A stretch of 64,000 nt of DNA from Alphaproteobacteria bacterium SO-S41 (lineage in GTDB: Bacteria > Pseudomonadota > Alphaproteobacteria > Micropepsales > Micropepsaceae). Location: NCBI GenBank assembly GCA_019670725.1, contig AP024629.1, positions 3,844,001 to 3,908,000 of the forward strand, in the 5' to 3' direction. Within the stretch, counting starts at the first letter, position 1, and every line of letters begins with the position of its first letter. Below are positions 1-64,000 of this stretch, one piece after another. Below the pieces are notes generated by a model that saw only the letters and a list, made by a program, of their open reading frames with translations, was not told the DNA's origin and searched no databases. The translations under genes were made by a program, and so were the position numbers.

Positions 1-1255
1 AGTTCTCGCGCGTGACGCCGGGGCGGTAGGCGTTGATGAAGCCCCACAGGACATCGGCGCTGTCGGGGTTCGACGCGGCGGTGAGGTTCAGCAGCAGCGC
101 GAACGACACCGGCCAGGGCTCCTGCGGCGGCAGGCCGGCATGGATGTGCCAGACGGGGTTTTCGAGCTGCTCGGCCGGCGACTGGCGCTGATAGGCGTCG
201 AGCAGCGCGGCGTAGTCGTCGACGACCTTGGGGATCGCGTCGAAATAGAGCTTCTTGGCCGTGCGCGGCTTCTGGAACATGAAAAGCGCGAGGCTTTCGG
301 GCGCGGCATAGGTCAGCCAATCGTCGACACTGAGGCCGTTGCCCTTGGACTTCGAGATCTTCTGGCCGATCTCGTCGAGGAAGAGCTCGTAGACGTAATG
401 CTGAGGCGCGGTGCCGCCGAGGATTTCGCAGATCTTGTCGTAGACAACGGCGTTGGTCTGGTGGTCCTTGCCGAACATCTCGAAATCGACGTCGAGCGCG
501 GCCCAGCGCATGCCGAAGTCCGGCTTCCACTGCAGCTTGCAGGCGCCGCCGGTGACGGGGACCGTCGTCTCGCGGCCGTCCTCGTCGTCGAAGGTGACGG
601 TGCCGGCCTTGGCGTCGACATGCTTCATGGGCACGTAGAGGACGCGGCCCGTGGTCGGCGAGATCGGCAGGAAGGGGCTGTAGGTCGCCTGGCGCTCGGC
701 GCCGAGGGTGGGGAGCATCACCTTCATGATGTCGTCGAAGCGCTCAGCAGCGCGCAGCAGTACTTCGTCGAAGCGGCCGGCCTTGTAGTAATCGGTCGCG
801 GACGCGAATTCGTAGTCGAAGCCGAAGACGTCGAGGAAGCGCCGGAGCATGGCGTTGTTGTGGTGGCCGAAGCTGGCGAAGTCGCCGCCGAAGGGATTGG
901 GCACCGAGGTCAGCGGGAGGTGCAGGTAGGGCTGCAGGGCCGCGGGATCAGGCACGTTGTCGGGGATCTTCCGCATCCCATCCATGTCGTCGGAGAAGAC
1001 GAGCAGCTTGGTCGGGACGTCGCTCAGCTCCTGAAACGCGCGGCGGACCATCGAGGTGCGCGCGACCTCGCCGAACGTGCCGATATGCGGCAGGCCCGAG
1101 GGGCCGTAACCGGTCTCGAACAGGACATGGCCCTTGTCCGGCACGCCGGCCGCGGCGCGGCGTTCGCGGCGGGCCAGCAGCTTGCGCGCCTCCTCGAACG
1201 GCCAGGCCTTGGCGGTAGCGGCGATGTCGCGAAAAGCGGTCAAGGGAGCCAACAT
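1..1255 (-). CDS. lysK: Lysyl-tRNA synthetase, class I (3' end outside window)
   Basis: This enzyme charges tRNA-Lys with lysine in the cytoplasm. The frame reads left from an ATG at 1255 and is still open at base 1, so about 418 N-terminal residues are visible and the C-terminal part is missing. The class I signature motifs are present: PHIG at residues 56-59 (HIGH box) and KISKS at 299-303 (KMSKS box). The archaeal-type class I enzyme replaces the usual class II LysRS in many alphaproteobacteria. The gene is divergent from the histidine kinase at 1299, with only 43 bp between the start codons, so the promoters must overlap. The identification is firm. Whether a class II LysRS also exists cannot be seen here. 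Confidence 0.93.
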
Positions 1256-1298
1256 CCTTAATGGGTCTGAAAGGGGCGGGAACCTATGCTTCGTCACC

Positions 1299-2888
1299 AT
1301 GGCTCGTCAACGCGATCCGTCCTTGCGCGAACGCGTCGCTACGCGGCGTGCATTGCTGCGCGCGCGCCGCTCGCGGGCGGGCGACGGCGAACGCGCCAAG
1401 GCGGCGTTCCTGTCCGTCATCAGCCATGAGCTGCGGACCCCGCTCAATACCATACTCGGCCAGACCGATCTGCTCGCCACCGACGGGCTGCCGCCGCATG
1501 TCCACGATGCGATCGAGGCGATCCGCACGGCGGGCGAAGGGCTGAACGCGCTGCTGAGCGACGTGCTGGAACTCGCCAGACTGGAAGCCGGCGCCGCGGC
1601 GCCGGAGCGCGCCGATCTCGACATCCGCAACCTCGCGGAAAGCGTCCGCCGCCTCTGCCAGCCCAAGGCCTGGGCGCAAAATCTCGATCTGGAGGTCGCG
1701 GTCGACCGCGCCGTGCCGCAGCGCCTGCGCGGCGATGGCGGCCGGATCCGCCAGACGCTGATCAATCTGGCCGGAAATGCGCTGAAATTCACCGAACGGG
1801 GCGGCATTTCGATTTCGGTCGAGATGCAGTCGCAGGGCGCGCGGGGCCTGAAGATCTCGGTCTCCGATACCGGCATCGGCATCGAGCCGCGCGACGTCAA
1901 ACGGATCTTCGCCAGCTTCGAGCAGAGCGACCGCGTGCTGACCCGGCGTCATGGCGGACTGGGCCTCGGTCTCGCGCTCTGCAACCGCCTGGTCGAGTCG
2001 ATGGACGGCACGATCGGTGTCGAAAGCCAGCCGGGCCAGGGCTCGACTTTCTGGTTCACGGTGCCCGTGGGCATCGCGGAAACCTCGGAAGATCACGAGG
2101 CGCCCGCCCAGGCCGAAGGCGCGCCCGATGCCTCGGCCATCGCCAGGATCAACGGTCTCCGCGTGCTCGCCGCCGACGACAATCCGCTGCACCGCGCCGC
2201 GCTGGCGCGGATCTGCGCAGCCTGCGGCATCGAGCTGGAGCTGGTCGCGGACGGCCTGGAAGCCGTCGAGACCGCCGGGCGGAAGACGTTCGACGCGGTC
2301 ATCCTGGACGCCCACATGCCCGTCGTCGGCGGGGTACAGGCCGGGCGGATGATCCGCGCGCTGCATCAGCGCCAGGCCAATGCGGCGATCCTGATCGCCT
2401 GTCCCGAAGGCGACCATGCCGAAGCCGACGGTGATGGGGTGGCGGATGCCGTCCTCTACAAACCCTATTCGATGAGCTCGATCGCCGCGGCGCTGGCGGC
2501 GGCGGTGTCGGGCGAAACCGGCGATGCGGCCTTCGATTCGAGCGGCGTCGCGGAGCTGGAACAGGCGGTCGGCCGGCCCGTGCTGGTCGATATCCTCAAG
2601 AGCTATCTGACCAACGCCGCCGAGATGATGGCGCTGATCGAAGCGGCGGCGCCGACGGGCGATACGACTGTGCTGGAACAGGCCGCCCGCGACCTCGCTG
2701 GCGCGGCAAGCGGCCTTGGCCTCGCGGCGCTGACCGCGGCGGCGCGTGAGCTGTCGCAGGCGGCGCGCCGGGGCGATGAGGACGACAAGCTCGCCAACCA
2801 TGCCGCCGCGCTGGCGGCGCTGACGACGACGACGCACCGTCAGCTCGCGCAGCTTTACCCGGACGTCGCGACCGTTCTCGCCGCCTGA
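1299..2888 (+). CDS. Hybrid histidine kinase with receiver and degenerate Hpt-like C-terminus
   Basis: This is a 529-residue soluble hybrid kinase with no membrane segment or recognisable sensor domain. The dimerisation/phosphoacceptor motif SHELRTP lies at residues 42-48 with His43. The ATPase domain follows, with an N-box (NLAGNALKF), DTGIGI and GGLGLGL. A receiver domain spans about 284-405, with an acidic DD pair near its start and the phosphoacceptor Asp in LDAHMP near 335. The last 120 residues have the helical spacing of an Hpt domain (LGLAAL and flanks), but Arg stands where the phosphorylatable His should be. The start was set at ATG 1299; the frame is open upstream into the divergent lysK. 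The signal sensed is unknown. Confidence 0.88.
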
Positions 2889-2930
2889 AAATTTCTCGCT
2901 GGCGGCGGCGGAGTTCTCTAGAACTCCCCC

Positions 2931-5735
2931 ATGCCGCAACCCCCAGAGGGAGCGCCCGGAGATGGTGCGCCGATCCAACTGCCCACGATCGCCGCGGGTA
3001 CGGGCGGTGCTGCCCTGCGCCAAGTCGACGGCAGTGCCGAACGGCTGACGCGCGCCGCGGCGGCGGATCACTTCAAGACCCAAGCCCATCTCGTCTGCCA
3101 TGCCGGGTTCACGGCACGGCGCCTTGGCTTGAGCGAGCCGGGACGCCGGGCGACCGGCCTGCCGCCGCATATGGATGTCGCGGAGCTCTATGCCTTCGTG
3201 CGCCCTGCCCGGCCGATCATTCCAAGTCCGGCGGGATTGGCGCGTGGCTTAGGGCTCGATCTGCCCACGACTCTCGAAGAGGCGGCCGCCATCGTCGCGG
3301 ACGCCGCGCGTCTGCTGTTGCTGGAGATTTCGGGTTTCAGCGAGCGCGAGCGTGACGAGTGCCGGTCGCTCGCCGCGATGGCGGGACGTTCGGGCTGGCC
3401 GTGGGCGAAGGCGATCGAGGCGGCGGTCGGGCCGGCGGCGCAACGCATGTCGGCCTTCGAGACCTGGAAGCGCCTGCCGGAATGGGAAGACCGGGCGCCG
3501 CGCGGCGAGCCGGGATCGCAGCCGGTGCAGGCGAGCGAGGCGCGGCTGTGGCTGGCGGAGATTCTCGGCCCCGAACGCGAGCGGCGCGAGGCGCAGTTCG
3601 ACTATGCCGCCGCTGCCAGCGACGCCTTCGCGCCGCGCCAGCGCAAGGGCGGCGGCAATGCCGTGCTGGCGGAAGCAGGCACCGGGATCGGCAAGACGCT
3701 CGGCTATCTCAGCCCCGCGACGCTGTGGGCGCGGCGCAATGACGGCGCGGTGTGGGTCTCGACCTTCACCAAGAACCTGCAGCGTCAGCTCGACCAGGAA
3801 CTGACGCGGGTCTTTCCCGATCCGGGCGAGAAGCGCGAGAAGGTGGCGATCCTCAAGGGCCGCGAGAATTATCTCTGCCTGCTCAATTTCGAGGAGGCCG
3901 CCGGCGGCTTCGCCTTGGCGCCGACGCGCGAGGCGGCATTCCTGGCGCTGGTGGCGCGCTGGATTCCCGCGACGCGCGACGGCGATATCGCGGGCGGCGA
4001 TTTCCCCTCATGGCTGGCGGGCGAGTATGGCGGCGTCGGACAGCTCACCGACCGGCGCGGCGAGTGCATCTATGCGGCGTGCCGCCACTATCGCCGCTGC
4101 TTCATCGAGCGCAACAACCGGCAGGCGGGGCGTGCCGAGGTGGTGGTCGCCAATCATGCGCTGGTGATGTCGCGCGCCGCGATGAACCCGCGCGCCATCG
4201 ACGAGAGCGGCGCGAAGGACGAAGCGGCGGAGCGCGCGACGCCCTCGCGTTATGTCTTCGACGAGGGCCATCATCTGTTCGATGCGGCGGACGGCGTGTT
4301 CGCGAGCCATCTGACGGTGAGCGAAGGCGCGGAGCTGCGGCGGTGGCTGCGCGGGCGCGACGGCGGACGGGGTCGCGGCGGGCGCGTGCGCGGCCTGCGC
4401 GAGCGGGTCGCGGAGGCGATCTCTGGCGTCGACGAGCTGGAAGCGATGCTGGATGCGATCGAGCGCGCGGCAGCGGCGCTGCCCGGCGAAGGCTGGTTGC
4501 AGCGCCTGCGCGACGGCGTGCCGTTCGGAGCGCTGGAGCGCTTCGTCACGGCGACCCGCAACCAGGTTCTGGTGCGGACGCGGGACGGGGCGTCGGACTA
4601 CGACCTCGAATGCGAGCCTGATCCGCCGCTGGACGATGTCGTGACGACGGCGGCGGCGCTCGCCACCGCGTTGCGCGCGCTCGATGCGCCGATGAAGGCG
4701 CTGGCGGAGGCGATCGTCAAACTGCTGGACGATGAGGAAAGCAGCGTCGAGCTTGCCGATGCTTCGCGGCTGAGGGCCGTGGCGCGCGGGTTGAAGCGGC
4801 GGTCGTCCTATATGATCGACAGCTGGATCGCGATGCTGGCGCGCATTCCCCAGAGCGAGACGCCCAAGGGCTTTGTCGACTGGTTCGGCATCTCGCGCGA
4901 AGCCGGCCGCGAGGCGGATGCGGGGTTCTATCGTCATCATCTCGATCCCACCGTGCCGTTCGCCGCCGAGGTTCTGATGCACGCGCATGGAACGCTGATC
5001 ACCTCGGCGACGCTGCGCGACCGCGGCGTCGAAGGCAGCGACGGCGAACTCGACTGGCGCCATGCCGAGCTGCGCACGGGGGCGCAGCATCTGGCGGAGC
5101 CGGCGCGGCGGGCGTCATTCGGTTCGCCCTTCGACTATGCCGCGCAGTCGCGCGTGTTGGTCGTGACCGATGTCGATCTCGACGAGGCGCAGGCCGTGGC
5201 GTCGGCCTATCGCCGCTTGATCGAAGCGTCCGGCGGCGGTGCGCTGGGGCTCTTCACCTCGATCCGCCGTCTGCGCGAGGTGCATCGCCGCATCGCCGGC
5301 GGACTGGAGGCCGCGGGCCTGCCGCTCTACGCGCAGCATGTCGATGCGCTGGATGCGGGGACGCTGGTCGATCTGTTCCGCGAGGAGGAGAACGCGTCGC
5401 TGCTGGGCACCGATGCGCTGCGTGACGGCGTCGATGTGCCGGGGCGTTCGCTGCGGCTCGCCATTTTCGACCGCGTGCCGTGGCCTCGGCCGGACATCCT
5501 GCACAAGGCGCGGGCGAAGGCATTGGGCGTCGCGAAATACAACGACGTGATCGTGCGGCTGCGGCTGGCGCAGGCGTTCGGGCGGCTGATCCGGCGCGCG
5601 GAGGATCGCGGCGCGTTCGTGATGCTGGGCGCAGCGACCCCGTCGCGCACACTCGCCGGCCTGCCGCCCGGCGCGACGCCGCAGCGCGTGACGCTGGCGG
5701 AAGCCTGTCAAACCGTCGCAAGCTTCGTCGGTTGA
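2931..5735 (+). CDS. DinG/XPD-type ATP-dependent DNA helicase
   Basis: This 934-residue superfamily 2 helicase is expected to unwind DNA 5'-3' using ATP and an iron-sulfur cluster. Walker A is AGTGIGKT near residues 248-256. Motif II reads DEGHH near 443, a DEAH-box variant. Four cysteines suited to a 4Fe-4S cluster occur in NYLCLL (about 315) and in ECIYAACRHYRRC (about 378-390). The C-terminal helicase half carries the FGRLIRR motif. The roughly 80 residues before the alternative ATG at 3172 look genuine, because they match the N-terminal extension I recall from alphaproteobacterial relatives, so the start at 2931 is kept. A repair or recombination role is inferred from the family. Confidence 0.88.
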   Translation: MPQPPEGAPGDGAPIQLPTIAAGTGGAALRQVDGSAERLTRAAAADHFKTQAHLVCHAGFTARRLGLSEPGRRATGLPPHMDVAELYAFVRPARPIIPSPAGLARGLGLDLPTTLEEAAAIVADAARLLLLEISGFSERERDECRSLAAMAGRSGWPWAKAIEAAVGPAAQRMSAFETWKRLPEWEDRAPRGEPGSQPVQASEARLWLAEILGPERERREAQFDYAAAASDAFAPRQRKGGGNAVLAEAGTGIGKTLGYLSPATLWARRNDGAVWVSTFTKNLQRQLDQELTRVFPDPGEKREKVAILKGRENYLCLLNFEEAAGGFALAPTREAAFLALVARWIPATRDGDIAGGDFPSWLAGEYGGVGQLTDRRGECIYAACRHYRRCFIERNNRQAGRAEVVVANHALVMSRAAMNPRAIDESGAKDEAAERATPSRYVFDEGHHLFDAADGVFASHLTVSEGAELRRWLRGRDGGRGRGGRVRGLRERVAEAISGVDELEAMLDAIERAAAALPGEGWLQRLRDGVPFGALERFVTATRNQVLVRTRDGASDYDLECEPDPPLDDVVTTAAALATALRALDAPMKALAEAIVKLLDDEESSVELADASRLRAVARGLKRRSSYMIDSWIAMLARIPQSETPKGFVDWFGISREAGREADAGFYRHHLDPTVPFAAEVLMHAHGTLITSATLRDRGVEGSDGELDWRHAELRTGAQHLAEPARRASFGSPFDYAAQSRVLVVTDVDLDEAQAVASAYRRLIEASGGGALGLFTSIRRLREVHRRIAGGLEAAGLPLYAQHVDALDAGTLVDLFREEENASLLGTDALRDGVDVPGRSLRLAIFDRVPWPRPDILHKARAKALGVAKYNDVIVRLRLAQAFGRLIRRAEDRGAFVMLGAATPSRTLAGLPPGATPQRVTLAEACQTVASFVG

Positions 5736-5779
5736 CGCCGCAGGCTGGATGAGGCGTTCTCCGGCCGGTTGAGCGGACG

Positions 5780-6289
5780 GTGGCGATGAAGCGGCTTTTC
5801 CTGTTGCGGCATGCAAAAGCGGCCCCCGATGACGGCGGCGGCGATCACGAGCGCCCGCTCGCCGAACGCGGCCGGCGCGATGCGCCGCAGATGGGCCGCG
5901 AGATCGCACGTCGGGGCTATGTGCCCGATCTCATTCTCTGCTCCACGGCAAGGCGCACGGCGGAGACGCTGGATCTCGTACTGCCGTTCCTGATCCCGGC
6001 GCCTGCAACGCGGCTGGAGCCCGGGCTCTATCATGCCGAAGCGAACATCATTCTGGACCGCGTCGCGCGGCTGGAGGAGAGCGCCGGTGCGGCGCTGTTC
6101 GTCGGGCATAATCCGGGGCTTGAGGATCTCGCCGCGCAGCTCGCGGGCGACAGCCGGATCGGGCGGCAGATCGAGGCGGGGATGCCGACCTGCGCCTTCG
6201 CCGCCTTCACGTCGGAGGCGACGAACTGGCGCGCCGCGGCCGAGGGCGTCTGGACCGCGGCGGCCTTCCTGCGCCCTGCGGACCTCTAG
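5780..6289 (+). CDS. SixA-like histidine phosphatase
   Basis: This small (169 aa) enzyme belongs to the histidine phosphatase superfamily. The N-terminus LFLLRHAKA carries the RHG-type catalytic motif (RHAK) used by SixA phosphohistidine phosphatases, and a second histidine lies in FVGHNPGL. SixA-type proteins dephosphorylate histidine phosphotransfer or PTS proteins; the target here is unknown. The start is GTG 5780 or ATG 5786, which differ by two residues. The stop at 6289 is two bases from the stop of the convergent PAS kinase. Lying between two hybrid kinases suggests, but does not show, action on a phosphorelay. Confidence 0.85.
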   Translation: MAMKRLFLLRHAKAAPDDGGGDHERPLAERGRRDAPQMGREIARRGYVPDLILCSTARRTAETLDLVLPFLIPAPATRLEPGLYHAEANIILDRVARLEESAGAALFVGHNPGLEDLAAQLAGDSRIGRQIEAGMPTCAFAAFTSEATNWRAAAEGVWTAAAFLRPADL

Positions 6290-6290
6290 C

Positions 6291-9200
6291 TCAGCCCGCC
6301 AGGCGTTCGGTTTCCGGCGAGGGCGGGACGGCCTGCTCCATCGCATCGCGCAGCGCGTCGATGCGGATGGGCTTCGACACGTAGCCGTTCATGCCGGCGG
6401 CGAGATAGGTTTCCATGTCGCCGCGCAACGCGTTCGCGGTGATCGCGATGATCGGGATCGTGGAGGCCGGGACGTCGAGGGCGCGGATCGCGCGCGTCGC
6501 GCCGGTGCCGTCGAGCACGGGCATCTGCACGTCCATCAGGACGAGATCGTAGCTGTGCGCCTGGACCGCCTCGACGGCGAGCTGGCCGTTGGCGACGATC
6601 GTGGTGCGGTGGCCCTCGCGCTTCAGCAGCGCGGCGATGAGCTGCTGGTTCACGGGGTGATCTTCGGCGACCAGGATGTCGAAGCGGCGGCGCTGGCGCG
6701 GCGCGGCGGCGGCGGCGGCCGGAGCAATGGCGACGGTGCCTGCGGTGCGTTCCAGCGGCAGTTCGAACCAGAAGGTCGAGCCCTTGCCTTCGACGCTCTC
6801 GAAGCCGATCGCGCCGCCCATCGCCTCGACCAGCGACTTTGAGATCACGAGGCCGAGGCCGGTGCCGCCGGCCTTGCGGCTGGACGAGCCGTCGCCCTGC
6901 ACGAAGGGCCGGAAGAGTTTCGCCTGCGCCTGGGGCGAGATGCCGGCGCCGGTGTCGCTGACCTCGAAGCGGAGGCGCACGCCCGACGGCGCGGCGAGCG
7001 ACGTGACGACGACCTTGACGAGGCCCTCATTGGTGAACTTGACGGCGTTGCCGACGAGATTGAACAGCACCTGCCGGATGCGCGCGGCATCGCCGGTGAG
7101 CGCGTCGGGGATCGCCGCGTCGACCAGGGTTTCCAGCGTGTCGCCCTTCTTGTGGGCGATCGGGGTGAGTAGCGCGTTGACCTTGTCGATCTCGGCACGC
7201 AGCGCAAAGTCTTCGCGCTCGATCTTCATCTGGCCCGCTTCGATTTTCGAGAAGTCGAGAATGTCGTTGAGGATGAGCAGCAGGTTTTCGGCGGAGTCAT
7301 AGGCGAGCGTCGCATAGCGCGCCTGTTCGCCGCTGAGGCCGGCGCCGCGCATAAGGTCGAGCATGCCCATGACGCCGGTCATGGGGGTGCGCAGTTCGTG
7401 GCTCATGGTCGCGAGGAACTGCGACTTCGCGACGCTCGCCGCTTCGGCCGCGATCTTGGACTTTTCGAGCTGGCTGTTGGCGGCCGTGATTTCCTGCTCG
7501 TGCTTCACCTCTTCGGAGATGTCGCGCGTGACGGTCACGATGTAGCGCAGCTCTCCGGACTCCGGATCGTAGACCTTCTTGCCGCGGCGCTCGAGCCAGA
7601 TGATGCCGCCGTCCTTGCGGATGCCGCGATAGCGGAAGGTTTCGCCCTCGCCGCTTAGCGTCTCGCGCTCGATCGCGTCGGTGACGATCTGCAGATCTTC
7701 GGGATGCGAGAGCACCGCTCGGCCTTCGAAGAAGTCCTCGACGGTGTAGCCGCATTGCTGTTCGCAGGAGGCCGAGAGGTACTCCATCTTGCGATCGGGG
7801 CTGAACACCGCGATCACGTCCATGGAGTTGTCCATGATGGTCTGGAGCTTGGAGCGGGATTCCTCCAGCGCCGTCGTCGCGGCCGCGAGGTCGCGCTCGT
7901 GCTCGACCCGGCCCGTAATGTCGGAAATGACCGAGAGCACGGCGACGCCCTCGCCGAAATCGTGGTCGTAGACAGCGCGGGCGCGCCGTTCGACCCAGAT
8001 CCAGTGGCCGTCCTTGTGGCGCAGGCGATAGCGCAGCGCCGGCGCGACTTCGCCGAGCCGGTTGCGCGCCGTTTCGGCAAACATCGCGTGGCGGTCTTCG
8101 GGATGCGCCATCGTGCCGAGCGGCATGTGCAGCAGCTCGCCGGGCTTGTAGCCGACGACGTTGGCGGCGGAGGGCGACATATAGGCGACGCTGCCGTCCG
8201 GGCGGAACAGCGAGACGACGTCGCCGATGTGATCGGTCACGAGCTGGAGCTGGGCCCGGCTTTCGTCGAGCGCCTTGTGGGCGATTTCGAGCTGTTCCTC
8301 GTGCCTGATCTGCTCGCCGACATCGCGGGCGATGGCGATGTATTCGACGACCTTGCCGGTGACCGGCGAGGTGAGCGGGGTCAGCGTCACCTCAAGCCAG
8401 ACCCAGCCGCCGTCTTCATGACGGTAGCGATGGCGATAGGTGATCGCAGCCTTGGTGTCGTAGGCCGCCTTGAACGCCGCCTCGGCCTTCGCGGCATCGT
8501 CAGGGTGCACCATGTGCAGCAGGCGGCCGTCGCGGACGAGGGTCTGGCGACCCAGGATGCGCTCGTGCGAGGGCGAAACATGCAGCGCGCGACCATCGAC
8601 CGTGAAGCGCAGGAAGATGTCGGCGCCGCGATTGGCGAAGAGATCGTAGAGTTCGCCCTGTTCCTTGATATGGGCCTGGGCGGCGCTCAGCGCCTGCTCG
8701 GCTTCCACATTCGCGGTGACATCGCGGATATTGGTGAGAATGGCGACGCCCGGGCCGAGATCGTGGCTGGGCACAATGCTGGCGCGGCGCTCCAGCCACA
8801 GCATGCGGCCGTCCTTGTGGCGCAGGCGATAGCGCAGGACGGGGCTTGCCTCGCCGGCGCGGTTGCGCGCCAGTTCGTCGGCGATGATGGCGCGGTCGTC
8901 GGGATGGACGTGGGTTTCCGGCGGAATGTCGGCGAGTTCCGCAGCGGTGTAGCCGACGACATTGACGACCGACGGCGACATATAGGCCGCCTTGCCGTCC
9001 GGTTCGACCAGCGTGACGATGTCGGCGATGTTGTTGGTGACCAGTTCGAGGCGCGCGCGGGTGAGATCGCGTTCCTCGCGCGCCGCGGCCAGTTGGGCCT
9101 CACGCGCCACCTGTTCGGTGACGTCGCGCGAGACGGCGATGATCTCGGCGACCTGCGAGCCGTCGGTGGAGAGAATGGGCGTTAGCAGCGTGTCGAGCCA

Positions 9201-10265
9201 CACCCAGTGGCCCTGTTCATGTTGGACACGGCTGCGGAAGGGCGCGGCGCGGTGGGTTTGCAGAACATCGAGCCAGACGGCGCGGCTGCTCAGGAGATCG
9301 TCCGGGTGAATGGCGTCGGTCAGGCGTCCCGACCTGAGGACGTCGTGGCGGCCGAGGATGCGCTCATGCGAGGGCGAGATGTGCGACATCAAGCCGTCGA
9401 CCGACAGGCGCATGAAGAAGTCGGAGGCGTGCTGGGCGAAGAGGCCGTAAATCTCGCCCTGCGCGTTGAGTTCGCTCTGGGTTTCCGCCAGGCGGCGTTC
9501 GGTTTCGAGACGCGCGGTGATGTCGCGCGAGACGACGACGAATTCCTTGACCTCGTTGGTCGCGGGATCGACGACCGGGTTGAGGGCCGCCTCCAGCGTG
9601 ACCCAGCGGCCGTCGGCGCGCTCGGCGCGGTAGCTGAGCACCTGCTCGCGGTGCGTCGTCAGGCAGTTCCGCCAAGCCTGTTTGACGGCATCGAGGTCGC
9701 CGGGATGAATCTGGCTGAGCGCCGACTGGCCGACGCGCGCGCCGACGGCGAAGCCCATCACGCGGCGGACGGAGGGCGATTGGTAGAGCAGCCGCCCGTC
9801 GAGCGTGACACGCGAGATGAGATCGGAGCTGTGTTCGGCGAGCGCGCGGTATTCCAGCGAACGGGTTTCGAGTTCGGCCTGTGCGGCCTTCTCGTCGGTC
9901 ACGTCGTGGATGGTGCCGATACCGTAGCGGCGGCCGTCGACTTTCGGCGCCAGCGCGCGGAAGTGATCGCGGAACCAGCGATACTCGCCCGAGGCGATGC
10001 GGATGCGCCGGTCGGTCGTGGACGCGCCCTGCGCGAGCGCGGTTTCGAGCGAGGTCGCGATCGAGCCGACATCGTCGGGATGGATCAGCGAGGTGAGGAA
10101 GCCGGGCTCGTTGAAGAGGTCGGGATCGTAGCCGAGCACCGCCTTGACCGAGGCCGAGACGAACACGAGCACCGGCTCGTGGGCGATCGCCGTCACATAG
10201 TTGATGGCCGGAGATTCATTGAGAATCTCCAGGGCATCGAGACCTAGGGACGGCGGAGTTGGCAT
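6291..10265 (-). CDS. Hybrid histidine kinase with seven PAS domains
   Basis: This 1,324-residue cytoplasmic hybrid sensor kinase has no predicted membrane segment. Seven consecutive PAS folds can be read; six contain SPS or SAS blocks of the type YxSPS...GY or xHxSPSHERILGR. Each is followed by a PAC-like stretch ending in DIT, DVT or similar. PAS3+4 and PAS5+6 are recognisably a duplicated pair. They are followed by HisKA (SHELRTPMTG, His near 956), an HATPase (NLVGNAVKF, DTGAGI, GGTGLGL) and a receiver starting VAEDHPVNQQ with phospho-Asp in LMDVQMP near 1241. The N-terminus is MPTPPSLG from the ATG at 10265. Multi-PAS kinases integrate redox, ligand or light cues. No output regulator is adjacent. 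Confidence 0.93.
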   Translation of the reverse strand: MPTPPSLGLDALEILNESPAINYVTAIAHEPVLVFVSASVKAVLGYDPDLFNEPGFLTSLIHPDDVGSIATSLETALAQGASTTDRRIRIASGEYRWFRDHFRALAPKVDGRRYGIGTIHDVTDEKAAQAELETRSLEYRALAEHSSDLISRVTLDGRLLYQSPSVRRVMGFAVGARVGQSALSQIHPGDLDAVKQAWRNCLTTHREQVLSYRAERADGRWVTLEAALNPVVDPATNEVKEFVVVSRDITARLETERRLAETQSELNAQGEIYGLFAQHASDFFMRLSVDGLMSHISPSHERILGRHDVLRSGRLTDAIHPDDLLSSRAVWLDVLQTHRAAPFRSRVQHEQGHWVWLDTLLTPILSTDGSQVAEIIAVSRDVTEQVAREAQLAAAREERDLTRARLELVTNNIADIVTLVEPDGKAAYMSPSVVNVVGYTAAELADIPPETHVHPDDRAIIADELARNRAGEASPVLRYRLRHKDGRMLWLERRASIVPSHDLGPGVAILTNIRDVTANVEAEQALSAAQAHIKEQGELYDLFANRGADIFLRFTVDGRALHVSPSHERILGRQTLVRDGRLLHMVHPDDAAKAEAAFKAAYDTKAAITYRHRYRHEDGGWVWLEVTLTPLTSPVTGKVVEYIAIARDVGEQIRHEEQLEIAHKALDESRAQLQLVTDHIGDVVSLFRPDGSVAYMSPSAANVVGYKPGELLHMPLGTMAHPEDRHAMFAETARNRLGEVAPALRYRLRHKDGHWIWVERRARAVYDHDFGEGVAVLSVISDITGRVEHERDLAAATTALEESRSKLQTIMDNSMDVIAVFSPDRKMEYLSASCEQQCGYTVEDFFEGRAVLSHPEDLQIVTDAIERETLSGEGETFRYRGIRKDGGIIWLERRGKKVYDPESGELRYIVTVTRDISEEVKHEQEITAANSQLEKSKIAAEAASVAKSQFLATMSHELRTPMTGVMGMLDLMRGAGLSGEQARYATLAYDSAENLLLILNDILDFSKIEAGQMKIEREDFALRAEIDKVNALLTPIAHKKGDTLETLVDAAIPDALTGDAARIRQVLFNLVGNAVKFTNEGLVKVVVTSLAAPSGVRLRFEVSDTGAGISPQAQAKLFRPFVQGDGSSSRKAGGTGLGLVISKSLVEAMGGAIGFESVEGKGSTFWFELPLERTAGTVAIAPAAAAAAPRQRRRFDILVAEDHPVNQQLIAALLKREGHRTTIVANGQLAVEAVQAHSYDLVLMDVQMPVLDGTGATRAIRALDVPASTIPIIAITANALRGDMETYLAAGMNGYVSKPIRIDALRDAMEQAVPPSPETERLAG

Positions 10266-10496
10266 CAGGCTACATCTGAACGCGCTGACGGGAGCGCCCC
10301 CGAACCATGCCTGAATAGAATTTCGGCTTGTTTAACCCCGTTGGTTGTGAAGCGTGATTTTCCCATTAACTACGGGGCTTTGACGCCAATCCGCGCGCCG
10401 TTTTACACGCTGGCCGCGCGTAAGATTTCATTCAGTATAAGCGACACTTACATTCATCCCGCATGGGTTGCATTCGAGATGTCATACACGTTTATT
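10266..10496. other. AT-enriched intergenic spacer upstream of the PAS kinase
   Basis: These 231 bp separate the PAS kinase start from the acetyltransferase stop, both on the minus strand. Base composition drops clearly below the surroundings between about 10320 and 10500. The spacer should hold the PAS kinase promoter on the minus strand. I could not assign a convincing -35/-10 pair. Frames that cross it are not supported as genes. Confidence 0.5.
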
Positions 10497-11045
10497 TCAG
10501 CGGACGCGGGCGCCGGATGCCGGGGTGATGTCGCCCCAGCCGAAGGCGATTTCGCGGACGGGCTTGCCGGCGACGGCGCCGGGGCGTTCGGCGACCAGGC
10601 GGCCGCCCTTGGTTTCGTAGAAATAGCGCGCCGGATTGCCCTTGAGCGCCCAGATCACGGCCGAGCGGAAACCGTCGGCATGGAGACGGCCGAAGGCGGA
10701 CTGCATCAGCGCCTCGCCCGCGCCGCGGCCGACATGGTTGGGATCGACATAGAGCGTGTAGATCTCGCCGTCATAGCCGACGGCCTTGTCGCGGGCCGGG
10801 CCGAAACTGGCGAAACCGATGACGCCATAGGTCTCGTCCTCGGCGACGACGACGCCGTCATGCGGGCCGCCCTGGGTGATCTCGCGCGTCCAGAGCAGGC
10901 GCTGGCGGACTTCGGAGAGGCGGACGAGATAATTCGCGGGCAGCAGCCCCGCATAGGAATCGCGCCAGGAGTCCACGAAGATCCGCGCAATTGCGGTCGC
11001 ATCATCGCGCAGAGCCGCGCGCACGAAGAACTCATCGGCCGCCAT
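10497..11045 (-). CDS. GNAT-family N-acetyltransferase
   Basis: This is an acetyl-CoA-dependent acetyltransferase of about 182 residues. The N-terminal segment (VRAALRDDATAIARIFVDSWRD) is typical of GNAT proteins, and the acetyl-CoA loop is seen in VDPNHVGRGAGEAL, an R/Q-x-x-G-x-G/A variant. The ATG at 11045 was preferred over the GTG at 11057 because an AAGGTG Shine-Dalgarno lies at a suitable distance. The substrate cannot be told from sequence. The gene stands alone, divergent from prkA across a long non-coding stretch. Confidence 0.83.
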   Translation of the reverse strand: MAADEFFVRAALRDDATAIARIFVDSWRDSYAGLLPANYLVRLSEVRQRLLWTREITQGGPHDGVVVAEDETYGVIGFASFGPARDKAVGYDGEIYTLYVDPNHVGRGAGEALMQSAFGRLHADGFRSAVIWALKGNPARYFYETKGGRLVAERPGAVAGKPVREIAFGWGDITPASGARVR

Positions 11046-11530
11046 CGGAACACCCACCTTATCGTTACCGAAATCCTAACGCGGCTTTTCGGCAACGCCG
11101 AGTCCTTCCTTTGGGGGTCGTTAAGAGACCCCTTTCCAAACGCCAAAATCGGATTACGCTGCACTGCAACAAATCGCGCTGCGGGATTCGGGGTCCCTAC
11201 TGCGGCGGGGACAGTCTGATCTGCATGCAGGCCGACCGGCGATGCGCCCAAGCGCACACCGCGGACCTGAAGCCCGCCCAAACGACGCGACCGAGGCCGA
11301 GGAGAGAAGACTTGCCGTCCGCACGGAGGTGTCTTCGTGCGGGAACCCAGCGCGCTTCTTTTGGTTAAGGAAAATTAAAGAATGTTGACGCACCCTGAAT
11401 GTCACGAGGCAGGCAAGCGGCTGACGACGACAGCTCATCTTCGCCATCAAGCCGCCACAAGCCTGCGCAATCCTTCGCGCGCGGGACTTAACGGCGCGCT
11501 GACTTCGCAACCCACGAAAGGGACTGCGGA
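11046..11530. other. Long non-coding region and leader before prkA
   Basis: These 485 bp between divergent genes contain no supported gene. They contain a hairpin GGGGTC/GACCCC at 11114-11132 followed by TTT, a second short hairpin GTCCC/GGGAC at 11193-11212, and an A/T-rich island at about 11358-11386. The island is the likeliest promoter area for the prkA cluster, which would leave a leader of roughly 120-150 nt. Overlapping open frames in this stretch have no start-site or family support. Confidence 0.45.
11114..11135 (+). terminator. Hairpin with short T tract
   Basis: GGGGTC (11114-11119) and GACCCC (11127-11132) form a 6-bp stem with a 7-nt loop, followed by TTT. The stem is short and the T tract weak, so it may be a leader structure rather than a true terminator. 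It lies about 70 bp upstream of the acetyltransferase start, and about 400 bp upstream of prkA. Confidence 0.35.
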
Positions 11531-13516
11531 ATGAACAGCCTCCCAAGCTTCGGTGCCAAAGCGATGACTGACGCCTCGGACTTCGACGTCTTCTCCGCCT
11601 TCTCCAAAACCTATGCCCGCGAAAAACAGGAAACCTTGTCGCTCCGCGACTTCCTGCTCGCGGCGCGCGACGACAAGATGATGGTCGCCTCCGCCGCGGA
11701 GCGGATGATCGCGGCGATCGGCGAACCCGAGTTTATCGACACCTCGCGCGATGCGCGCCTGGGCCGCATTTTCTCCAACCGGACCTTCAAGCGCTACAAG
11801 GCGTTCGAAGGCTTCTACGGGATGGAAGACACGATCGAGCGCATCGTCGGCTACTTCAAGCATGCCGCGCAGGGCCTCGAGGAAAAGCGCCAGGTGCTTT
11901 ACCTGCTCGGCCCGGTCGGCGGCGGCAAATCCTCGCTCGCCGAGCGGCTGAAAGAGCTGATGGAGGTCCATCCCATCTATGCGCTGAAAGCCGGCGACGA
12001 GATCAGCCCCGTCTTCGAATCCCCGCTCGGCCTCTTCCGTGGGCCTGAACTGCAGTCGCTGCTGGAAGAGAAGTACGGCATCGAGAAGCGCCGGCTCAAT
12101 GTGATCATGAGCCCGTGGGCGATGAAGCGGCTGGACGAGTTCGGCGGCGACATCTCGAAGTTCGAGGTCGTGCGGCTCTATCCCTCCAAGCTGCGCCAGA
12201 TCGGCGTCTGCAAGACGGAGCCGGGCGATGAGAACAACCAGGACATCTCCGCCCTCGTCGGCAAGGTCGATATCCGCAAGCTCGAGCATTACAGCCAGAA
12301 CGATCCGGACTGCTACGGCTACTCGGGCGCGCTGTGCCGCGCGAACCAGGGCCTCCTGGAATTCGTGGAAATGTTCAAGGCGCCGATCAAGGTTCTCCAC
12401 CCGCTGCTGACCGCGACGCAAGAAAGCAACTATGTGGGCACCGAGAGCCTCGGCCCGATCCCCTTCCAGGGCATTGTTCTCGCGCACTCCAATGAATCCG
12501 AGTGGCAGACCTTCAAGGGGAACAAGAACAACGAGGCGTTCCTCGACCGCATCTGCGTCGTCACCGTGCCCTATTGCCTGCGAGCGAGCGACGAGACGCG
12601 GATCTACGAGAAGCTGCTGTCGGGCTCGGAACTCGGCCGCGCCAATTGCGCGCCCGAGACACTGCCGATGCTCGCCAAGTTCTGCGTGCTGACACGGCTG
12701 AAGGAGCACGAGAATTCCAATCTCGTCTCGAAGCTGCGCGTCTATGACGGCGAGAAGCTGAAGGACACCGACCCCAAGGCCAAGACGCTGCAGGAATATC
12801 GTGATGCGGCGGGCGTGGACGAAGGGATGAACGGCATCTCCACCCGCTTCGCCTACAAGGTGCTGTCGGAGACGTTCAACTTCGACAATTCCGAAGTCGC
12901 GGCCGATCCCGTGCATCTGATGTTCGTGCTGGAGACCGCGATCAAGCGCGAGCAGTATCCGGACGAGACCGAGAAGCGGTATCTGGAATTCATCAAGGCG
13001 GAGCTGTCGCCCCGCTATGCCGAGTTCATCGGCAAGGAAATCCAAAAGGCGTATCTGGAGAGCTATAGCGAATACGGGCAGAACCTGTTCGACCGCTACA
13101 TCGCCTTCGCCGATGCGTGGATCGAGGAGCAGGACTACAAGGACCCCGATACGGGTCAGCTGCTCGACCGCGCCCATCTCGACACCGAATTGTCGAAGAC
13201 GGAAAAGCCGGCCGGCATCGCCAACCCCAAGGATTTCCGAAACGAGGTGGTGAAATTCGCGCTGCGCGCCCGTGCGCAGAACGAAGGCAAGAACCCCGCC
13301 TGGATGTCCTATGAAAAGCTGCGCTCGGTGATCGAGAAGCGGATGTTCAGCCAGGTCGAAGACCTGCTGCCGGTCATCAGTTTCGAGTCCAAGAAGGACA
13401 ACCAGTCGCAGACCAAGCACACCGAGTTCGTCGAGCGCATGACCGCGCGCGGCTATACGCAGCGCCAGGTGCGGCGTCTGGTCGAGTGGTACATGCGCGT
13501 CAACAAGGCGGGGTAA
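11531..13516 (+). CDS. prkA: PrkA/YeaG-family serine protein kinase
   Basis: This 661-residue protein belongs to the PrkA family, which joins an AAA+ ATPase module to a C-terminal kinase-like domain. The Walker A motif GPVGGGKSS falls near residues 129-137. The segments FEGFYGMEDTIERIV and YLLGPVGGGKS are characteristic of the family. In enterobacteria YeaG acts with YeaH in nutrient-starvation and stationary-phase responses, and in Bacillus PrkA affects sporulation. The start at 11531 is used; an in-frame ATG at 11564 is possible. It is the first gene of a tight cluster with yeaH (24 bp gap) and spoVR (overlapping), an arrangement conserved across proteobacteria. Confidence 0.95.
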   Translation: MNSLPSFGAKAMTDASDFDVFSAFSKTYAREKQETLSLRDFLLAARDDKMMVASAAERMIAAIGEPEFIDTSRDARLGRIFSNRTFKRYKAFEGFYGMEDTIERIVGYFKHAAQGLEEKRQVLYLLGPVGGGKSSLAERLKELMEVHPIYALKAGDEISPVFESPLGLFRGPELQSLLEEKYGIEKRRLNVIMSPWAMKRLDEFGGDISKFEVVRLYPSKLRQIGVCKTEPGDENNQDISALVGKVDIRKLEHYSQNDPDCYGYSGALCRANQGLLEFVEMFKAPIKVLHPLLTATQESNYVGTESLGPIPFQGIVLAHSNESEWQTFKGNKNNEAFLDRICVVTVPYCLRASDETRIYEKLLSGSELGRANCAPETLPMLAKFCVLTRLKEHENSNLVSKLRVYDGEKLKDTDPKAKTLQEYRDAAGVDEGMNGISTRFAYKVLSETFNFDNSEVAADPVHLMFVLETAIKREQYPDETEKRYLEFIKAELSPRYAEFIGKEIQKAYLESYSEYGQNLFDRYIAFADAWIEEQDYKDPDTGQLLDRAHLDTELSKTEKPAGIANPKDFRNEVVKFALRARAQNEGKNPAWMSYEKLRSVIEKRMFSQVEDLLPVISFESKKDNQSQTKHTEFVERMTARGYTQRQVRRLVEWYMRVNKAG

Positions 13517-13540
13517 CCGGGGCAGAAGGCAGCACGCACC

Positions 13541-14827
13541 ATGCCCCAGTTCATCGATCGGCGGCTGAACCCCAAGGGGAAGTCGCTGGCCAATCGCCAG
13601 CGCTTCATCCGGCGGGCGAAGGCCTCCATCCGCGAGGCCGTCCAGAAGGAGCTGAAGGACGGCAAGGTCACCGATTTCGTCGGCGAGAAGAAGATCTCGA
13701 TCCCCTCGAAGACGACGCGCGAGCCGCGCTTCCATCTCGATCCCAAGACGGGCGAGCAGAGCTGGGTCGCGCCCGGCAACAAGGAATTCGTCGAAGGCGA
13801 CCAGATCAAGAAGCCGCCCCAGGGCGGCGGCAAGGGATCGGGCAAGGATGCCGGCGACGCCGAGATGGAGGACACGTTCGAGTTCACGCTGACGCGCGAC
13901 GAGCTGATGGACGTGCTGTTCGAGGATCTCGAACTGCCCAATCTCGTCAAGACGACGCTGAAGGAAACCAAGGTCGTCAGCCTGAAGCGGGCGGGCTATT
14001 CGACCAGCGGCTCGCCCACCAATATCGCGATCGTGCGCACCATGCGGCATGCGATCGGCCGGCGCATCGCGCTGAAGCGGCCGAAGCAGGAAGATGTCGA
14101 CGCGCTCTATGTCGAGCTGGAGGCGCTGAACGACGACGAGGCCGATGCGCGCGCGCAGCTGCTGGCGCGGATCGCCGAGCTGGAGGCGAAGCGCAAGCGG
14201 GTCGGCTTCATCGATCCCGTCGATGTCCGCTACAACGCCTTCCAGGATCGCCCGGAGCCCGCGGCCAAGGCCGTGATGTTCTGCCTGATGGACGTGTCGG
14301 GCTCGATGGGCGAGCGGGAGAAGGATCTCGCCAAGCGGTTCTATTTGCTGCTGCACCTCTTCCTGCAGCGCCGCTATGACGCGCTGGACGTCGTGTTCAT
14401 CCGCCATACGCATGAGGCGCAGGAGGTGAACGAGCAGGAGTTCTTCTACAGCCGCATGTCGGGCGGCACGGTGGTGTCGTCGGCGCTGGACGTGATGCTG
14501 GACATCGTCGCCAAACGCTATGCGAGTTCGGAGTGGAACATCTATGTGGCTCAAGCGTCAGACGGCTACACCCAATCGGGCGATGCGCAGACCTGCGTTC
14601 AGATGCTGAACGCGCAGGTCATGCCGATGGTGCAGCACTACGCCTATATCGAGATCCTCGACGAGCGCGAGATGAGCGTGTTCGCGAGCGAGGAAGCCGG
14701 CGCGGAGCTGTGGCGCGCCTATCGCGGCGTGTCGGCGGCGTGGAAGAATTTCGATGCCAAGCGCATCGCCAAGCCGGGCGACATCTATCCCGTGTTCCGC
14801 GAATTGTTTGCGAAGGAGACGGCATGA
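13541..14827 (+). CDS. yeaH: YeaH/UPF0229-family vWA-like protein
   Basis: This 428-residue protein belongs to the YeaH (UPF0229) family. The N-terminus FIDRRLNPKGKS is the family start. A MIDAS-type motif DVSGSMGE near residues 249-256 shows a von Willebrand A-like fold in the C-terminal half. The middle is charged, with a Gly/Lys-rich linker (about 88-105). It is the partner of PrkA in stress-response clusters and has no enzymatic motif. Its stop codon overlaps the spoVR start (ATGA), which suggests translational coupling. Confidence 0.93.
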   Translation: MPQFIDRRLNPKGKSLANRQRFIRRAKASIREAVQKELKDGKVTDFVGEKKISIPSKTTREPRFHLDPKTGEQSWVAPGNKEFVEGDQIKKPPQGGGKGSGKDAGDAEMEDTFEFTLTRDELMDVLFEDLELPNLVKTTLKETKVVSLKRAGYSTSGSPTNIAIVRTMRHAIGRRIALKRPKQEDVDALYVELEALNDDEADARAQLLARIAELEAKRKRVGFIDPVDVRYNAFQDRPEPAAKAVMFCLMDVSGSMGEREKDLAKRFYLLLHLFLQRRYDALDVVFIRHTHEAQEVNEQEFFYSRMSGGTVVSSALDVMLDIVAKRYASSEWNIYVAQASDGYTQSGDAQTCVQMLNAQVMPMVQHYAYIEILDEREMSVFASEEAGAELWRAYRGVSAAWKNFDAKRIAKPGDIYPVFRELFAKETA

Positions 14828-16332
14828 CCGACGTGCTGGAGCGGCCGCGTTTGTTGTTCGACTCCTCGGAGTGGGACTTTGCGATGCTGGACCGGGTCTA
14901 CGAGGCCTGCCAGGACGTGGCGTTGAACGATCTGAAGCTGGACGTCTATCCCAACCAGATCGAGATCATCGCGTCGGAACAGATGCTGGATGCCTATTCC
15001 AGCCACGGCATGCCGCTGATGTATTCGCACTGGTCTTTCGGCAAGCATTTCGCGCGCGACGATGCGATGTATCGCAAGGGCTACCAGGCGCTCGCTTATG
15101 AGATCGTGATCAATTCGAGCCCGTGCATCGCCTATCTCATGGAAGAGAACACGGCGACGATGCAGACGCTGGTGATCGCGCACGCGGCGTTCGGGCATAA
15201 CCACTTCTTCAAGAACAACTACCTGTTCCGGCAATGGACGGATGCGGAGTCGATCCTCGACTACCTCATGTTCGCCAAGGCGTATCTCGCGAATTGCGAG
15301 GAGCGCTATGGCGCCGAAGCGGTCGAGGCGACGCTGGACGCGGCGCATGCGCTGATGAACCAGGGCGTCTTCCGCTATCGCCGCCCGCCCCGGCCTTCAC
15401 GCGTCGCGATGGATGAGAAGCGCAAGCGCCGCACCGCCTATGACGAGGAGAGCGTCAACGAGATCTGGCGCACTTTGCCCGGCGGCAATGCGAAACGCGT
15501 GCTGCCCGACGGCGGCGACGACGAGGACGACGCCTTCATGAAGGCGCAGTTGAAGCTGCCGGAGGAGAACATCCTCTATTTCCTGGAGAAGCACTCGCCG
15601 GGGCTGAAGCCGTGGCAGCGCGAGGTGCTGCGCATCGTGCGGACCATGGCGCAGTATTTCTATCCCCAGCGCCAGACGCAGACGATGAACGAGGGCTGCG
15701 CGACCTTCGTCCACCACCACATCATGAACGCGCTCTACGACAAGGGCCTGATCAACGAAGGCGCGATGCTGGAGTTCATGACCTCGCATACCGGCGTCGT
15801 CTTCCAGCCCGGCTATGACGACAAGCGCTATTCGGGGATCAATCCCTATGCGCTGGGCTTTGCGATGATGACCGACATCAAGCGCATCTCGATGGAGCCG
15901 ACCGCGGAAGATCGCGAATGGTTTCCGGAGATCGCGGGCAAGGGCAATTGGCGCGACGTGCTGAAGGACGCGTGGGCGAATTATCGCGACGAGAGCTTCA
16001 TCATGCAGTTCCTATCGCCCAAGGTGATGCGCGACTTCCGCCTGTTCGCGTTGAAGGACCAGGAGGGCGCCGAGGCCTATACGGTGGCCGGCATCCATGA
16101 CGAGACCGGCTATCGCAAGGTGCGCGCGGCGCTGGCCTCACAATACGATCTGGGCGGACGTGAGCCCGATCTTCAGGTCACCGCGGCGAACCTGCAGGGC
16201 GACCGGCTGCTGACGCTGACGCATTTCGTGCGCGGCGGCGTGAAGCTGGCGATGGCGCAGCGTGACGACATGATGCGCCACGTGCAGCATCTGTGGGGGT
16301 ATGCGGTCGAGCTGAAAGAGGAAACGGCCTGA
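14824..16332 (+). CDS. spoVR: SpoVR family protein
   Basis: This 502-residue member of the SpoVR/YcgB family is named after a Bacillus cortex-formation gene but is widespread in non-sporulating bacteria, where its biochemical role is unresolved. Family marks visible here are LYSHWSFGK-like MYSHWSFGKHF near residue 62, FGHNHFFKNN, the NEGCATFVHHHIMN block and GINPYALGFAMM. The histidine-rich blocks suggest metal binding. The ATG at 14824 overlaps the yeaH stop by four bases; the frame is open further upstream, but that part is a shadow of yeaH. It is the last gene of the prkA-yeaH-spoVR unit. The stop lies immediately next to the stop of the convergent gene at 16333. Confidence 0.95.
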   Translation: MTDVLERPRLLFDSSEWDFAMLDRVYEACQDVALNDLKLDVYPNQIEIIASEQMLDAYSSHGMPLMYSHWSFGKHFARDDAMYRKGYQALAYEIVINSSPCIAYLMEENTATMQTLVIAHAAFGHNHFFKNNYLFRQWTDAESILDYLMFAKAYLANCEERYGAEAVEATLDAAHALMNQGVFRYRRPPRPSRVAMDEKRKRRTAYDEESVNEIWRTLPGGNAKRVLPDGGDDEDDAFMKAQLKLPEENILYFLEKHSPGLKPWQREVLRIVRTMAQYFYPQRQTQTMNEGCATFVHHHIMNALYDKGLINEGAMLEFMTSHTGVVFQPGYDDKRYSGINPYALGFAMMTDIKRISMEPTAEDREWFPEIAGKGNWRDVLKDAWANYRDESFIMQFLSPKVMRDFRLFALKDQEGAEAYTVAGIHDETGYRKVRAALASQYDLGGREPDLQVTAANLQGDRLLTLTHFVRGGVKLAMAQRDDMMRHVQHLWGYAVELKEETA

Positions 16333-16779
16333 CTAGATGTCGAGGTCGTCTTCATTGGCGATGCCGAACAGGCTGCCGACGAAGGAGAGCGTCGCGTCCC
16401 ACGCCTCGACCGCCGCGCTGACGGTGATCTCGAAGAAGTCGCCGGGCCAGACCAGCGCCTTGTTGTGCGACTCCTCGCCGAGACCGAACATGGCCGGGAC
16501 GACTTTCGCACCGCACTGGGCGGGCGCGCCGGCAGCCATCGCCTCGGCCGAAAAGACGCAGGCGTCGGACATGACGTCGGGCGCCATGTCAGCCACGGCG
16601 ACGCGGACGATCAGCCGCGTCGAAGACGACTGCGCGAACGCCGCGGCGGAAGCGCTCGCGCTGGACGACGCGCTCGCGTGCGCGGTGGCAACGGGTTCAA
16701 CGGTGGGGGTGGACGGCGCGAGGAAAAGGCCAATAGCCAGGGCGACGGCGGCGACCGGAACGAACATCCATGTCTTCAT
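16333..16779 (-). CDS. Secreted or membrane-anchored hypothetical protein
   Basis: This 148-residue protein is of unknown function. The N-terminus MKTWMFVPVAAVALAIGLFLAP is a hydrophobic signal or anchor, followed by a Ser/Ala-rich linker (about 35-55). A compact domain with two cysteines (SDACVF and AQCGAK) that could form a disulfide comes next. The C-terminal part is acidic and ends NEDDLDI. The ATG at 16779 was chosen because a GGGGGG run sits at Shine-Dalgarno distance; upstream ATG/GTG codons give an implausible N-terminal extension. No family was recognised. Confidence 0.6.
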   Translation of the reverse strand: MKTWMFVPVAAVALAIGLFLAPSTPTVEPVATAHASASSSASASAAAFAQSSSTRLIVRVAVADMAPDVMSDACVFSAEAMAAGAPAQCGAKVVPAMFGLGEESHNKALVWPGDFFEITVSAAVEAWDATLSFVGSLFGIANEDDLDI

Positions 16780-16909
16780 CGTCATCCCCCCAAGCCAGCT
16801 CTGCGACGCAGGATGGTAAAGTAGCTGATTTCCCGGGAATTGACCCTGACGATTTTGTAACGCTCTCGAAACTGTGATCGGTGTCACAGCCAAGCCCGCG
16901 CGCTGCCCC

Positions 16910-17200
16910 TCAGAGCGCTTCGTAGCGCTCCAGTTGGGTGCCGGGCGCGATGAGTTCGGAAATGATCGGCCGGTTCGCCACCATATGCGGCGCGTCGCGA
17001 TGCGCCTGGATCGCCGCGGCGTCGTCGTAGAGCTCCATCACGACATAGGTGTCTTCCTGGTCCGCCGGCTTGAGCAGCTGGTAGAGCTTGTTGCCCGGTT
17101 CGTTCTTGCGAACGCCTTCCGCTTGAACGGCAAACGCCTTTTCGAATTCGGCGCCCTTGCCGGGCTTGGTCGTCAGACGAACGATCAGTCCAATGGTCAT
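16910..17200 (-). CDS. Antibiotic biosynthesis monooxygenase (ABM) domain protein
   Basis: This 96-residue single-domain protein has the dimeric ferredoxin-like ABM fold. Family features are the start LIVRLTTKPGKGAEFEKAF, the central YQLLKPADQEDTYVVMELY strand pair and the AHRDAPHM helix. Such proteins act as cofactor-free quinol monooxygenases (YgiN type) or simply bind small aromatics; the substrate is not predictable. It is followed upstream on the same strand by a VOC-fold protein 77 bp away, so the two may be cotranscribed. Confidence 0.82.
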   Translation of the reverse strand: MTIGLIVRLTTKPGKGAEFEKAFAVQAEGVRKNEPGNKLYQLLKPADQEDTYVVMELYDDAAAIQAHRDAPHMVANRPIISELIAPGTQLERYEAL

Positions 17201-17277
17201 TTAACTCTCCGCTGCGTGATACGTGTGAACGGCTCGGCGCCGGCCCGGCGCGGCCTGATGTTACGTGAAGGGCGGCC

Positions 17278-17844
17278 TTACTGGCGCATAAGAAGCGGCA
17301 CGTAGTCGACAGGCTCGCCCTTTGCGTTCTTCGACGGGGTGACGAGGTCGTCGGGGGTGCCAAGCGGGCGCATCAGACTGGCGAACTCGAACGCGATGCC
17401 GTCGGGATCGCGGAAATACATCGAGCGAATCCAGGTTTCGCCATCCGGCTTTTCGGCGAAGGGCGCGGCGCTGCCGTGATTGATCACGCGTACCTTGATG
17501 TCGCGCGACCGCAGATTGGCCAGCATCGTGTCGAAGGTTTCGGCCGGCAGATCGAAGGCGATGTGATTCATCGAGGCCACCGCCGTCGCCGCGCCGTCCT
17601 TGCGGACGTCGTGATGCTGCGAGGCGATGCCGGGGGCGGCCGGCGGCCCGCCTGGAAACGACATATAGGCGAGCATCGCGCCATTGCCGACGTTGTGAAA
17701 GCTGTGCTGCCCGCCGTCCGGCATACCCTTCATCTTCAGGAGCGGAATGCCGAGATCCTCCCAGAACTTCACAGTCCGAGACATGTCCGAGCAGACGAGA
17801 GCGACGTGGTTGAGACCGCGCGTGGAAATTGAGCTCTGCGGCAT
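17278..17844 (-). CDS. VOC-superfamily (glyoxalase/dioxygenase-like) protein
   Basis: This is a 188-residue vicinal-oxygen-chelate protein with two beta-alpha-beta-beta-beta halves. LNHVALVCSDMSRTVKFWEDLG near the N-terminus and FRDPDGIAFEFA near the C-terminus supply the usual metal-ligand His and Glu positions, and MNHIAFDL lies between. It probably acts on a glyoxal-type, catecholic or other small substrate. The ATG at 17844 has a GGGAGG Shine-Dalgarno; the longer frame upstream lacks one and would add an unlikely Cys-rich leader. Confidence 0.82.
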   Translation of the reverse strand: MPQSSISTRGLNHVALVCSDMSRTVKFWEDLGIPLLKMKGMPDGGQHSFHNVGNGAMLAYMSFPGGPPAAPGIASQHHDVRKDGAATAVASMNHIAFDLPAETFDTMLANLRSRDIKVRVINHGSAAPFAEKPDGETWIRSMYFRDPDGIAFEFASLMRPLGTPDDLVTPSKNAKGEPVDYVPLLMRQ

Positions 17845-18029
17845 GGGCGGCCCTCCCCCGCGCTCATGAAGCGGCGCGGTGTGGCCGAAATAGGCACCGA
17901 GCGCGGCGCAAAGGCCAAGACAAACCGGCGCGCCGCCCGGGCAAAAATATTCAGGACGGTACAAAGAAAAATTTTAGTTCGCGGGGGGCAATAATGGCGC
18001 GCGATCAGGCATCAATGCCCCGAAAACCT

Positions 18030-18103
18030 TGGAGCGGGTGAAGGGAATCGAACCCTCGTCGTAAGCTTGGGAAGCTTCTGCTCTACCATTGAGCTACACC
18101 CGC
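18030..18103 (-). tRNA. tRNA-Gly (anticodon CCC)
   Basis: The 74-nt gene folds into a standard cloverleaf. The acceptor GCGGGTG pairs with CACCCGC, the D stem is GCTC/GAGC, the anticodon loop is TTCCCAA (anticodon CCC), and the T loop is TTCGATT. The 3' CCA is encoded, with T as discriminator base. Pair 27-43 is a G-A mismatch and the remaining stem pairs are good. Anticodon CCC reads GGG glycine codons. Confidence 0.95.
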
Positions 18104-18185
18104 GGCGGCGCTGCGCGGGGTGTGGTTAGCATGCGCCAGCGTCCGAAAAAAGCGCCGAAACACAGTGGGTTAACCTGCCGGAAAC

Positions 18186-18214
18186 TTGACCTAACAGTCC
18201 AGTTGGAGTAAATT
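18186..18214 (+). promoter_or_regulatory. Sigma-70-type promoter of the efflux operon
   Basis: TTGACC (18186-18191) and TAAATT (18209-18214) are separated by 17 bp and lie 34 bp upstream of the membrane-fusion gene start. The match is good for a GC-rich genome. The spacer and the region just downstream carry the palindromic operator half-sites. Confidence 0.7.
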
Positions 18215-18229
18215 GGACTTTGTAGTCCA
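18196..18229. promoter_or_regulatory. Probable TetR operator pair overlapping the efflux promoter
   Basis: TGGACT (18214-18219) and AGTCCA (18224-18229) form a perfect inverted repeat with a 4-bp spacer. A second, imperfect palindrome AGTCCAGTTGGAGT lies at 18196-18209, so the same half-site occurs three times exactly and once with a mismatch in 34 bp. The sites cover the spacer and the -10 element. The TetR-family gene at the end of the operon is the obvious candidate ligand-responsive repressor. The link is inference. Confidence 0.65.
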
Positions 18230-18247
18230 TATTGCAGGCATTCGCTG

Positions 18248-19333
18248 ATGCGCCGATACGCGCTTTTGACCGTGGCGGTGATCGTCGCCTGCGTCGCAGT
18301 TTATTACGGCTTCACCTACTTCACCCACGGCCAGTACATCGAATCGACCGACGACGCCTATATCAAGGCGGATACCTCGGCGATCGCGCCGCGCATCAAC
18401 GGCTATGTCGCCAAGGTGCTGGCGACCGACAACCAGCATGTCCGGACCGGCGACATCCTAGTCAGCATCGACGATGCCGACTTCAAGGCGGCGCTCGACC
18501 AGGCCAAGGCGATGGCGGCGGCCAAGGCGGCGGCGCTGCAGGGCGTCGAGGCCAATCTGGGGCTTGAGGCGAAACTGATCGAGGCGAAGCAGGCGGCGCT
18601 CAACAGCGCGCTCGCCCGGCAGGCGCTGGCGACCGCCGACCTGGTGCGCGCGAAGGATCTGCGGGCGAGCGGGTCGGGCTCCAAGCAGAACTACGATGCG
18701 GCGCTCGCGGCATCGCAACAGGCCGATGCGGCCGTACAGAGCGCGGTCGCAGACCTCGCCGCCGAACGCGAGCGGCTGACCGTGCTGGAGAGCGGCAAGG
18801 TGCAGGCGCAGGCCGATCTCGACGCGGCGAAGGCGGCGATCAAGATCGCCGAGCTCAACCTCAGCTACACGCTGGTGCGCGCGCCGTTCGACGGCGTAGT
18901 CGGCGCCAAGACGGTGCAGGACGGCCAATATGTGCGGGCCGGGGCGCAGATGATGGCCGTGGTGCGCCTGCCCGACGTTTATGTCGTCGCCAATTTCAAG
19001 GAAACGCAGGCCGGCGAGATGCGGCGCGGGCAGGAAGTCGCGGTCGAGGTCGATGCGTTTCCGGACCTCGCGCTGAAGGGCAAGATCGACAGCTTCGCGC
19101 CGGCGACGGGGTCGGAGTTCTCGCTGCTGCCGCCGGAAAATGCGACGGGCAACTTCACCAAGATCGTGCAACGCCTGCCCGTGAAGGTGATCCTGGAGGG
19201 CGATGCGAATGCGTTGGCGCTGCTGCGCCCGGGCATGTCGGTGAAGGTCTCGGTCGATACGCGCGGCGAGGGCGAAGGCGCAGCGGCGACCATGGCCCCG
19301 GCGCCGCGGCCCGTCGAGGCGGCAGGCGAATAG
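18248..19333 (+). CDS. HlyD/EmrA-type membrane fusion protein
   Basis: This 361-residue periplasmic adaptor belongs to a multidrug efflux pump. One N-terminal membrane segment (about 5-25) is followed by ESTDDAYIKAD and INGYVAKVLATDNQHVRTGD, the biotinyl-lipoyl-like half typical of EmrA. A long alpha-helical hairpin rich in Ala/Gln/Lys spans about 80-200, and the second lipoyl half is VRAPFDGVVGAKTVQDGQYV. It works with the adjacent DHA2 transporter and an outer-membrane channel that is not encoded here. It is the first gene of the operon; the transporter starts 11 bp downstream. Confidence 0.92.
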   Translation: MRRYALLTVAVIVACVAVYYGFTYFTHGQYIESTDDAYIKADTSAIAPRINGYVAKVLATDNQHVRTGDILVSIDDADFKAALDQAKAMAAAKAAALQGVEANLGLEAKLIEAKQAALNSALARQALATADLVRAKDLRASGSGSKQNYDAALAASQQADAAVQSAVADLAAERERLTVLESGKVQAQADLDAAKAAIKIAELNLSYTLVRAPFDGVVGAKTVQDGQYVRAGAQMMAVVRLPDVYVVANFKETQAGEMRRGQEVAVEVDAFPDLALKGKIDSFAPATGSEFSLLPPENATGNFTKIVQRLPVKVILEGDANALALLRPGMSVKVSVDTRGEGEGAAATMAPAPRPVEAAGE

Positions 19334-19343
19334 CGTCCATGCC

Positions 19344-20927
19344 ATGAGCGACGCCGTCGCCACACCGCCCGCCATCATCCGGCCGCTCGCCGAGGAGCGC
19401 GGCCCGATCGTCATCTTCGGCTTTTTCGCGATGGTGCTGGGCATGTTCATGGCGGTGCTGGACATCCAGATCGTCTCGGCGAGCCTGACGCAGATCCAGG
19501 CGGGTCTTTCGGCATCGCCGTCCGAAGTCTCGTGGGTGCAGACGAGCTATCTCATCGCCGAAGTCGTGATGATCCCGCTGTCCGGGTATCTCGCGCGGAT
19601 GATGTCGACGCGGGTGCTCTACACGATCTCGGCGGCCGGCTTCACGGTCGCCAGCTTCCTGTGCGGGACGGCGACCAGCATCGAGGAGATGATGCTGTAT
19701 CGCGCGATCCAGGGCTTTATCGGCGGCGCGATGATCCCGACCGTGTTCGCGACCTCCTACATCATCTTCGGCGTGCGCCGGCGCAATGCGGCATCGGCCT
19801 TTGTCGGGCTTACCGTCACGCTGGCCCCGACGATCGGGCCGGCGCTCGGCGGCTACATCACCGACCTCTTCAGCTGGCACTGGCTGTTCTTCATCAACAT
19901 CATCCCCGGCATCATCGTGACCGTGACGGTGTGGCTGGTCATGGATATCGACAAGCCGGACTGGTCGCTGTGGAAGAACCTCGATTTCGAGGGGCTGATC
20001 TATCTCGCGATCTTCCTCGGCACGTTCCAATACGTGCTGGAGGAAGGGGCCAAGAACGAGTGGTTCCATGATGCGGATATCCGCTATCTGGCGTTGATCA
20101 GCGTGGTCTCGGGGATCGCCTTCTTCTGGCGAACGCTGACGCGAAACATCCCCATCGTGGATCTGTCGCCGTTCGCGAACCGAACCTTCGCGATGGCGAC
20201 GATCCTGGCCTTCACGCTGGGCGTCGGGCTGTTCGGAATCACCTATCTGCTGCCGCTCTACCTGGGGCGCATCCAGCAATTCTCGTCGATGCAGATCGGC
20301 GAGACGCTGTGGGTCAACGGCATCTTCATGTTCATGACGGCGCCCATCGTCGGCAATCTCGCGAACAAGATCGACCTGCGCTACATCGCAGCGTTCGGCT
20401 TCATCATGATGGGCGCCTCGTCCTGGTTGCTGACCGACCTGACCACCGAGACGACCTATTGGGATCTCTTCCTGCCGCAGGCGATGCGCGGGGTCGGGCT
20501 GATGTCGACGATGATGGGCGTGCAGACCATCGCCATGCAGTCGCTGAATCCGATGCAGGTGAAGGGCGCGGCCGGTCTCTTCAACCTGATGCGCAATACC
20601 GGCGGCGCGTTCGGCCTCGCCATCCTCAACACCCAGTTGATCGATCGGACCAACCTGCACTGGCAGCGGCTGCGCGAGGCGCTGACCGCCGGCGATCCGC
20701 AGGCGGCTGGGTTCCTGGAAGGCTTCGCGGCCCGTTATGAGATGACGATGAGCGGCGACAGCGCCGCGGCGGCGTTGAGGGTGCTGGGCCAGATCACCTT
20801 CCAGCAGGCGAGCGTGCTCGCCTTCAACGACCTCTTCTTCATGCTGACATTCGGATTCGTGGCGACGATGCTGCTGATCTTTCTGCTCGGCAAGCCCGTC
20901 AACCGCCTGGCGACGGAGATGCATTGA
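19344..20927 (+). CDS. DHA2-family MFS multidrug transporter (EmrB/QacA type)
   Basis: This 527-residue inner-membrane drug/H+ antiporter has about 14 hydrophobic segments. The N-terminus has the DHA2 signature LDIQIVSASLTQIQAGL, with SEVSWVQTSYLIAEVVMIPLSG following. GGAMIPTVFATSY and ALGGYITDLFSWHWLFFIN are further family blocks. It pairs with the EmrA-type fusion protein just upstream. Its TGA stop shares one base with the ATG of the TetR gene (TGATG), pointing to translational coupling within one operon. Confidence 0.93.
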   Translation: MSDAVATPPAIIRPLAEERGPIVIFGFFAMVLGMFMAVLDIQIVSASLTQIQAGLSASPSEVSWVQTSYLIAEVVMIPLSGYLARMMSTRVLYTISAAGFTVASFLCGTATSIEEMMLYRAIQGFIGGAMIPTVFATSYIIFGVRRRNAASAFVGLTVTLAPTIGPALGGYITDLFSWHWLFFINIIPGIIVTVTVWLVMDIDKPDWSLWKNLDFEGLIYLAIFLGTFQYVLEEGAKNEWFHDADIRYLALISVVSGIAFFWRTLTRNIPIVDLSPFANRTFAMATILAFTLGVGLFGITYLLPLYLGRIQQFSSMQIGETLWVNGIFMFMTAPIVGNLANKIDLRYIAAFGFIMMGASSWLLTDLTTETTYWDLFLPQAMRGVGLMSTMMGVQTIAMQSLNPMQVKGAAGLFNLMRNTGGAFGLAILNTQLIDRTNLHWQRLREALTAGDPQAAGFLEGFAARYEMTMSGDSAAAALRVLGQITFQQASVLAFNDLFFMLTFGFVATMLLIFLLGKPVNRLATEMH

Positions 20928-21550
20928 TGGCCGACGAAGCCGTGCTGGAAGAAGGCCGTTCACCCCGCGGCCCGCGCAAGCGGCAGGCCGTGCTGGAAGC
21001 GGCGCGGCGCGTGTTCTCGGAGAAGGGCTACAACGCCTCGATGGAGGAGGTCGCCTTCGAGGCCGAGGTCTCGAAGCAGACGATCTACAACCAGTTCGGC
21101 TCGAAGGAACAATTGTTCCACGCGATGATCGACGAGAAGATGAGCGAGATGATCGCGCCGCTGACCGGCGCCGCGCCGGACGCCGAGCCGCGCGACGTGC
21201 TGACGCGGATCGGCTGGCTCTATCACACCAAGATCATCAGCCCCGACAATGTGCGGATGACCCGCGCGCTGCTCGCCGCGCCGAATGCGGCGCCGGTGCT
21301 GCGGGACATTTACGTGCAGGGGCCGTCGCGGTTCGCGCGGACCTTCGCGGGCTGGCTGGCGGCGCAGGACGCGGCGGGCCGGATGCGCGTGCCCGATCCT
21401 ATCCTGGCGGCCGAGCACTTCGTCTCGTTCACCTTTGGCCCGGTGCATATGCGGCGCCTGTTCGGGGTGGAAGCGCCGCTGGACCCGGTCGATATCGAGA
21501 AGCGCGTTGCCTATTGCGTCGACGCGTTTCTGAGGGCGCACGCGGTTTAG
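20927..21550 (+). CDS. TetR-family transcriptional regulator
   Basis: This 207-residue regulator carries an N-terminal helix-turn-helix of the TetR class: AARRVFSEKGYNASMEEVAFEAEVSKQTIYNQFGSKEQLF-type spacing lies at about residues 22-62. The C-terminal ligand-binding part resembles the AefR/TetR_C group (FGPVHMRRLFG). It is the last gene of the efflux operon and is coupled to the transporter stop. It probably represses the operon from the palindromes at 18196-18229. ATG 20927 is used; a TTG three bases upstream is less likely. Confidence 0.9.
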   Translation: MADEAVLEEGRSPRGPRKRQAVLEAARRVFSEKGYNASMEEVAFEAEVSKQTIYNQFGSKEQLFHAMIDEKMSEMIAPLTGAAPDAEPRDVLTRIGWLYHTKIISPDNVRMTRALLAAPNAAPVLRDIYVQGPSRFARTFAGWLAAQDAAGRMRVPDPILAAEHFVSFTFGPVHMRRLFGVEAPLDPVDIEKRVAYCVDAFLRAHAV

Positions 21551-21590
21551 GGCCTCGTTCTGAGGGCATGGCGCGCCTGACGCATCACGG

Positions 21591-21634
21591 CATGGGTCCT
21601 CGGGTTCGCCGCTGCGCGGCGCCCCAAGGATGAC
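21591..21634. repeat. Palindromic intergenic repeat, family A, copy 1
   Basis: CATGGGTCCTCGGGTT is followed by a GC-rich hairpin core and CCCCAAGGATGAC. The same outer blocks recur at 52717-52764. Both copies sit between convergent genes, just after a plus-strand stop. The inner core (CGCCGCTGCGCGGCG) can fold on itself, so the element may terminate transcription from both sides. Confidence 0.65.
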
Positions 21635-21649
21635 GATCTTTGTTTGCGA

Positions 21650-22801
21650 TCAGGCCCGTTTGAAGTGCTTCGAGAGCGCGAGGCCCTGGCGTTGGTAGTT
21701 GGAGCCGATGCCTTGGCCGTAGAGGCGTTGGGGTGGTTCGATAAGGCGTTCGAACATCAGGCGGCCGACGGTCTGGCCGTGTTCCAGCACGAAGGGGACT
21801 TCGTGGCTGCGCACCTCAAGCACCGCGCGGCTGCCCGCGCCGCCGGCGCCGGAATAGCCGAAGCCGGGATCGAAGAAGCCGGCATAGTGGACGCGGAATT
21901 CGCCGACGAGGGGATCATAGGGCACCATTTCGGCGGCCCACTCCGGCGGGATCGAGACCGCCTCGCGGGACTTCAGAATGTAAAACTCGCCGGGATCGAG
22001 GATGATGGCGCGGTTACGGCGGATGTGGACGGGTTCCCAGAAATCCTGAGGGTCTGCGACGCCGACCTTGTCGATGTCGATGACGCCAGCATGGCGCTTG
22101 GCGCGGTAGCCGACGAGACCGGTCAGCGCGTCGCCGTCGAGATCGATCGAGAAGCCGACGCCTTTGTCGATGCGGGCCTCGCCGGAGACGATGCCGATTT
22201 CGGCCTGCAACTTCTTCAACTGCGCGTCGGTGGTGATCGGGGTGCCGCGGCGGAGGCGGAGCTGGTTCAGCCGGGAGCCGGTGCGCGCGAGGATCGAGAA
22301 GGTGCGCGGGGAAATCTCGGCCCAGAGCGGGCCTGAATATTGTTCGGGGATAGTGTCGAACGCGCGTGTGCCGTCGGTCACCAGGCGGGTGAAGACGTCG
22401 AGGCGGCCGGTGGAGCTTTTCGCGTTGGCGGAGCCGGAGACGCGGTAGCCGAGATTCAAATGCTCCATCAGCGGGCAGAGATAGACGCAGCCGGTTTCCA
22501 GCACTGCGCCCTTCGACAGGTCGATCTCGTGCATCACGACCTGCTCCAGCTTGTCGCGCACCGTGTTGCCCTCGCCCGGCAGGAAGCTGGCGCGGATGCG
22601 GTAGGCGACCTGGCCGAGGCGGAGGTCGAGGCTGGCCGGCTGGATCTGCTCTTCCTTGATGTCGGCGGCGGCCGAAATCTCGTGCGCATGGATCATGGCG
22701 CGCAGGGTCTGGCCCGGGAGCAGCCCGGTCGAGTATTTCGGCGCGGGGTCGCCCGCGACCGCTTCCAACCCGTCAAACAGCGATTCGTCTTCCGGCGTCA
22801 T
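21650..22801 (-). CDS. dcd: 2'-deoxycytidine 5'-triphosphate deaminase, long alphaproteobacterial form
   Basis: This 383-residue enzyme converts dCTP to dUTP, feeding dTMP synthesis. It is about twice the length of the classical trimeric Dcd and contains two dUTPase-like halves: IQPASLDLRLG near residue 53 and SGSANAKSSTGRLD near 122 in the first, DPGEFYILKSREAVSIP and FDPGFGYSGAGGAGSRAVLEV in the second. This fused architecture is the version I associate with alphaproteobacteria. The ATG at 22801 is divergent from metZ, and its promoter must lie in 22802-22882, before the riboswitch. Confidence 0.9.
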   Translation of the reverse strand: MTPEDESLFDGLEAVAGDPAPKYSTGLLPGQTLRAMIHAHEISAAADIKEEQIQPASLDLRLGQVAYRIRASFLPGEGNTVRDKLEQVVMHEIDLSKGAVLETGCVYLCPLMEHLNLGYRVSGSANAKSSTGRLDVFTRLVTDGTRAFDTIPEQYSGPLWAEISPRTFSILARTGSRLNQLRLRRGTPITTDAQLKKLQAEIGIVSGEARIDKGVGFSIDLDGDALTGLVGYRAKRHAGVIDIDKVGVADPQDFWEPVHIRRNRAIILDPGEFYILKSREAVSIPPEWAAEMVPYDPLVGEFRVHYAGFFDPGFGYSGAGGAGSRAVLEVRSHEVPFVLEHGQTVGRLMFERLIEPPQRLYGQGIGSNYQRQGLALSKHFKRA

Positions 22802-22882
22802 GCGCCCTCAGTCCCCGAGATTCCGACTCCGCTTATAACCAGCCGACTTGACGGAAGCGATTCCCGTCCGTATCGGAGACTG

Positions 22883-22950
22883 GCGTGCGGGGATTTGAGC
22901 CGGCCGGCTTGCGGGCCGCACGTGGGATACCAGACCGCTAAAATGGCCGG
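22883..22950 (+). promoter_or_regulatory. SAM-II riboswitch
   Basis: The stretch has the compact SAM-II pseudoknot layout. P1 is formed by GCGTGCGG (22883-22890) and CCGCACGT (22916-22923). The loop carries the conserved GATTTGA block (22892-22898) and TTGC. Loop bases CCGGCC (22900-22905) pair with GGCCGG (22945-22950) to make the pseudoknot, and the conserved GCTAAAA block precedes it (22937-22943). It lies before metZ, a methionine-biosynthesis gene and a classic SAM-II target in alphaproteobacteria. S-adenosylmethionine binding should lower metZ expression. Confidence 0.9.
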
Positions 22951-22980
22951 GACGTTGGAAGCGCCCTCGCGCCCGCCATA

Positions 22981-23014
22981 ACCCCGGACCACAGCGGTCG
23001 CGGGGTTTTTCTTT
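22981..23014 (+). terminator. Intrinsic terminator/attenuator between riboswitch and metZ
   Basis: CCCCG (22982-22986) pairs with CGGGG (23001-23005), extended by GACC/GGTC (22987-22990 with 22996-22999) around a short loop, and is followed by TTTTTCTTT. It ends 16 bp before the metZ ATG. Its 5' arm can alternatively pair with the 3' pseudoknot strand of the riboswitch, which suggests SAM-controlled attenuation. Confidence 0.85.
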
Positions 23015-23029
23015 GCGGGAGTGCGGATC

Positions 23030-24247
23030 ATGAGCGACGACATCAAATCCAAGGCGGACCCCAAGAGCTGGCGCGCGCGCACGCGTGCGGTGCGCGGCGG
23101 CACGCTGCGCTCGCAACACGGCGAGACCAGCGAGGCGATGTTCCTGACCTCCGGCTTCGTCTACCCGAATGCCGGATCGGCCGAGCGCCGGTTCAAGAAC
23201 GAGGAGCCCGGCTATATCTACAGCCGCTTCAACAACCCGACCGTCGCGGCGTTCGAAGAGCGCCTGCTGCTGCTGGAAGACGCGCCGGACGATGTGGAGT
23301 GCCGCGGCACGGCGACGGGTCTGGCCGCCGTGCATGCCTCGATCTTCGGGCATCTCAGCGCCGGCGATCATGTCGTGTCCGCGCGGGCGCTGTTCGGGGG
23401 CTGCCGCTACATCATTGAGGAGTTGGCGCCGCGGCTGGGTATCCAGTCCACGCTGATCGACGGGCGCGATCTCAACGCCTGGGAAGCGGCGATCCGGCCG
23501 AACACCAAGGCATTCTTCCTGGAGACGCCGTCCAACCCGACGCTGGAGATCTGCGATCTCCGCGCCATCGCCAGACTGGCGCACAGCGTCGGTGCGCTGC
23601 TGATCGTCGACAATGTGTTCGCGAGCCCGATCTTCCAGAAGCCGTTCGAGCTGGGCGCCGATATCGTCGTCTATTCCGCGACCAAGCACATGGACGGCCA
23701 GGGCCGCGTGCTGGGCGGTGCGATCCTCGCGAAGAAGGACCTGTTCGCGGACAAGCTGGGCGTCTTCCTGCGCAATACCGGGCCGAGCCTCAGCCCGTTC
23801 AATGCCTGGGTGCTGCTGAAGGGTCTGGAGACGATGGACCTGCGCGTCCGCCAGCAGGCGGCGAATGCGGTCGATCTCATCGGCTTCCTCAAGAGCCAGA
23901 AGGGCATCGCCAATGCCCGCTATCCCTTCGACGAGACCCATCCGCAGGTCGCGCTGGCGAAAGGCCAGATGAGCGGCGGCGGGACAATCGTGACCTTCGA
24001 GGTCGAAGGCGGACGCGAGGCGGCATTCAACTTCGCCAATGCGCTGGAGCTGATCGACATCTCCAACAATCTCGGCGATGCGAAGTCGCTGCTGACCCAT
24101 CCGGACACGACCACGCACGCGCGTTTGCCCGAGGAAGAACGGCGCACGCTGGGAATCACCGAAGGCATGTTCCGGCTGTCCGTGGGCCTTGAAGACCCCG
24201 AGGACATTAAGGATGACATTGCGCGGGCGCTCAAATCAGGCCGTTAA
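23030..24247 (+). CDS. metZ: O-succinylhomoserine sulfhydrylase
   Basis: This 405-residue PLP enzyme of the Cys/Met metabolism family is expected to make homocysteine from O-succinylhomoserine and sulfide. PLP-site features are YSRFNNPTVAAFEERL, the VDNVFASP block and SATKHMDGQGRVLGGA, with the Schiff-base lysine in TKH near residue 219. The MetZ-type start AWRARTRAVRGGTLRSQHGE-like segment distinguishes it from cystathionine synthases. The ATG at 23030 was chosen with GGGAG upstream. It sits behind a SAM-II riboswitch and is followed by apaG, an order I recall from other alphaproteobacteria. Confidence 0.93.
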   Translation: MSDDIKSKADPKSWRARTRAVRGGTLRSQHGETSEAMFLTSGFVYPNAGSAERRFKNEEPGYIYSRFNNPTVAAFEERLLLLEDAPDDVECRGTATGLAAVHASIFGHLSAGDHVVSARALFGGCRYIIEELAPRLGIQSTLIDGRDLNAWEAAIRPNTKAFFLETPSNPTLEICDLRAIARLAHSVGALLIVDNVFASPIFQKPFELGADIVVYSATKHMDGQGRVLGGAILAKKDLFADKLGVFLRNTGPSLSPFNAWVLLKGLETMDLRVRQQAANAVDLIGFLKSQKGIANARYPFDETHPQVALAKGQMSGGGTIVTFEVEGGREAAFNFANALELIDISNNLGDAKSLLTHPDTTTHARLPEEERRTLGITEGMFRLSVGLEDPEDIKDDIARALKSGR

Positions 24248-24361
24248 CCGCACACCTTCATGGTGAACACGATGCGGCCTTGCGGCTGACTCCAAACGGG
24301 TCCTACAAATGACGCGCGAAGTGTGAATCACGCATTCACCACGCCAACAACGGGGTCGGAC

Positions 24362-24760
24362 ATGTTCAATTATTCCAGCGTGACGCGGAACATCAGCGTC
24401 TCCGTGGAGCCGATCTACCTGTCCGACCAGAGCGCCCCCGAGGACGACTATTACGTCTGGGCGTACAAGGTGGAGATCGAGAACAAGGGCGCCGAGACGG
24501 TGCAGATCCGTTCGCGCTTCTGGCGCATCACCGACAGCTTCGGCCGTACGCAGGAATCGCGCGGCATGGGTGTGGTCGGCGAGCAGCCGGTGATCAAGCC
24601 CGGTGAGAAGTTCGAATATACCTCGGGCACGCCCCTGACCGCGCCGTCGGGCATGATGGGCGGGAACTACCAGGTGCAGACGACGGGCGGCGACCTGTTC
24701 GAGGTCGAGATCCCGATGTTCTCGCTGGACAGCCCGCACGACCTCAAGCGCATGCACTGA
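24362..24760 (+). CDS. apaG: ApaG domain protein
   Basis: This 132-residue single-domain ApaG protein has a fibronectin-III-like fold. The conserved start (YSSVTRNISVSVEP), the core VVGEQPVIKPGE and the segment YTSGTPLTAPSGMMGG match the family well. Its molecular role is unclear; in enterobacteria it is tied to the apaH/ksgA region. The ATG at 24362 fits the family N-terminus better than the GTG at 24323. It lies between metZ and folE on the same strand. Confidence 0.93.
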   Translation: MFNYSSVTRNISVSVEPIYLSDQSAPEDDYYVWAYKVEIENKGAETVQIRSRFWRITDSFGRTQESRGMGVVGEQPVIKPGEKFEYTSGTPLTAPSGMMGGNYQVQTTGGDLFEVEIPMFSLDSPHDLKRMH

Positions 24761-24840
24761 TCGGACCCACCAAGGGTTGAATCCTGACCGTTCGCGCTGG
24801 CGCTCGGTCCCATCCGCTCCCATATTGACCTGACGACCTT

Positions 24841-24857
24841 GCGGAGAGGCTCTCCGC
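24841..24857. promoter_or_regulatory. Inverted repeat in folE leader
   Basis: GCGGAGA and TCTCCGC form a perfect 7-bp stem around a 3-base loop (GGC), about 90 bp upstream of the folE start. It could be an mRNA hairpin or a protein-binding palindrome. There is no T tract, so a terminator is unlikely. Confidence 0.35.
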
Positions 24858-24943
24858 TCGGCTGATCTGTGCGCCCCCTCGGTGCGTAGGTGAACGATGA
24901 CCCCGGCGCGAATCCACGCGTCGACAACGCTGCGGGGAGACAA

Positions 24944-25579
24944 ATGGCAGCCCGAGGAAAGACTGGCCCAATCATCGCGGCCGCGAACGATGTGAAGCCC
25001 TCACGCGAGGAGGCGGAAGCCGCCGTGCGGACGCTGCTCGCCTGGACCGGCGACGATCCGACGCGCGAGGGACTGCTCGACACGCCCAAGCGCGTCGCCA
25101 AGGCCTTCGAGGAATGGTTCGGGGGCTATGCCCACGACCCAGAAGAATATCTCGGCCGGACCTTCGAGGAGGTCGAGGGGTATGACGAGATGATCACGCT
25201 GCGCGACATCCGCTTCGAGTCGCATTGCGAGCATCACCTGGCGCCGATCATCGGTCGGGCGCATGTCGCCTATCTGCCCACCAACAAGGTGGTCGGGATC
25301 TCCAAGCTGGCGCGCGTGGTGGAGACCTATGCAAAGCGGCTGCAGGTGCAGGAGAAGATGACGGCGCAGATTGCCAATTCGATCCAGAAAGTGCTGCAGC
25401 CCAAGGGCGTCGCGGTCGTGATCGAGGCTGCGCACCAGTGCATGACGACCCGCGGGGTGCACAAGACGGGGGTGAGCATGGTCACGAGCACCATGCTGGG
25501 CGAGTTCCGCCGCAATCCGCTGACGCGGCGCGAGTTCCTGTCGATCATCGGGAACCCCGCGAGCCATTTCGAGGGCTAA
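24944..25579 (+). CDS. folE: GTP cyclohydrolase I
   Basis: This 211-residue enzyme converts GTP to dihydroneopterin triphosphate, the first step of tetrahydrofolate synthesis. Zinc and catalytic motifs are clear: [20 protein letters not shown] near residues 88-107, [12 protein letters not shown], and [11 protein letters not shown] near 161-171. The ATG at 24944 has a GGGGAGA Shine-Dalgarno; an ATG at 24890 would add 18 residues without family support. No other folate gene is adjacent. Confidence 0.96.
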
Positions 25580-25629
25580 TCCAGGGGGCCGGTGCGCCGC
25601 ATCCGCCCCCTCCACCGCTTCGCGGCCCC

Positions 25630-25651
25630 CCTCCCCCGTAAACGGGGGAGG
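25630..25651. repeat. Palindromic intergenic repeat, family B, copy 1
   Basis: CCTCCCCCG and CGGGGGAGG form a perfect 9-bp stem with a TAAA loop in the folE-argE gap. The stem resembles the CTCCCC hairpins at 27622 and 31562. It lies between codirectional genes and lacks a T tract. Confidence 0.55.
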
Positions 25652-25705
25652 ATCAAGGCGGCGCTCCCTCGTGAACGGGCGCGAAAAAGTCTGTAGGCTC
25701 GTCCT

Positions 25706-26869
25706 ATGACCCCACCCCGTACCACCTCCCTCGAAATGCTCGCCAAGCTGGTCGCGTTCGATACGACGAGCCGGCATTCCAATCTCGCGCTGATCCATTT
25801 CGTGCGCGATTACCTGGCCGAGTACGGCATCGCCTCGACGCTGGTGCATGATGCGACCAAGCAGAAGGCCAATCTGTGGGCGACGATCGGGCCGGAGGGC
25901 GATGGCGGCGTCGTGCTGTCGGGCCATACCGACGTCGTGCCGGTGGACGGGCAGGCCTGGAGCACCGATCCCTGGGTACTGACGCCGAAGGATGACGGGC
26001 GCATCTATGGCCGCGGGACCTGCGACATGAAGGCGTTCAGTGCGATCGCGCTGGCGATGGTGCCGGAGTTCCAGGCGGCGGGGCTGAAGGTGCCGGTGCA
26101 TCTTGCGCTCAGCTATGACGAGGAGGTCGGCTGTATCGGGGTGCACGGCCTCATCGACCAGATCAAGGCGATCGGCGTGAAGCCGCGGCTGGCGATCATC
26201 GGCGAGCCGACCATGATGCGCGTCGTCGATGCGCATAAGGCGATCCGTTCGTTCTATGTCGAGGTCACCGGGCACGAGGCGCATTCGTCAAACGTCCACA
26301 AGGGCGTCTCGGCCGTGATGGTGGCGGCGGACCTGATCGCCAAGATCGCGGAGATCGGGCGGCAGCTTGGCGTCGAGGGCGACGCGACGGGGCGGTTCGA
26401 TCCGCCCTACTCCACCTGCATCGCCAATACGATCGAGGGCGGCACGGCGCAGAACATTCTCGCGCGCAAATGCCGCTTCACCTACGAGGTGCGCAGCCTG
26501 CCCGGCATCGACGGCGACGCCATCGCGCAGCGTTTCGCCGATTACGCGCTGGGTGAGGTGCTGCCGTGGATCCAGCGGATTTCGCCGGATGCGAACATCA
26601 CGATCACCCGCCGCGCCATGTCGCCGCCGCTGTTGCCCGAGCCCGGCTCGGACGTCGAGAGCTTCGTGATGGCGCTGGCCGAGCGCAACGCGGCGGAGGC
26701 GGTGTCGTATGCGACGGAAGCCGGCATCTTCCAGGACGCCGGCATTCCCGCCGTCGTCTGCGGCCCCGGCGACATCGCGCAGGCGCATCAGCCGGATGAG
26801 TTCATCGAGGCGTCGCAGATCCCGCGGTGCGAGGCGTTCATGCGGCGGTTGATCGGGCGGTTGGTGTAA
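25706..26869 (+). CDS. argE: Acetylornithine deacetylase
   Basis: This 387-residue M20 metallohydrolase removes the acetyl group from N2-acetylornithine to give ornithine. Metal-ligand motifs are SGHTDVVPVDG (about 72-82), YGRGTCDMKAF (about 103-113), SYDEEVGCIG with the catalytic Glu pair, and GEPTMMRVVDAHKA. The dimerisation domain contains GHEAHSS. The last metal-site block is CGPGDIAQAHQPDEF. It shares the arginine pathway with argD and argF 2-4 kb away on the other strand. The downstream gene starts five bases after its stop. Confidence 0.92.
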   Translation: MTPPRTTSLEMLAKLVAFDTTSRHSNLALIHFVRDYLAEYGIASTLVHDATKQKANLWATIGPEGDGGVVLSGHTDVVPVDGQAWSTDPWVLTPKDDGRIYGRGTCDMKAFSAIALAMVPEFQAAGLKVPVHLALSYDEEVGCIGVHGLIDQIKAIGVKPRLAIIGEPTMMRVVDAHKAIRSFYVEVTGHEAHSSNVHKGVSAVMVAADLIAKIAEIGRQLGVEGDATGRFDPPYSTCIANTIEGGTAQNILARKCRFTYEVRSLPGIDGDAIAQRFADYALGEVLPWIQRISPDANITITRRAMSPPLLPEPGSDVESFVMALAERNAAEAVSYATEAGIFQDAGIPAVVCGPGDIAQAHQPDEFIEASQIPRCEAFMRRLIGRLV

Positions 26870-26874
26870 CGGCC

Positions 26875-27573
26875 ATGAACACGCTCGGCCTGGACGACGA
26901 TCTCGATAGTGTTGAGCTTGTCCACGAGATCGAGGCGGCGTTTGGCATCAAGATTTCAAATCCTGAAGCCCGGCAGTTGGAAACGGTTGGCGCGTTGTTC
27001 GACCTGCTGCTCGCGAAACTCCCGGAAAGCTCGGCGGGAGAAAAATGCGCCAGCGCGATGGCGTTCTACCGCATCCGGCGTGGTCTCAAAGCGCTTGGCT
27101 ACGACGAGACGTTTACGCCGTCATCAAGCCTCGCCTTCCTAGAGGCCGAAGGTGCGAAGCGCCGTTTTCGTGATCTGGAGAAGGAAACCGGGCTGCGCCT
27201 GCCGGGACCTAGAGCCGCGCCCGGCGCGATCTTTATGGGTGGCGGCTGGGTGTTGATTTGCACCGTGCTTGGGATCGTCGTCGATCAGAGATGGTTTCTG
27301 GGCATCGCGCCCGTGTGCGTTCTTCTGGTGCTTGACCTCATCACGCGCCTGCACCCCGGCGGATTACCGCGCAACTGCGCAACGCTTGGAGAGCTGACGA
27401 AGAAGACAGCCTTGATAAACCTCGGACAGCTGATCCAGAAGGGCGCTTGCCGCAATGATCAGGTCGTTTGGGACGCCCTGATCAAGCTTTTGTCGATCTA
27501 TGACCTGCCGCCGTCAGAGATTTCGCGGGACACCTACTTCCTGCAGAGCCAGTTGCGGCAAACCGCCGCTTGA
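26875..27573 (+). CDS. Membrane protein with acyl-carrier-like domain lacking the modified serine
   Basis: This 232-residue protein is of unknown function. Residues 4-48 resemble acyl carrier proteins from helix II on (LDSVELVHEIEAAFGIKI), but the Ser that would carry phosphopantetheine aligns with Asp (DDL instead of DSL) and helix I is absent. The middle is basic. Two hydrophobic segments (about 117-134 and 139-157) predict a membrane hairpin, and the C-terminal 70 residues are probably cytoplasmic. Base composition is somewhat less GC-rich than its neighbours, which hints at a different history. The ATG at 26875 follows the argE stop by five bases. The assignment of the fold is inference. 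Confidence 0.65.
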   Translation: MNTLGLDDDLDSVELVHEIEAAFGIKISNPEARQLETVGALFDLLLAKLPESSAGEKCASAMAFYRIRRGLKALGYDETFTPSSSLAFLEAEGAKRRFRDLEKETGLRLPGPRAAPGAIFMGGGWVLICTVLGIVVDQRWFLGIAPVCVLLVLDLITRLHPGGLPRNCATLGELTKKTALINLGQLIQKGACRNDQVVWDALIKLLSIYDLPPSEISRDTYFLQSQLRQTAA

Positions 27574-27609
27574 AACGCATATAGCGGAGCGGTGGGCGCA
27601 CCCCTCATC

Positions 27610-27647
27610 CCCCTGCGGGGACTTCTCCCCGCCAAGGCGGGGAGAAG
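27610..27647. repeat. Palindromic intergenic repeat, family B, copy 2
   Basis: CTTCTCCCCGCC (27622-27633) and GGCGGGGAGAAG (27636-27647) form a perfect 12-bp stem with a 2-base loop, preceded by a smaller CCCC/GGGG hairpin at 27610-27620. It is followed by GGGTCGGCTGTGG, a sequence also seen after copy 3. It lies between convergent genes. Confidence 0.7.
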
Positions 27648-27670
27648 GGTCGGCTGTGGTTGGCCGTGCG

Positions 27671-28561
27671 CTAGGCCTGCTCGCCGGCGGTGGCGAGCTT
27701 GGCCGGGTCGAAGGGGTAGATCGTGCCGCAGAATTCGCATTTGGCTTCGATGCGGCCGTCGTCGGTTTTGAGGTCGGCGAGTTCTTCGGCGGTGTAGCTC
27801 TTCAGGATGTTCTCGACGCGCTCGGCCGAGCAGCGGCACTGGAAGGCGATGGGCTGGGGCGCGAAGACGCGGACGCCGTCTTCGTTGAAGAGGCGGTAGA
27901 GCAGATCTTCGGCCGCGAGCGTGGGGTCGAGCAGCTCGTCCGCGCCGACCGTGTCGAGATAGGCGCCGAAGCGGCGCCAGTCGTCGTCATCGGCGTCGAA
28001 GGGCTGGATGCCGCCCTCGCCCGCCACGCGCTGCAGGATGATGCCGCCGGCACGCCATTGCGGTTCGCCGCCGGGCACCTGGACCTGGCCGACGAAGATG
28101 CGGAGCTTGGTCGGAATCTGTTCCGACTTCTCGAAATAGCCGAGCGCCGCCTCGGTCAGCGAGCCGTGCAGATCGACGATGCCCTGATAGCGGTTGGCGC
28201 CCTCGGCGGGATCGATGGTGAGCGCGAAGGAGCCCTCGCCCAGGAGCGGTGCGTCGGGTTCGGCGTCGGCATCGACGCTGACGAAACTGCGGACATGGCC
28301 GGGCGTTTGGTAGTCGGCGGCGACCATGGTGGCGCGGCCTGAGCCGCGGGTCTGCAGGGTGAGCGTGCCGTCGAACTTCAGGGACGTGCCAAGCAGAGAG
28401 ACGATGGCGAGCGCCTCGCCCGACAGGCGGGCGGCGTCGCCGCGATAGCCATGGCCGTCGATGACGCGCTGCGCCACGGCGCCGAGTCGCACGATGCGGC
28501 CGCGGGCGGCGGCGCCTTCGACGGCAAAGGGCAAGGCGAAATCGTCAGCGGGGAGGGTCAC
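27671..28561 (-). CDS. hslO: Redox-regulated chaperone Hsp33
   Basis: This 296-residue holdase is activated by oxidation in the cytoplasm. The zinc/redox site lies near the C-terminus: CRC near residues 239-241 and CEFC near 271-274. Both pairs form disulfides and release zinc on oxidative stress. The N-terminal domain (GRIVRLGAVAQRVI, GSGRATMVAADYQ) matches the family. The ATG is at 28561. The gene lies 27 bp downstream of argF on the same strand, an arrangement seen in related genomes, so it is probably part of the argD-argF transcript. Confidence 0.94.
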   Translation of the reverse strand: MTLPADDFALPFAVEGAAARGRIVRLGAVAQRVIDGHGYRGDAARLSGEALAIVSLLGTSLKFDGTLTLQTRGSGRATMVAADYQTPGHVRSFVSVDADAEPDAPLLGEGSFALTIDPAEGANRYQGIVDLHGSLTEAALGYFEKSEQIPTKLRIFVGQVQVPGGEPQWRAGGIILQRVAGEGGIQPFDADDDDWRRFGAYLDTVGADELLDPTLAAEDLLYRLFNEDGVRVFAPQPIAFQCRCSAERVENILKSYTAEELADLKTDDGRIEAKCEFCGTIYPFDPAKLATAGEQA

Positions 28562-28588
28562 AACACAGGGCCTTTTCGGGGAAGGGCC

Positions 28589-29530
28589 TTATTTAGTGTC
28601 GGTCAGCGCCCAGACAAGAACGGACTTCTGGGCGTGGAGGCGGTTCTCGGCCTCGTCCCAGACGGCGGATTGCGGGCCGTCGATCACCTCGGCCGCGACC
28701 TCTTCCCCGCGCTTGGCGGGGAGACAGTGCATGAAGATCGCGCCCTTGTTGGCGGCGTCCATCAGGCGCTGGTCGACCTGGAAGGGGCGCAGGAGGTTGT
28801 GGCGGTATTCGCGGTCGCCGTCGCCCATCGAGACCCACGAGTCGGTGATGACGCAATCGGCGCCGTCGACAGCCTCATAGGGATCGTTGGTGAGCTTCAG
28901 CTCCGCGCCCTCGGCGCGCGCCCAGTCGAGCAGCGCGGCGGGCGGGCTGAGCTGTTCGGGCGTCGCGATCTTCAGCTTCACATCGAGGCGGGCGGCGGCG
29001 TGGACCCAGGAGGCGAGCACGTTGTTGCTGTCGCCGGTCCAGGCGATCGTGCGGCCGCGGATCGAGCCCAGGCGCTCCTCGAAGGTCTGGATATCCGCCA
29101 GGACCTGGCAGGGATGCGACTTCTTGGTGAGGCCGTTGATCACGGGCACCGTTGCGTATTGCGCCATCTCCAGCAGCTCGTGATGCGAGAGCATGCGGAT
29201 CATGATGGCGTCGACATAGCGCGACATGACGCGCGCGGTGTCGGCGATGGATTCGCGGTGGCCGAGTTCGATCTCGTCGCCGGAGACGATGAGGACATGT
29301 GCGCCGAGCTCGTTGATCCCCACGTCGAACGACATGCGGGTGCGCAAGCTCGGCTGCTGGAAGATCAGCGCGATCTTCTTGCCGAGCAGCGGCAGGTAGT
29401 CGCCGAGATTGCCCTTCACGCGCCGGGCCTTCAGCGCCTTGGCGCCCGCGACGAGGGATTCGATCTCGCCCGTCGAGAAATCGGCGAGATCGACAAAATG
29501 CCTGGGCTTCACGCCCTCCGCGTCGCTCAT
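28589..29530 (-). CDS. argF: Ornithine carbamoyltransferase
   Basis: This 313-residue enzyme forms citrulline from ornithine and carbamoyl phosphate. The carbamoyl-phosphate site [13 protein letters not shown] (about 54-66), the HPCQVLAD block (about 136-143) and the ornithine-side [11 protein letters not shown] near the C-terminus are all intact. The ATG at 29530 overlaps the argD stop by four bases, so argD and argF are translationally coupled. Confidence 0.96.
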
Positions 29531-30717
29531 GCCGCGGCGTCCTGCTTCTTGGAGAGCGCCGCGCAGGCGGCGCCGATGGCGGCAATCCCTTCGGCGAGTT
29601 CGGCGTCGCCGACGATCAGCGGGGGCAGGATGCGCGTGACATTGTCGCCCGCGCCGATGGCGAGGAGATGCTGGTCACGCAGCGCCGCGACGAATTCGGT
29701 GTTCGGCACGCGGGTCTTGAGGCCGAGCAGGAGGCCGTCGCCGCGGACCTCCTCGATGATGCCGGGATAGGTGTCTTTCAGCATGGCGAGCTGCTGCTTC
29801 AGGCGCAGCGCGGTCTGCTGGACGCGCTCGAGGAAGCCGGGCGCGAGAACCTGGTCGAGCACCGCATTAGCGACGGCCATGGCGAGCGGGTTGCCCCCGA
29901 AGGTGCTCCCATGCGTGCCGGCGGTCATGCCGACCGCGGCGCGCTCGGTCGCGAGGCACGCGCCGACGGGGAAGCCGCCGCCGATGCCTTTGGCGATCGC
30001 CATGATGTCGGGCGCGACGCCGGCTTGCTGATAGGCGAAGAGTTTGCCGGAGCGGCCGACGCCGGTCTGGACCTCGTCGAAGATGAGGAGAAGGCCATGC
30101 TCGTCGCAGAGGGCGCGGAGGGCGCGGAGGAATTCAGGCGCCGCGACGCGGACGCCGCCTTCGCCCTGGACGGGCTCGATCAGCAGGGCGCCCGTTTCGG
30201 GGCCGATGGCGACCTTGAGGGCGGCGAGATCGCCGAAGGGGACCTGGTCGAAGCCTTCGACCTTGGGGCCGAAGCCTTCGAGGTATTTCGCCTGGCCGCC
30301 GGCCGCGATGGTCGCGAGCGTGCGGCCGTGGAAAGCGCCCTCGAAGGTGATGATGTGGAAGCGCTCGGGATGGCCGTTATGGCTCTGGTACTTGCGCGCC
30401 ATCTTGATCGCGCATTCCAGGGCCTCGGCGCCCGAATTGGTGAAGAACATCGTGTCGGCGAAGGTCGCCGCGACGAGGCGCGCCGCGAGCTTCTCGCCGC
30501 CGGGGATGCGATAGAGGTTGGAGGTGTGCCAGACCTTGCCGGCCTGTTCGGTCAGCGCCGCGATCAGGCCGGGATTGGCGTGGCCGAGCGCGTTCACCGC
30601 GACGCCGGCGCCGAAATCCAGGTATCGCTGCCCGTTATCCGCGATCAGGTAGCAACCTTCGCCCCTCTCGAAAGCGAGATCGGCGCGCGCATAGGTGGGC
30701 AGGACGGGCGTAATCAC
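29527..30717 (-). CDS. argD: Acetylornithine/succinyldiaminopimelate aminotransferase
   Basis: This class III PLP aminotransferase of about 396 residues makes N-acetylornithine in arginine synthesis and may also act in lysine synthesis. Motifs seen are [44 protein letters not shown] with the PLP Asp, and [12 protein letters not shown] with the Schiff-base Lys. The GTG start at 30717 (protein beginning [13 protein letters not shown]) fits the family N-terminus. An ATG at 30780 would add 21 residues but has no Shine-Dalgarno. It overlaps argF by four bases. Confidence 0.93.
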
Positions 30718-31023
30718 GGGCAGACCCCAAGCGGTCACAAAATCTGGAGGGCAGGGAAATACGGGATTCCCCCCTGACATGCGAGGCGCTATTTAGCGGG
30801 CGATCTCGCACCTGCGAACCCTCCGTGTACGGAGGAGCGGATTTCCGGCGTTTTTGCGCCCTGATTCGCGGAATGTTCCTGTGAACGAGCGTTAACGAAC
30901 CCTTGTGCTGTCAAGGCTTTTCGGGTCCATATCTAGTATGTGGCTTGGGGTTGGGGACTGTTGAGGCCACAAGCACTAGGCGTCTTAAATTATTCACTTC
31001 TCACCGAACAGAGAGGGGCAAGC
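30718..31023. other. Divergent argD/gcrA intergenic region
   Basis: These 306 bp hold no supported gene if argD starts at 30717. Visible elements are a hairpin CCTCCG/CGGAGG at 30820-30835, a GANTC methylation site (GATTC, 30863-30867), and an A/T-enriched stretch at about 30885-30945 likely to contain the gcrA promoter. Possible -35-like hexamers (TTGTGC, TGTCAA) occur near 30903-30914 and TATCTA at 30930, but spacing is not ideal. Confidence 0.45.
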
Positions 31024-31494
31024 ATGTCCTGGACGGACGATCGCATTGAACGGCTGAAACAAATGTGGACCGAGGGGCTCAGCGCCAGCCAGATCGCGCG
31101 CGCCCTGGGGGAAGTCACGCGCAACGCCGTGATCGGCAAGGTCCATCGCCTCGGTCTCGCCGGCCGGGCCACCGCCCCGCGGGTCGAGCGCCCGCGTCCG
31201 GCGCCGCAGCCCCGGCTGCACACGCCGCGCGTCGCGGTCATGCGCGCCGAGCCGGTGATCGAGGAGCCACTGGAGCCGATGCCCGTCAATGCCGTGACGG
31301 TGGTCGATCTGTCGGCGACCGTCTGCCGCTGGCCGATCGGCGACCCGGCGACGGCGGATTTCCGCTTCTGCGGCCGCAAGGCGAAGACCGGCGCGCCCTA
31401 TTGCGAAGCCCATGTGCGGATGGCCTACCAGCCCGCCCAGAGCCGCCGCGACCGGGACCGCGAACTGGTCCGCAAGCGGTTGAACTTCGGCTGA
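31024..31494 (+). CDS. gcrA: GcrA cell-cycle regulator
   Basis: This 156-residue transcription regulator works with sigma-70 at promoters methylated at GANTC by CcrM in alphaproteobacteria. The diagnostic N-terminus SWTDDRIERLKQMWTEGLSA and the following helix-turn-helix (SQIARALGEVTRNAVIGKVHRLGL) are intact, as is the C-terminal Cys motif CRWPIGDP...FRFCGRKAKTGAPYCEAH that binds RNA polymerase sigma in Caulobacter. A Shine-Dalgarno GAGGGG precedes ATG 31024; the upstream extension of the frame is not coding. The gene is divergent from argD. Confidence 0.95.
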   Translation: MSWTDDRIERLKQMWTEGLSASQIARALGEVTRNAVIGKVHRLGLAGRATAPRVERPRPAPQPRLHTPRVAVMRAEPVIEEPLEPMPVNAVTVVDLSATVCRWPIGDPATADFRFCGRKAKTGAPYCEAHVRMAYQPAQSRRDRDRELVRKRLNFG

Positions 31495-31535
31495 GTACCT
31501 GGCGCGCCTGACGGCGCCCCCTCACCTTCCGGCGC

Positions 31536-31591
31536 GATGTCTTCGACATCACGCCTCCCTCCTCTCCCCGCTTTGCGGGGCGAGGGGTCGG
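31536..31591. repeat. Palindromic intergenic repeat, family B, copy 3
   Basis: GATGTC/GACATC (31536-31550) is followed by a longer imperfect hairpin CTCTCCCCGC with GCGGGGCGAG (31562-31584). The element ends in GGGTCGGCTGTAG, very similar to copy 2. It separates convergent gcrA and phoB and may act as a bidirectional terminator. Confidence 0.6.
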
Positions 31592-31609
31592 CTGTAGCGA
31601 CCAGTGAGT

Positions 31610-32326
31610 TTAGCTCGCGCGTTCGACGACCTTGAGCTGCTCGTCGAGGGAGTAGCCGGCGGAGCGGACGGTGCGGATGGGGTCGCGTTCGCCGTCGGCG
31701 ATCAGCGATTTGCGCAGGCGGCCGATATGGACGTCCACGGTGCGCGCCTCGACATAGACATCCGAGCCCCAGACGGCGTCGAGCAGCTGCTCGCGGCTGA
31801 AGACGCGGCCGGGATGCTGGATGAGGTGGTCCAGCAGCTTGTATTCGGTCGGCCCGAGATGGACCTCGCGATTGTTGCGGCGGACGCGGCGGGCGACGCG
31901 GTCGATCGCGATGTCGCCGAAGGCCGCGGTTTCCTCGGCCAGCGCCGGACGGATGCGGCGGAGGACGGCGCGGATGCGGGCCGACATTTCGGTGACCGAG
32001 AAGGGCTTCACGACATAGTCGTCGGCGCCGGTGTCGAGGCCGCGGATGCGGTCCGATTCCTCGCCGCGCGCCGTCAGCATGATGATCGGCGTGTTGCGGC
32101 TTTCGGCGCGGGCGCGGAGGCGCCGGCAGACTTCGATGCCCGAGAGGTTCGGCAGCGCCCAGTCGAGCAGGATCAGGTCGGGCGCTTCCTCGGCGGCGAC
32201 GATGAGGGCTTCCTCGCCGTCGCGGGCTTCCACAATGCGATAGCCGTCGCGCTCGAGCGTGTAGCGCAGCATCGTGATGATCGCGACTTCGTCCTCGACG
32301 ATCAGGATGGTCGGTTTCGACGACAT
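31610..32326 (-). CDS. phoB: Phosphate regulon response regulator PhoB
   Basis: This is a 238-residue OmpR-class regulator. Receiver features are VEDE near residue 10, the phospho-Asp in LLDWALP near 54, and KPF with the conserved Lys near 105. The C-terminal winged helix contains TEYKLLDHLIQHPGRVFSREQLLDAVWG and ARTVDVHIGRLRKSL, typical of PhoB. It activates Pho-regulon genes under phosphate limitation after phosphorylation by PhoR. It sits 12 bp downstream of phoU. Confidence 0.93.
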   Translation of the reverse strand: MSSKPTILIVEDEVAIITMLRYTLERDGYRIVEARDGEEALIVAAEEAPDLILLDWALPNLSGIEVCRRLRARAESRNTPIIMLTARGEESDRIRGLDTGADDYVVKPFSVTEMSARIRAVLRRIRPALAEETAAFGDIAIDRVARRVRRNNREVHLGPTEYKLLDHLIQHPGRVFSREQLLDAVWGSDVYVEARTVDVHIGRLRKSLIADGERDPIRTVRSAGYSLDEQLKVVERAS

Positions 32327-32338
32327 CGCAGCTAAACC

Positions 32339-33055
32339 TTACTTTGCGGGCTCGTAGGGCACCGCGGTGGTCGAGGTCGCATCGCCCTTGGGCCGGTCTT
32401 CGCCAAGATAGACGCCGCGGACGAGATAGACGACCTGCTCTGCCACGTTGGTGGCGTGGTCGCCGATGCGCTCAAGGTTCTTCGCGACGAAGAGGAGATG
32501 AGTCGCCAGCGAGATCGTGCGCGGGTCTTCCATCATATAGGTCAGCAGCTCGCGGAAGAGCGAGTTGTAGAGCTCGTCGATTTCCTCGTCGCGGCGCCAG
32601 ACGGCCTCGGCGGCTTCGGCATCGCGGGCGGCGTAGGCGTCGAACACGGCCTTCAGCTGCACCAAGCATTCGCGGCCCATGCGGATGAGGCCCTGGGTGA
32701 GGCGGAGCGGCTGTTCGCGGTTCAGCACCAGCGCGCGCTTGGCGAGGTTCTTGGCGAGGTCGCCGATGCGCTCGATCTCGTTCGCGATGCGCAGCGCGGT
32801 GACGGTGAGGCGGAGATCGACGCCGACCGGCTGGCGCAGCGCCAGGATCTTCACCGCTTCGCTTTCGATCTGGCGTTCCAGATCGTCGATGCGGCGGTCG
32901 CTTTCGATCATGCGATCGGCGAGCGCGGAGTCGCGGCGCGAGACGGCGTCGATCGCGCCCTGGAGCAGCGCTTCGGCGACGCCGCCCATCTGCGCGACAT
33001 GCGTCGAGAGGGCTTCGAGTTCGCCTTCGTAAGATTTAACCAGATGTTCCGGCAC
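32339..33055 (-). CDS. phoU: Phosphate signalling protein PhoU
   Basis: This 238-residue all-helical protein has two PhoU repeats. Each carries the metal-binding E/D-x-x-x-D pattern (IANEIERIGDLAKNLAKRA and VAKNLERIGDHATNVAEQV). PhoU restrains PhoR when phosphate is plentiful by linking it to the Pst transporter. The gene lies between phoR and phoB. No pst genes lie beside it, although phoU usually follows pstB. Confidence 0.95.
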   Translation of the reverse strand: MPEHLVKSYEGELEALSTHVAQMGGVAEALLQGAIDAVSRRDSALADRMIESDRRIDDLERQIESEAVKILALRQPVGVDLRLTVTALRIANEIERIGDLAKNLAKRALVLNREQPLRLTQGLIRMGRECLVQLKAVFDAYAARDAEAAEAVWRRDEEIDELYNSLFRELLTYMMEDPRTISLATHLLFVAKNLERIGDHATNVAEQVVYLVRGVYLGEDRPKGDATSTTAVPYEPAK

Positions 33056-33126
33056 GGCTGCCCCCTAATATGCAGGCCGCTCTTACGGCGCGCAGACAGC
33101 GCCTTTGTAACGTATATATGACAGTT

Positions 33127-34287
33127 TTATGAAGCCGTCAGCGCCGGCAGGAAAACCGTGAAACGGCTGCCCTGCCCCGGCTCGCTCTCAATCTCGAGCC
33201 GGCCGCGATGGCGGTTGACGATGTGCTTGACGATGGCGAGGCCGAGGCCGGTGCCGCCGCGTTCGCGGCTGGCTTTCGCGTCGACGCGGTAGAAGCGCTC
33301 GGTCAGGCGCGGCAGGTGCTCGCGGGCGATGCCGGGGCCTTTGTCGGACACGGCGCAGGTGACCATCATGCCGGTCAATTCCTGGACGGCGCCGATACGG
33401 ATGGCAACGTCGCCGCCTTCGCTGCCGTATTTAACGGCGTTGTCGAGAAGGTTCTGGACGACCTGAATGAGTTCATCGCGCTCGCCGAGGACGGAAGGCA
33501 CGCCGGGCTCGGCCGTGATGATCGCCTTGATGCCCGCGCGGCCGAGCTGGGGCTGCACGGCATCGACGACATCGCCGGCGATACCCGCAAGATCGACCTT
33601 GCCGGACGGGCGGACATGTTCGTTGAGCTCGATGCGCGAGAGCGAGAGCAGATCGTCGATCAGGCGGCGCATCCGGTCCGCCTGGGTCTGCATGATCTCA
33701 AGGAAGCGTGCTTGCGCCTCGGGATCGTCACGGGCGGGACCGCGGATGGTTTCGATGAAGCCGGAGAGGCTGGTCAGCGGCGTGCGGAGTTCGTGGCTGG
33801 CATTGGCGACGAAGTCGGCGCGCATGCGCTCGACCCGGGTCATCGCTGTCGTGTCGCGGAGAAGTACGACCGCATGGGCGCCGTAGCCGGCCGCGCCGAG
33901 CGGCGCGACATGGGCTTCGATCGTGCGCTCGATGGGCACGGGGAGCGTGAAGGAGATTTCCTCGGCCGGGCCTTCGTCGAGCACGCGGTCGACGGCCTGG
34001 AGTACGGCGGGGATGCGGAAGGCGGCGGCGAAGGGCTTGCCCTCCACCGCACCGGTGAGATCGCCGGCGGCGGTGTTGCGCATGACGACGCGGCCGTAGA
34101 GATCGATGAGCAGGCAGGCGTCGGGGAGCGCGGCGAAGGCGTGACGCAGGACCTCCAAAGGCGCGGGATCGCGGAGCGGCTGAGGACCGGCGACCGGTGC
34201 GGGACGGCGACGGCCGAAGACATAGCCGCCGCCCGCCGCGGCGAGCGCGACGGCAACGGTCAGTCCCCAGGCGATCCCCCCGTCCAT
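33127..34287 (-). CDS. phoR: Phosphate regulon sensor kinase PhoR
   Basis: This 386-residue membrane-anchored histidine kinase has one N-terminal membrane segment (about 4-26), a PAS domain (DACLLIDLYGRVVMRN) and HisKA with [15 protein letters not shown]. The ATPase domain has NLLDNAVKY, DKGPGI and GGTGLGLAIVKH. The ATG at 34287 lies five bases after the dienelactone-hydrolase stop; a longer frame would overlap that gene. With phoU and phoB it forms the phosphate signalling unit. Confidence 0.92.
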   Translation of the reverse strand: MDGGIAWGLTVAVALAAAGGGYVFGRRRPAPVAGPQPLRDPAPLEVLRHAFAALPDACLLIDLYGRVVMRNTAAGDLTGAVEGKPFAAAFRIPAVLQAVDRVLDEGPAEEISFTLPVPIERTIEAHVAPLGAAGYGAHAVVLLRDTTAMTRVERMRADFVANASHELRTPLTSLSGFIETIRGPARDDPEAQARFLEIMQTQADRMRRLIDDLLSLSRIELNEHVRPSGKVDLAGIAGDVVDAVQPQLGRAGIKAIITAEPGVPSVLGERDELIQVVQNLLDNAVKYGSEGGDVAIRIGAVQELTGMMVTCAVSDKGPGIAREHLPRLTERFYRVDAKASRERGGTGLGLAIVKHIVNRHRGRLEIESEPGQGSRFTVFLPALTAS

Positions 34288-34292
34288 ACGCC

Positions 34293-35126
34293 TTAGGCGG
34301 CGCCGTTGGCGGCGAACCAGGCGAGCATCTTTGCCCAAGCGTCTTTCGCGTCCGCCTCGACGTAGCTATCGCGATAGTCGGCGTTGAAGCCGTGCGGCGC
34401 GTCGGCATAGACCTCGATCTTTGAGGGATTGTGCGCGGCGACGAGGGCGGCGCGCATCTGCTCGACGGTGTCGAGCGGGATGCCCTTGTCCTGGCCGCCG
34501 TACAAGCCGAGCACCGGAGCCTTCAGCTCGGCGACGAGGTCGATGGGGTGCTTGGGGTGGAGCTCGTCGGGGGTGCCGACCAGCTTGCCGTACCAGGCGG
34601 CGCCCGCCTTCAGCGCGGGATTGTGCGCGGCGTAGAGCCACACGATGCGGCCGCCCCAGCAGAAACCGGTGATGGCGAGCTTGCTGGTGTCGGCAAGTTC
34701 GGTGAGCGCGAAGGCGCCGGTCGCGTCGAGGTCGGACATGACCTGCGCGTCCGGGACCTTGGAGACGATGTCCTTGACCAGCGTGTCGATGTCGGGCGCC
34801 GCGGCGGGATCGCCCTGGCGGGCATAGAGGGCGGGCGCGATCGCGTAGTAGCCGGATTTCGCGAGGCGACGGCAGAGATCCTTGATGTGCTCGTGCACGC
34901 CGAAGATTTCCTGCGTGACGATAACGACCGCCTCGGCCTTGCCGCCAGCGGGACGCGCGCGATAGCCGGGGATCGTGCCGTCGGCGACGGGGATCTTCAC
35001 CTCGGCGACGTCAAGGCCGTCGGCCGGCGTCGCGATGGCGGCGGCGGAAACGGGCAGGACGGATTGCGCGAAGCCGACGCCGAGCGCGGTGATCGCGAAG
35101 GCGCGGCGGGTCAAGGCAAGGGTCAT
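34293..35126 (-). CDS. Dienelactone hydrolase family protein, exported
   Basis: This 277-residue alpha/beta hydrolase carries an N-terminal twin-arginine-like signal (TRRAFAITALGVGFA). Catalytic features are the nucleophile Cys in GFCWGG near residue 159, Asp in GGQDKGIP and His in APHGFNADY, plus the QEIFGVHEH oxyanion-side block. It is expected to hydrolyse lactone or ester bonds in the periplasm; the substrate is unknown. The start at 35126 has an AGGAGCG Shine-Dalgarno. It is the first of four codirectional genes with phoR, phoU and phoB, and its stop is five bases from phoR, so it may be expressed with the Pho genes. Confidence 0.88.
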   Translation of the reverse strand: MTLALTRRAFAITALGVGFAQSVLPVSAAAIATPADGLDVAEVKIPVADGTIPGYRARPAGGKAEAVVIVTQEIFGVHEHIKDLCRRLAKSGYYAIAPALYARQGDPAAAPDIDTLVKDIVSKVPDAQVMSDLDATGAFALTELADTSKLAITGFCWGGRIVWLYAAHNPALKAGAAWYGKLVGTPDELHPKHPIDLVAELKAPVLGLYGGQDKGIPLDTVEQMRAALVAAHNPSKIEVYADAPHGFNADYRDSYVEADAKDAWAKMLAWFAANGAA

Positions 35127-35141
35127 GGGTCGCTCCTGACT

Positions 35142-35176
35142 GACAAGCAAAAGGCGGGCAGATCGCTCTGCCCGCC
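35142..35176 (-). terminator. Intrinsic terminator after the CVNH gene
   Basis: Read on the minus strand, GGCGGGCAGA and TCTGCCCGCC (35153-35176) form a perfect 10-bp stem with a 4-base loop, followed by TTTTGCTTGT. It lies 56 bp downstream of the CVNH gene stop and only 16 bp upstream of the dienelactone hydrolase start, so it may also attenuate entry into that operon. Confidence 0.85.
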
Positions 35177-35196
35177 TCTGGGGTACGCTTATTCGG

Positions 35197-35220
35197 CGGA
35201 CCGGATCAATCGCCGGTCCG
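35197..35220. promoter_or_regulatory. Inverted repeat downstream of CVNH gene
   Basis: CGGACCGG (35197-35204) and CCGGTCCG (35213-35220) form a perfect 8-bp palindrome with an 8-base spacer, between the CVNH stop and the terminator. It could be an extra mRNA-stabilising hairpin or an operator for the downstream operon. Confidence 0.45.
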
Positions 35221-35231
35221 TGTCAGTCGCC

Positions 35232-38200
35232 CTATTGCGGCGGGCACTGGTCCGGGAACGCCGCAGCGTGGTTGGGATTGCTGCAGTCGAGCGGACACTG
35301 GTCGGGCGCGTTCTGCACGTTCGAGGCATCGTTGCAGTCGAGCGGGGCCGGCTCCGGTTCAGGCTGCGGCTCAGGTTCCGCGACCGGTTCGGGTTCCGGC
35401 TCGGGCTGGGGTTCGGGTTCCGCAACCGGCTCCGGTTCGGGCTCAGGTTGCGCCACGGGTTCCGGTTCCGGCGGCGCGGGTTCAGGCTCAGCGACCGGTT
35501 CCGGTTCGGGCTCCGGTTCAGCGACAGGCTCCGGCGGCGTGGGCTCGGGTTCTGCGACCGGTTCCGGCTCGGGCTCCGGTTCGGCGACCGGTTCCGGCGG
35601 CGCGGGCTCGGGCTCCACCGTCGGCTCGGGTTCCGGCGCAGGTTCCGGTTCCGTCGTGGGTTCAGGTACCGGAGCGGGCTCAGCGGCCGGGCACTGTTCC
35701 GGATTCGCCGCCGCCTGCGCGGGATCGGCGCAGTCGACCGGCGCGGGCTCCGGCTCGGTGGTGGGCTCGGTGGTGGGCTCGGTGGTCGGCTCAGTCGTCG
35801 GTTCCGTGGCGGGTTCCGTCGTCGGTTCCGTCGTGGGCTCCGTGGCCGGCTCCGTCGTCGGTTCCGTTGCCGGCTCCGTGGTGGGTTCCGTGGTGGGCTC
35901 CGTCGTCGGCTCGGTCGTGGGCTCCGTTGCCGGCTCAGTTGTCGGTTCCGTCGCGGGTTCTGTCGTCGGTTCCGTCGTGGGCTCCGTCGTCGGCTCGGTT
36001 GTCGGTTCCGTTGTGGGCTCCGTCGTCGGCTCGGTCGTCGGTTCCGTCGTGGGCTCCGTTGCCGGCTCAGTTGTCGGTTCCGTCGCGGGTTCTTTCGTCG
36101 GTTCCGTTGTCGGCTCCGTCGTCGGTTCCGCGGTGGGCTCGGTCGTAGGCTCCGTCGTCGGCTCGGCGGTCGGCTCCGTCGTCGGAGGCGTCGTCGGTTC
36201 CGCGGTGGGCTCCGGCGTCGGTTCCGGCGTCGGGGCTATGGCGGGCTCGGGCACCGGACAGATGTCGGCATGTGCGGCGGCCTGGGCGGGATCGGCGCAA
36301 TCGACCGGCGGCGGCGGGACGGGCTCGGTCTCCGGGATGGACTGCGGGCAGGCCTCCGGATGGGCCGCGGCCTGGGCCGGGTCGTTGCAGTCGGCGATCG
36401 CGACGGAGTCGGGATCGACGGGCGCGCCGTTCTCGTCGGTGCCCTGGACCGCGGGCGCCGTTTCGATTTCGGCGGTCGGGTTGGCGACCGGCTCGACCGG
36501 GATCGGCGCCGGGTCGTCGGGCGTCGGCGGGGCGATCGAGACTTCCGGTTCGGGCGGCGTGAAGCCTTCGCAGGCGAGCTGGCCGTTGAGGTTCTGGATG
36601 TCCTTGCCCGCGCAGTCGGAGATCACGACCGCGGTCGGGATCCACGAGCCGCCGTCGCTGAGGCATTCGGCCGACAGGATGCCGCCGGACACGGAGCCGT
36701 TGCGGCACGTGCCCATCCACGACCCGCCGGGAACCTGTTCGGCCGCAGCGGCCGCCGATTGCGCGGCGATCTGTTCCGGTGTCTGGTCGGGCGTGATGCC
36801 CGCATTGATTTCGGCCGCCGTCGGTTCGGGCGCGAGCTGCGAGGGCACGCCGGGGCAGCCGAGCGCGCCGCTCTCGTTGTAGATGTCGCCCGCGCAGAGC
36901 AGGTAGGGCAGCGAGGTGCCGCGGGCGGTGCCGTCCGGCGCGGCGCAGTCGGCGGTCAGATACTCACCGGCGACATACGCGTTCGTGCAGGACTGCTGGT
37001 AGGAGCCGCCGGGGATCGAGATCTCGGCAGGCTGGCTCGAGGCGACGCCGGCGCAGGTGAGATAGCCCGCGCTGTTGGCGATGTCGCCGGTGCAGCCGCG
37101 ATAGGCGAGCGCGGCGGGAATCCAGTAGCCCGCAGCGTTCGTGCATTCGGCCGAGAGATAGCCGCCAGCCGCGGAGGCGTTGCGGCACGATTGCTGGTAG
37201 GAGCCGGGCGGCAGGTCTTCCGCTTCGACGCGGGGCGAAGGCTCCGGCATCGCGCAGTCGAGATTGCCCGCATTGTTCTCCATCGGCTTGGTGCAGGCGC
37301 CGGTGTCGTAGGCCGTGGTGTGCCATTCGCCGGTCGGCGTCAGGCATTCCGCGGTGAGGATGGCGCCGTCCATGCGGCCGTTGCGGCAGCTCTGCGTCCA
37401 GCCGCCATAGGGGAACGGATGGTCGGGCGGGTTGCAGGTGAGGACGCCGTTGCGGTTCTCGACCGGCGCGGTGCAGGCGCGGGTGTCGAGCGAGGTCTCC
37501 TGCCAGCGATTGCGCTCGTCGCGGCATTCGGCGACCAGCCAGAAGCCGTCATAGGTGGCATTGCGACAGCCATCGACCCAGCCGCCGGTGGGGCGTTCGG
37601 GTTCGACGCGGCCGCAGATCAGGTCGCCATTGTCGTTGTTGATCGGATAGGGGCAGTAGCGCACGTCGAGCGTGCTGCGCCGCCAGTTGCCGCGCTGGGT
37701 GCGGCAGGTCGCCTCCAACGTGTAGCCGTCGAAGTCGGCATTGCGGCAGGTGTTCTGCCAGCCGCCGGCGGGCATGACGAAGTCGTCGCGGCGGCGGCGG
37801 TCGTTCCACGAACTGTCGCAGTAGAGTTCGCCACCATAGTTGAAGATCTCGGACGAGCAGTCAGTCCAGCGGATCTCGGCATTGCGCCACTCGCCGCGCC
37901 AGCCGATGCACTGGCCGTACATCCAGTCGCCATAGACCGTCACATCGCGGCAGGATTCGTACCAGGTGCCGTCGGGCAGGTAGGAGAATTCGTCCGGGAT
38001 GGGCTCGTAATAGGGCTCGTTGTCATAGGGGTCGCGCGGCGGCCGCGGCTTGCTGCGCGGCGGCGGCGGGACGCGCCGCGCCTCGGGGTTGGGACGCGAG
38101 TAATCGCGGGCGCAGACGAGACGGCCGCGATCGTTCTCCACATAGTTGGAGCACTTGCGCCAATTGACCTTGGTGACCTTCCAGCGGCCGCGCTGATCGC

Positions 38201-39119
38201 GGCACTCGGCCGAGAGCACGGCGCCGGTGACCGAGGCGCTGCGGCAGGTGCGCTGCCACCCGCCGGCCGGCGCGTAGGGCTTCGCGCCCGGCGGCAGCGG
38301 CAGCGGCAGGTTGATGCGCGTCGTCTCGATATTACGGTCGCAGACGAGCGTGCCGCCGATATTGGAGATCGGGGCGTTGCACTGCTTCCAGTTGAGGACG
38401 GTGGTGCGCGTACCGCGTTCCCACGTCGCGCAGCGCGCCGCGAGGAGATCGCCGGCGACGTCGAAGGCATCGCAGGTCTGGGCCCACGAGCCGCGCGGCA
38501 CGAAGGATTTGCGCTCGCAGACGAGGCGGCCTTCGACATCGACACCGAAGCCGGTGCGGCAGGCATTGACCGCGATCGGCGGCGACTTGATCCACTTGCC
38601 GCGGCGGTTGAGGCATTCGCCGTTCAGCTGGCCGCCCGAGATGCCGTAGAGGCGGCAGGAGCGCGACCACGAGCCCATCGGGCGCTCGCCGGGGAGGTCG
38701 CAGACGAGCTGGCCGTCGCGGTTGAGGAGCGCGGTGTAGCAGCCCTTCACCTCGACGCGGGTCTTGCGCATGCGGCCGTCGACGCGGAGACATTCGGCGC
38801 CGAGGACGCGGCCGTCATAGACGAAGCTGCGGCACGAGCTGGTCCAGAGGCCGGCGGGGAGTTCGCTGCGGCGGACGCAGGTCAGCTTCGCGTCGATATT
38901 GCGGATGTCGCCGAGACAGTCGGCGATGCGGGCGAGCTTGGCGGGCTTGGCCTTGCCCTTCTGGTCCTTGCAGCGGGCGGAGAGTGTGCCGTCCTTGGAG
39001 ACGGAGGCCTTCTCGCAGGTCTTGAGATAGGAGCCCGAGGGCACCGCCGGCTTCGCTTCGGCCACGCCAAGCGCCAGCACCGCGCCCACGAGGGCAGCGA
39101 CAATGAATTTCAAACGCAT
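35232..39119 (-). CDS. Secreted protein with 12 tandem CVNH domains and Pro/Thr/Glu-rich tail
   Basis: This 1,295-residue exported protein starts with a signal peptide (residues 1-22, [20 protein letters not shown]). Residues about 28-855 contain twelve repeats of about 50-65 residues. Most have four cysteines in the pattern G-S/G-W/Y-xx-(S/T)C-R...L-x-A-E-C...W...C...L-x-C, which is the cyanovirin-N homology fold, a mannose-type glycan-binding domain. Then come two Cys-pair motifs of the form [11 protein letters not shown]...CP, about 40 tandem TTEP units (about 961-1121), a third Cys-pair motif, an EP-rich stretch, and two more at the extreme C-terminus. The ATG at 39119 has an AGGGGAA Shine-Dalgarno. 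No membrane anchor or sortase signal is visible. Surface or cell-wall glycan binding is a reasonable guess. The neighbouring 1,561-residue protein is also secreted but divergently transcribed. Confidence 0.82.
35755..36235 (-). repeat. 12-bp minisatellite encoding TTEP units
   Basis: About 40 copies of a 12-bp unit, with variants coding [12 protein letters not shown] and TKEP, lie in frame inside the CVNH gene. Copies differ mainly at third codon positions, so the array is old enough to have diverged at synonymous sites. Its length could vary by slippage between strains. Confidence 0.9.
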
Positions 39120-39242
39120 GGACTCAGTTCCCCTGGGGCTCGCCCGCGCGGACTTTGTGCAGGACCCATGTCGCTGCGCAAGCGGACGCGCCGTCGCACG
39201 GACGAATTCAGCCCGCACATCTGAATACAAGGTGAACGATGG

Positions 39243-39527
39243 TCAGCAGCAGGCCTCGGCGGCGAGGGCTGCGGCGCTGTGTCCCAGTGCATCGACATCG
39301 GCTTGCGCAACGTCAGCCATTGGACGGGCGATGCGGAAGGCGAGACTGGCGGCGGGATGGAGGAGGACGAGCGTGGTCTGGCGTCCGCCTGGACTGCCGG
39401 GGCGGCGGCAGGCTTCCTCGGTCACCAGCCACGCCTCCTCGCCATCGCCGAAGCGGGCTTTGGCCCAGGCTTTGATGCGGGCGGCGATTTCAGCCGCCTG
39501 CGGCGTGGTGTGTCGTTTCAGAAGCAC
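39243..39527 (-). CDS. Small conserved-looking hypothetical protein
   Basis: This 94-residue protein is of unknown function. The central pattern VTEEACRRPGSPGGRQTTLVLL resembles a class of small alphaproteobacterial proteins with a C-x-x-PG-P-x-x-T motif, and the end is unusual (AAEACC, twin cysteines). The GTG at 39527 is the only reasonable start before the divergent gene at 39591 and has a weak Shine-Dalgarno. A longer frame overlapping that gene is a shadow. The coding call rests on protein-like composition and weak recall, so it is tentative. Confidence 0.5.
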   Translation of the reverse strand: MLLKRHTTPQAAEIAARIKAWAKARFGDGEEAWLVTEEACRRPGSPGGRQTTLVLLHPAASLAFRIARPMADVAQADVDALGHSAAALAAEACC

Positions 39528-39590
39528 GGCGGCGTGGTAACACGGACGGACGTGCTGGCGGAAATCTTCGAGCGCCGAAAGGGCTGCTGA

Positions 39591-42500
39591 ATGAAGCGTT
39601 TGTTTGTGGGCGGGGTGTTGGCCGCCGGACTTGCTCTCAGTTCCCTGATCCACGGCCAGGAAGCGGCGCCCGCGCCCACCAACCTCACCATCGAGACCGC
39701 CGAGACGGTCAAACTGGACCAGCGCGTCGAGACCAAGATCATTATCAGCGATGGCGGCTATGCGGTCGCCGCCTATTACGCGCTGGAGATCCCCTCGGAA
39801 GATGAGGCTGCGCGGTTCGACATCGTCGTCGCCAATCCGACCAATGCGCGGTTGAACCTCACCCTCGCCGACGAACGCGACGGGTCGATCGCGCAGGCCG
39901 ATCGCGCGGAGACCGGCGAGCTGCGCTTCAAGAACTTCGTGCTCGGCAAGGGGCGGCACTTCCTGCGCATCGGGGCGAGCCTGGAGAAAGACGATCCGGT
40001 ACCGCCCTTCACGCTGTCGTTCGAGCGCAAGGGCACGTGGCAGACCGGCGAGGAGCGCGAGCCCAACGGCGATTTCAAGAGCGAGAGCGTCGTGCCGGTC
40101 AGCGTGGTCATGAAAGGCGTGATCGACGACGACAATGACCGCGACTTCGGCGCCTTCGAGGTGACGGGTCCGCTGCAGCTGTGGAAGCTGGAGGCGCGGG
40201 GACCGTCGGCCAATTCGCTGATGCTGTTCAATCCGCAGGGCTCGGAGATCAAGCGCGCCGAGCGCCCGAGCCCGAGCGAGAACCCGCAGCTCTGGAGCGT
40301 GCTGCTGCCGCCGGGGCTCGCGCATGTGCGGGTGTCGGGTCCGCCGGGCGCGTGGGAGATCGTCGCAACGCCGCAAGGGCCGGCCCCCATCGAAGTGCTG
40401 GGCGGCGATGCCGCGGCGCGCAAGGCGGGCGAGATCGACGAGGTCGAGCCCAATGACGGCGTCGACCGGGCGCTGACGCTGCCGCTGGACGGCAGCCGCG
40501 CGGGGCAGATCGAATCCTCCAGCGACGAGGACGTCTATCGCTTCACGCTGGATGCCGAGACGCATGTGCGCCTCAGCCTCACCGGCCCGAACGACATCCG
40601 CCTGCGCGGCAACATGTATCGCGTGTCGACCGGCTGGGATGCGGGCTGGCTGCAGCCCGTGCCGCCGCCGGTCGCGGAAGGTGCGCCGCCGCCAACCATG
40701 GTCAGCATGGACACCGACTACGACCTGCCGCAGGGCGATTATTACGTCGAGCTGCGCGCCGACAAGCCGAGCGCCGTGCCCTATGTGCTGAGCTTGAAGC
40801 GGTTGCCGATCTTCGGACCGGAGACCGACCTGGAGCCCAACGACGATATCGAGGGGGCGCAGCGCGTGCCGGCCTCGCTGCGCATCACCGGCACGATGCG
40901 CAAGGACGATGCCGACTGGTTCCGCCTGCCCGATCTCGACAAGCCCGCGACGCTGACGGTGACCGCGACCGTGGCGCCGGACGATCTGAGGCTGCGGCTG
41001 GGGCGCCTCGCCCTCGAACGCACGGCCTCGGGGCCGGAGCGGTGGAATGTCGATGACAGCGACGGCGACCTGACGCGCAGCGAGGACAAGAAAAGCTTCA
41101 CCATCGACCTGCCCGCGGGGAAGGATCGCTATCTACGCGTCACCAGCGGCGGGCTCGGCGCTTATGACCTGCAGATCGCCTTCAGCGACGGGCCGGTGGC
41201 GGTGCCGCCTTCGACCGAGCTGACGGCGACGCTGGCGCCGGCGGCGAAGGACGTCGCGGCCTTTGCCGAGGTGCACCAGAAGCTAGGCGTCACGCTGAGC
41301 GTCCGCAATGCGGGCAGCGCAGCGGTGACGGCGCCGCTGACCTTCGCGCTGTCGGACGATCGCTGGAGCATCGAAGGCGCCCCGCCGACCGTCGCGATCG
41401 CGCCGGGCGCAAGCGTGGACGTGGCGGTAACGCTGGTCGCGCCGCCGCTGCTGCTCGACGGGACCAAGATCGTCGTCAGCGCGAAGGCCGGCGATGCGTC
41501 GGTCGAGGCGACGGTGGGCGTGACGAGTGCGGCGGCGATGGCCTCGCCCGAGCGGCGCTGGGACCTGCCGGAGAGCATGCTGGGCGGCGTCAATGTCGCC
41601 TGGCGGGCGCTGGGCGGGACGACCACCGAGCCGAACAAGCTGCTGATCGACGGCTACGCGACCAGCGGCACGGCCGAGCGGATCGATGCGAGCGACGAGC
41701 CAGACTATATCGCGGTGCTGGATCTTGCCGGCGATGCGCCGCTGAAGATCGTGGGGGTCACCGTCAATCCGACCATCGGGCCCGACCTGCCGAGCCAGGT
41801 GAAGCGGCTGGCGATCGAGACGTCAGTGGACGGCACCGCCTATACGCGCGTCTTCGAAGGCGAGATCGGCCCGCGCCAGCGTGAGTATGCGATCCCGTTC
41901 GCGACGCCGGTCGAGGCGAAGTTCGTGAAGGTCCTGCCGATCACGGCGCAGGGCAACAATAACGCCGTGCCGATGATCGGCGAGGTGAAGGTGATCGCGG
42001 AAGCCGCGACCGCCGCGACGATCGCACCGGGCGGCTTCAATGTCGCCGATCCTGCGCTGGGCGGCTTCCTGACGACGTTCCATCCGATCAGCAGCTATGC
42101 CTTCAAGATGATCAAGCCGGACACGTCGACGGACGCGGCCTATATCGGCAAGGACGACAAGCGGCAGATCGACTGGACCATCGCCTTCCGCAACCAGCGT
42201 GCGGCGCTGCTGTCGAGCATCACCTGGGAAGACCCGACCGATCTCGATCCGCGCACCACGATCGACCGTGTCGAGGTCGAAACCGCGATGGCGGCGGACG
42301 GACCGTTCACGAAGGCCGGGACCTGGGAGATCACCCGCAACGGCGACGGGACCACGCAGCCCTTTACCTTCCCGGCCGGGACCTGGGCGCGCTTCGTGCG
42401 CTTCAACGTGGTGGTGCCGCCCTATAACGAGGAGCTACACGGCAACTATTTCCGGATGCCGAAGGTGTTGAAGATCCTCGAGGCGCCGTGGAGTGCGGCG

Positions 42501-44276
42501 GCGGGATCGATCGTCGCCGAATGGGGCGAGCTGACCAGCGACGGGCCGTATGAAAGACTGAACCCGCGTCCGCTGCCGCAGGGCATCGCGGCCCTTGAGG
42601 CCGGCGGCGACACCAAGGAGACGGCGCGCGTGCTGCCTGCCGGCGAGGTGAAGCCCGGCCGGGTCGCGGCGGGCACGCGCAGCGAATGGTGGGCGATCGA
42701 CGTGCCCGCCGAGGGGCAGTCGCTGGTCCTCACTTTGGCCGGCAGGCCCGCGCTGAGCGTCACGGCGGCGATGCAGGATGCGTCCGGCAAGGCCGTGTCA
42801 CTGGTCGTCAGCCAGGATGACGGCAAGACGCGCATCGCGGCGAGCAAGGTCTCGCCCGGGCGCTATTACGTGAAGGTGGAAGAGCCGCCGCGCTCGATCG
42901 CGCTGGTGTGGGACACGTCGGGGAGCGTCGGGCCTTATGTGCCGACCATCATCCAGTCGATCCGCGGCTTCTCGCGCTCGCTGACACCGGGACGGGACGA
43001 GGTGGCGCTGCTGCCCTTCTCCGATCCCAAAGCGGTGCCGATCCTGACCGACTGGACCGGCGATCCGCTGACCGCCTTCGCGGCGCTCAACGGCTATGAC
43101 TGGCACGACCAGTCGTCGAACGCCGAAGGCGGCGTGGTCGGCGCGGCGGACGCGCTGGACGGGCGGCCGGGGACGCGGGCGGCGATCCTGATCACCGACT
43201 TCGCGACGGGCAGCGACTATGACCAGCGCATGCAGAGCTATGACCTGATCGGCAAGGTGCGGCCGCGCATCTTCAGCTTCGCCATCCCCTCGGGCAGCGA
43301 TGCCGACGGGGCGGCGGAAGAGCGCGGGCTGATGCTGCAATACACCGCGCTCTCGGGCGGCACGGCGACCTATGCGGGGACGCCGGGCGATCTGGAGAAG
43401 GCGTTCGCGCTGACCGTCGCGGCGCTGAGGGCGCCGAAGGACTACACGATCGCCGCCGAGATCGGCTTCAAGCCGCCGGAGCCGGGCCATGTGCAGGTGA
43501 CGGTGCCGGAAAGCGCGGAAGCGCCGCCGGCGTCGAAGGACCGCGCGGTGCTGGTGATCCTGGATGCGTCGGGCTCGATGCTGAAGAAGTTGGGCAAGAA
43601 GCGGCGCATCGACATCGCCAAGGACACGCTCAACGAGCTGACGCAGACCATGCTGCCGGAGGGGACGCCGCTCGCCATGCGGGTGTTCGGCGACACCAAG
43701 CCCGATAGCTGCGAGACCAATCTGCGCCTGCCGCTCGCGCCGCTCGACCGGGCTGCTGCGAAGGGCGTGGTGGACAAGATCGTCTCGATTAACAAGGCGA
43801 AGACGGCGATCGGCGCCTCGCTGGCGCTGGCGGCCGACGATCTCGGCGGGACCGCCGGGCAGAAGCTGATCATCCTCATCACCGACGGCGAGGAGACCTG
43901 CGACGGCGACCCCGCCGCGGAGATCGAGGCGCTGAAAGCCAAGGGCGTCGATGCGCGGATCAGCATTGTCGGCTTTGCGGTGGACGACCAGGCGCTGAAG
44001 GACACGTTCTCGGCCTGGGCGGCGGCGGGCGGCGGCGGCTATTTCGACGCGACCAAGCCGGGCGATCTCGCACCCGCCGTGCGCAAGGCGCTGCTGCCGC
44101 CGTTCGAAGTGGTGGCGGCGGACGGCAGCGTCGTCGCGACGGGCGTCGCCGGCGGCGAGCCCGTCGAGGCGCCGCCCGGCACCTATACGATCCGCGTCCT
44201 CACCGATCCCGTGCAGGAATTCCCCGGCATCGTCATCGAAAGCGGAGGCATGGCGAGCGTGGCGTTGGGTCAGTGA
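39591..44276 (+). CDS. Large secreted protein with PPC-like and two von Willebrand A domains
   Basis: This 1,561-residue exported protein has a signal peptide at residues 1-22. Three EPN motifs (EREPNGD near 157, EVEPNDG near 284, DLEPNDD near 413) each start a beta-rich segment like bacterial pre-peptidase C-terminal domains. Two segments around 720-790 and 820-950 look like F5/8-type C (discoidin) folds. Two von Willebrand A domains follow, with MIDAS motifs DTSGS near residue 1108 and DASGS near 1325, both intact. A short beta domain ends the protein. This architecture suggests extracellular or periplasmic protein or glycan binding. No catalytic residues were recognised. It shares its last base with the VanZ gene start. 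Confidence 0.85.
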   Translation: MKRLFVGGVLAAGLALSSLIHGQEAAPAPTNLTIETAETVKLDQRVETKIIISDGGYAVAAYYALEIPSEDEAARFDIVVANPTNARLNLTLADERDGSIAQADRAETGELRFKNFVLGKGRHFLRIGASLEKDDPVPPFTLSFERKGTWQTGEEREPNGDFKSESVVPVSVVMKGVIDDDNDRDFGAFEVTGPLQLWKLEARGPSANSLMLFNPQGSEIKRAERPSPSENPQLWSVLLPPGLAHVRVSGPPGAWEIVATPQGPAPIEVLGGDAAARKAGEIDEVEPNDGVDRALTLPLDGSRAGQIESSSDEDVYRFTLDAETHVRLSLTGPNDIRLRGNMYRVSTGWDAGWLQPVPPPVAEGAPPPTMVSMDTDYDLPQGDYYVELRADKPSAVPYVLSLKRLPIFGPETDLEPNDDIEGAQRVPASLRITGTMRKDDADWFRLPDLDKPATLTVTATVAPDDLRLRLGRLALERTASGPERWNVDDSDGDLTRSEDKKSFTIDLPAGKDRYLRVTSGGLGAYDLQIAFSDGPVAVPPSTELTATLAPAAKDVAAFAEVHQKLGVTLSVRNAGSAAVTAPLTFALSDDRWSIEGAPPTVAIAPGASVDVAVTLVAPPLLLDGTKIVVSAKAGDASVEATVGVTSAAAMASPERRWDLPESMLGGVNVAWRALGGTTTEPNKLLIDGYATSGTAERIDASDEPDYIAVLDLAGDAPLKIVGVTVNPTIGPDLPSQVKRLAIETSVDGTAYTRVFEGEIGPRQREYAIPFATPVEAKFVKVLPITAQGNNNAVPMIGEVKVIAEAATAATIAPGGFNVADPALGGFLTTFHPISSYAFKMIKPDTSTDAAYIGKDDKRQIDWTIAFRNQRAALLSSITWEDPTDLDPRTTIDRVEVETAMAADGPFTKAGTWEITRNGDGTTQPFTFPAGTWARFVRFNVVVPPYNEELHGNYFRMPKVLKILEAPWSAAAGSIVAEWGELTSDGPYERLNPRPLPQGIAALEAGGDTKETARVLPAGEVKPGRVAAGTRSEWWAIDVPAEGQSLVLTLAGRPALSVTAAMQDASGKAVSLVVSQDDGKTRIAASKVSPGRYYVKVEEPPRSIALVWDTSGSVGPYVPTIIQSIRGFSRSLTPGRDEVALLPFSDPKAVPILTDWTGDPLTAFAALNGYDWHDQSSNAEGGVVGAADALDGRPGTRAAILITDFATGSDYDQRMQSYDLIGKVRPRIFSFAIPSGSDADGAAEERGLMLQYTALSGGTATYAGTPGDLEKAFALTVAALRAPKDYTIAAEIGFKPPEPGHVQVTVPESAEAPPASKDRAVLVILDASGSMLKKLGKKRRIDIAKDTLNELTQTMLPEGTPLAMRVFGDTKPDSCETNLRLPLAPLDRAAAKGVVDKIVSINKAKTAIGASLALAADDLGGTAGQKLIILITDGEETCDGDPAAEIEALKAKGVDARISIVGFAVDDQALKDTFSAWAAAGGGGYFDATKPGDLAPAVRKALLPPFEVVAADGSVVATGVAGGEPVEAPPGTYTIRVLTDPVQEFPGIVIESGGMASVALGQ

Positions 44277-44632
44277 TGCGTTCAGTCTGGTTTCGCGGTT
44301 TCGCGTGGTGTGCGTTCGCGGTGGCCGCTGCAGTGGTGCTCTATTTCACGCTGAAGCCCGGCCCCGGCGGCGGGCCGTTCATGTGGTGGGACAAGGCGCA
44401 GCATTTCAGCGCCTATCTCGCGCTGTCGACGCTCGCCGGGTTGGCGGCGAAAAGCTGGAAGCAGGCGGCGTTGTTCGCGCTGGGGCTTGCGGTCGCCGGC
44501 TACGGGCTGGAGATCATCCAGTTCTATGTCGGGCGCAGCTATGATCTCTATGACGAGGCGGCCAATGCGCTTGGCTGCCTGACGGGGTTCGCGGCGAGCC
44601 AAATCTTCAGGGGAGTATTCGGCCGTGTATGA
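44276..44632 (+). CDS. VanZ-like family membrane protein
   Basis: This 118-residue membrane protein has about four hydrophobic segments and the VanZ-like features WWDKAQHFSAYLALSTL and GYGLEIIQFYVGRSYDLYDEAANALG. VanZ proteins confer low-level teicoplanin resistance in Gram-positives, but in alphaproteobacteria the role is unknown. The ATG at 44276 overlaps the preceding stop (TGATG). The end overlaps the next gene by eight bases. Confidence 0.83.
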   Translation: MRSVWFRGFAWCAFAVAAAVVLYFTLKPGPGGGPFMWWDKAQHFSAYLALSTLAGLAAKSWKQAALFALGLAVAGYGLEIIQFYVGRSYDLYDEAANALGCLTGFAASQIFRGVFGRV

Positions 44633-44984
44633 GGGGCAGTTGGAGGCGTGGATCCTCACGCTGGTGTCGGAGGGGATCGTCGCGGCGCTGCTGGCGCGCT
44701 CGTTCGGCATGACGCCGTGGAAGGCCGCAGCGGCGGCGGTGTTCGGCAGCCTGCTGTCGCATCCGATCGTGTGGTGGAGCTATCACGAGCTCTTCATCGG
44801 CAAGCTCGGCTACTGGCCGACCTTCGCCATTGTCGAAGCCTTCGCGGTGAGCGTGGAGGCGCCGTTCTATCGCGCGCTCGGCGCCCCGCGCTGGAGCACC
44901 GCGTTCGCCATCTCGTTCGTCGTCAATGCGGCGTCGGTGCTGGCAGGCTTTGCGATGTACGCGATCCAGGGCGCGCTAGGCTAA
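44625..44984 (+). CDS. Small polytopic membrane protein, unknown
   Basis: This 119-residue protein has three to four predicted membrane helices (LTLVSEGIVAALLA, AAAAAVFGSLLSHPIVW, FAISFVVNAASVLAGFAMYAI). It begins with GTG at 44625, eight bases before the VanZ stop, so it is probably translationally coupled. Its 3' end overlaps the convergent gene at 44923 by 62 bp. No family was recognised; it may work with the VanZ protein. Confidence 0.65.
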   Translation: MYEGQLEAWILTLVSEGIVAALLARSFGMTPWKAAAAAVFGSLLSHPIVWWSYHELFIGKLGYWPTFAIVEAFAVSVEAPFYRALGAPRWSTAFAISFVVNAASVLAGFAMYAIQGALG

Positions 44985-45966
44985 AGCCGCCGCCGAGCGC
45001 CATCAGGAAGATCGGCAGCTCGATCCACGAGTGCAGCGCCGCGGCGAGCGCGTAGGCGGAGCGCGCTTCGCCGAAGTCGATGGCGTAGAAGGCGGTCGAG
45101 GCGAGGCCGGCAACGGCCAGCAGTCCATAGAAGACCGGCCAGGACGGCCAGGGCGCGAGGCGGCCGTCGCGCGCGGCGCCGTGCTTCAGCAGACGCGGCA
45201 TCAGCGCGATGACCGCGACATAGTGCATGACCTGGGAGACGACGGCAGCCTGGAAGAGCGGGATGGCGTCGTCCAGCGCCATGCGCGAGGGCAGGAAGGA
45301 CTGGAGCGGCCGCAAGCCCGCGCCGAAGGCCGAGCCCGCCTGGGTGGCGTCATGGCTGAAAAGGGTGAGCGCGATCCAGTCGAGGCCGCCGAGCGCGACA
45401 AAAGCGGGCACGACGAAGAAGGGAATGCAGAGCAGCGCGATCGCCGGCAGGCGCTTGTGGCGCGGCAGGGCGTCGGCAACGAAGCCGAGCGGCGTCAGAT
45501 TGTGCAGCCAGGCCCAGATGAGGAAGGTCGCGAGCGGGTAATAGAGCGCCCCGAAGGCGACCAGCGCGGCGATGGCGAAGCCCAACAGCTTGAAGCGGCG
45601 CATGAAGAAGGCGGCGGCGAAGGCCAGCATCCCGCCGAGGATGAGCTCCAGCGGCCCGCTGAGCGAGCCGGAGAGGACGCCGTAGGTCCCAAGGACACGG
45701 ACCGTCGCGAGGCTGAGAAGGATGGCGCCGATGAGGCCCAGCGCCAGCCGCGAGGACCGGCCGGAAAACCGCTCGTCGCAATAGCGCATCTCGGCGACCA
45801 CATGCGGGATGCCGAAGAGCGCGATGAGCCAGACATAGGCGGCGAGCGGGGCGACCGCGACGGCGGCGCAACCCGCCAGCGCCGCGAGGCCGAAGGCGGC
45901 GGCCCAGACCGCGGGTTCGCGGGCCAGCGGCTGGTCAGGGGCGAAGTCGGGCGTCGCGGTTGTCAT
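44923..45966 (-). CDS. Polytopic membrane protein, possibly Brp/Blh-like
   Basis: This 347-residue integral membrane protein has about nine hydrophobic segments. Histidines sit near membrane ends in GIPHVVAEMRYCDERF, VMHYVAVIALMPRLL and LHSWIELPIFLMALG, an arrangement loosely like the Brp/Blh family of carotene dioxygenases (which have GLPHGxxD-type motifs). The match is partial, so I name no function. The ATG at 45966 has an AAGG Shine-Dalgarno. The stop lies inside the convergent gene at 44625, a 62-bp tail-to-tail overlap. Confidence 0.68.
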   Translation of the reverse strand: MTTATPDFAPDQPLAREPAVWAAAFGLAALAGCAAVAVAPLAAYVWLIALFGIPHVVAEMRYCDERFSGRSSRLALGLIGAILLSLATVRVLGTYGVLSGSLSGPLELILGGMLAFAAAFFMRRFKLLGFAIAALVAFGALYYPLATFLIWAWLHNLTPLGFVADALPRHKRLPAIALLCIPFFVVPAFVALGGLDWIALTLFSHDATQAGSAFGAGLRPLQSFLPSRMALDDAIPLFQAAVVSQVMHYVAVIALMPRLLKHGAARDGRLAPWPSWPVFYGLLAVAGLASTAFYAIDFGEARSAYALAAALHSWIELPIFLMALGGGFSLARPGSRTSQSLPAPTPH

Positions 45967-46106
45967 GGGCCTTGTTTCGCCCAAAAACCCGGCGGGATCG
46001 AGGCGGCAAATCGCGCGCCGAGCCTGCCTTTCCGGCCACCGGGCTTGCCCAAAGAAGCGAAACCGTCCAAAGGACGCGCAAGCGCCCCAAGCGCGCCCCC
46101 AAAAGA

Positions 46107-46859
46107 ATGGATCGTCGCCTCGTGTCCAATGGAACGTCCCCCACCCTGCCTTGGGTGATCGCTATCGTCGCCACCGCCATCGGCGCCGGCGCGCTCGGTT
46201 ATTTCGCCGGCAACTACACCGCGCCTGCCGCTGTCCCCGCCGCCGCCGCGCCGCAGAACCCGGCCGCCGCGGCGCAGAACGGCCAGCTGCCGCCGGGAAC
46301 GACGAGCGAGAAGATCGGCGACTGGGTGCTGTTCTGCCAGGACGCGCCCGACGGCAAAAAGGGCTGCTCGGCGACGCAGGACATCGCCAACCCGCAGGGC
46401 CAGATCGTGCTCAGCGTCATCGCCGGCTATGACGAGCAGGCGCAGCGGGCCTTCCTGGTGCGCGCGCCGCTTGGCATCAATCTCGGCGCCGGCCTCGAGT
46501 TCAACCTGCCCGGCGACAAGCCGGTGGCGTTCGAGTTCCTCGCCTGCGACCAGATGAGCTGCAACGCGATCCTGACCGTGCTGGACAAGAACTGGCCGAA
46601 GATGGAAGCGGCGAAGTCGTTCGAGCTGGCCTATACGCGCGGCGACGGTGTGCGCGTGCCGGCGACGATCTCGCTGACGGGCCTGACCGACTCGTTCGCC
46701 AAGATCGAGAAGCCCGTGCCGGTGGCCGCCCCCGCGGCGCCTGCCGAAGGTGCGGCGCCCGCGCCCGAGACGCCCGCCCCTGCCCCGGCGCCGGCCGAGA
46801 CCACCCCGCCGGCGCCCGCCGGTACGCCCGAGCCGACGCCGAAGCCGGCCCAGCCCTAA
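46107..46859 (+). CDS. IalB-family (invasion-associated locus B) protein
   Basis: This 250-residue exported protein has an N-terminal membrane anchor or signal (about 13-36) and a conserved IalB domain. The domain shows GDWVLFCQDAPDGKKGCSATQDI with paired cysteines, LVRAPLGINLGAGLEF, and FEFLACDQMSCNAIL. The C-terminal 45 residues are an Ala/Pro-rich linker without an anchor. IalB relates to Bartonella host-cell invasion, but the family is common in free-living alphaproteobacteria. The ATG at 46107 gives a clean signal; the longer frame upstream is Arg-rich and implausible. The amidase gene follows 20 bp downstream. Confidence 0.85.
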   Translation: MDRRLVSNGTSPTLPWVIAIVATAIGAGALGYFAGNYTAPAAVPAAAAPQNPAAAAQNGQLPPGTTSEKIGDWVLFCQDAPDGKKGCSATQDIANPQGQIVLSVIAGYDEQAQRAFLVRAPLGINLGAGLEFNLPGDKPVAFEFLACDQMSCNAILTVLDKNWPKMEAAKSFELAYTRGDGVRVPATISLTGLTDSFAKIEKPVPVAAPAAPAEGAAPAPETPAPAPAPAETTPPAPAGTPEPTPKPAQP

Positions 46860-46879
46860 CGCGGAACGAGGCCAATCCC

Positions 46880-47764
46880 ATGAGCGCGTTGATCGTCGCG
46901 GCAACGCAGATGGCGTGCTCGTGGGACGCCGCCCACAATATCGAGACCGGCGAGAAGCTGGTCCGTGAAGCGGCGGCCAAGGGCGCGAAGCTGATCCTGC
47001 TGCAGGAGCTCTTCGAGACGCCTTATTTCTGCAAGGACGTCGATTACAAATACATGCAGCTCGCGGCGCCCGTGGGCGAGAACAAGGCCGTGCAGCATTT
47101 CCAGAGCGTGGCGCGGGAGCTGGGCGTCGTGCTGCCCGTCAGCTTCTATGAGCGCGAGAACAACGCGCTCTATAATTCGCTGGCGATGATCGATGCCGAC
47201 GGCACGATGCTGGGCGTCTATCGCAAGTCGCACATTCCGGACGGCCCGGGCTATCACGAGAAGTTCTACTTCAACCCCGGCGATACCGGCTTTCCCGTGT
47301 GGGAGACCGCGGCGGGAAAGGTCGGCGCGCTCGTCTGCTGGGACCAGTGGTTCTCGGAGCCGGCGCGCATCCTGGCCCTGAAGGGCGCGGAGGTCATCGT
47401 CTATCCGACCGCGATCGGCTCGGAGCCGCAGGACCCGACGCTGCAGTCGAAAGACCATTGGCAGCGCACGATGCAGGGCCATTCGGCCGGCAACCTAGTG
47501 CCAGTGATCGCCTCGAACCGGATCGGCCGCGAGGTCGGCGAGAAGGCGGAGATCACGTTCTACGGCGCCTCGTTCATCACCGACGTGACGGGCGCGAAGA
47601 TCGCCGAGGCCGGCACGGACGAGACGGTCATCACCGCCACGCTGGACGTCGAAGCCAACCGCCGCGTGCGCCTCAACTGGGGCATCTTCCGCGACCGGCG
47701 GCCGGATCTATACGGCGAGCTGTTGAGCCTCGACGGCAAGCACCGGCACGCCAGCAAGCCGTAG
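46880..47764 (+). CDS. aguB: N-carbamoylputrescine amidase
   Basis: This 294-residue enzyme of the nitrilase superfamily turns N-carbamoylputrescine into putrescine in the agmatine route. The catalytic triad is seen in LLQELFETPYF (Glu), YRKSHIPDGPGY (Lys) and GALVCWDQWF (Cys). The end GIFRDRRPDLYGEL is typical of AguB. No agmatine deiminase (AguA) gene is nearby, so the local context does not confirm the pathway; the substrate rests on family resemblance. Confidence 0.9.
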   Translation: MSALIVAATQMACSWDAAHNIETGEKLVREAAAKGAKLILLQELFETPYFCKDVDYKYMQLAAPVGENKAVQHFQSVARELGVVLPVSFYERENNALYNSLAMIDADGTMLGVYRKSHIPDGPGYHEKFYFNPGDTGFPVWETAAGKVGALVCWDQWFSEPARILALKGAEVIVYPTAIGSEPQDPTLQSKDHWQRTMQGHSAGNLVPVIASNRIGREVGEKAEITFYGASFITDVTGAKIAEAGTDETVITATLDVEANRRVRLNWGIFRDRRPDLYGELLSLDGKHRHASKP

Positions 47765-47814
47765 CTCCGCTTACGTCCACGGCAAAGTCGCCGGATTGAC
47801 AGCGCCCCACCCCC

Positions 47815-48005
47815 GCCTCATAAGCCCCCCGCCGACAGTTCCAGCGCGAGCTGGATGAAAAGGGAACGCGGTTCAAAACCGCGGCTGCCCCCGCAACTGT
47901 AAGCGGTGAGCCGATGCTCCACCTCAGCCACTGGGCGCAAGCCTGGGAAGGCCGGAGCGAAGGCGACGACCCGCGAGCCAGGAGACCTGCTGTAGGCCGT
48001 CGTCC
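47815..48005 (+). promoter_or_regulatory. Cobalamin (B12) riboswitch
   Basis: The leader of the TonB receptor carries the classic elements: AAAGGGAACGCGG, GGCTGCCCCCGCAACTGTA with the conserved GCAACTGTAAGCGG block, CCACTGGG..GGCCTGGGAAGG-like segments, and GAGCCAGGAGACCTGC at the 3' end, closed by GACGAC/GTCGTC. Cobalamin binding should shut off expression of the transport operon downstream. The boundaries are approximate. Confidence 0.93.
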
Positions 48006-48046
48006 ACGCTGCGTCCGGGGTCGGTCGCGGCAGGCTGGGTCACTTG

Positions 48047-48081
48047 CCCGGGCGACATGTTTTGTCGCCAACCGGGAGGGG
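48047..48081 (+). promoter_or_regulatory. Hairpin sequestering the btuB Shine-Dalgarno
   Basis: CCCGGGCGACA (48047-48057) pairs with TGTCGC (48063-48068) and CCGGG (48072-48076). The Shine-Dalgarno GGGAGGGG (48074-48081) begins inside the 3' arm. No T tract follows. Translational control by the cobalamin riboswitch is the simplest reading. Confidence 0.6.
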
Positions 48082-48084
48082 CCC

Positions 48085-50004
48085 ATGCGCCGCGCCATCG
48101 TATCGTTCTGCTTGCTCACCACCAGTCTCGTTCCCTTCGCCCTTGCGGCGACGCCTGAAGAGGCGGACGAGGAAATCGTCGTCACCGGCGCCAGCCGCGT
48201 GGCGATCCGCGTCGACCAGTCGGGCAGCGCCGTCAGCGTGCTGACCGCCGGCGATCTGGAAGCGCGCCAGACGCGCTTCGTCTCCGACGTGCTGCGGGAG
48301 ATTCCCGGCGTCGCGATCAACCGCTCCGGCCCCGCCGGCGGCACGACGCAGCTGCGCCTGCGCGGCGCGGAAGGCAATCACACGCTCGTCGTCATTGACG
48401 GGATCGAGGTCAACGAGCCCTTCAACGGGGAGTTCGATTTCTCGGGCCTGATGGCCGATGACATCGAGCGGATCGAAGTGATCCGCGGCCAGCAGAGCGC
48501 GCTGTATGGCAGCGACGCGATCGGCGGCGTCGTGAACATCGTGACCCGCCGCGGCAACGGGCCGTTCAACGGCGCGGCGCGCCTGGAAGGTGGCTCGTTC
48601 GGGACCTTCGCGGGTCTCGCGCGCTTCGGTTACGGCGACGACAAGGTCGATGTCTCAGGCTCCTACGGCTATTACGACACGGACGGCACACCGACGGCGC
48701 GGACCGGCGCCGAAAACGACGGCTACGAGAACCAGACGTTGCGCTTCAAGGCCGATGCCGAACTCGCCAAGGGGTTCACGATCAGCCTCGCCGCACGCGC
48801 GGTAAATTCGAAGGGCGAGACCGACCCGCAGGACTTCACCTTCGGCTCGCCGACCCAGGGATTCGTCATCGACGGCGACGATACCTATAAGGAAGAGGCG
48901 CGCTACTGGCGCGCGGCCGCCAATCTCGATCTCTTCGACGGGATGTGGAAGCAGCAGCTTGAGGTGCAGGGCACGAATGTGGAGCGGCAGAGCTTTTCAG
49001 GCGGGTTCGAATCCTTCTCGCCCAAGGGCGAGCGGCTGAAGTTCGGCTATCAGTCGAGCCTCTTCTTCGGCGAAGGCGACCGCCAGCAGCGCCTCACCTT
49101 CGCCTTCGACCATGAGAAAGAAACCTATCTGAACCGTCCCGTCGGCGGCTTCGTCAGCACGGCGAACAACGAGCGCGAGCTGACCACCAACGGCTATGTG
49201 CTGGAATATGGTGGCAGCTTCGGGGCGCTGGATCTCGGCGCCGCGGTCCGCCACGATGAGAATGACGGGTTCGACGATGCGACGACGTGGCGCGCGACCG
49301 CCTCGTACCGCATCTCCGATTGGGGCACGCGCCTGCGCGCCCGGGCTGGCACGGGCGTCAAGAATCCGACCAATTTCGAGCTGTTTGGCTATGACCCCGG
49401 CACGTTCATCGGCAATGCCGCGCTGAAGCCGGAACAGTCCGAGGGCTGGGAAGTCGGCTTCGACCAGGCATTCCTGGACGGCAAGGCGCTGATCGCCGTC
49501 ACCTATTTCAACTCGCGCCTGACGGACGAGATCACGACGCTGTTCACGCCGAGCTTTGAATCAACGCCGGTGAACCTCGCCACCGACAGCGTGCAGCGCG
49601 GCATCGAGGTCGAGCTGCATGCCGAGCTGACCGACCAGCTGTCGCTGACGGCGGCCTATACCTATCTCCACGCGCGCCAGGACGGCGTCGAGGAGGTGCG
49701 GCGGCCGCCCAATACCGCGAGCGTCAATCTGACCTATGCCTTTGCCGGCGATCGCGGCCTGATCGATCTCGGCGTGCGCTACAACGGCGAGATGACGGAC
49801 AGCGAGTTCATCTTCGCGACGCCGGCTGATGTCGTGACGTTGGAGTCGTTCACGCTGGTGAACCTGTCGGCGTCGTACAAAATCTATGACGGCGTCGAGA
49901 TCTTCGCGCGCGGCGAAAACCTGCTCGACGAGAAGTACGAGGAAGTTTTCTCGTATGTCGGCCAGGGCGCGGCGGGTTATGCCGGCATGAAGGTCAGCTT
50001 CTGA
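48085..50004 (+). CDS. btuB: TonB-dependent cobalamin receptor, BtuB type
   Basis: This 639-residue outer-membrane receptor has a signal peptide (RRAIVSFCLLTTSLVPFALA) ending near residue 20. The TonB box region EEIVVTGASR is followed by a plug domain (IPGVAINRSG, LRLRGAEGNHTLVVIDGIEVN, IEVIRGQQSALYGSDAIGGVVNIVTRRG) and a beta barrel ending in Phe (KVSF). The cobalamin riboswitch just upstream and the FCD importer just downstream support vitamin B12 or corrinoid uptake. The ATG at 48085 has an excellent Shine-Dalgarno; longer frames run into the riboswitch. Confidence 0.93.
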   Translation: MRRAIVSFCLLTTSLVPFALAATPEEADEEIVVTGASRVAIRVDQSGSAVSVLTAGDLEARQTRFVSDVLREIPGVAINRSGPAGGTTQLRLRGAEGNHTLVVIDGIEVNEPFNGEFDFSGLMADDIERIEVIRGQQSALYGSDAIGGVVNIVTRRGNGPFNGAARLEGGSFGTFAGLARFGYGDDKVDVSGSYGYYDTDGTPTARTGAENDGYENQTLRFKADAELAKGFTISLAARAVNSKGETDPQDFTFGSPTQGFVIDGDDTYKEEARYWRAAANLDLFDGMWKQQLEVQGTNVERQSFSGGFESFSPKGERLKFGYQSSLFFGEGDRQQRLTFAFDHEKETYLNRPVGGFVSTANNERELTTNGYVLEYGGSFGALDLGAAVRHDENDGFDDATTWRATASYRISDWGTRLRARAGTGVKNPTNFELFGYDPGTFIGNAALKPEQSEGWEVGFDQAFLDGKALIAVTYFNSRLTDEITTLFTPSFESTPVNLATDSVQRGIEVELHAELTDQLSLTAAYTYLHARQDGVEEVRRPPNTASVNLTYAFAGDRGLIDLGVRYNGEMTDSEFIFATPADVVTLESFTLVNLSASYKIYDGVEIFARGENLLDEKYEEVFSYVGQGAAGYAGMKVSF

Positions 50005-50006
50005 CG

Positions 50007-50966
50007 ATGCGCGGCGCGCTTGCCCTCCTGTCATCCCGGACGAGACCGCCGTCAGGCGTTCGAGAGCCGGGACCCAAGGGCGGCGAGCGCCTACGCTCGA
50101 TCACCTGGGTCCCGGCTCTCCGCTGCGCTGCGGCCGGGATGACGGTGTGGGGGGCGGTGTTTGGTATCGTTCCGTCACTTGCGGCGGATGCGCCGCGGCG
50201 TGTGGCATCCATCAATCTGTGTACGGATGAGCTGGCTTTGCTTCTGGCGAAGCCGGGCCAGCTCGTTTCCGTTTCGGCGCTGGCGCATGATCCGGTGGAG
50301 AGCGCCTACTCCGCGTTGGCCAGGGATATTCCGGAAAATCGCGGGACGGCGGAGGAGATCATCCCGCTGCGCGCCGATCTGATCCTCGCGGGCACCTATA
50401 CGACGCGGACTACGGTCGGCCTGCTGAAGGAGATGGGCTGGAACGTGCTGGAGATCGCGCCGGCGGCTGATCTAGACGGGTCGAAGACGGTGATCCGGCA
50501 GGTGGCGGCGGCGCTGGGCACGCCCGAGCGCGCCGAGGCGATCATCTCGGAATTGGATAAGCGCATTGCCACGGCGTCACGGCGCATCGCGGCGGTGGGC
50601 GCGCCGCAGAAGGCGGTGCTGTTCCGCCCCGGCGAAGGGATTGCGGGCGTGGCGTCGATGCAGGGCTCGCTGCTGGAGGCACTGGGTATCGGGAATATCG
50701 CCGGCATTTACGGCGTGCGGGAATGGGCCGAGATGCCGCTGGAAGAATTCGTGCAGTTGAAGCCGGACCTGATTGTCTCGGCGACCGCGGCCTATGGCGC
50801 GTCGATCCATGCGGAGTTCGCGCGGCATCCGGCGTTCGTGGGTTCGAAGGTGCCGCGGATCGATTACCCTGCCGTGCTGACGCGCTGCGGCTCGCCTTCG
50901 ATGGCGGATGCGGCCGAGTTGATCGCCGACGGGATCGTGGCGCTGCATGGGAGCGCGGCGCGGTGA
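50007..50966 (+). CDS. btuF: Cobalamin-binding periplasmic protein, BtuF type, with repeat in leader
   Basis: This is an ABC-importer binding protein of the vitamin B12/Fe-siderophore class, 319 residues from the ATG at 50007. The mature part starts RRVASINLCTDELALLLA and includes EEIIPLRADLILAG. Residues 9-45 are encoded by a 114-bp palindromic repeat (50030-50143) that splits the signal peptide, leaving MRGALALL before it and WGAVFGIVPSLAADA after it. An alternative start at ATG 50139 skips the repeat but gives a signal lacking positive charges. Either export is impaired or translation starts internally. It is the second gene of the B12 uptake operon and overlaps btuC by four bases. Confidence 0.88.
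   Translation: MRGALALLSSRTRPPSGVREPGPKGGERLRSITWVPALRCAAAGMTVWGAVFGIVPSLAADAPRRVASINLCTDELALLLAKPGQLVSVSALAHDPVESAYSALARDIPENRGTAEEIIPLRADLILAGTYTTRTTVGLLKEMGWNVLEIAPAADLDGSKTVIRQVAAALGTPERAEAIISELDKRIATASRRIAAVGAPQKAVLFRPGEGIAGVASMQGSLLEALGIGNIAGIYGVREWAEMPLEEFVQLKPDLIVSATAAYGASIHAEFARHPAFVGSKVPRIDYPAVLTRCGSPSMADAAELIADGIVALHGSAAR
50030..50143. repeat. In-frame palindromic element (family C) inside btuF
   Basis: The outer arms GTCATCCCGG (50030-50039) and CCGGGATGAC (50134-50143) and the inner arms GAGAGCCGGGACCCA (50062-50076) and TGGGTCCCGGCTCTC (50106-50120) are perfect inverted repeats. The element is 114 bp, a multiple of three, and contains no stop in the btuF frame. It resembles Rickettsia-type palindromic elements found inside genes. 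Confidence 0.85.
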
Positions 50967-51949
50967 GGGGCGCGGGTGTTTACCTAGTGCTGGGGCTGGC
51001 CGTGCTGGTGGGCGCGGCGCTGTCGCTGACCGTGACGCGGTCGGGCCTGCCTCTGATGCATGACCTCTGGGATTTGTGGGACACCGATCCGGAGAGCGCC
51101 GGGCTGATCCTGTGGCAGCTCCGCGTGCCGCGAATGCTGCTCGCCATCCTGATCGGCGGGGCGCTGGGGATTTCGGGCGCGGCGCTGCAGGGGCTGCTGC
51201 GCAATCCACTGGCCGAGCCGGGGATCACCGGCGCATCGGCGGGCGCGGCGTTCTGCGCGATCCTCGCCTTCTATTTCGGGTTTGCGGATGATTTTCCACT
51301 GGCGCTGCCACTGGCGGGGATTGCGGGCGCGCTGATCGCTGTGACGCTGCTTTATGTCGCCGCGGGGCGCGGGGCGCCGACGCTGACGCTGATCCTGGCA
51401 GGCGTCGCGATTTCGGCGATTGCGGGGGCGCTGTCGTCGCTGGCGCTGAACCTCGCGCCCAGCCCCTATGCGGCGATCGAGATTGTGTTCTGGTCGCTGG
51501 GCTCACTGACCGACCGGTCGATGACGCATGTGCTGCTCGCCGCGCCGTTCATCGTGGTGGGGGCGGCGATGATTTTGACGGCGGGGCGCGGGCTCGATGC
51601 GCTGACGCTGGGCGAGGAAGCGGCCGAGGCGATGGGCGCGCATCTGACGCGGACGCGGTTTCTGGTCGTGGTGGGCACGGGGCTCGCGGTCGGGGCGTCG
51701 GTGTCGGTGTCGGGCGTCATCGGCTTCATCGGCCTCGTCGCGCCGCATCTGCTGCGGCCGTTCCTGGGGCACCGGCCGGCGGCGCTGTTGCCGGCCTCGT
51801 TCCTGGGCGGGGCGGCGTTGCTGCTCTTCGCCGATGCAATCGCGCGCTATCTGTCGCCAGGGCCGGAGCTGAAGATCGGCGTCGTCACCGCGTTGGTCGG
51901 CGCGCCGTTCTTCCTGTGGGCGGTGTTCGCCAGCCGGAGGGACGCGTGA
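50963..51949 (+). CDS. btuC: Cobalamin ABC permease, BtuC/FecCD type
   Basis: This 328-residue inner-membrane permease has about nine to ten helices. FecCD-family marks are LRVPRMLLAILIGGALGISGAALQGLLRNPLAEPGITG, SLGSLTDRS, and the SGVIGFIGLVAPHLLRP block that docks with the ATPase. The GTG at 50963 overlaps the btuF stop; the upstream open frame is a shadow. It moves cobalamin from BtuF into the cytoplasm with the BtuD ATPase encoded next. Confidence 0.93.
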   Translation: MRGAGVYLVLGLAVLVGAALSLTVTRSGLPLMHDLWDLWDTDPESAGLILWQLRVPRMLLAILIGGALGISGAALQGLLRNPLAEPGITGASAGAAFCAILAFYFGFADDFPLALPLAGIAGALIAVTLLYVAAGRGAPTLTLILAGVAISAIAGALSSLALNLAPSPYAAIEIVFWSLGSLTDRSMTHVLLAAPFIVVGAAMILTAGRGLDALTLGEEAAEAMGAHLTRTRFLVVVGTGLAVGASVSVSGVIGFIGLVAPHLLRPFLGHRPAALLPASFLGGAALLLFADAIARYLSPGPELKIGVVTALVGAPFFLWAVFASRRDA

Positions 51950-52695
51950 GTCTCGCGGCTGAAAACCTGCGCGTGATGCGCGGCCCTCGCCCGGTGCTGG
52001 ACGGCGTGTCGCTGGCGCTGACGCCGGGCGCGTTGACGGCGATCCTGGGACCGAACGGCGCCGGCAAGACGACGCTGGTGCGCGCGCTCGCGGGCGTGCT
52101 GACGCCGCAGAGCGGGCGCGTGACGCTGGACGGCACGGCGCTGGCGGCGATTGCGCCGGATGCGCGCGCGGGCCGCATCGCCTATCTGCCACAGGGGCGC
52201 GATGCGGCGTGGAACATGCGGGCGGCGGATGTGGTGGCGCTGGGTCGGTTCCATGCGCAGCGCCTGCTGCGGCCGTTATCGGACGACGACCGGCGCGCGA
52301 TCGCGCGGGCGATGGTGGAGGCCGATGTCGTGGGCCTCGCCGAGCGGGGCGTGAAGACGCTGTCGGGCGGCGAGTTCGCGCGGGTGCTGCTGGCGCGCGC
52401 ACTGGCGGTGGAAGCGCCGGTGATGTTGGCGGACGAGCCGGTGGCTGGGCTGGACCCCGCGCATCAACTGCGTGTCATGGCGGCGTTGCAGGCGCGGGCG
52501 CGCGAGGGTGTGGCGGCGGCGATCGTGATGCACGACCTAACGCTGGCCGCGCAGTTCTGCGACAGGATCGTGCTGCTCGCCGACGGCCGCATCGCCGCGG
52601 ACGGGACGCCGGACGCGGTGCTGACGGAGGAGATTCTGTTCGGGGTCTACGGTGTCAGGCTGACCCGCGGCGCGGGGTTCGGGCCGGCGGTTTAG
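51946..52695 (+). CDS. btuD: Cobalamin ABC transporter ATPase, BtuD type
   Basis: This 249-residue ATPase has Walker A GPNGAGKTT near residues 33-41, Q-loop YLPQGR, signature LSGGEFARVLLARAL, Walker B MLADEPVAGLDPAH and switch His in VMHDLTLAAQF. The GTG at 51946 overlaps the btuC stop by four bases. It completes btuBFCD, encoded as one riboswitch-controlled unit. A family A palindromic repeat follows the stop. Confidence 0.93.
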   Translation: MSLAAENLRVMRGPRPVLDGVSLALTPGALTAILGPNGAGKTTLVRALAGVLTPQSGRVTLDGTALAAIAPDARAGRIAYLPQGRDAAWNMRAADVVALGRFHAQRLLRPLSDDDRRAIARAMVEADVVGLAERGVKTLSGGEFARVLLARALAVEAPVMLADEPVAGLDPAHQLRVMAALQARAREGVAAAIVMHDLTLAAQFCDRIVLLADGRIAADGTPDAVLTEEILFGVYGVRLTRGAGFGPAV

Positions 52696-52716
52696 GCCTA
52701 ACGAGAAAGACTCAGG

Positions 52717-52764
52717 CATGGGTCCTCGGGTTCCGGCGCCTGCGGCGGCGGCCCCGAGGATGAC
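52717..52764. repeat. Palindromic intergenic repeat, family A, copy 2
   Basis: CATGGGTCCTCGGGTT, a GC-rich core and CCCCGAGGATGAC form an imperfect palindrome between convergent btuD and the enoyl-CoA hydratase. It repeats the element at 21591-21634. Both copies follow a GTTTAG stop, with further similarity (GGCCT) just after it. Confidence 0.65.
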
Positions 52765-52774
52765 ATGCGTGGAG

Positions 52775-53590
52775 TTAGTCCGCGTAGGTTGCCGTGCGCT
52801 TTTGCAAGTTGGAGAGGATGGCTTCGACCTGGTTGGGGCTGCCGATGAGTTTGATCTGTTCGTCGGATTCGGCCTGGAGCACGTCGCGTACGCTGCCCAA
52901 CGCGGCGAGCTTGAAGATGCGCTTGTTGGCGCGGATGGCATCCGGGTTCTTGTCGGCGATTTCGCGGGCGAGCTTGAAAGCTTCGGCGCGGGGGTCGTCG
53001 CAGACGCGGGTGGCGAAACCGTATTCATAGGCTTCGACGCCGGTGAAGATGCGCGCGGTGTAGGTGAGTTCGCGGATAATGTCCTCGCGGGCGAGGTGGC
53101 GCATCAGGGGAAAGCCCGCCATGTCGGGCACGAGGCCCCATTTGGCTTCCATGATCGAGAGCTTGGTATCCGGCGCGGTGTAGCGGATGTCAGCGCCCAG
53201 CATGATCTGAAAGCCGCCGCCGAAGGCAACGCCGTGGACCGCGGCGATGACGGGCACCGGCACGTCGCGCCAGACCATGGCGGTGTATTGCGCGCGGTTG
53301 GAGTCGCCATGGCTGCGCTCGCCCAGCGAACCGCCGGTGGAGCTTTCGCCGGACGCGCGCGAGCCGTCAGCCATTTTGCCGAAATTGGAGGCGTCGAGGC
53401 CGGCGCAGAAGGCGCGGCCTTCGCCGGAGAGGACGACGGCGCGCAGGCCCTTTTCGGTCTTCAGCCGCTCGCCGGCGGCGAGGATGGCGTCGAACTGCGC
53501 GGGGTCGAGCGCGTTCATCTTTTCGGGCCGGTTGAAGCGGACGTCGGCGACGCCGTTTTCAATGTGAATGGTGACGCGTTCTTCGCTCAT
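52775..53590 (-). CDS. Enoyl-CoA hydratase/isomerase family protein
   Basis: This 271-residue crotonase-fold protein probably acts in fatty-acid or CoA-thioester breakdown. Conserved blocks are FNRPEKMNALD, SGEGRAFCAGLD (oxyanion hole) and AAVHGVAFGGGFQI. The catalytic-acid position in LSIMEAKWGLVPDMAG fits a crotonase but may not be a classical hydratase. Its ATG at 53590 overlaps the SDR stop by one base (TGATG), so both are cotranscribed. Confidence 0.88.
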   Translation of the reverse strand: MSEERVTIHIENGVADVRFNRPEKMNALDPAQFDAILAAGERLKTEKGLRAVVLSGEGRAFCAGLDASNFGKMADGSRASGESSTGGSLGERSHGDSNRAQYTAMVWRDVPVPVIAAVHGVAFGGGFQIMLGADIRYTAPDTKLSIMEAKWGLVPDMAGFPLMRHLAREDIIRELTYTARIFTGVEAYEYGFATRVCDDPRAEAFKLAREIADKNPDAIRANKRIFKLAALGSVRDVLQAESDEQIKLIGSPNQVEAILSNLQKRTATYAD

Positions 53591-54351
53591 CAGAAATTCC
53601 CCCCATCGATGTTGATCTTCTGGCCGTTGGCATACGGATTGGCATCGGAGACGAGCCACACCACCGCGGCGGCGACGTCTTCGGGTTCGCTGACGCGGCC
53701 GAAGGGTGAGGACTTGTCGAGGTCCTTGATGTCGGCGGTGCCGCGCGCCTTGGAGAGCTTGCGGCCCATGTCGGTGACCGTGAGGCTGGGTGCGACGATG
53801 TTGCAGCGGATGCCGTGCGCGCGTTCTTCCTTGGCGATCGTACGGGCGAGCGCTTCTTCCGCCGCCTTGCCCATATTGTAGGGCGCGCCGTTGTTGGACA
53901 TGTAGAGCGTCGCGACCGACGAGATCATGATGATGTCGGCGCGGCCGGCCTTGCGCAGATGGGGGATCGCGAACTTCGACAGCACGAAGGGCGCGATGGC
54001 GTGGACGCCCACGACGCGGCGCATTTCGGCGGGATCCGTGTCGAGCACCGAATTGCCGCGGCTGGCGATACCGGCATTGTTAATGAGGATGGAGAGCGAG
54101 CCGAAATCCTTGACGACCTTGTCGATCATCGCGGCGCAGGCGTCGTCGTCATCGACGGCGGCGGGATAGAGTTCGGCGCGGCGGCCGACCGCACGCACGG
54201 CAGCGGCGGTCTCCTCCGCCTCGCCCGCTTCGCGGCGGTAGTTGACGGCGATGTCGGCGCCGGCCTCGGCCAGTGCGACCGCGATGGCGCGGCCGATGCC
54301 GCGACTCGCGCCGGTGACGAGCGCGACGCGCCCTTCGAGTGAAACCTTCAT
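53590..54351 (-). CDS. Short-chain dehydrogenase/reductase
   Basis: This 253-residue classical SDR has the cofactor motif TGASRGIGRA (about 14-23), NNAG (about 90-93), and the catalytic Ser in ISSVAT with Tyr-x3-Lys in YNMGKAAEE. An Arg after the second strand (NYRREAG) suggests NADP(H). The C-terminus PYANGQKINIDGG is typical of 3-oxoacyl-ACP/CoA reductase-like members. The substrate is not fixed by sequence, but pairing with an enoyl-CoA hydratase suggests acyl-CoA metabolism. It is coupled to the downstream hydratase. Confidence 0.9.
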   Translation of the reverse strand: MKVSLEGRVALVTGASRGIGRAIAVALAEAGADIAVNYRREAGEAEETAAAVRAVGRRAELYPAAVDDDDACAAMIDKVVKDFGSLSILINNAGIASRGNSVLDTDPAEMRRVVGVHAIAPFVLSKFAIPHLRKAGRADIIMISSVATLYMSNNGAPYNMGKAAEEALARTIAKEERAHGIRCNIVAPSLTVTDMGRKLSKARGTADIKDLDKSSPFGRVSEPEDVAAAVVWLVSDANPYANGQKINIDGGNF

Positions 54352-54369
54352 GCGTTTACTTCCCTAGTC

Positions 54370-55302
54370 TTATGTTGGTAGTCGAAACGATCCAGCGGGA
54401 CTCGTTGGCCCCTCCGTGAGAACGCGGCCGTCTTCGGCCAGCGCGACGAGATGCGAAAAGACGCTCATCGCCGCGGCGGGGTGAAGACGCTTGTCGACGT
54501 CCTTGTACATGATGGCGACCATGTCCGGGATCTTGTCGGCGCCGCCGGCGATGCTGGCGAGAATCTGCGCCTCGCGATCGCGGCGATGGGCGACGAGCGC
54601 CTCCACATAGTCCTGCGGATTGCGAGCGAGGACGTCGTGCGGGCCACCGATGGGGGCGCCGTGGGTCGGATAGTAGACGACATCATCGCGGGCGATGAGC
54701 TTTTCGAGGCTGCGCATATAGGCGCGCATGTCGCCGTCGGGCGCGCCGACCACGGTGGTGGACCAGCCCATGACATGGTCCCCGGGGAAGAAGGCGTTCT
54801 CCTCACGCAGCGCGAAGCACATGTGGTTGGAGGTGTGGCCGGGCGTGAAGACGCAGTCGAAGGTGAAGCCTTGGCCCTCGATCACGTCGCCGTCGCGGAC
54901 GGTGACGTCGGGCGTGAACTCCATGTCGCCGGATTCCTGGATCTTCACCGCGGTGCTTTCGCTGCGATGCGAGCCGTGCGGGCCGAAGCCGTAGCTGGTG
55001 GCGCCCGTCTTCGCCTTCAGCGCGGCGGCGAGCGGAGAGTGGTCGATATGGGTGTGGGTGATGAGGATGTGGGTGATGGGCGTCGCGCTCGCCGCGGCGA
55101 GGATGGCGTCGAGATGGGCCGTGTCGTCGGGGCCAGGGTCGATGACGGCGAGCGCGTCGCGGCCGACGAGATAGGTGCCCGTGCCGTGGAAGGTGAAGGG
55201 TGACGGATTGGGCGCGAGGACGCGGCGGACCAGCGGCGACAGCGCCACGGGCGGTCCATAGACGGGGTCGTAGTCGCGGTTGACGGGGACGGTAACGGCC
55301 AT
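54370..55302 (-). CDS. Metallo-beta-lactamase fold hydrolase
   Basis: This 310-residue MBL-superfamily protein has the dinuclear zinc motif THTHIDH near residues 102-108, a further His in TPGHTSNHMCF, Asp in FPGDHVMGW and His in YPTHGAPIGG. The C-terminal winged-helix segment matches the LACTB2/RNase Z-like 'glyoxalase' group. It may hydrolyse a thioester or nucleic acid. Its start ATG 55302 is 18 bp from the SDR region on the same strand, so it may begin the SDR-hydratase operon. Confidence 0.88.
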   Translation of the reverse strand: MAVTVPVNRDYDPVYGPPVALSPLVRRVLAPNPSPFTFHGTGTYLVGRDALAVIDPGPDDTAHLDAILAAASATPITHILITHTHIDHSPLAAALKAKTGATSYGFGPHGSHRSESTAVKIQESGDMEFTPDVTVRDGDVIEGQGFTFDCVFTPGHTSNHMCFALREENAFFPGDHVMGWSTTVVGAPDGDMRAYMRSLEKLIARDDVVYYPTHGAPIGGPHDVLARNPQDYVEALVAHRRDREAQILASIAGGADKIPDMVAIMYKDVDKRLHPAAAMSVFSHLVALAEDGRVLTEGPTSPAGSFRLPT

Positions 55303-55383
55303 GCCGCAGTCTTGCGGAGCCCGGGCCGAAACGCCAGTCTCCGCGCGCGTCAAATCAAGAAGACCTGCCAGGAGGAGTTCCCC

Positions 55384-55995
55384 ATGAAGTTCTACAATTC
55401 GATCGGTCCCAATCCCCAGGCCGTACGTGTGTTCGCGGCGGAAAAAGGCATCAAGCTGGATACGGTCGAGGTCGACCTGCTGAAGGCCGCCAATCGCGAC
55501 GCCGAACATCTGGCGCGCAACCCGGCCGGGCAGACCCCGTCGCTGGAGACCGATGGCGGCCAGTTCATCAACGAAATCACCGCGATCTGCGAATATCTGG
55601 AAGAGAAGTTTCCGAACCCCGCGCTGATCGGCTCGACCCCCGAGGAGCGCGCCGAAACGCGCATGTGGGTGCGCCGCCTGGACGAGAACGTCATCGCACC
55701 GCGCCTGACGGGTTTCCGCTACGGCGAGGGCGCCAAGTTCTTCGCCGGCCGTATTCCGGTGTTCCCTGAAGCCGCCGCGCCGCTGAAGGCGCTGGCGAAG
55801 GACCGCGAGGGCTGGATCAACGGCATGCTGGCCGGGCGCACATGGTTCTGCGGCGAGCGCTTCACGCTGGCCGATATCATGGCGGGTGTGTTCCTGGCGT
55901 TCGGCGCGGGTGTCGGCCAGCCCGTCGATCCCGCCAACACGGCGCTGGCGGCAATCGTGGACCGCGTGAAGGCGCGGGCGAGCTTCGCGGCCTAA
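55384..55995 (+). CDS. Glutathione S-transferase family protein
   Basis: This 203-residue GST has an N-terminal thioredoxin-like half (MKFYNSIGPNPQAVRVFAAEKGIKLD) with the glutathione-site ARNPAGQTPSLETD and INEITAICEYLEE, then a helical C-terminal half (FTLADIMAGVFLAF). An AGGAGG-type Shine-Dalgarno lies at about 55369-55376. It probably conjugates or reduces electrophiles. It is divergent from the MBL gene. Confidence 0.9.
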   Translation: MKFYNSIGPNPQAVRVFAAEKGIKLDTVEVDLLKAANRDAEHLARNPAGQTPSLETDGGQFINEITAICEYLEEKFPNPALIGSTPEERAETRMWVRRLDENVIAPRLTGFRYGEGAKFFAGRIPVFPEAAAPLKALAKDREGWINGMLAGRTWFCGERFTLADIMAGVFLAFGAGVGQPVDPANTALAAIVDRVKARASFAA

Positions 55996-56010
55996 GGCTG
56001 GGGCCGGCCG

Positions 56011-57558
56011 TCAGATCGTGCGGCCGGCCTTTTCCCAATAGGGATCGCGCAGTTTGCGCTTGAAGATCTTGCCGCTGTCCTCGCGCGGGAGTTCGGCGTG
56101 GAAGGTGACCGTCTTGGGGACCTTGTAGCGGGCGAGATGCTTGCCGAGTTCGGTGCGCACGAAGGCGGCGTCGATGGCCGCATCGGGATAGGGCTGCACG
56201 ACGGCGCAGAGGGCCTCGCCGAAATCCTCGTCGGGAATGCCGAAGACCGCGCCGTCGGCGACGCCGGGAACCTTCAGCAACTCCGCCTCGATCTCCGCGG
56301 GATAGATGTTCACGCCGCCCGAGATGACCATGTTGTTGCGGCGGTCGCAGAGATGGATGAAGCCGTCCGTGTCCTGGTAGCCGATATCGCCGGCGCTGAT
56401 GAGGCCGTCGCGTTCGGCCTTGCGGCGTTTCTCGTCGTCGCCGTGATAGGTGAAGTCGAGGCCGGTGGTGAGACGGACATAGATGTCGCCGGGCGTGCCC
56501 TGCGGCACGTCGTTGCCGGCTTCGTCGAGGATGCGGAGTTTCACGTCCGGCAAGGGTTTGCCGACCGTGCCGGGATGGGCGAGCCAATCCGGCGACGTGC
56601 AGAAGACGACGGCGCCGGTTTCGGTGGCGCCGTAGTATTCGTTGATGATCGGGCCGAACCACTCGATCATTCCGCGCTTCACATGCGGCGGACAGGGCGC
56701 TGCGGCGTGGACGATGAATTTCAGCGAGGAGATGTCGTATTTGCGCCGGACCTCCTCCGGCAGCTTCAGCAGGCGCACGAACATGGTCGGCACCATCTGG
56801 ATATGCGTGACGCGGTGCTTGTCGATGAGGCGCAGCAGGTCTTCGGGATCGAAGCGGGGCTGCAGCACGACATCGGCGCCGACACGCACGGCAAGGCCGC
56901 TATAGGCATTGGGCGCCGAGTGGTACATCGGACCGGGAATGATCGAGACGACCTTCTGCGCGCCGGGATTGAGGATATCGAGTCCGAAGACGGTGCCGAT
57001 CGTGAGGGCGCTTGCCAGCGCCTGCTGCGGCGAGGGCGGCGCGCGGCGGACGCCCTTGGGCCGGCCGGTCGTGCCGCTGGTGTAGATCATGGCGCCAGGG
57101 GGATCGGTGACTTCGGGCGTGCGGCGCGCGAAGCCGGCGAGCCAGGTTTCCCAATCGGTGCGGCCCGCGGGAACGACGGCGGCGGCGGGATCGATCTGAT
57201 ACGCCGCCACGATTTCAGGCGGCGTCGGGACGACGAGGACGGGCACGCCTTCGGGCAGCGCGGCTTCGATGCCCTGCAACAGATCGGCATGGATGACGAT
57301 CGCCTTGGCGTCGCAATTGCGGAAGAGATAGTCGGCCTCGTCGATCGTGTAGTGCCAGTTGACCGGGACGGGATAGCCGCCGAGCTGGCCGATCGCGGCG
57401 GAGGCTTCGAAAAACGCGAAATCGTTGCGCAGCATGATCGCGACGGCATCGCCCTTCGCGATGCCGAGTGCAGCGAAGCCCGCGGCGGCGCGTTCAGCGC
57501 GATCCTGAAGCTGGTCGAGCGGCAGCTCGCGCTCGCCTGAAATGAGCCTGGCCGTCAT
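56011..57558 (-). CDS. Acyl-CoA synthetase (AMP-forming)
   Basis: This 515-residue ANL-superfamily enzyme activates a carboxylic acid through an acyl-AMP to the CoA thioester. The A3 motif YTSGTTGRPKGV (about 160-171), the A5-like YYGATETG and the A8 region GDIGYQDTDGFIHLCDRRNNMVISGGVNIYPAEIE are intact. The C-terminal catalytic Lys sits in SGKIFKRKLR. The acyl substrate is unknown. It stands alone, convergent with the GST gene. Confidence 0.92.
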   Translation of the reverse strand: MTARLISGERELPLDQLQDRAERAAAGFAALGIAKGDAVAIMLRNDFAFFEASAAIGQLGGYPVPVNWHYTIDEADYLFRNCDAKAIVIHADLLQGIEAALPEGVPVLVVPTPPEIVAAYQIDPAAAVVPAGRTDWETWLAGFARRTPEVTDPPGAMIYTSGTTGRPKGVRRAPPSPQQALASALTIGTVFGLDILNPGAQKVVSIIPGPMYHSAPNAYSGLAVRVGADVVLQPRFDPEDLLRLIDKHRVTHIQMVPTMFVRLLKLPEEVRRKYDISSLKFIVHAAAPCPPHVKRGMIEWFGPIINEYYGATETGAVVFCTSPDWLAHPGTVGKPLPDVKLRILDEAGNDVPQGTPGDIYVRLTTGLDFTYHGDDEKRRKAERDGLISAGDIGYQDTDGFIHLCDRRNNMVISGGVNIYPAEIEAELLKVPGVADGAVFGIPDEDFGEALCAVVQPYPDAAIDAAFVRTELGKHLARYKVPKTVTFHAELPREDSGKIFKRKLRDPYWEKAGRTI

Positions 57559-57649
57559 GGCGTTCCGTCCCGATTTTTATCGTTGGGCGGATGATGCGCG
57601 AGATAGCGCGCGGTGCAAGGCCGCGCGCCATACTTTGTTGGACGTCCGT

Positions 57650-59086
57650 CTATGCCCGGCGGTGATGGCGCGTCAGGTGCTCGAAACGCCAGCTCATCAG
57701 CGCCGCCGCGACCACGAGCGCGAGCGCAAGCCCCGCCCAGACGCCCTGCCCCTCGAGCGAAGTCCAGAAGCCGAGCGCGACGCAGACCGGGAAGCCGACG
57801 ATCCAGTAGGAGACGCCGGCGATCCAGGCCGGGATCGACATGTCCTTCAACCCGCGCAGCGCGAACGCCGCCGCCACCTGCTGGCCGTCGGCAAGCTGGA
57901 AGATCGCCGCGATCGCCAAGTACTGCGCCGCGAAGCCCGCCGCCACGACCGCCTTGGGATCGCCGAGGTCTAGATAGAGACCGGCGATCTCATAGGGCCA
58001 GGTCCACATCACGAAGGCGGTGATCGCCATGAAGCCGAACGTTACGATCATCCCGACATGGCCCGACCGGCGCGCCGCCGGCCAGTCTTTGGCGCCCGCG
58101 GCATAGCCGACACGCACCGTCGTCGCGAAGGCGACGCCGAGCGGCACCTGGAAGGTGAGCGAGGCGACGTTGATCGCGATCTGGTGGCCGGCGAGCGGCG
58201 CTGGACCGAACAGGCCAACCAGCCACAGCGCCGCATTGAAGACCGCGCCTTCGAAGAACAGCGTCAAGCCGATCGGGAAGCCGAGCGTCACGAAGCGCCA
58301 CACCCGCCGCGATTCAAAGCGCAGCACACCCTGGAAGGGGCGCAGCGGCCGCGTCGCGGGATGGAAGGCGACACAGAGCGCCAATGCGCCGGCGCTGAGC
58401 AGCGTCGCGCAGCTCGTCGCGATGCCCGATCCCACCACGCCCATCGCGGGCAGACCGAAATGGCCGAAGATGAAGATCCAGTTCAGCAGCGCGTTGACGC
58501 CGATCCAGCCGAGCGTGATGACGAGCGCGGGCCGCGGCCGGCTGAGCGCCGAGAAGGTGTTCCGCATCACGCCGATGAGCAGCATGAAGGGCAACGCGGG
58601 CAGCAGCGCGGCGACATAGGAGGCCGCGGTCGCCGATAGCACCGCATCCTGGCCAAGCAGGCCAAAGATGGGCTTGGCGAACATCAGCAGCACCATTGCC
58701 GGCAGGGCCGCGAGCACGACCGCCCAGAGCGCCGAGCGCAGATGGGCGCGCAGCTCGTTCGAGGTGTCGGGACGGCGGCACGCGGGATCGAGGCCATGCG
58801 GGTCGGCGCCGATCGCCTGGGCGAGCTGCGGCGACAAGGCGGACGACAGGCCGAAGCCGAACATCATCGGCATGTAGAAGAGGCTGAGCCCCAGCGCCGC
58901 GGCGGCAAGCGCGTCCGGCCCGAGGCGGCCCAGCATGAGCACGTCGGTGGTGCCGATCGCCATGGAGGCGATCTGGGTGAGGACGAGCGGCCAGGCGAGC
59001 TTCAGCGTTGCGCCGATCTCGCCTGCGAAAGTCTTGGGTAACTGGAGGGCCGGCCGATGGTCGGCCTGAACTGCTTCTACGGTCAT
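57650..59086 (-). CDS. MATE-family efflux transporter
   Basis: This 478-residue inner-membrane protein has about twelve helices and the MATE fold: LAWPLVLTQIASMAIGTTDVLMLGRLG (helix 1) and IGLTLFFEGAVFNAALW (helix 7 region) are typical of NorM-type cation-drug antiporters. The ATG is at 59086. It probably exports cationic toxicants or dyes. It lies downstream of tRNA-Pro on the same strand. Confidence 0.92.
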   Translation of the reverse strand: MTVEAVQADHRPALQLPKTFAGEIGATLKLAWPLVLTQIASMAIGTTDVLMLGRLGPDALAAAALGLSLFYMPMMFGFGLSSALSPQLAQAIGADPHGLDPACRRPDTSNELRAHLRSALWAVVLAALPAMVLLMFAKPIFGLLGQDAVLSATAASYVAALLPALPFMLLIGVMRNTFSALSRPRPALVITLGWIGVNALLNWIFIFGHFGLPAMGVVGSGIATSCATLLSAGALALCVAFHPATRPLRPFQGVLRFESRRVWRFVTLGFPIGLTLFFEGAVFNAALWLVGLFGPAPLAGHQIAINVASLTFQVPLGVAFATTVRVGYAAGAKDWPAARRSGHVGMIVTFGFMAITAFVMWTWPYEIAGLYLDLGDPKAVVAAGFAAQYLAIAAIFQLADGQQVAAAFALRGLKDMSIPAWIAGVSYWIVGFPVCVALGFWTSLEGQGVWAGLALALVVAAALMSWRFEHLTRHHRRA

Positions 59087-59201
59087 GTCTGGCGGGTCCT
59101 GAGAAAGGATCAGGTGAAGGCCGCCAAGGTCATGCGAGGCGGCAGTATCAGGCTGGGAATTTATCCATCGTGCGGTTCGTCCTTTGATCCAGAAATAGAA
59201 G

Positions 59202-59278
59202 TGGTCGGAGAGAGAGGATTTGAACCTCCGGCCCCTGCCTCCCGAAAGCAGTGCTCTACCAGGCTGAGCTACTCTCCG
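59202..59278 (-). tRNA. tRNA-Pro (anticodon CGG)
   Basis: This 77-nt gene has acceptor CGGAGAG paired with CTCTCCG, D stem GCTC/GAGC, anticodon loop TTCGGGA (anticodon CGG) and T loop TTCAAAT. The 3' CCA is encoded after discriminator A. The C1-G72 pair is typical of bacterial tRNA-Pro. It reads CCG codons. Confidence 0.95.
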
Positions 59279-59340
59279 ACGCGGGAGGCGAGGGTGTAAC
59301 CGCGCCTTTCAGCTAAAGCAAGCGCGGCGAAGCAACGCAT

Positions 59341-59377
59341 GCACACAAAAGAAAACGGCGGGCATTTCTGCCCGCCG
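59341..59377 (-). terminator. Intrinsic terminator of the large TonB receptor gene
   Basis: On the minus strand CGGCGGGCA and TGCCCGCCG (59356-59377) form a 9-bp stem with a 4-base loop, followed by TTTTCTTTTGTG. It begins 29 bp after the receptor stop at 59406 and before the tRNA. Confidence 0.88.
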
Positions 59378-59405
59378 CCTTCGGATTGTCCGGTCTTCTG
59401 AAGGA

Positions 59406-62400
59406 TCAGAAGCCCTTGGTGATGTTCACGAAGAACTCGCGGCCCGCATAGTCGTAGCCCGAGTAGAGCGGCGCGTTGCCGACGAGGTTGTAGAAGCCCG
59501 ACGACACGGTCTGCGGCGGGATTTCGTCGAACAGGTTGCGCACGCCGACGGTGGCGCCCCACTGAGCTTCCTCGTCCATGTACTGCACCGAGATGTGGTG
59601 CAAGTAGTAGTTCGGAACGCGGAACTGGAAGCCGGTGGTCGCTTCGTCGACGCCCAGGTACTCGAAGCTGTCCATGCCTTCGATCCACTCCAGACCGTAG
59701 CGGAACTTCCACGAGTCGTAGGTGTAGGTCGCGTCAAACGTGCCGGTGAATTCCGGATTGTTCAGCGAACCGTTCGCGTCGTCGAACTCGTCGTCCGAGG
59801 CCAGCTTGCTCGACTGCTCGAAGTACTGGGTGAGCGAGGCGTTCAGCAGCAGCGTGCCGGGACCGACTTCCGCTTCCCAACGCACGTTGTAGTCCATGCC
59901 GCGAACGATCACGGTGGCGACGTTGGTGTAGCTGTCCTGGACCGTGAGCGCGCCGTTGACCGGGTTACGCGGCGCAACGTAGCGGCAGTAGCCCCCGCCG
60001 GCCCGGAACTGCGGGTCGTCGTAGCAGAGCTGCAGGATGTTGGCGGCACCAGCGCGCTGCACGCCGTTGTCGATCTGGATGTCGTAGTAGTCGACCGCAA
60101 CGTTCAGCTTGCCGAACTCGTCGCCGAGATCGAAGTTGAAGACGACGCCCGCGGTCAGGTTGTCCGAGGTTTCCGCCTTCAGGCCCTGAGCCGCACCGCC
60201 GGCCGAGATGACCGCGACGCTCTGGGTGTTGGTGAAGTTGCCCGGCAGGCCTTCCGAGGCGCAGTTCGCGAAACGGAACGTGCCCGGGTCGCCGCCATAG
60301 CCGTTGCAAGGGTCGATCGTGTTGGAGAGGAAGCCGCTGGTCGCGCCCTGGAACTGCTCGAACAGCGCGGGAGCGCGGTACGAGGTGCCGTAGGTGGAGC
60401 GGAACGACAGCCAATCAACCGGCGAGTAGATGCCGGTGACCTTATAGGTCCAGTCCGAACCGTACGAGTCGTAGTCGGTGTAACGACCCGAGACGTTGAG
60501 GGTCAGTTCCTTCGCGAAATCCTGATCCTTCAGGAGCGGAACTTCGACTTCGCCGTAGACTTCCAGAACCGAGTCATCGCCGCGCGTGATCGCCGAGGAC
60601 GTGAAGTTATAGAGGTCGCCGTTCTGGCTGTAGATGCTGGGCGTGTCGTCGATTTCAGCGGTGCGGTATTCGATACCGAACACGGCCGAGACCTTGTTGC
60701 CGCCCCAGATTTCGAACAGCGTGCCGTCGGCCTGCGCCGAGAACACAAGTTCGTCGTACTTCGTGCGGCCGGTGACGGGCACGAAGGTGTAGTTCTTCCA
60801 GTCTTCCGGCAGTATGCCGCCGATCGTCTGGTTGTTGAGCGCCGGGGCCACGATGCAGTTCGCGGTCGGGTCGATCAGGTTGATGGCGCAGGTGAGGCCG
60901 TTGCGAACCGGACCGGTGAAACCGACCGGCGCGGCGACGGCGTTCAGCGTAGCGGCCAGACGCGAGGTCAGCCACGACTGGAACGTGTAGGTCGCATCCG
61001 ACTTGGAGTACGACACGTTCACGTCATAGCGCCAGTCGGAGAAGCCGAGCTCGCCGCGGATGCCGGCGGTCGCCTTGTAGTAGTCGACTTCCTGGCTGGA
61101 CTGGTCGTTGCCGAAGCCGATGAAGGCGCGAACGCCGACATTGCGCGGGCCCGAGGTCAGCGAGGGACCCGAGAAGGTCGAGGCCTGCAGGCCGGCCGGG
61201 ATGAGCGGGCTGCCCTTGTTGTAGTCGAGCGAGAGCTGGCGGAAGCCGGTCTGTTCGGATTCACGACGGTTCAGCAAGACTTCCGCGTAGATTTCCGCGT
61301 TGCCCATCGAGTGGAGCTCGTAGGAGCCCTGAAGGAACGCGGTCATGACCCGGGCGCCCGAAATAAGCGAGCGGTTCAGGGTCTTGGGGTCGAAGGTGTC
61401 GCGGATGTTGGTGTTGGTGGTGGTGCCACCGCCGACGCCTTCAAAGCCGATCAGACCGGTCGTGACGGCCGAATTCGGACGCCAGCGGTTGAAGGTGGTG
61501 CCGGTCGCGCCGGGCGCGGCGACGCCGATCGTGTTCGACGTACCGATCGTGTTGATCGTGACGCCGTTCGAACCGGTCGTGGTGATCGGGTAGCACTTCG
61601 GCTTGCCCGTGATCGGGTCGATCGTGTCCGTCAGCGCACCGGTGGTGCGGTTGATGCGGTTATCGATATTGCACTTGGCCCAATCGCGGTCGGCCAGCGT
61701 CAGACCTTCGCGCTCGTAGTATTCGGCCGAGCCGGACAGCGTCCAGTCGTCGCCCGTCATACCGCCGACGACGGCAACGCGGCTTTCATCGCCGTGGCCT
61801 TCGTGGGTCTTGTTGTACTGACCTTCGATGGTCAGGCCTTCGATGTTCTTCTTCGTGATGACGTTGATAACGCCGGCGATCGCGTCCGAACCGTAGATCG
61901 ACGAGGCGCCGTCACGCAGGACTTCGATGCGGTCGATGATCGCACCGGGCAGCACGTTGAGGTCGGCCGAGCCAACCGCACCGCGCGTACCGGCGGGCGC
62001 CACGCGGCGGCCGTTGATCAGGACGAGCGTGCGGCCAGCGCCGAGACCGCGCAGGCCAACCGTGTTCGCGCCGGGACCGCCATTGGTGACGAAGCCGCCG
62101 AACGCGTTGTTGATCTGAGCCGAACCGCCGGTAACGGCCGTGCCCTGGAGGGCTTCGGTCGTCGTGCTGTAGCCGGCGAGGGTGCTTTCCTCGCGGGTGA
62201 TGACCTGAACCGGCGAGGCCGAGTTGTAGGTCGTGCGGCGGACGCGCGAACCGACGACGACGATTTCCTCGTCGCCTTCAGCGGCGGCAGCCTTGGCAGC
62301 CGCTTCCGCGGCGTCTTCATCGGTGGCGGTGGCAGGCGCAGTGGTACCTTGCGCGAAAGCGGTCGCGCCCAAACCGAGCGCGAGAGCGGCCACGCCGGAC

Positions 62401-62435
62401 AGCAGAATTGAATCGAGAATCGTCTTTGAGCGCAC
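59406..62435 (-). CDS. Large TonB-dependent receptor
   Basis: This 1,009-residue outer-membrane receptor is of the long class common in alphaproteobacteria for oligosaccharide or siderophore-like substrates. A signal peptide (SKTILDSILLSGVAALALGLGATAFA) is followed by an Ala/Glu-rich linker, the TonB box EEIVVVGSRVRR, the plug (TVGLRGLGAGRTLVLINGRRVAP, IEVLRDGASSIYGSDAIAGVINVITKKN) and a long barrel ending NITKGF. The GTG at 62435 has an AGGGGG Shine-Dalgarno; the longer frame from 62588 is not coding-like. The substrate cannot be told from sequence, and no polysaccharide locus or sigma/anti-sigma pair is adjacent. Confidence 0.92.
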   Translation of the reverse strand: MRSKTILDSILLSGVAALALGLGATAFAQGTTAPATATDEDAAEAAAKAAAAEGDEEIVVVGSRVRRTTYNSASPVQVITREESTLAGYSTTTEALQGTAVTGGSAQINNAFGGFVTNGGPGANTVGLRGLGAGRTLVLINGRRVAPAGTRGAVGSADLNVLPGAIIDRIEVLRDGASSIYGSDAIAGVINVITKKNIEGLTIEGQYNKTHEGHGDESRVAVVGGMTGDDWTLSGSAEYYEREGLTLADRDWAKCNIDNRINRTTGALTDTIDPITGKPKCYPITTTGSNGVTINTIGTSNTIGVAAPGATGTTFNRWRPNSAVTTGLIGFEGVGGGTTTNTNIRDTFDPKTLNRSLISGARVMTAFLQGSYELHSMGNAEIYAEVLLNRRESEQTGFRQLSLDYNKGSPLIPAGLQASTFSGPSLTSGPRNVGVRAFIGFGNDQSSQEVDYYKATAGIRGELGFSDWRYDVNVSYSKSDATYTFQSWLTSRLAATLNAVAAPVGFTGPVRNGLTCAINLIDPTANCIVAPALNNQTIGGILPEDWKNYTFVPVTGRTKYDELVFSAQADGTLFEIWGGNKVSAVFGIEYRTAEIDDTPSIYSQNGDLYNFTSSAITRGDDSVLEVYGEVEVPLLKDQDFAKELTLNVSGRYTDYDSYGSDWTYKVTGIYSPVDWLSFRSTYGTSYRAPALFEQFQGATSGFLSNTIDPCNGYGGDPGTFRFANCASEGLPGNFTNTQSVAVISAGGAAQGLKAETSDNLTAGVVFNFDLGDEFGKLNVAVDYYDIQIDNGVQRAGAANILQLCYDDPQFRAGGGYCRYVAPRNPVNGALTVQDSYTNVATVIVRGMDYNVRWEAEVGPGTLLLNASLTQYFEQSSKLASDDEFDDANGSLNNPEFTGTFDATYTYDSWKFRYGLEWIEGMDSFEYLGVDEATTGFQFRVPNYYLHHISVQYMDEEAQWGATVGVRNLFDEIPPQTVSSGFYNLVGNAPLYSGYDYAGREFFVNITKGF

Positions 62436-62583
62436 GAGAAGCCCCCTGTGTGCATGGAAGTGAGCCAGCGCAGCCCCTGCGCGACCCCTTGGGCCAACCA
62501 TCATAGAACCTTCAATAAGGTCAAATCTTAAAGACATGTCTGCCGCTATCGCGATGCGGCATGTTGCTGTTGGGTCACAGCTT

Positions 62584-62599
62584 TTCACGCCGTCGTGAA
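62584..62599. promoter_or_regulatory. Palindrome upstream of the large TonB receptor
   Basis: TTCACG (62584-62589) and CGTGAA (62594-62599) make a perfect inverted repeat with a 4-bp spacer, 149 bp upstream of the receptor GTG. Its size fits a dimeric repressor site. The regulator is not identifiable in this window. Confidence 0.4.
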
Positions 62600-62674
62600 C
62601 GTTTCGGATGCGACCCGAATAGTCGTTTTAAGGGTTGGAGATATATAAGTTCGCGAAAGCGCGGCGGTCCGCAA

Positions 62675-63592
62675 TTACCCGTCGTCGCCCAGATAGGGCG
62701 TCACAGATTTTGCAGCGAAGTGCTGGCGCAACGAGCGATTGAGTTCACCGCCGAACAGAATGAGAATCGCGGTGAAGTAGAAGAAGATCATCGCCGCGGC
62801 GATGCCGCCGAGGCCGCCATAGACGACGTCGTAATTGGCGAAATTGGCAAGATAGGTGGTGAAACCAGCCGCCAGAGCGAGCCAGAGCAGGGTCGAAACC
62901 AGCACGCCGGGGATAACGTCGTAGAGACGCCTGTGGCCGCCGGGTAACCAGAGATGAGCGAGACAGAGTCCCGCAAACAACACTGCGCCTGCCGCCAGGT
63001 AATGCGTGATGATGTTGTTGGCGAAGAGGCCGGCCGCATCGCGCGCATAGTCCGGCAGGTTGGTCATGATGACCGTAGAGACGATGGTGAGATAGCCGAC
63101 CAGCACCGCCAAGGCGACGACGCTGGCGATAACGAACAGGCTCTCGAGCCGGCGGCGGACGATGTTGCGCTCTTCCTCTGCGTCATAGGCGCGGTTGAGA
63201 CCGGTGCGCAGCGATTCGACGCCGTTGGAGGCCGACCACAGCGCGACGACCGCGCCGATGGTCAGCAATTGCGGGCTGCGGATCGAGAGCGCCTCGGTGA
63301 ACGGGCGGGAGATCGCCCCGGCGATCTGCTGCGGCAGCGCGCCGAAGAGCAAGGTTACGGCCTCGCGCGCCTCGCCTTCGGCATCGAAGAAGGCGGCGAA
63401 GGCGATGAGGAAGATGAGAAACGGGAACAGAGCAAGCAGAGTCGAGAAGGCCATGAAGCCCGCGATCTCGAAGCCATCATGCAGGACGAGACGTTCGAGC
63501 GCATTCCAGACCGGCGCGAAGACGCCCCAGAAGCGGTGCCAGAGGTTACGAAGGCTGGCGGGAATCAAATAGCTGGGCGTGCGAAGGCGCAT
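62675..63592 (-). CDS. YihY/virulence factor BrkB family membrane protein
   Basis: This 305-residue inner-membrane protein has six hydrophobic segments and the family features GFEIAGFMAFSTLLALFPFLIF near the N-terminus, LWSASNGVESLRTGLNRAYD and YGGLGGIAAAMIFFYFTAILILFGGELN near the C-terminus. Early annotation as RNase BN was withdrawn for this family, and its function is unclear. The ATG at 63592 lies five bases after the modB stop, so it is probably the 3' member of a molybdate-transport transcript. Confidence 0.9.
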   Translation of the reverse strand: MRLRTPSYLIPASLRNLWHRFWGVFAPVWNALERLVLHDGFEIAGFMAFSTLLALFPFLIFLIAFAAFFDAEGEAREAVTLLFGALPQQIAGAISRPFTEALSIRSPQLLTIGAVVALWSASNGVESLRTGLNRAYDAEEERNIVRRRLESLFVIASVVALAVLVGYLTIVSTVIMTNLPDYARDAAGLFANNIITHYLAAGAVLFAGLCLAHLWLPGGHRRLYDVIPGVLVSTLLWLALAAGFTTYLANFANYDVVYGGLGGIAAAMIFFYFTAILILFGGELNRSLRQHFAAKSVTPYLGDDG

Positions 63593-63597
63593 TGTCC

Positions 63598-64000
63598 CTA
63601 GTCTAGCCGACCACGGCGCGGCTTCGGAAGGCGGCGGACGAACCATTCGGACACAATCAGCGCCAGAACCGATAAAGCGACCGCCATCAAGGTGAGGCGG
63701 AGCGCCGGCTCTTCCCCGCCGGGCGTCTGGATCGCGGAATAGATCGCGGACGGAATGGTCTGGGTCTCGCCGGGAATATTGGAGACGAAAGTGATGGTGG
63801 CGCCGAACTCACCGAGGCTCTTGGCGAAGGCGAGCACGGCGCCGGCGATGACGCCGGGCATGGCGAGCGGCAAGGTGACGGACATGAAGGTGCGCAGCCG
63901 TCCGGCGCCGAGGCTGCGCGCGGCGCGCTCCATGGCGGGGTCGACGGTCTCGATCGCCACCCGGACCGCGCGGACGGCGAGCGGGAAGGCCATGACCGCC
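63598..64000 (-). CDS. modB: Molybdate ABC transporter permease (5' end outside window)
   Basis: The C-terminal 133 residues of an ABC permease are visible; the frame is still open at base 64000. LGAGRLRTFMSVTLPLAMPGVIAGAVLAFAKSLGEFGATITFVSN contains the EAA loop and is typical of ModB. The end is RRLPKPRRGRLD. Molybdate is used for molybdoenzymes. The gene order modB then YihY on the minus strand suggests cotranscription. Specificity for molybdate over sulfate or thiosulfate rests on the GEFGATITFVSN sequence. Confidence 0.9.
   Translation of the reverse strand, partial: AVMAFPLAVRAVRVAIETVDPAMERAARSLGAGRLRTFMSVTLPLAMPGVIAGAVLAFAKSLGEFGATITFVSNIPGETQTIPSAIYSAIQTPGGEEPALRLTLMAVALSVLALIVSEWFVRRLPKPRRGRLD

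Follow-up and report, generated by a model that had tools for sequence, protein, structure and literature searches.

Twelve tandem repeats of CVNH type are encoded by one gene of the window (the whole 64,000-nucleotide stretch of alphaproteobacterial DNA analysed here), which raises the question of what constitutes one folding unit in the product. If adjacent repeats exchange hairpins as in canonical CVNH, then the protein would hold six ordinary domains. In contrast, if the hairpin of each repeat folds back on itself, then each repeat would be a closed module of half that size. Autonomous closed half-CVNH modules with a glycan-binding role are considered the probable answer, and the main interest lies in this half-domain unit, probably equipped with its own staple and used from one upward, rather than in the number twelve.

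Gene, coding frame and conservation

The gene is read on the minus strand from an ATG at 39119 to a stop at 35232. Its features, with residue numbers referring to the encoded protein, are as follows.

35232..39119, minus strand: gene for a twelve-module half-CVNH protein of 1295 aa (Pfam, ortholog comparison)
39054..39119, minus strand: signal peptide, residues 1-22 (by eye and hydropathy; without a lipobox Cys)
36567..39041, minus strand: twelve four-Cys half-CVNH modules, residues 27-851
37251..37772, minus strand: modules 7-9, residues 450-623 (AlphaFold2 on 37242-37781)
35235..36551, minus strand: acidic Pro/Glu/Thr-rich tail, residues 857-1295 (composition, net charge -103)
36345..36392, minus strand: DC..CP motif 1, residues 910-925
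36255..36302, minus strand: DC..CP motif 2, residues 940-955
35751..36233, minus strand: 12-bp minisatellite encoding TTEP-type units (Tandem Repeats Finder, 40.2 copies)
35688..35735, minus strand: DC..CP motif 3, residues 1129-1144
35241..35339, minus strand: tandem C-terminal DC..CP motifs 4 and 5, residues 1261-1293

The modules begin at residues 27, 88, 147, 208, 284, 382, 450, 510, 570, 637, 703 and 797, and each contains four cysteines. Residues 1-856 contain this four-Cys spacing 12 times, against a mean of 0.11 and a maximum of two in 2000 shuffles, which excludes chance. The tandem repeats are separated by linkers of uneven length (5-44 residues): 5-6 residues among modules 1-4 and 7-9, 44 between modules 5 and 6, and 40 between modules 11 and 12. 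The hydrophobic N-terminus, with its best 19-residue mean hydropathy of 2.11 at residue 3, was called a signal peptide by eye.

In the 439-residue tail, Pro accounts for 29%, Glu for 20%, Thr for 17% and Ala for 13%. The protein has 27 exact TTEP units, and its longest uninterrupted xxEP run has 36 units, 26 of which are TTEP. DC..CP motifs start at residues 910, 940, 1129, 1261 and 1278. The initial annotation had given the same coordinates and reading frame, the twelve repeats with four cysteines each, the signal peptide and five DC..CP motifs, all of which were recovered. Its estimate of about 40 TTEP units agrees with the copy number of the 12-bp repeat but not with the number of exact TTEP units. 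The DC..CP motif was also considered as a genome-wide sorting tag, and this was rejected: in a profile search of the window's own genome, four of the five copies in the gene were recovered and the single match outside it was weak (E 1.14). Profile matches were present in 3 of 96 genomes of the family, all three from one genus, and the motif is thus not a general tag.

Twelve-module orthologs with nearly equal linker lengths are found in three of the five genomes of the genus (counting the window's); absence from the other two is unsure because these are 91% and 88% complete. Across the array, identity to the two orthologs is 71% and 52%. All twelve modules have their best match at the same position in one ortholog (G003), as do 10 of 12 in the other (G002), and identity among the modules within the window protein averages 36%. 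Together, these observations indicate that the array is old and has been kept, rather than having expanded recently. In both orthologs, the tail varies in sequence and keeps its Pro/Glu-rich acidic character (net -90 and -85). The conservation of the minus-strand protein in these two genomes is also the reason why an open frame of 1597 aa on the opposite strand is taken as a composition artefact. A contig-level genome scan returned only the two genus orthologs and one distant Sphingomonadales contig. The neighbourhood in G003 is that of the window, namely an aminotransferase-like protein, GcrA, PhoB, PhoU, PhoR, a dienelactone hydrolase and a divergent VWA protein (some names assigned by eye). 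In G002, a shared neighbourhood was not found within the stretch examined, except for a 31% match to PhoB.

Beyond the signal peptide, the window protein has no strong hydrophobic stretch (19-residue mean hydropathy at most 0.93 past residue 40), and inspection by eye found no lipobox Cys after the signal peptide (AEA-KP). This agrees with the earlier remark that no anchor is visible, and a secreted, disulfide-rich, multivalent protein, as had been proposed, remains a supported prediction. The N-terminal signal of the G002 ortholog contains LTLAAC-G, which by eye resembles a lipobox; free secretion is therefore not a given for every member of this protein family. On that sequence, an outer-membrane anchor is plausible in the G002 species.

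Relationship to CVNH and module number

Profile searches identify the array as CVNH. Pfam CVNH (PF08881) matched ten stretches with 144.7 bits (cut-off 24.5), and NCBIfam NF052356 'mannose-binding lectin' reached 193.3 bits (cut-off 80); each was the sole family matched in its database. The CVNH relationship put forward in the initial annotation is thereby supported, and the protein is a real, conserved CVNH variant. Both models are two repeats long (102 positions for Pfam CVNH and 103 residues for NF052356), and their best stretches, residues 455-560 and 453-561, respectively, cover two modules. Each 54-residue unit is therefore one repeat, or half a domain. Hence the 'twelve CVNH domains' of the initial annotation are indeed CVNH-type repeats, but each is half a CVNH domain and the usual count would be six. 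Twelve may nonetheless prove correct, each half being a module in its own right, because both the relatives and structure prediction suggest as much.

PMC4926178 describes CV-N as two sequence repeats, with sugar-binding halves, A (residues 1-38 and 90-101) and B (39-89), that differ from these repeats. In the window protein, the first two cysteines (C1 and C2) are in register across all twelve modules and align with the CV-N cysteines, both in modules 7-8 and in a profile of module triplets. Four cysteines per repeat, in contrast to two in CV-N, are unusual for a CVNH half-unit, a peculiarity on which the initial annotation made no comment. In the profile alignment, C3 sits at a 3-residue gap of CV-N, directly before the hairpin and beside the boundary between the halves, while C4 falls at the hairpin end; relative to two-Cys relatives, the gap at C3 is four to five residues. 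The predicted disulfides are C1-C2, as in CV-N, and an additional C3-C4.

PF08881 matches were obtained in 14 of 41 relatives, 25 of 96 family genomes, 9 of 385 class-sampled genomes and 5 of 398 phylum-sampled genomes, with the window genome included each time. The four-Cys module profile matched 13 of the 385 class-sampled and 11 of the 398 phylum-sampled genomes. Alignment A5 was assembled from four-Cys modules, so searches with it favour modules of this kind. A total of 59 rows were tabulated before filtering to 48 four-Cys proteins, the window's included; L092 had been omitted earlier because it duplicates the L053 gene. The rows dropped were L038 twice (contig edge, shifted frame), L057 at 300-1400 (18 bits, 3 Cys), L103 (3 and 4 Cys; 21 and 35 bits), L170 and L171 (one weak match each, 6 Cys) and L172 (one match, 24 bits, two Cys inside and further Cys downstream), and four two-Cys proteins were tallied separately. 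L041 was retained although its module 3 has lost C4. The count leaves out the positive places G019:C226 and G310:C2, as well as a protein found after the count on a Rhizobium lusitanum plasmid, the sole plasmid record matched, which has three four-Cys modules and is annotated 'CVNH domain-containing protein'. The largest module number among the loci read is twelve.

Module number varies among the four-Cys proteins: 14 have one module, 11 have two, 17 have three, two have four, one has five and three have twelve. The window genome itself encodes a second, three-module protein (open frame 1650052-1650780). Several single modules are joined to a beta/gamma-crystallin domain (L106, L107, L173 and L176; by eye also L108, L109 and L169), whereas others, e.g. 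L104 and L105, have no second recognised domain. In L078, a beta/gamma-crystallin domain is inserted between modules 1 and 2 of five, and linkers between four-Cys modules range from 5 to 128 residues across relatives. In contrast, all four two-Cys relatives (L080, L088, L100 and L101) have exactly two repeats, spaced 4-6 residues apart. A Fisher test on 'exactly two' between the four-Cys and two-Cys groups gave p 0.005, a value that ignores phylogeny, relies on four two-Cys proteins and draws on a sample that one of the two queries enriched for four-Cys modules. L172 is a possible counter-example to the rule that two-Cys repeats are always paired.

These counts bear on the alternative that the protein is six ordinary CVNH domains, in which adjacent repeats (1 with 2, 3 with 4, and so on) exchange hairpins and the extra disulfide only stabilises the hairpin. 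Twelve is an even number, the 5-6-residue linkers among modules 1-4 and 7-9 nearly match the 4-6 residues of two-Cys CVNH, and the best Pfam CVNH stretch covers two modules, all as this arrangement would have it. However, 32 of the 48 four-Cys proteins have odd module numbers, 14 of these being single, and the pairs 5+6 and 11+12 would have to bridge linkers of 44 and 40 residues. A normal CVNH tolerates a long insert between its repeats (type III, fungal CVNH-LysM), so long linkers alone prove nothing. Taking these points with the structural models described below, six ordinary domains are considered unlikely.

Predicted structures of modules 7-9

AlphaFold2 modelled modules 7-9, which are joined by 6-residue linkers, from a 37-row alignment with a mean pLDDT of 85.2 and a pTM of 0.41. 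High local together with low global confidence is the pattern expected of separate beads. In a comparison with solved structures, modules 7, 8 and 9 each matched CVNH chains: the best 15 rows aligned 48-56 residues of a single module at 1.4-2.4 A with Z 7.0-8.4, over a range covering the whole CVNH chain, or nearly so. This number and range suggest that each of the three modules corresponds in size to CV-N half A (1-38/90-101), a match deduced from the first and last aligned residues, which are all that the comparison gives. Weaker CVNH rows included microvirin (Z 4.8, 3.3 A) and NcCVNH (Z 2.8, 43 residues). These three of the twelve modules match CVNH chains at half size.

Alignments spanning two modules appeared only in rows 17-21, at rmsd 12.7-13.1 A; the CV-N entries in these rows are themselves swapped forms or contain them. 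No two-module, hairpin-exchanged CVNH was seen in the prediction for modules 7-9, each module forming approximately half a CVNH. As a control, the two-Cys pair L080 from a genome of the same family was modelled from a 4-row alignment with a pLDDT of 94.8 and a pTM of 0.81, and 97 residues of CV-N aligned to it at 1.8 A with Z 15.6; of its five models, three were of low quality, with mean pLDDT 48-53. The control folds as a whole CVNH, so the method finds a whole domain where one is expected and half-modules in modules 7-9. This difference argues against six paired domains.

A further alternative is that hairpins are exchanged between chains, or in open daisy chains, to give swapped oligomers or fibres, with odd-numbered and single-module relatives swapping intermolecularly. 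Such exchange would account for single modules without a closed fold, and CV-N itself makes swapped dimers, as stated in PMC4926178. A single-chain prediction may come out closed even when the protein swaps between chains. However, the C3 insertion and its C4 partner suit a hairpin that turns back, and the closed form of modules 7-9, predicted as a single chain, is confident. Exchange between chains is therefore regarded as very unlikely.

Proposed function and comparison with known systems

Under the favoured reading of closed half-CVNH modules, the signal peptide would export the chain, which would then fold into twelve small disulfide-stapled modules on short and long linkers. In canonical CVNH the hairpin swaps with that of a partner repeat; in each of these modules it would instead fold back on itself. 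The second disulfide, between C3 in a short insertion near the hinge and C4 in the last strand, would staple this hairpin, and each module would amount to CV-N half A built from one contiguous piece of chain. The sugar site of CV-N combines residues that precede C1, residues that follow C2 and residues of the hairpin turn. A closed module would hold all three parts of this site within one repeat, giving one site per module and thus up to twelve. Both sugar binding and a valency of twelve are predictions. Its target may be a mannose-type or other surface or matrix polysaccharide, with a role in cell-cell or matrix attachment or in matrix organisation, and the acidic Pro/Glu/Thr tail may serve as a stalk or spacer.

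The modules could instead be a CVNH scaffold that does not bind sugar, acting as a protease-resistant surface spacer or binding another ligand. Mannose-specific CVNH lectins bind Man-alpha-1,2-Man termini. The residues preceding C1 and following C2 differ among the twelve modules, and a Pfam scan found no sugar-active enzyme among the seven neighbouring ORFs, both of which are consistent with such a scaffold. In contrast, the modules are conserved one by one in the two orthologs, and the N-x-x-G hairpin turn is retained in 10 of 12, both of which speak against this alternative. A non-sugar role is judged somewhat unlikely. It is compatible with the closed-module fold, and the likelihoods attached to the two overlap and do not add to one.

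A more far-reaching version of the closed-module reading can be offered tentatively, as a conjecture somewhat more apt to fail than to hold. The four-Cys unit would be an autonomous one-site half-CVNH, the single-module proteins L104-L109 would represent CVNH before duplication and hairpin exchange, or after their undoing, and the C3-C4 staple would decide between the closed half and the exchanged whole. We know of no settled account of how the exchanged CV-N fold arose from a single repeat. The 54-residue unit may be a minimal free-standing form of the cyanovirin lectin fold. If so, a natural self-folding half would be a candidate missing intermediate toward the CV-N fold and a smaller lectin scaffold with one sugar site. 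It would also be part of a natural series of 1, 2, 3, 4, 5 and 12 modules for testing valency against lectin avidity.

Among the matches listed in the open-licence literature, titles and abstract openings contained no half-CVNH modules or CVNH arrays from Alphaproteobacteria. Of the related systems, NF052356 has a model of two repeats; 'mannose-binding' is the annotation name of its members and a prediction for the window protein. Type III CVNH (fungal CVNH-LysM) likewise has repeats split by other sequence, yet its two repeats pair into one CVNH. Similarly, the Nested CV-N design achieves multivalency through more repeats, but two repeats still pair (PMC4926178). Proteins that combine half-CVNH with beta/gamma-crystallin domains (L106, L107, L046, L078 and others) contain the same four-Cys module; they have one to five modules, and by eye neither a TTEP-like tail nor the DC..CP pair was seen in the sequences inspected.

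CV-N is a pseudo-symmetric strand-exchanged lectin and an antiviral lead. The window protein shares with CV-N/CVNH (PF08881) the family and the positions of C1 and C2, and modules 7-9 are predicted to superpose on approximately half of CV-N. However, the two repeats of CV-N exchange hairpins to form a single domain, whereas the window protein has an insertion beside the hinge and, in modules 7-9, a predicted closed half-fold. Canonical CVNH repeats come in twos; the twelve of the window protein are an even number, and its four-Cys relatives have any number of repeats, one included.

Half-CVNH modules in other proteins

The half-CVNH module, a 54-residue unit with four cysteines, also occurs outside the CVNH array protein. 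The genome of the window encodes a second protein built from it, which has three four-cysteine modules and stops directly behind the third.

G000:C1:1650052-1650780 (L054:3053-3781), second half-CVNH protein

At seven loci in relatives (L106-L109, L169, L173, and L176), small proteins consist of one four-cysteine module followed by a beta/gamma-crystallin domain, which was assigned by Pfam for L106, L107, L173, and L176 and by eye for L108, L109, and L169. All seven belong to a single family of the class (f63). In two further proteins, one module lies N-terminal to a repeated region that is probably helical.

L174:1798-3327, half-CVNH module and repeated region
L175:1137-2393, half-CVNH module and repeated region

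By eye, the L174 repeat units are of about 80 residues. The sole Pfam match to L174 was CCDC-167, barely above its cut-off, and a Pfam scan of L175 gave no match. Two weak single-repeat matches have six cysteines, and are perhaps another disulfide variant of the module.

L170:1330-1779, six-cysteine match
L171:1798-2760, six-cysteine match

Surroundings of the CVNH array gene

39591-44276 (+), divergent neighbour, 1561 aa
34431-39224 (+), antisense open frame, 1597 aa

The neighbour protein combines VWA, F5/8 type C, and pre-peptidase C-terminal domains. It also adjoins the CVNH array in the congeneric genome G003 (60% identity), and was not found around the G002 ortholog within the locus stretch examined. 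The frame, which lies opposite the CVNH array gene, was taken as an artefact, its lack of stops probably being due to composition and repeats.

A DC..CP pair on a TIR-domain protein

L119:3211-5133 (-), TIR-domain protein of G003

This protein has a Pro/Glu-rich tail and, by eye, a likely membrane helix. It ends in a tandem pair of the DC..CP cysteine motif, resembling the end of the CVNH array protein. Therefore, two unrelated proteins of G003 have a C-terminal element in common.
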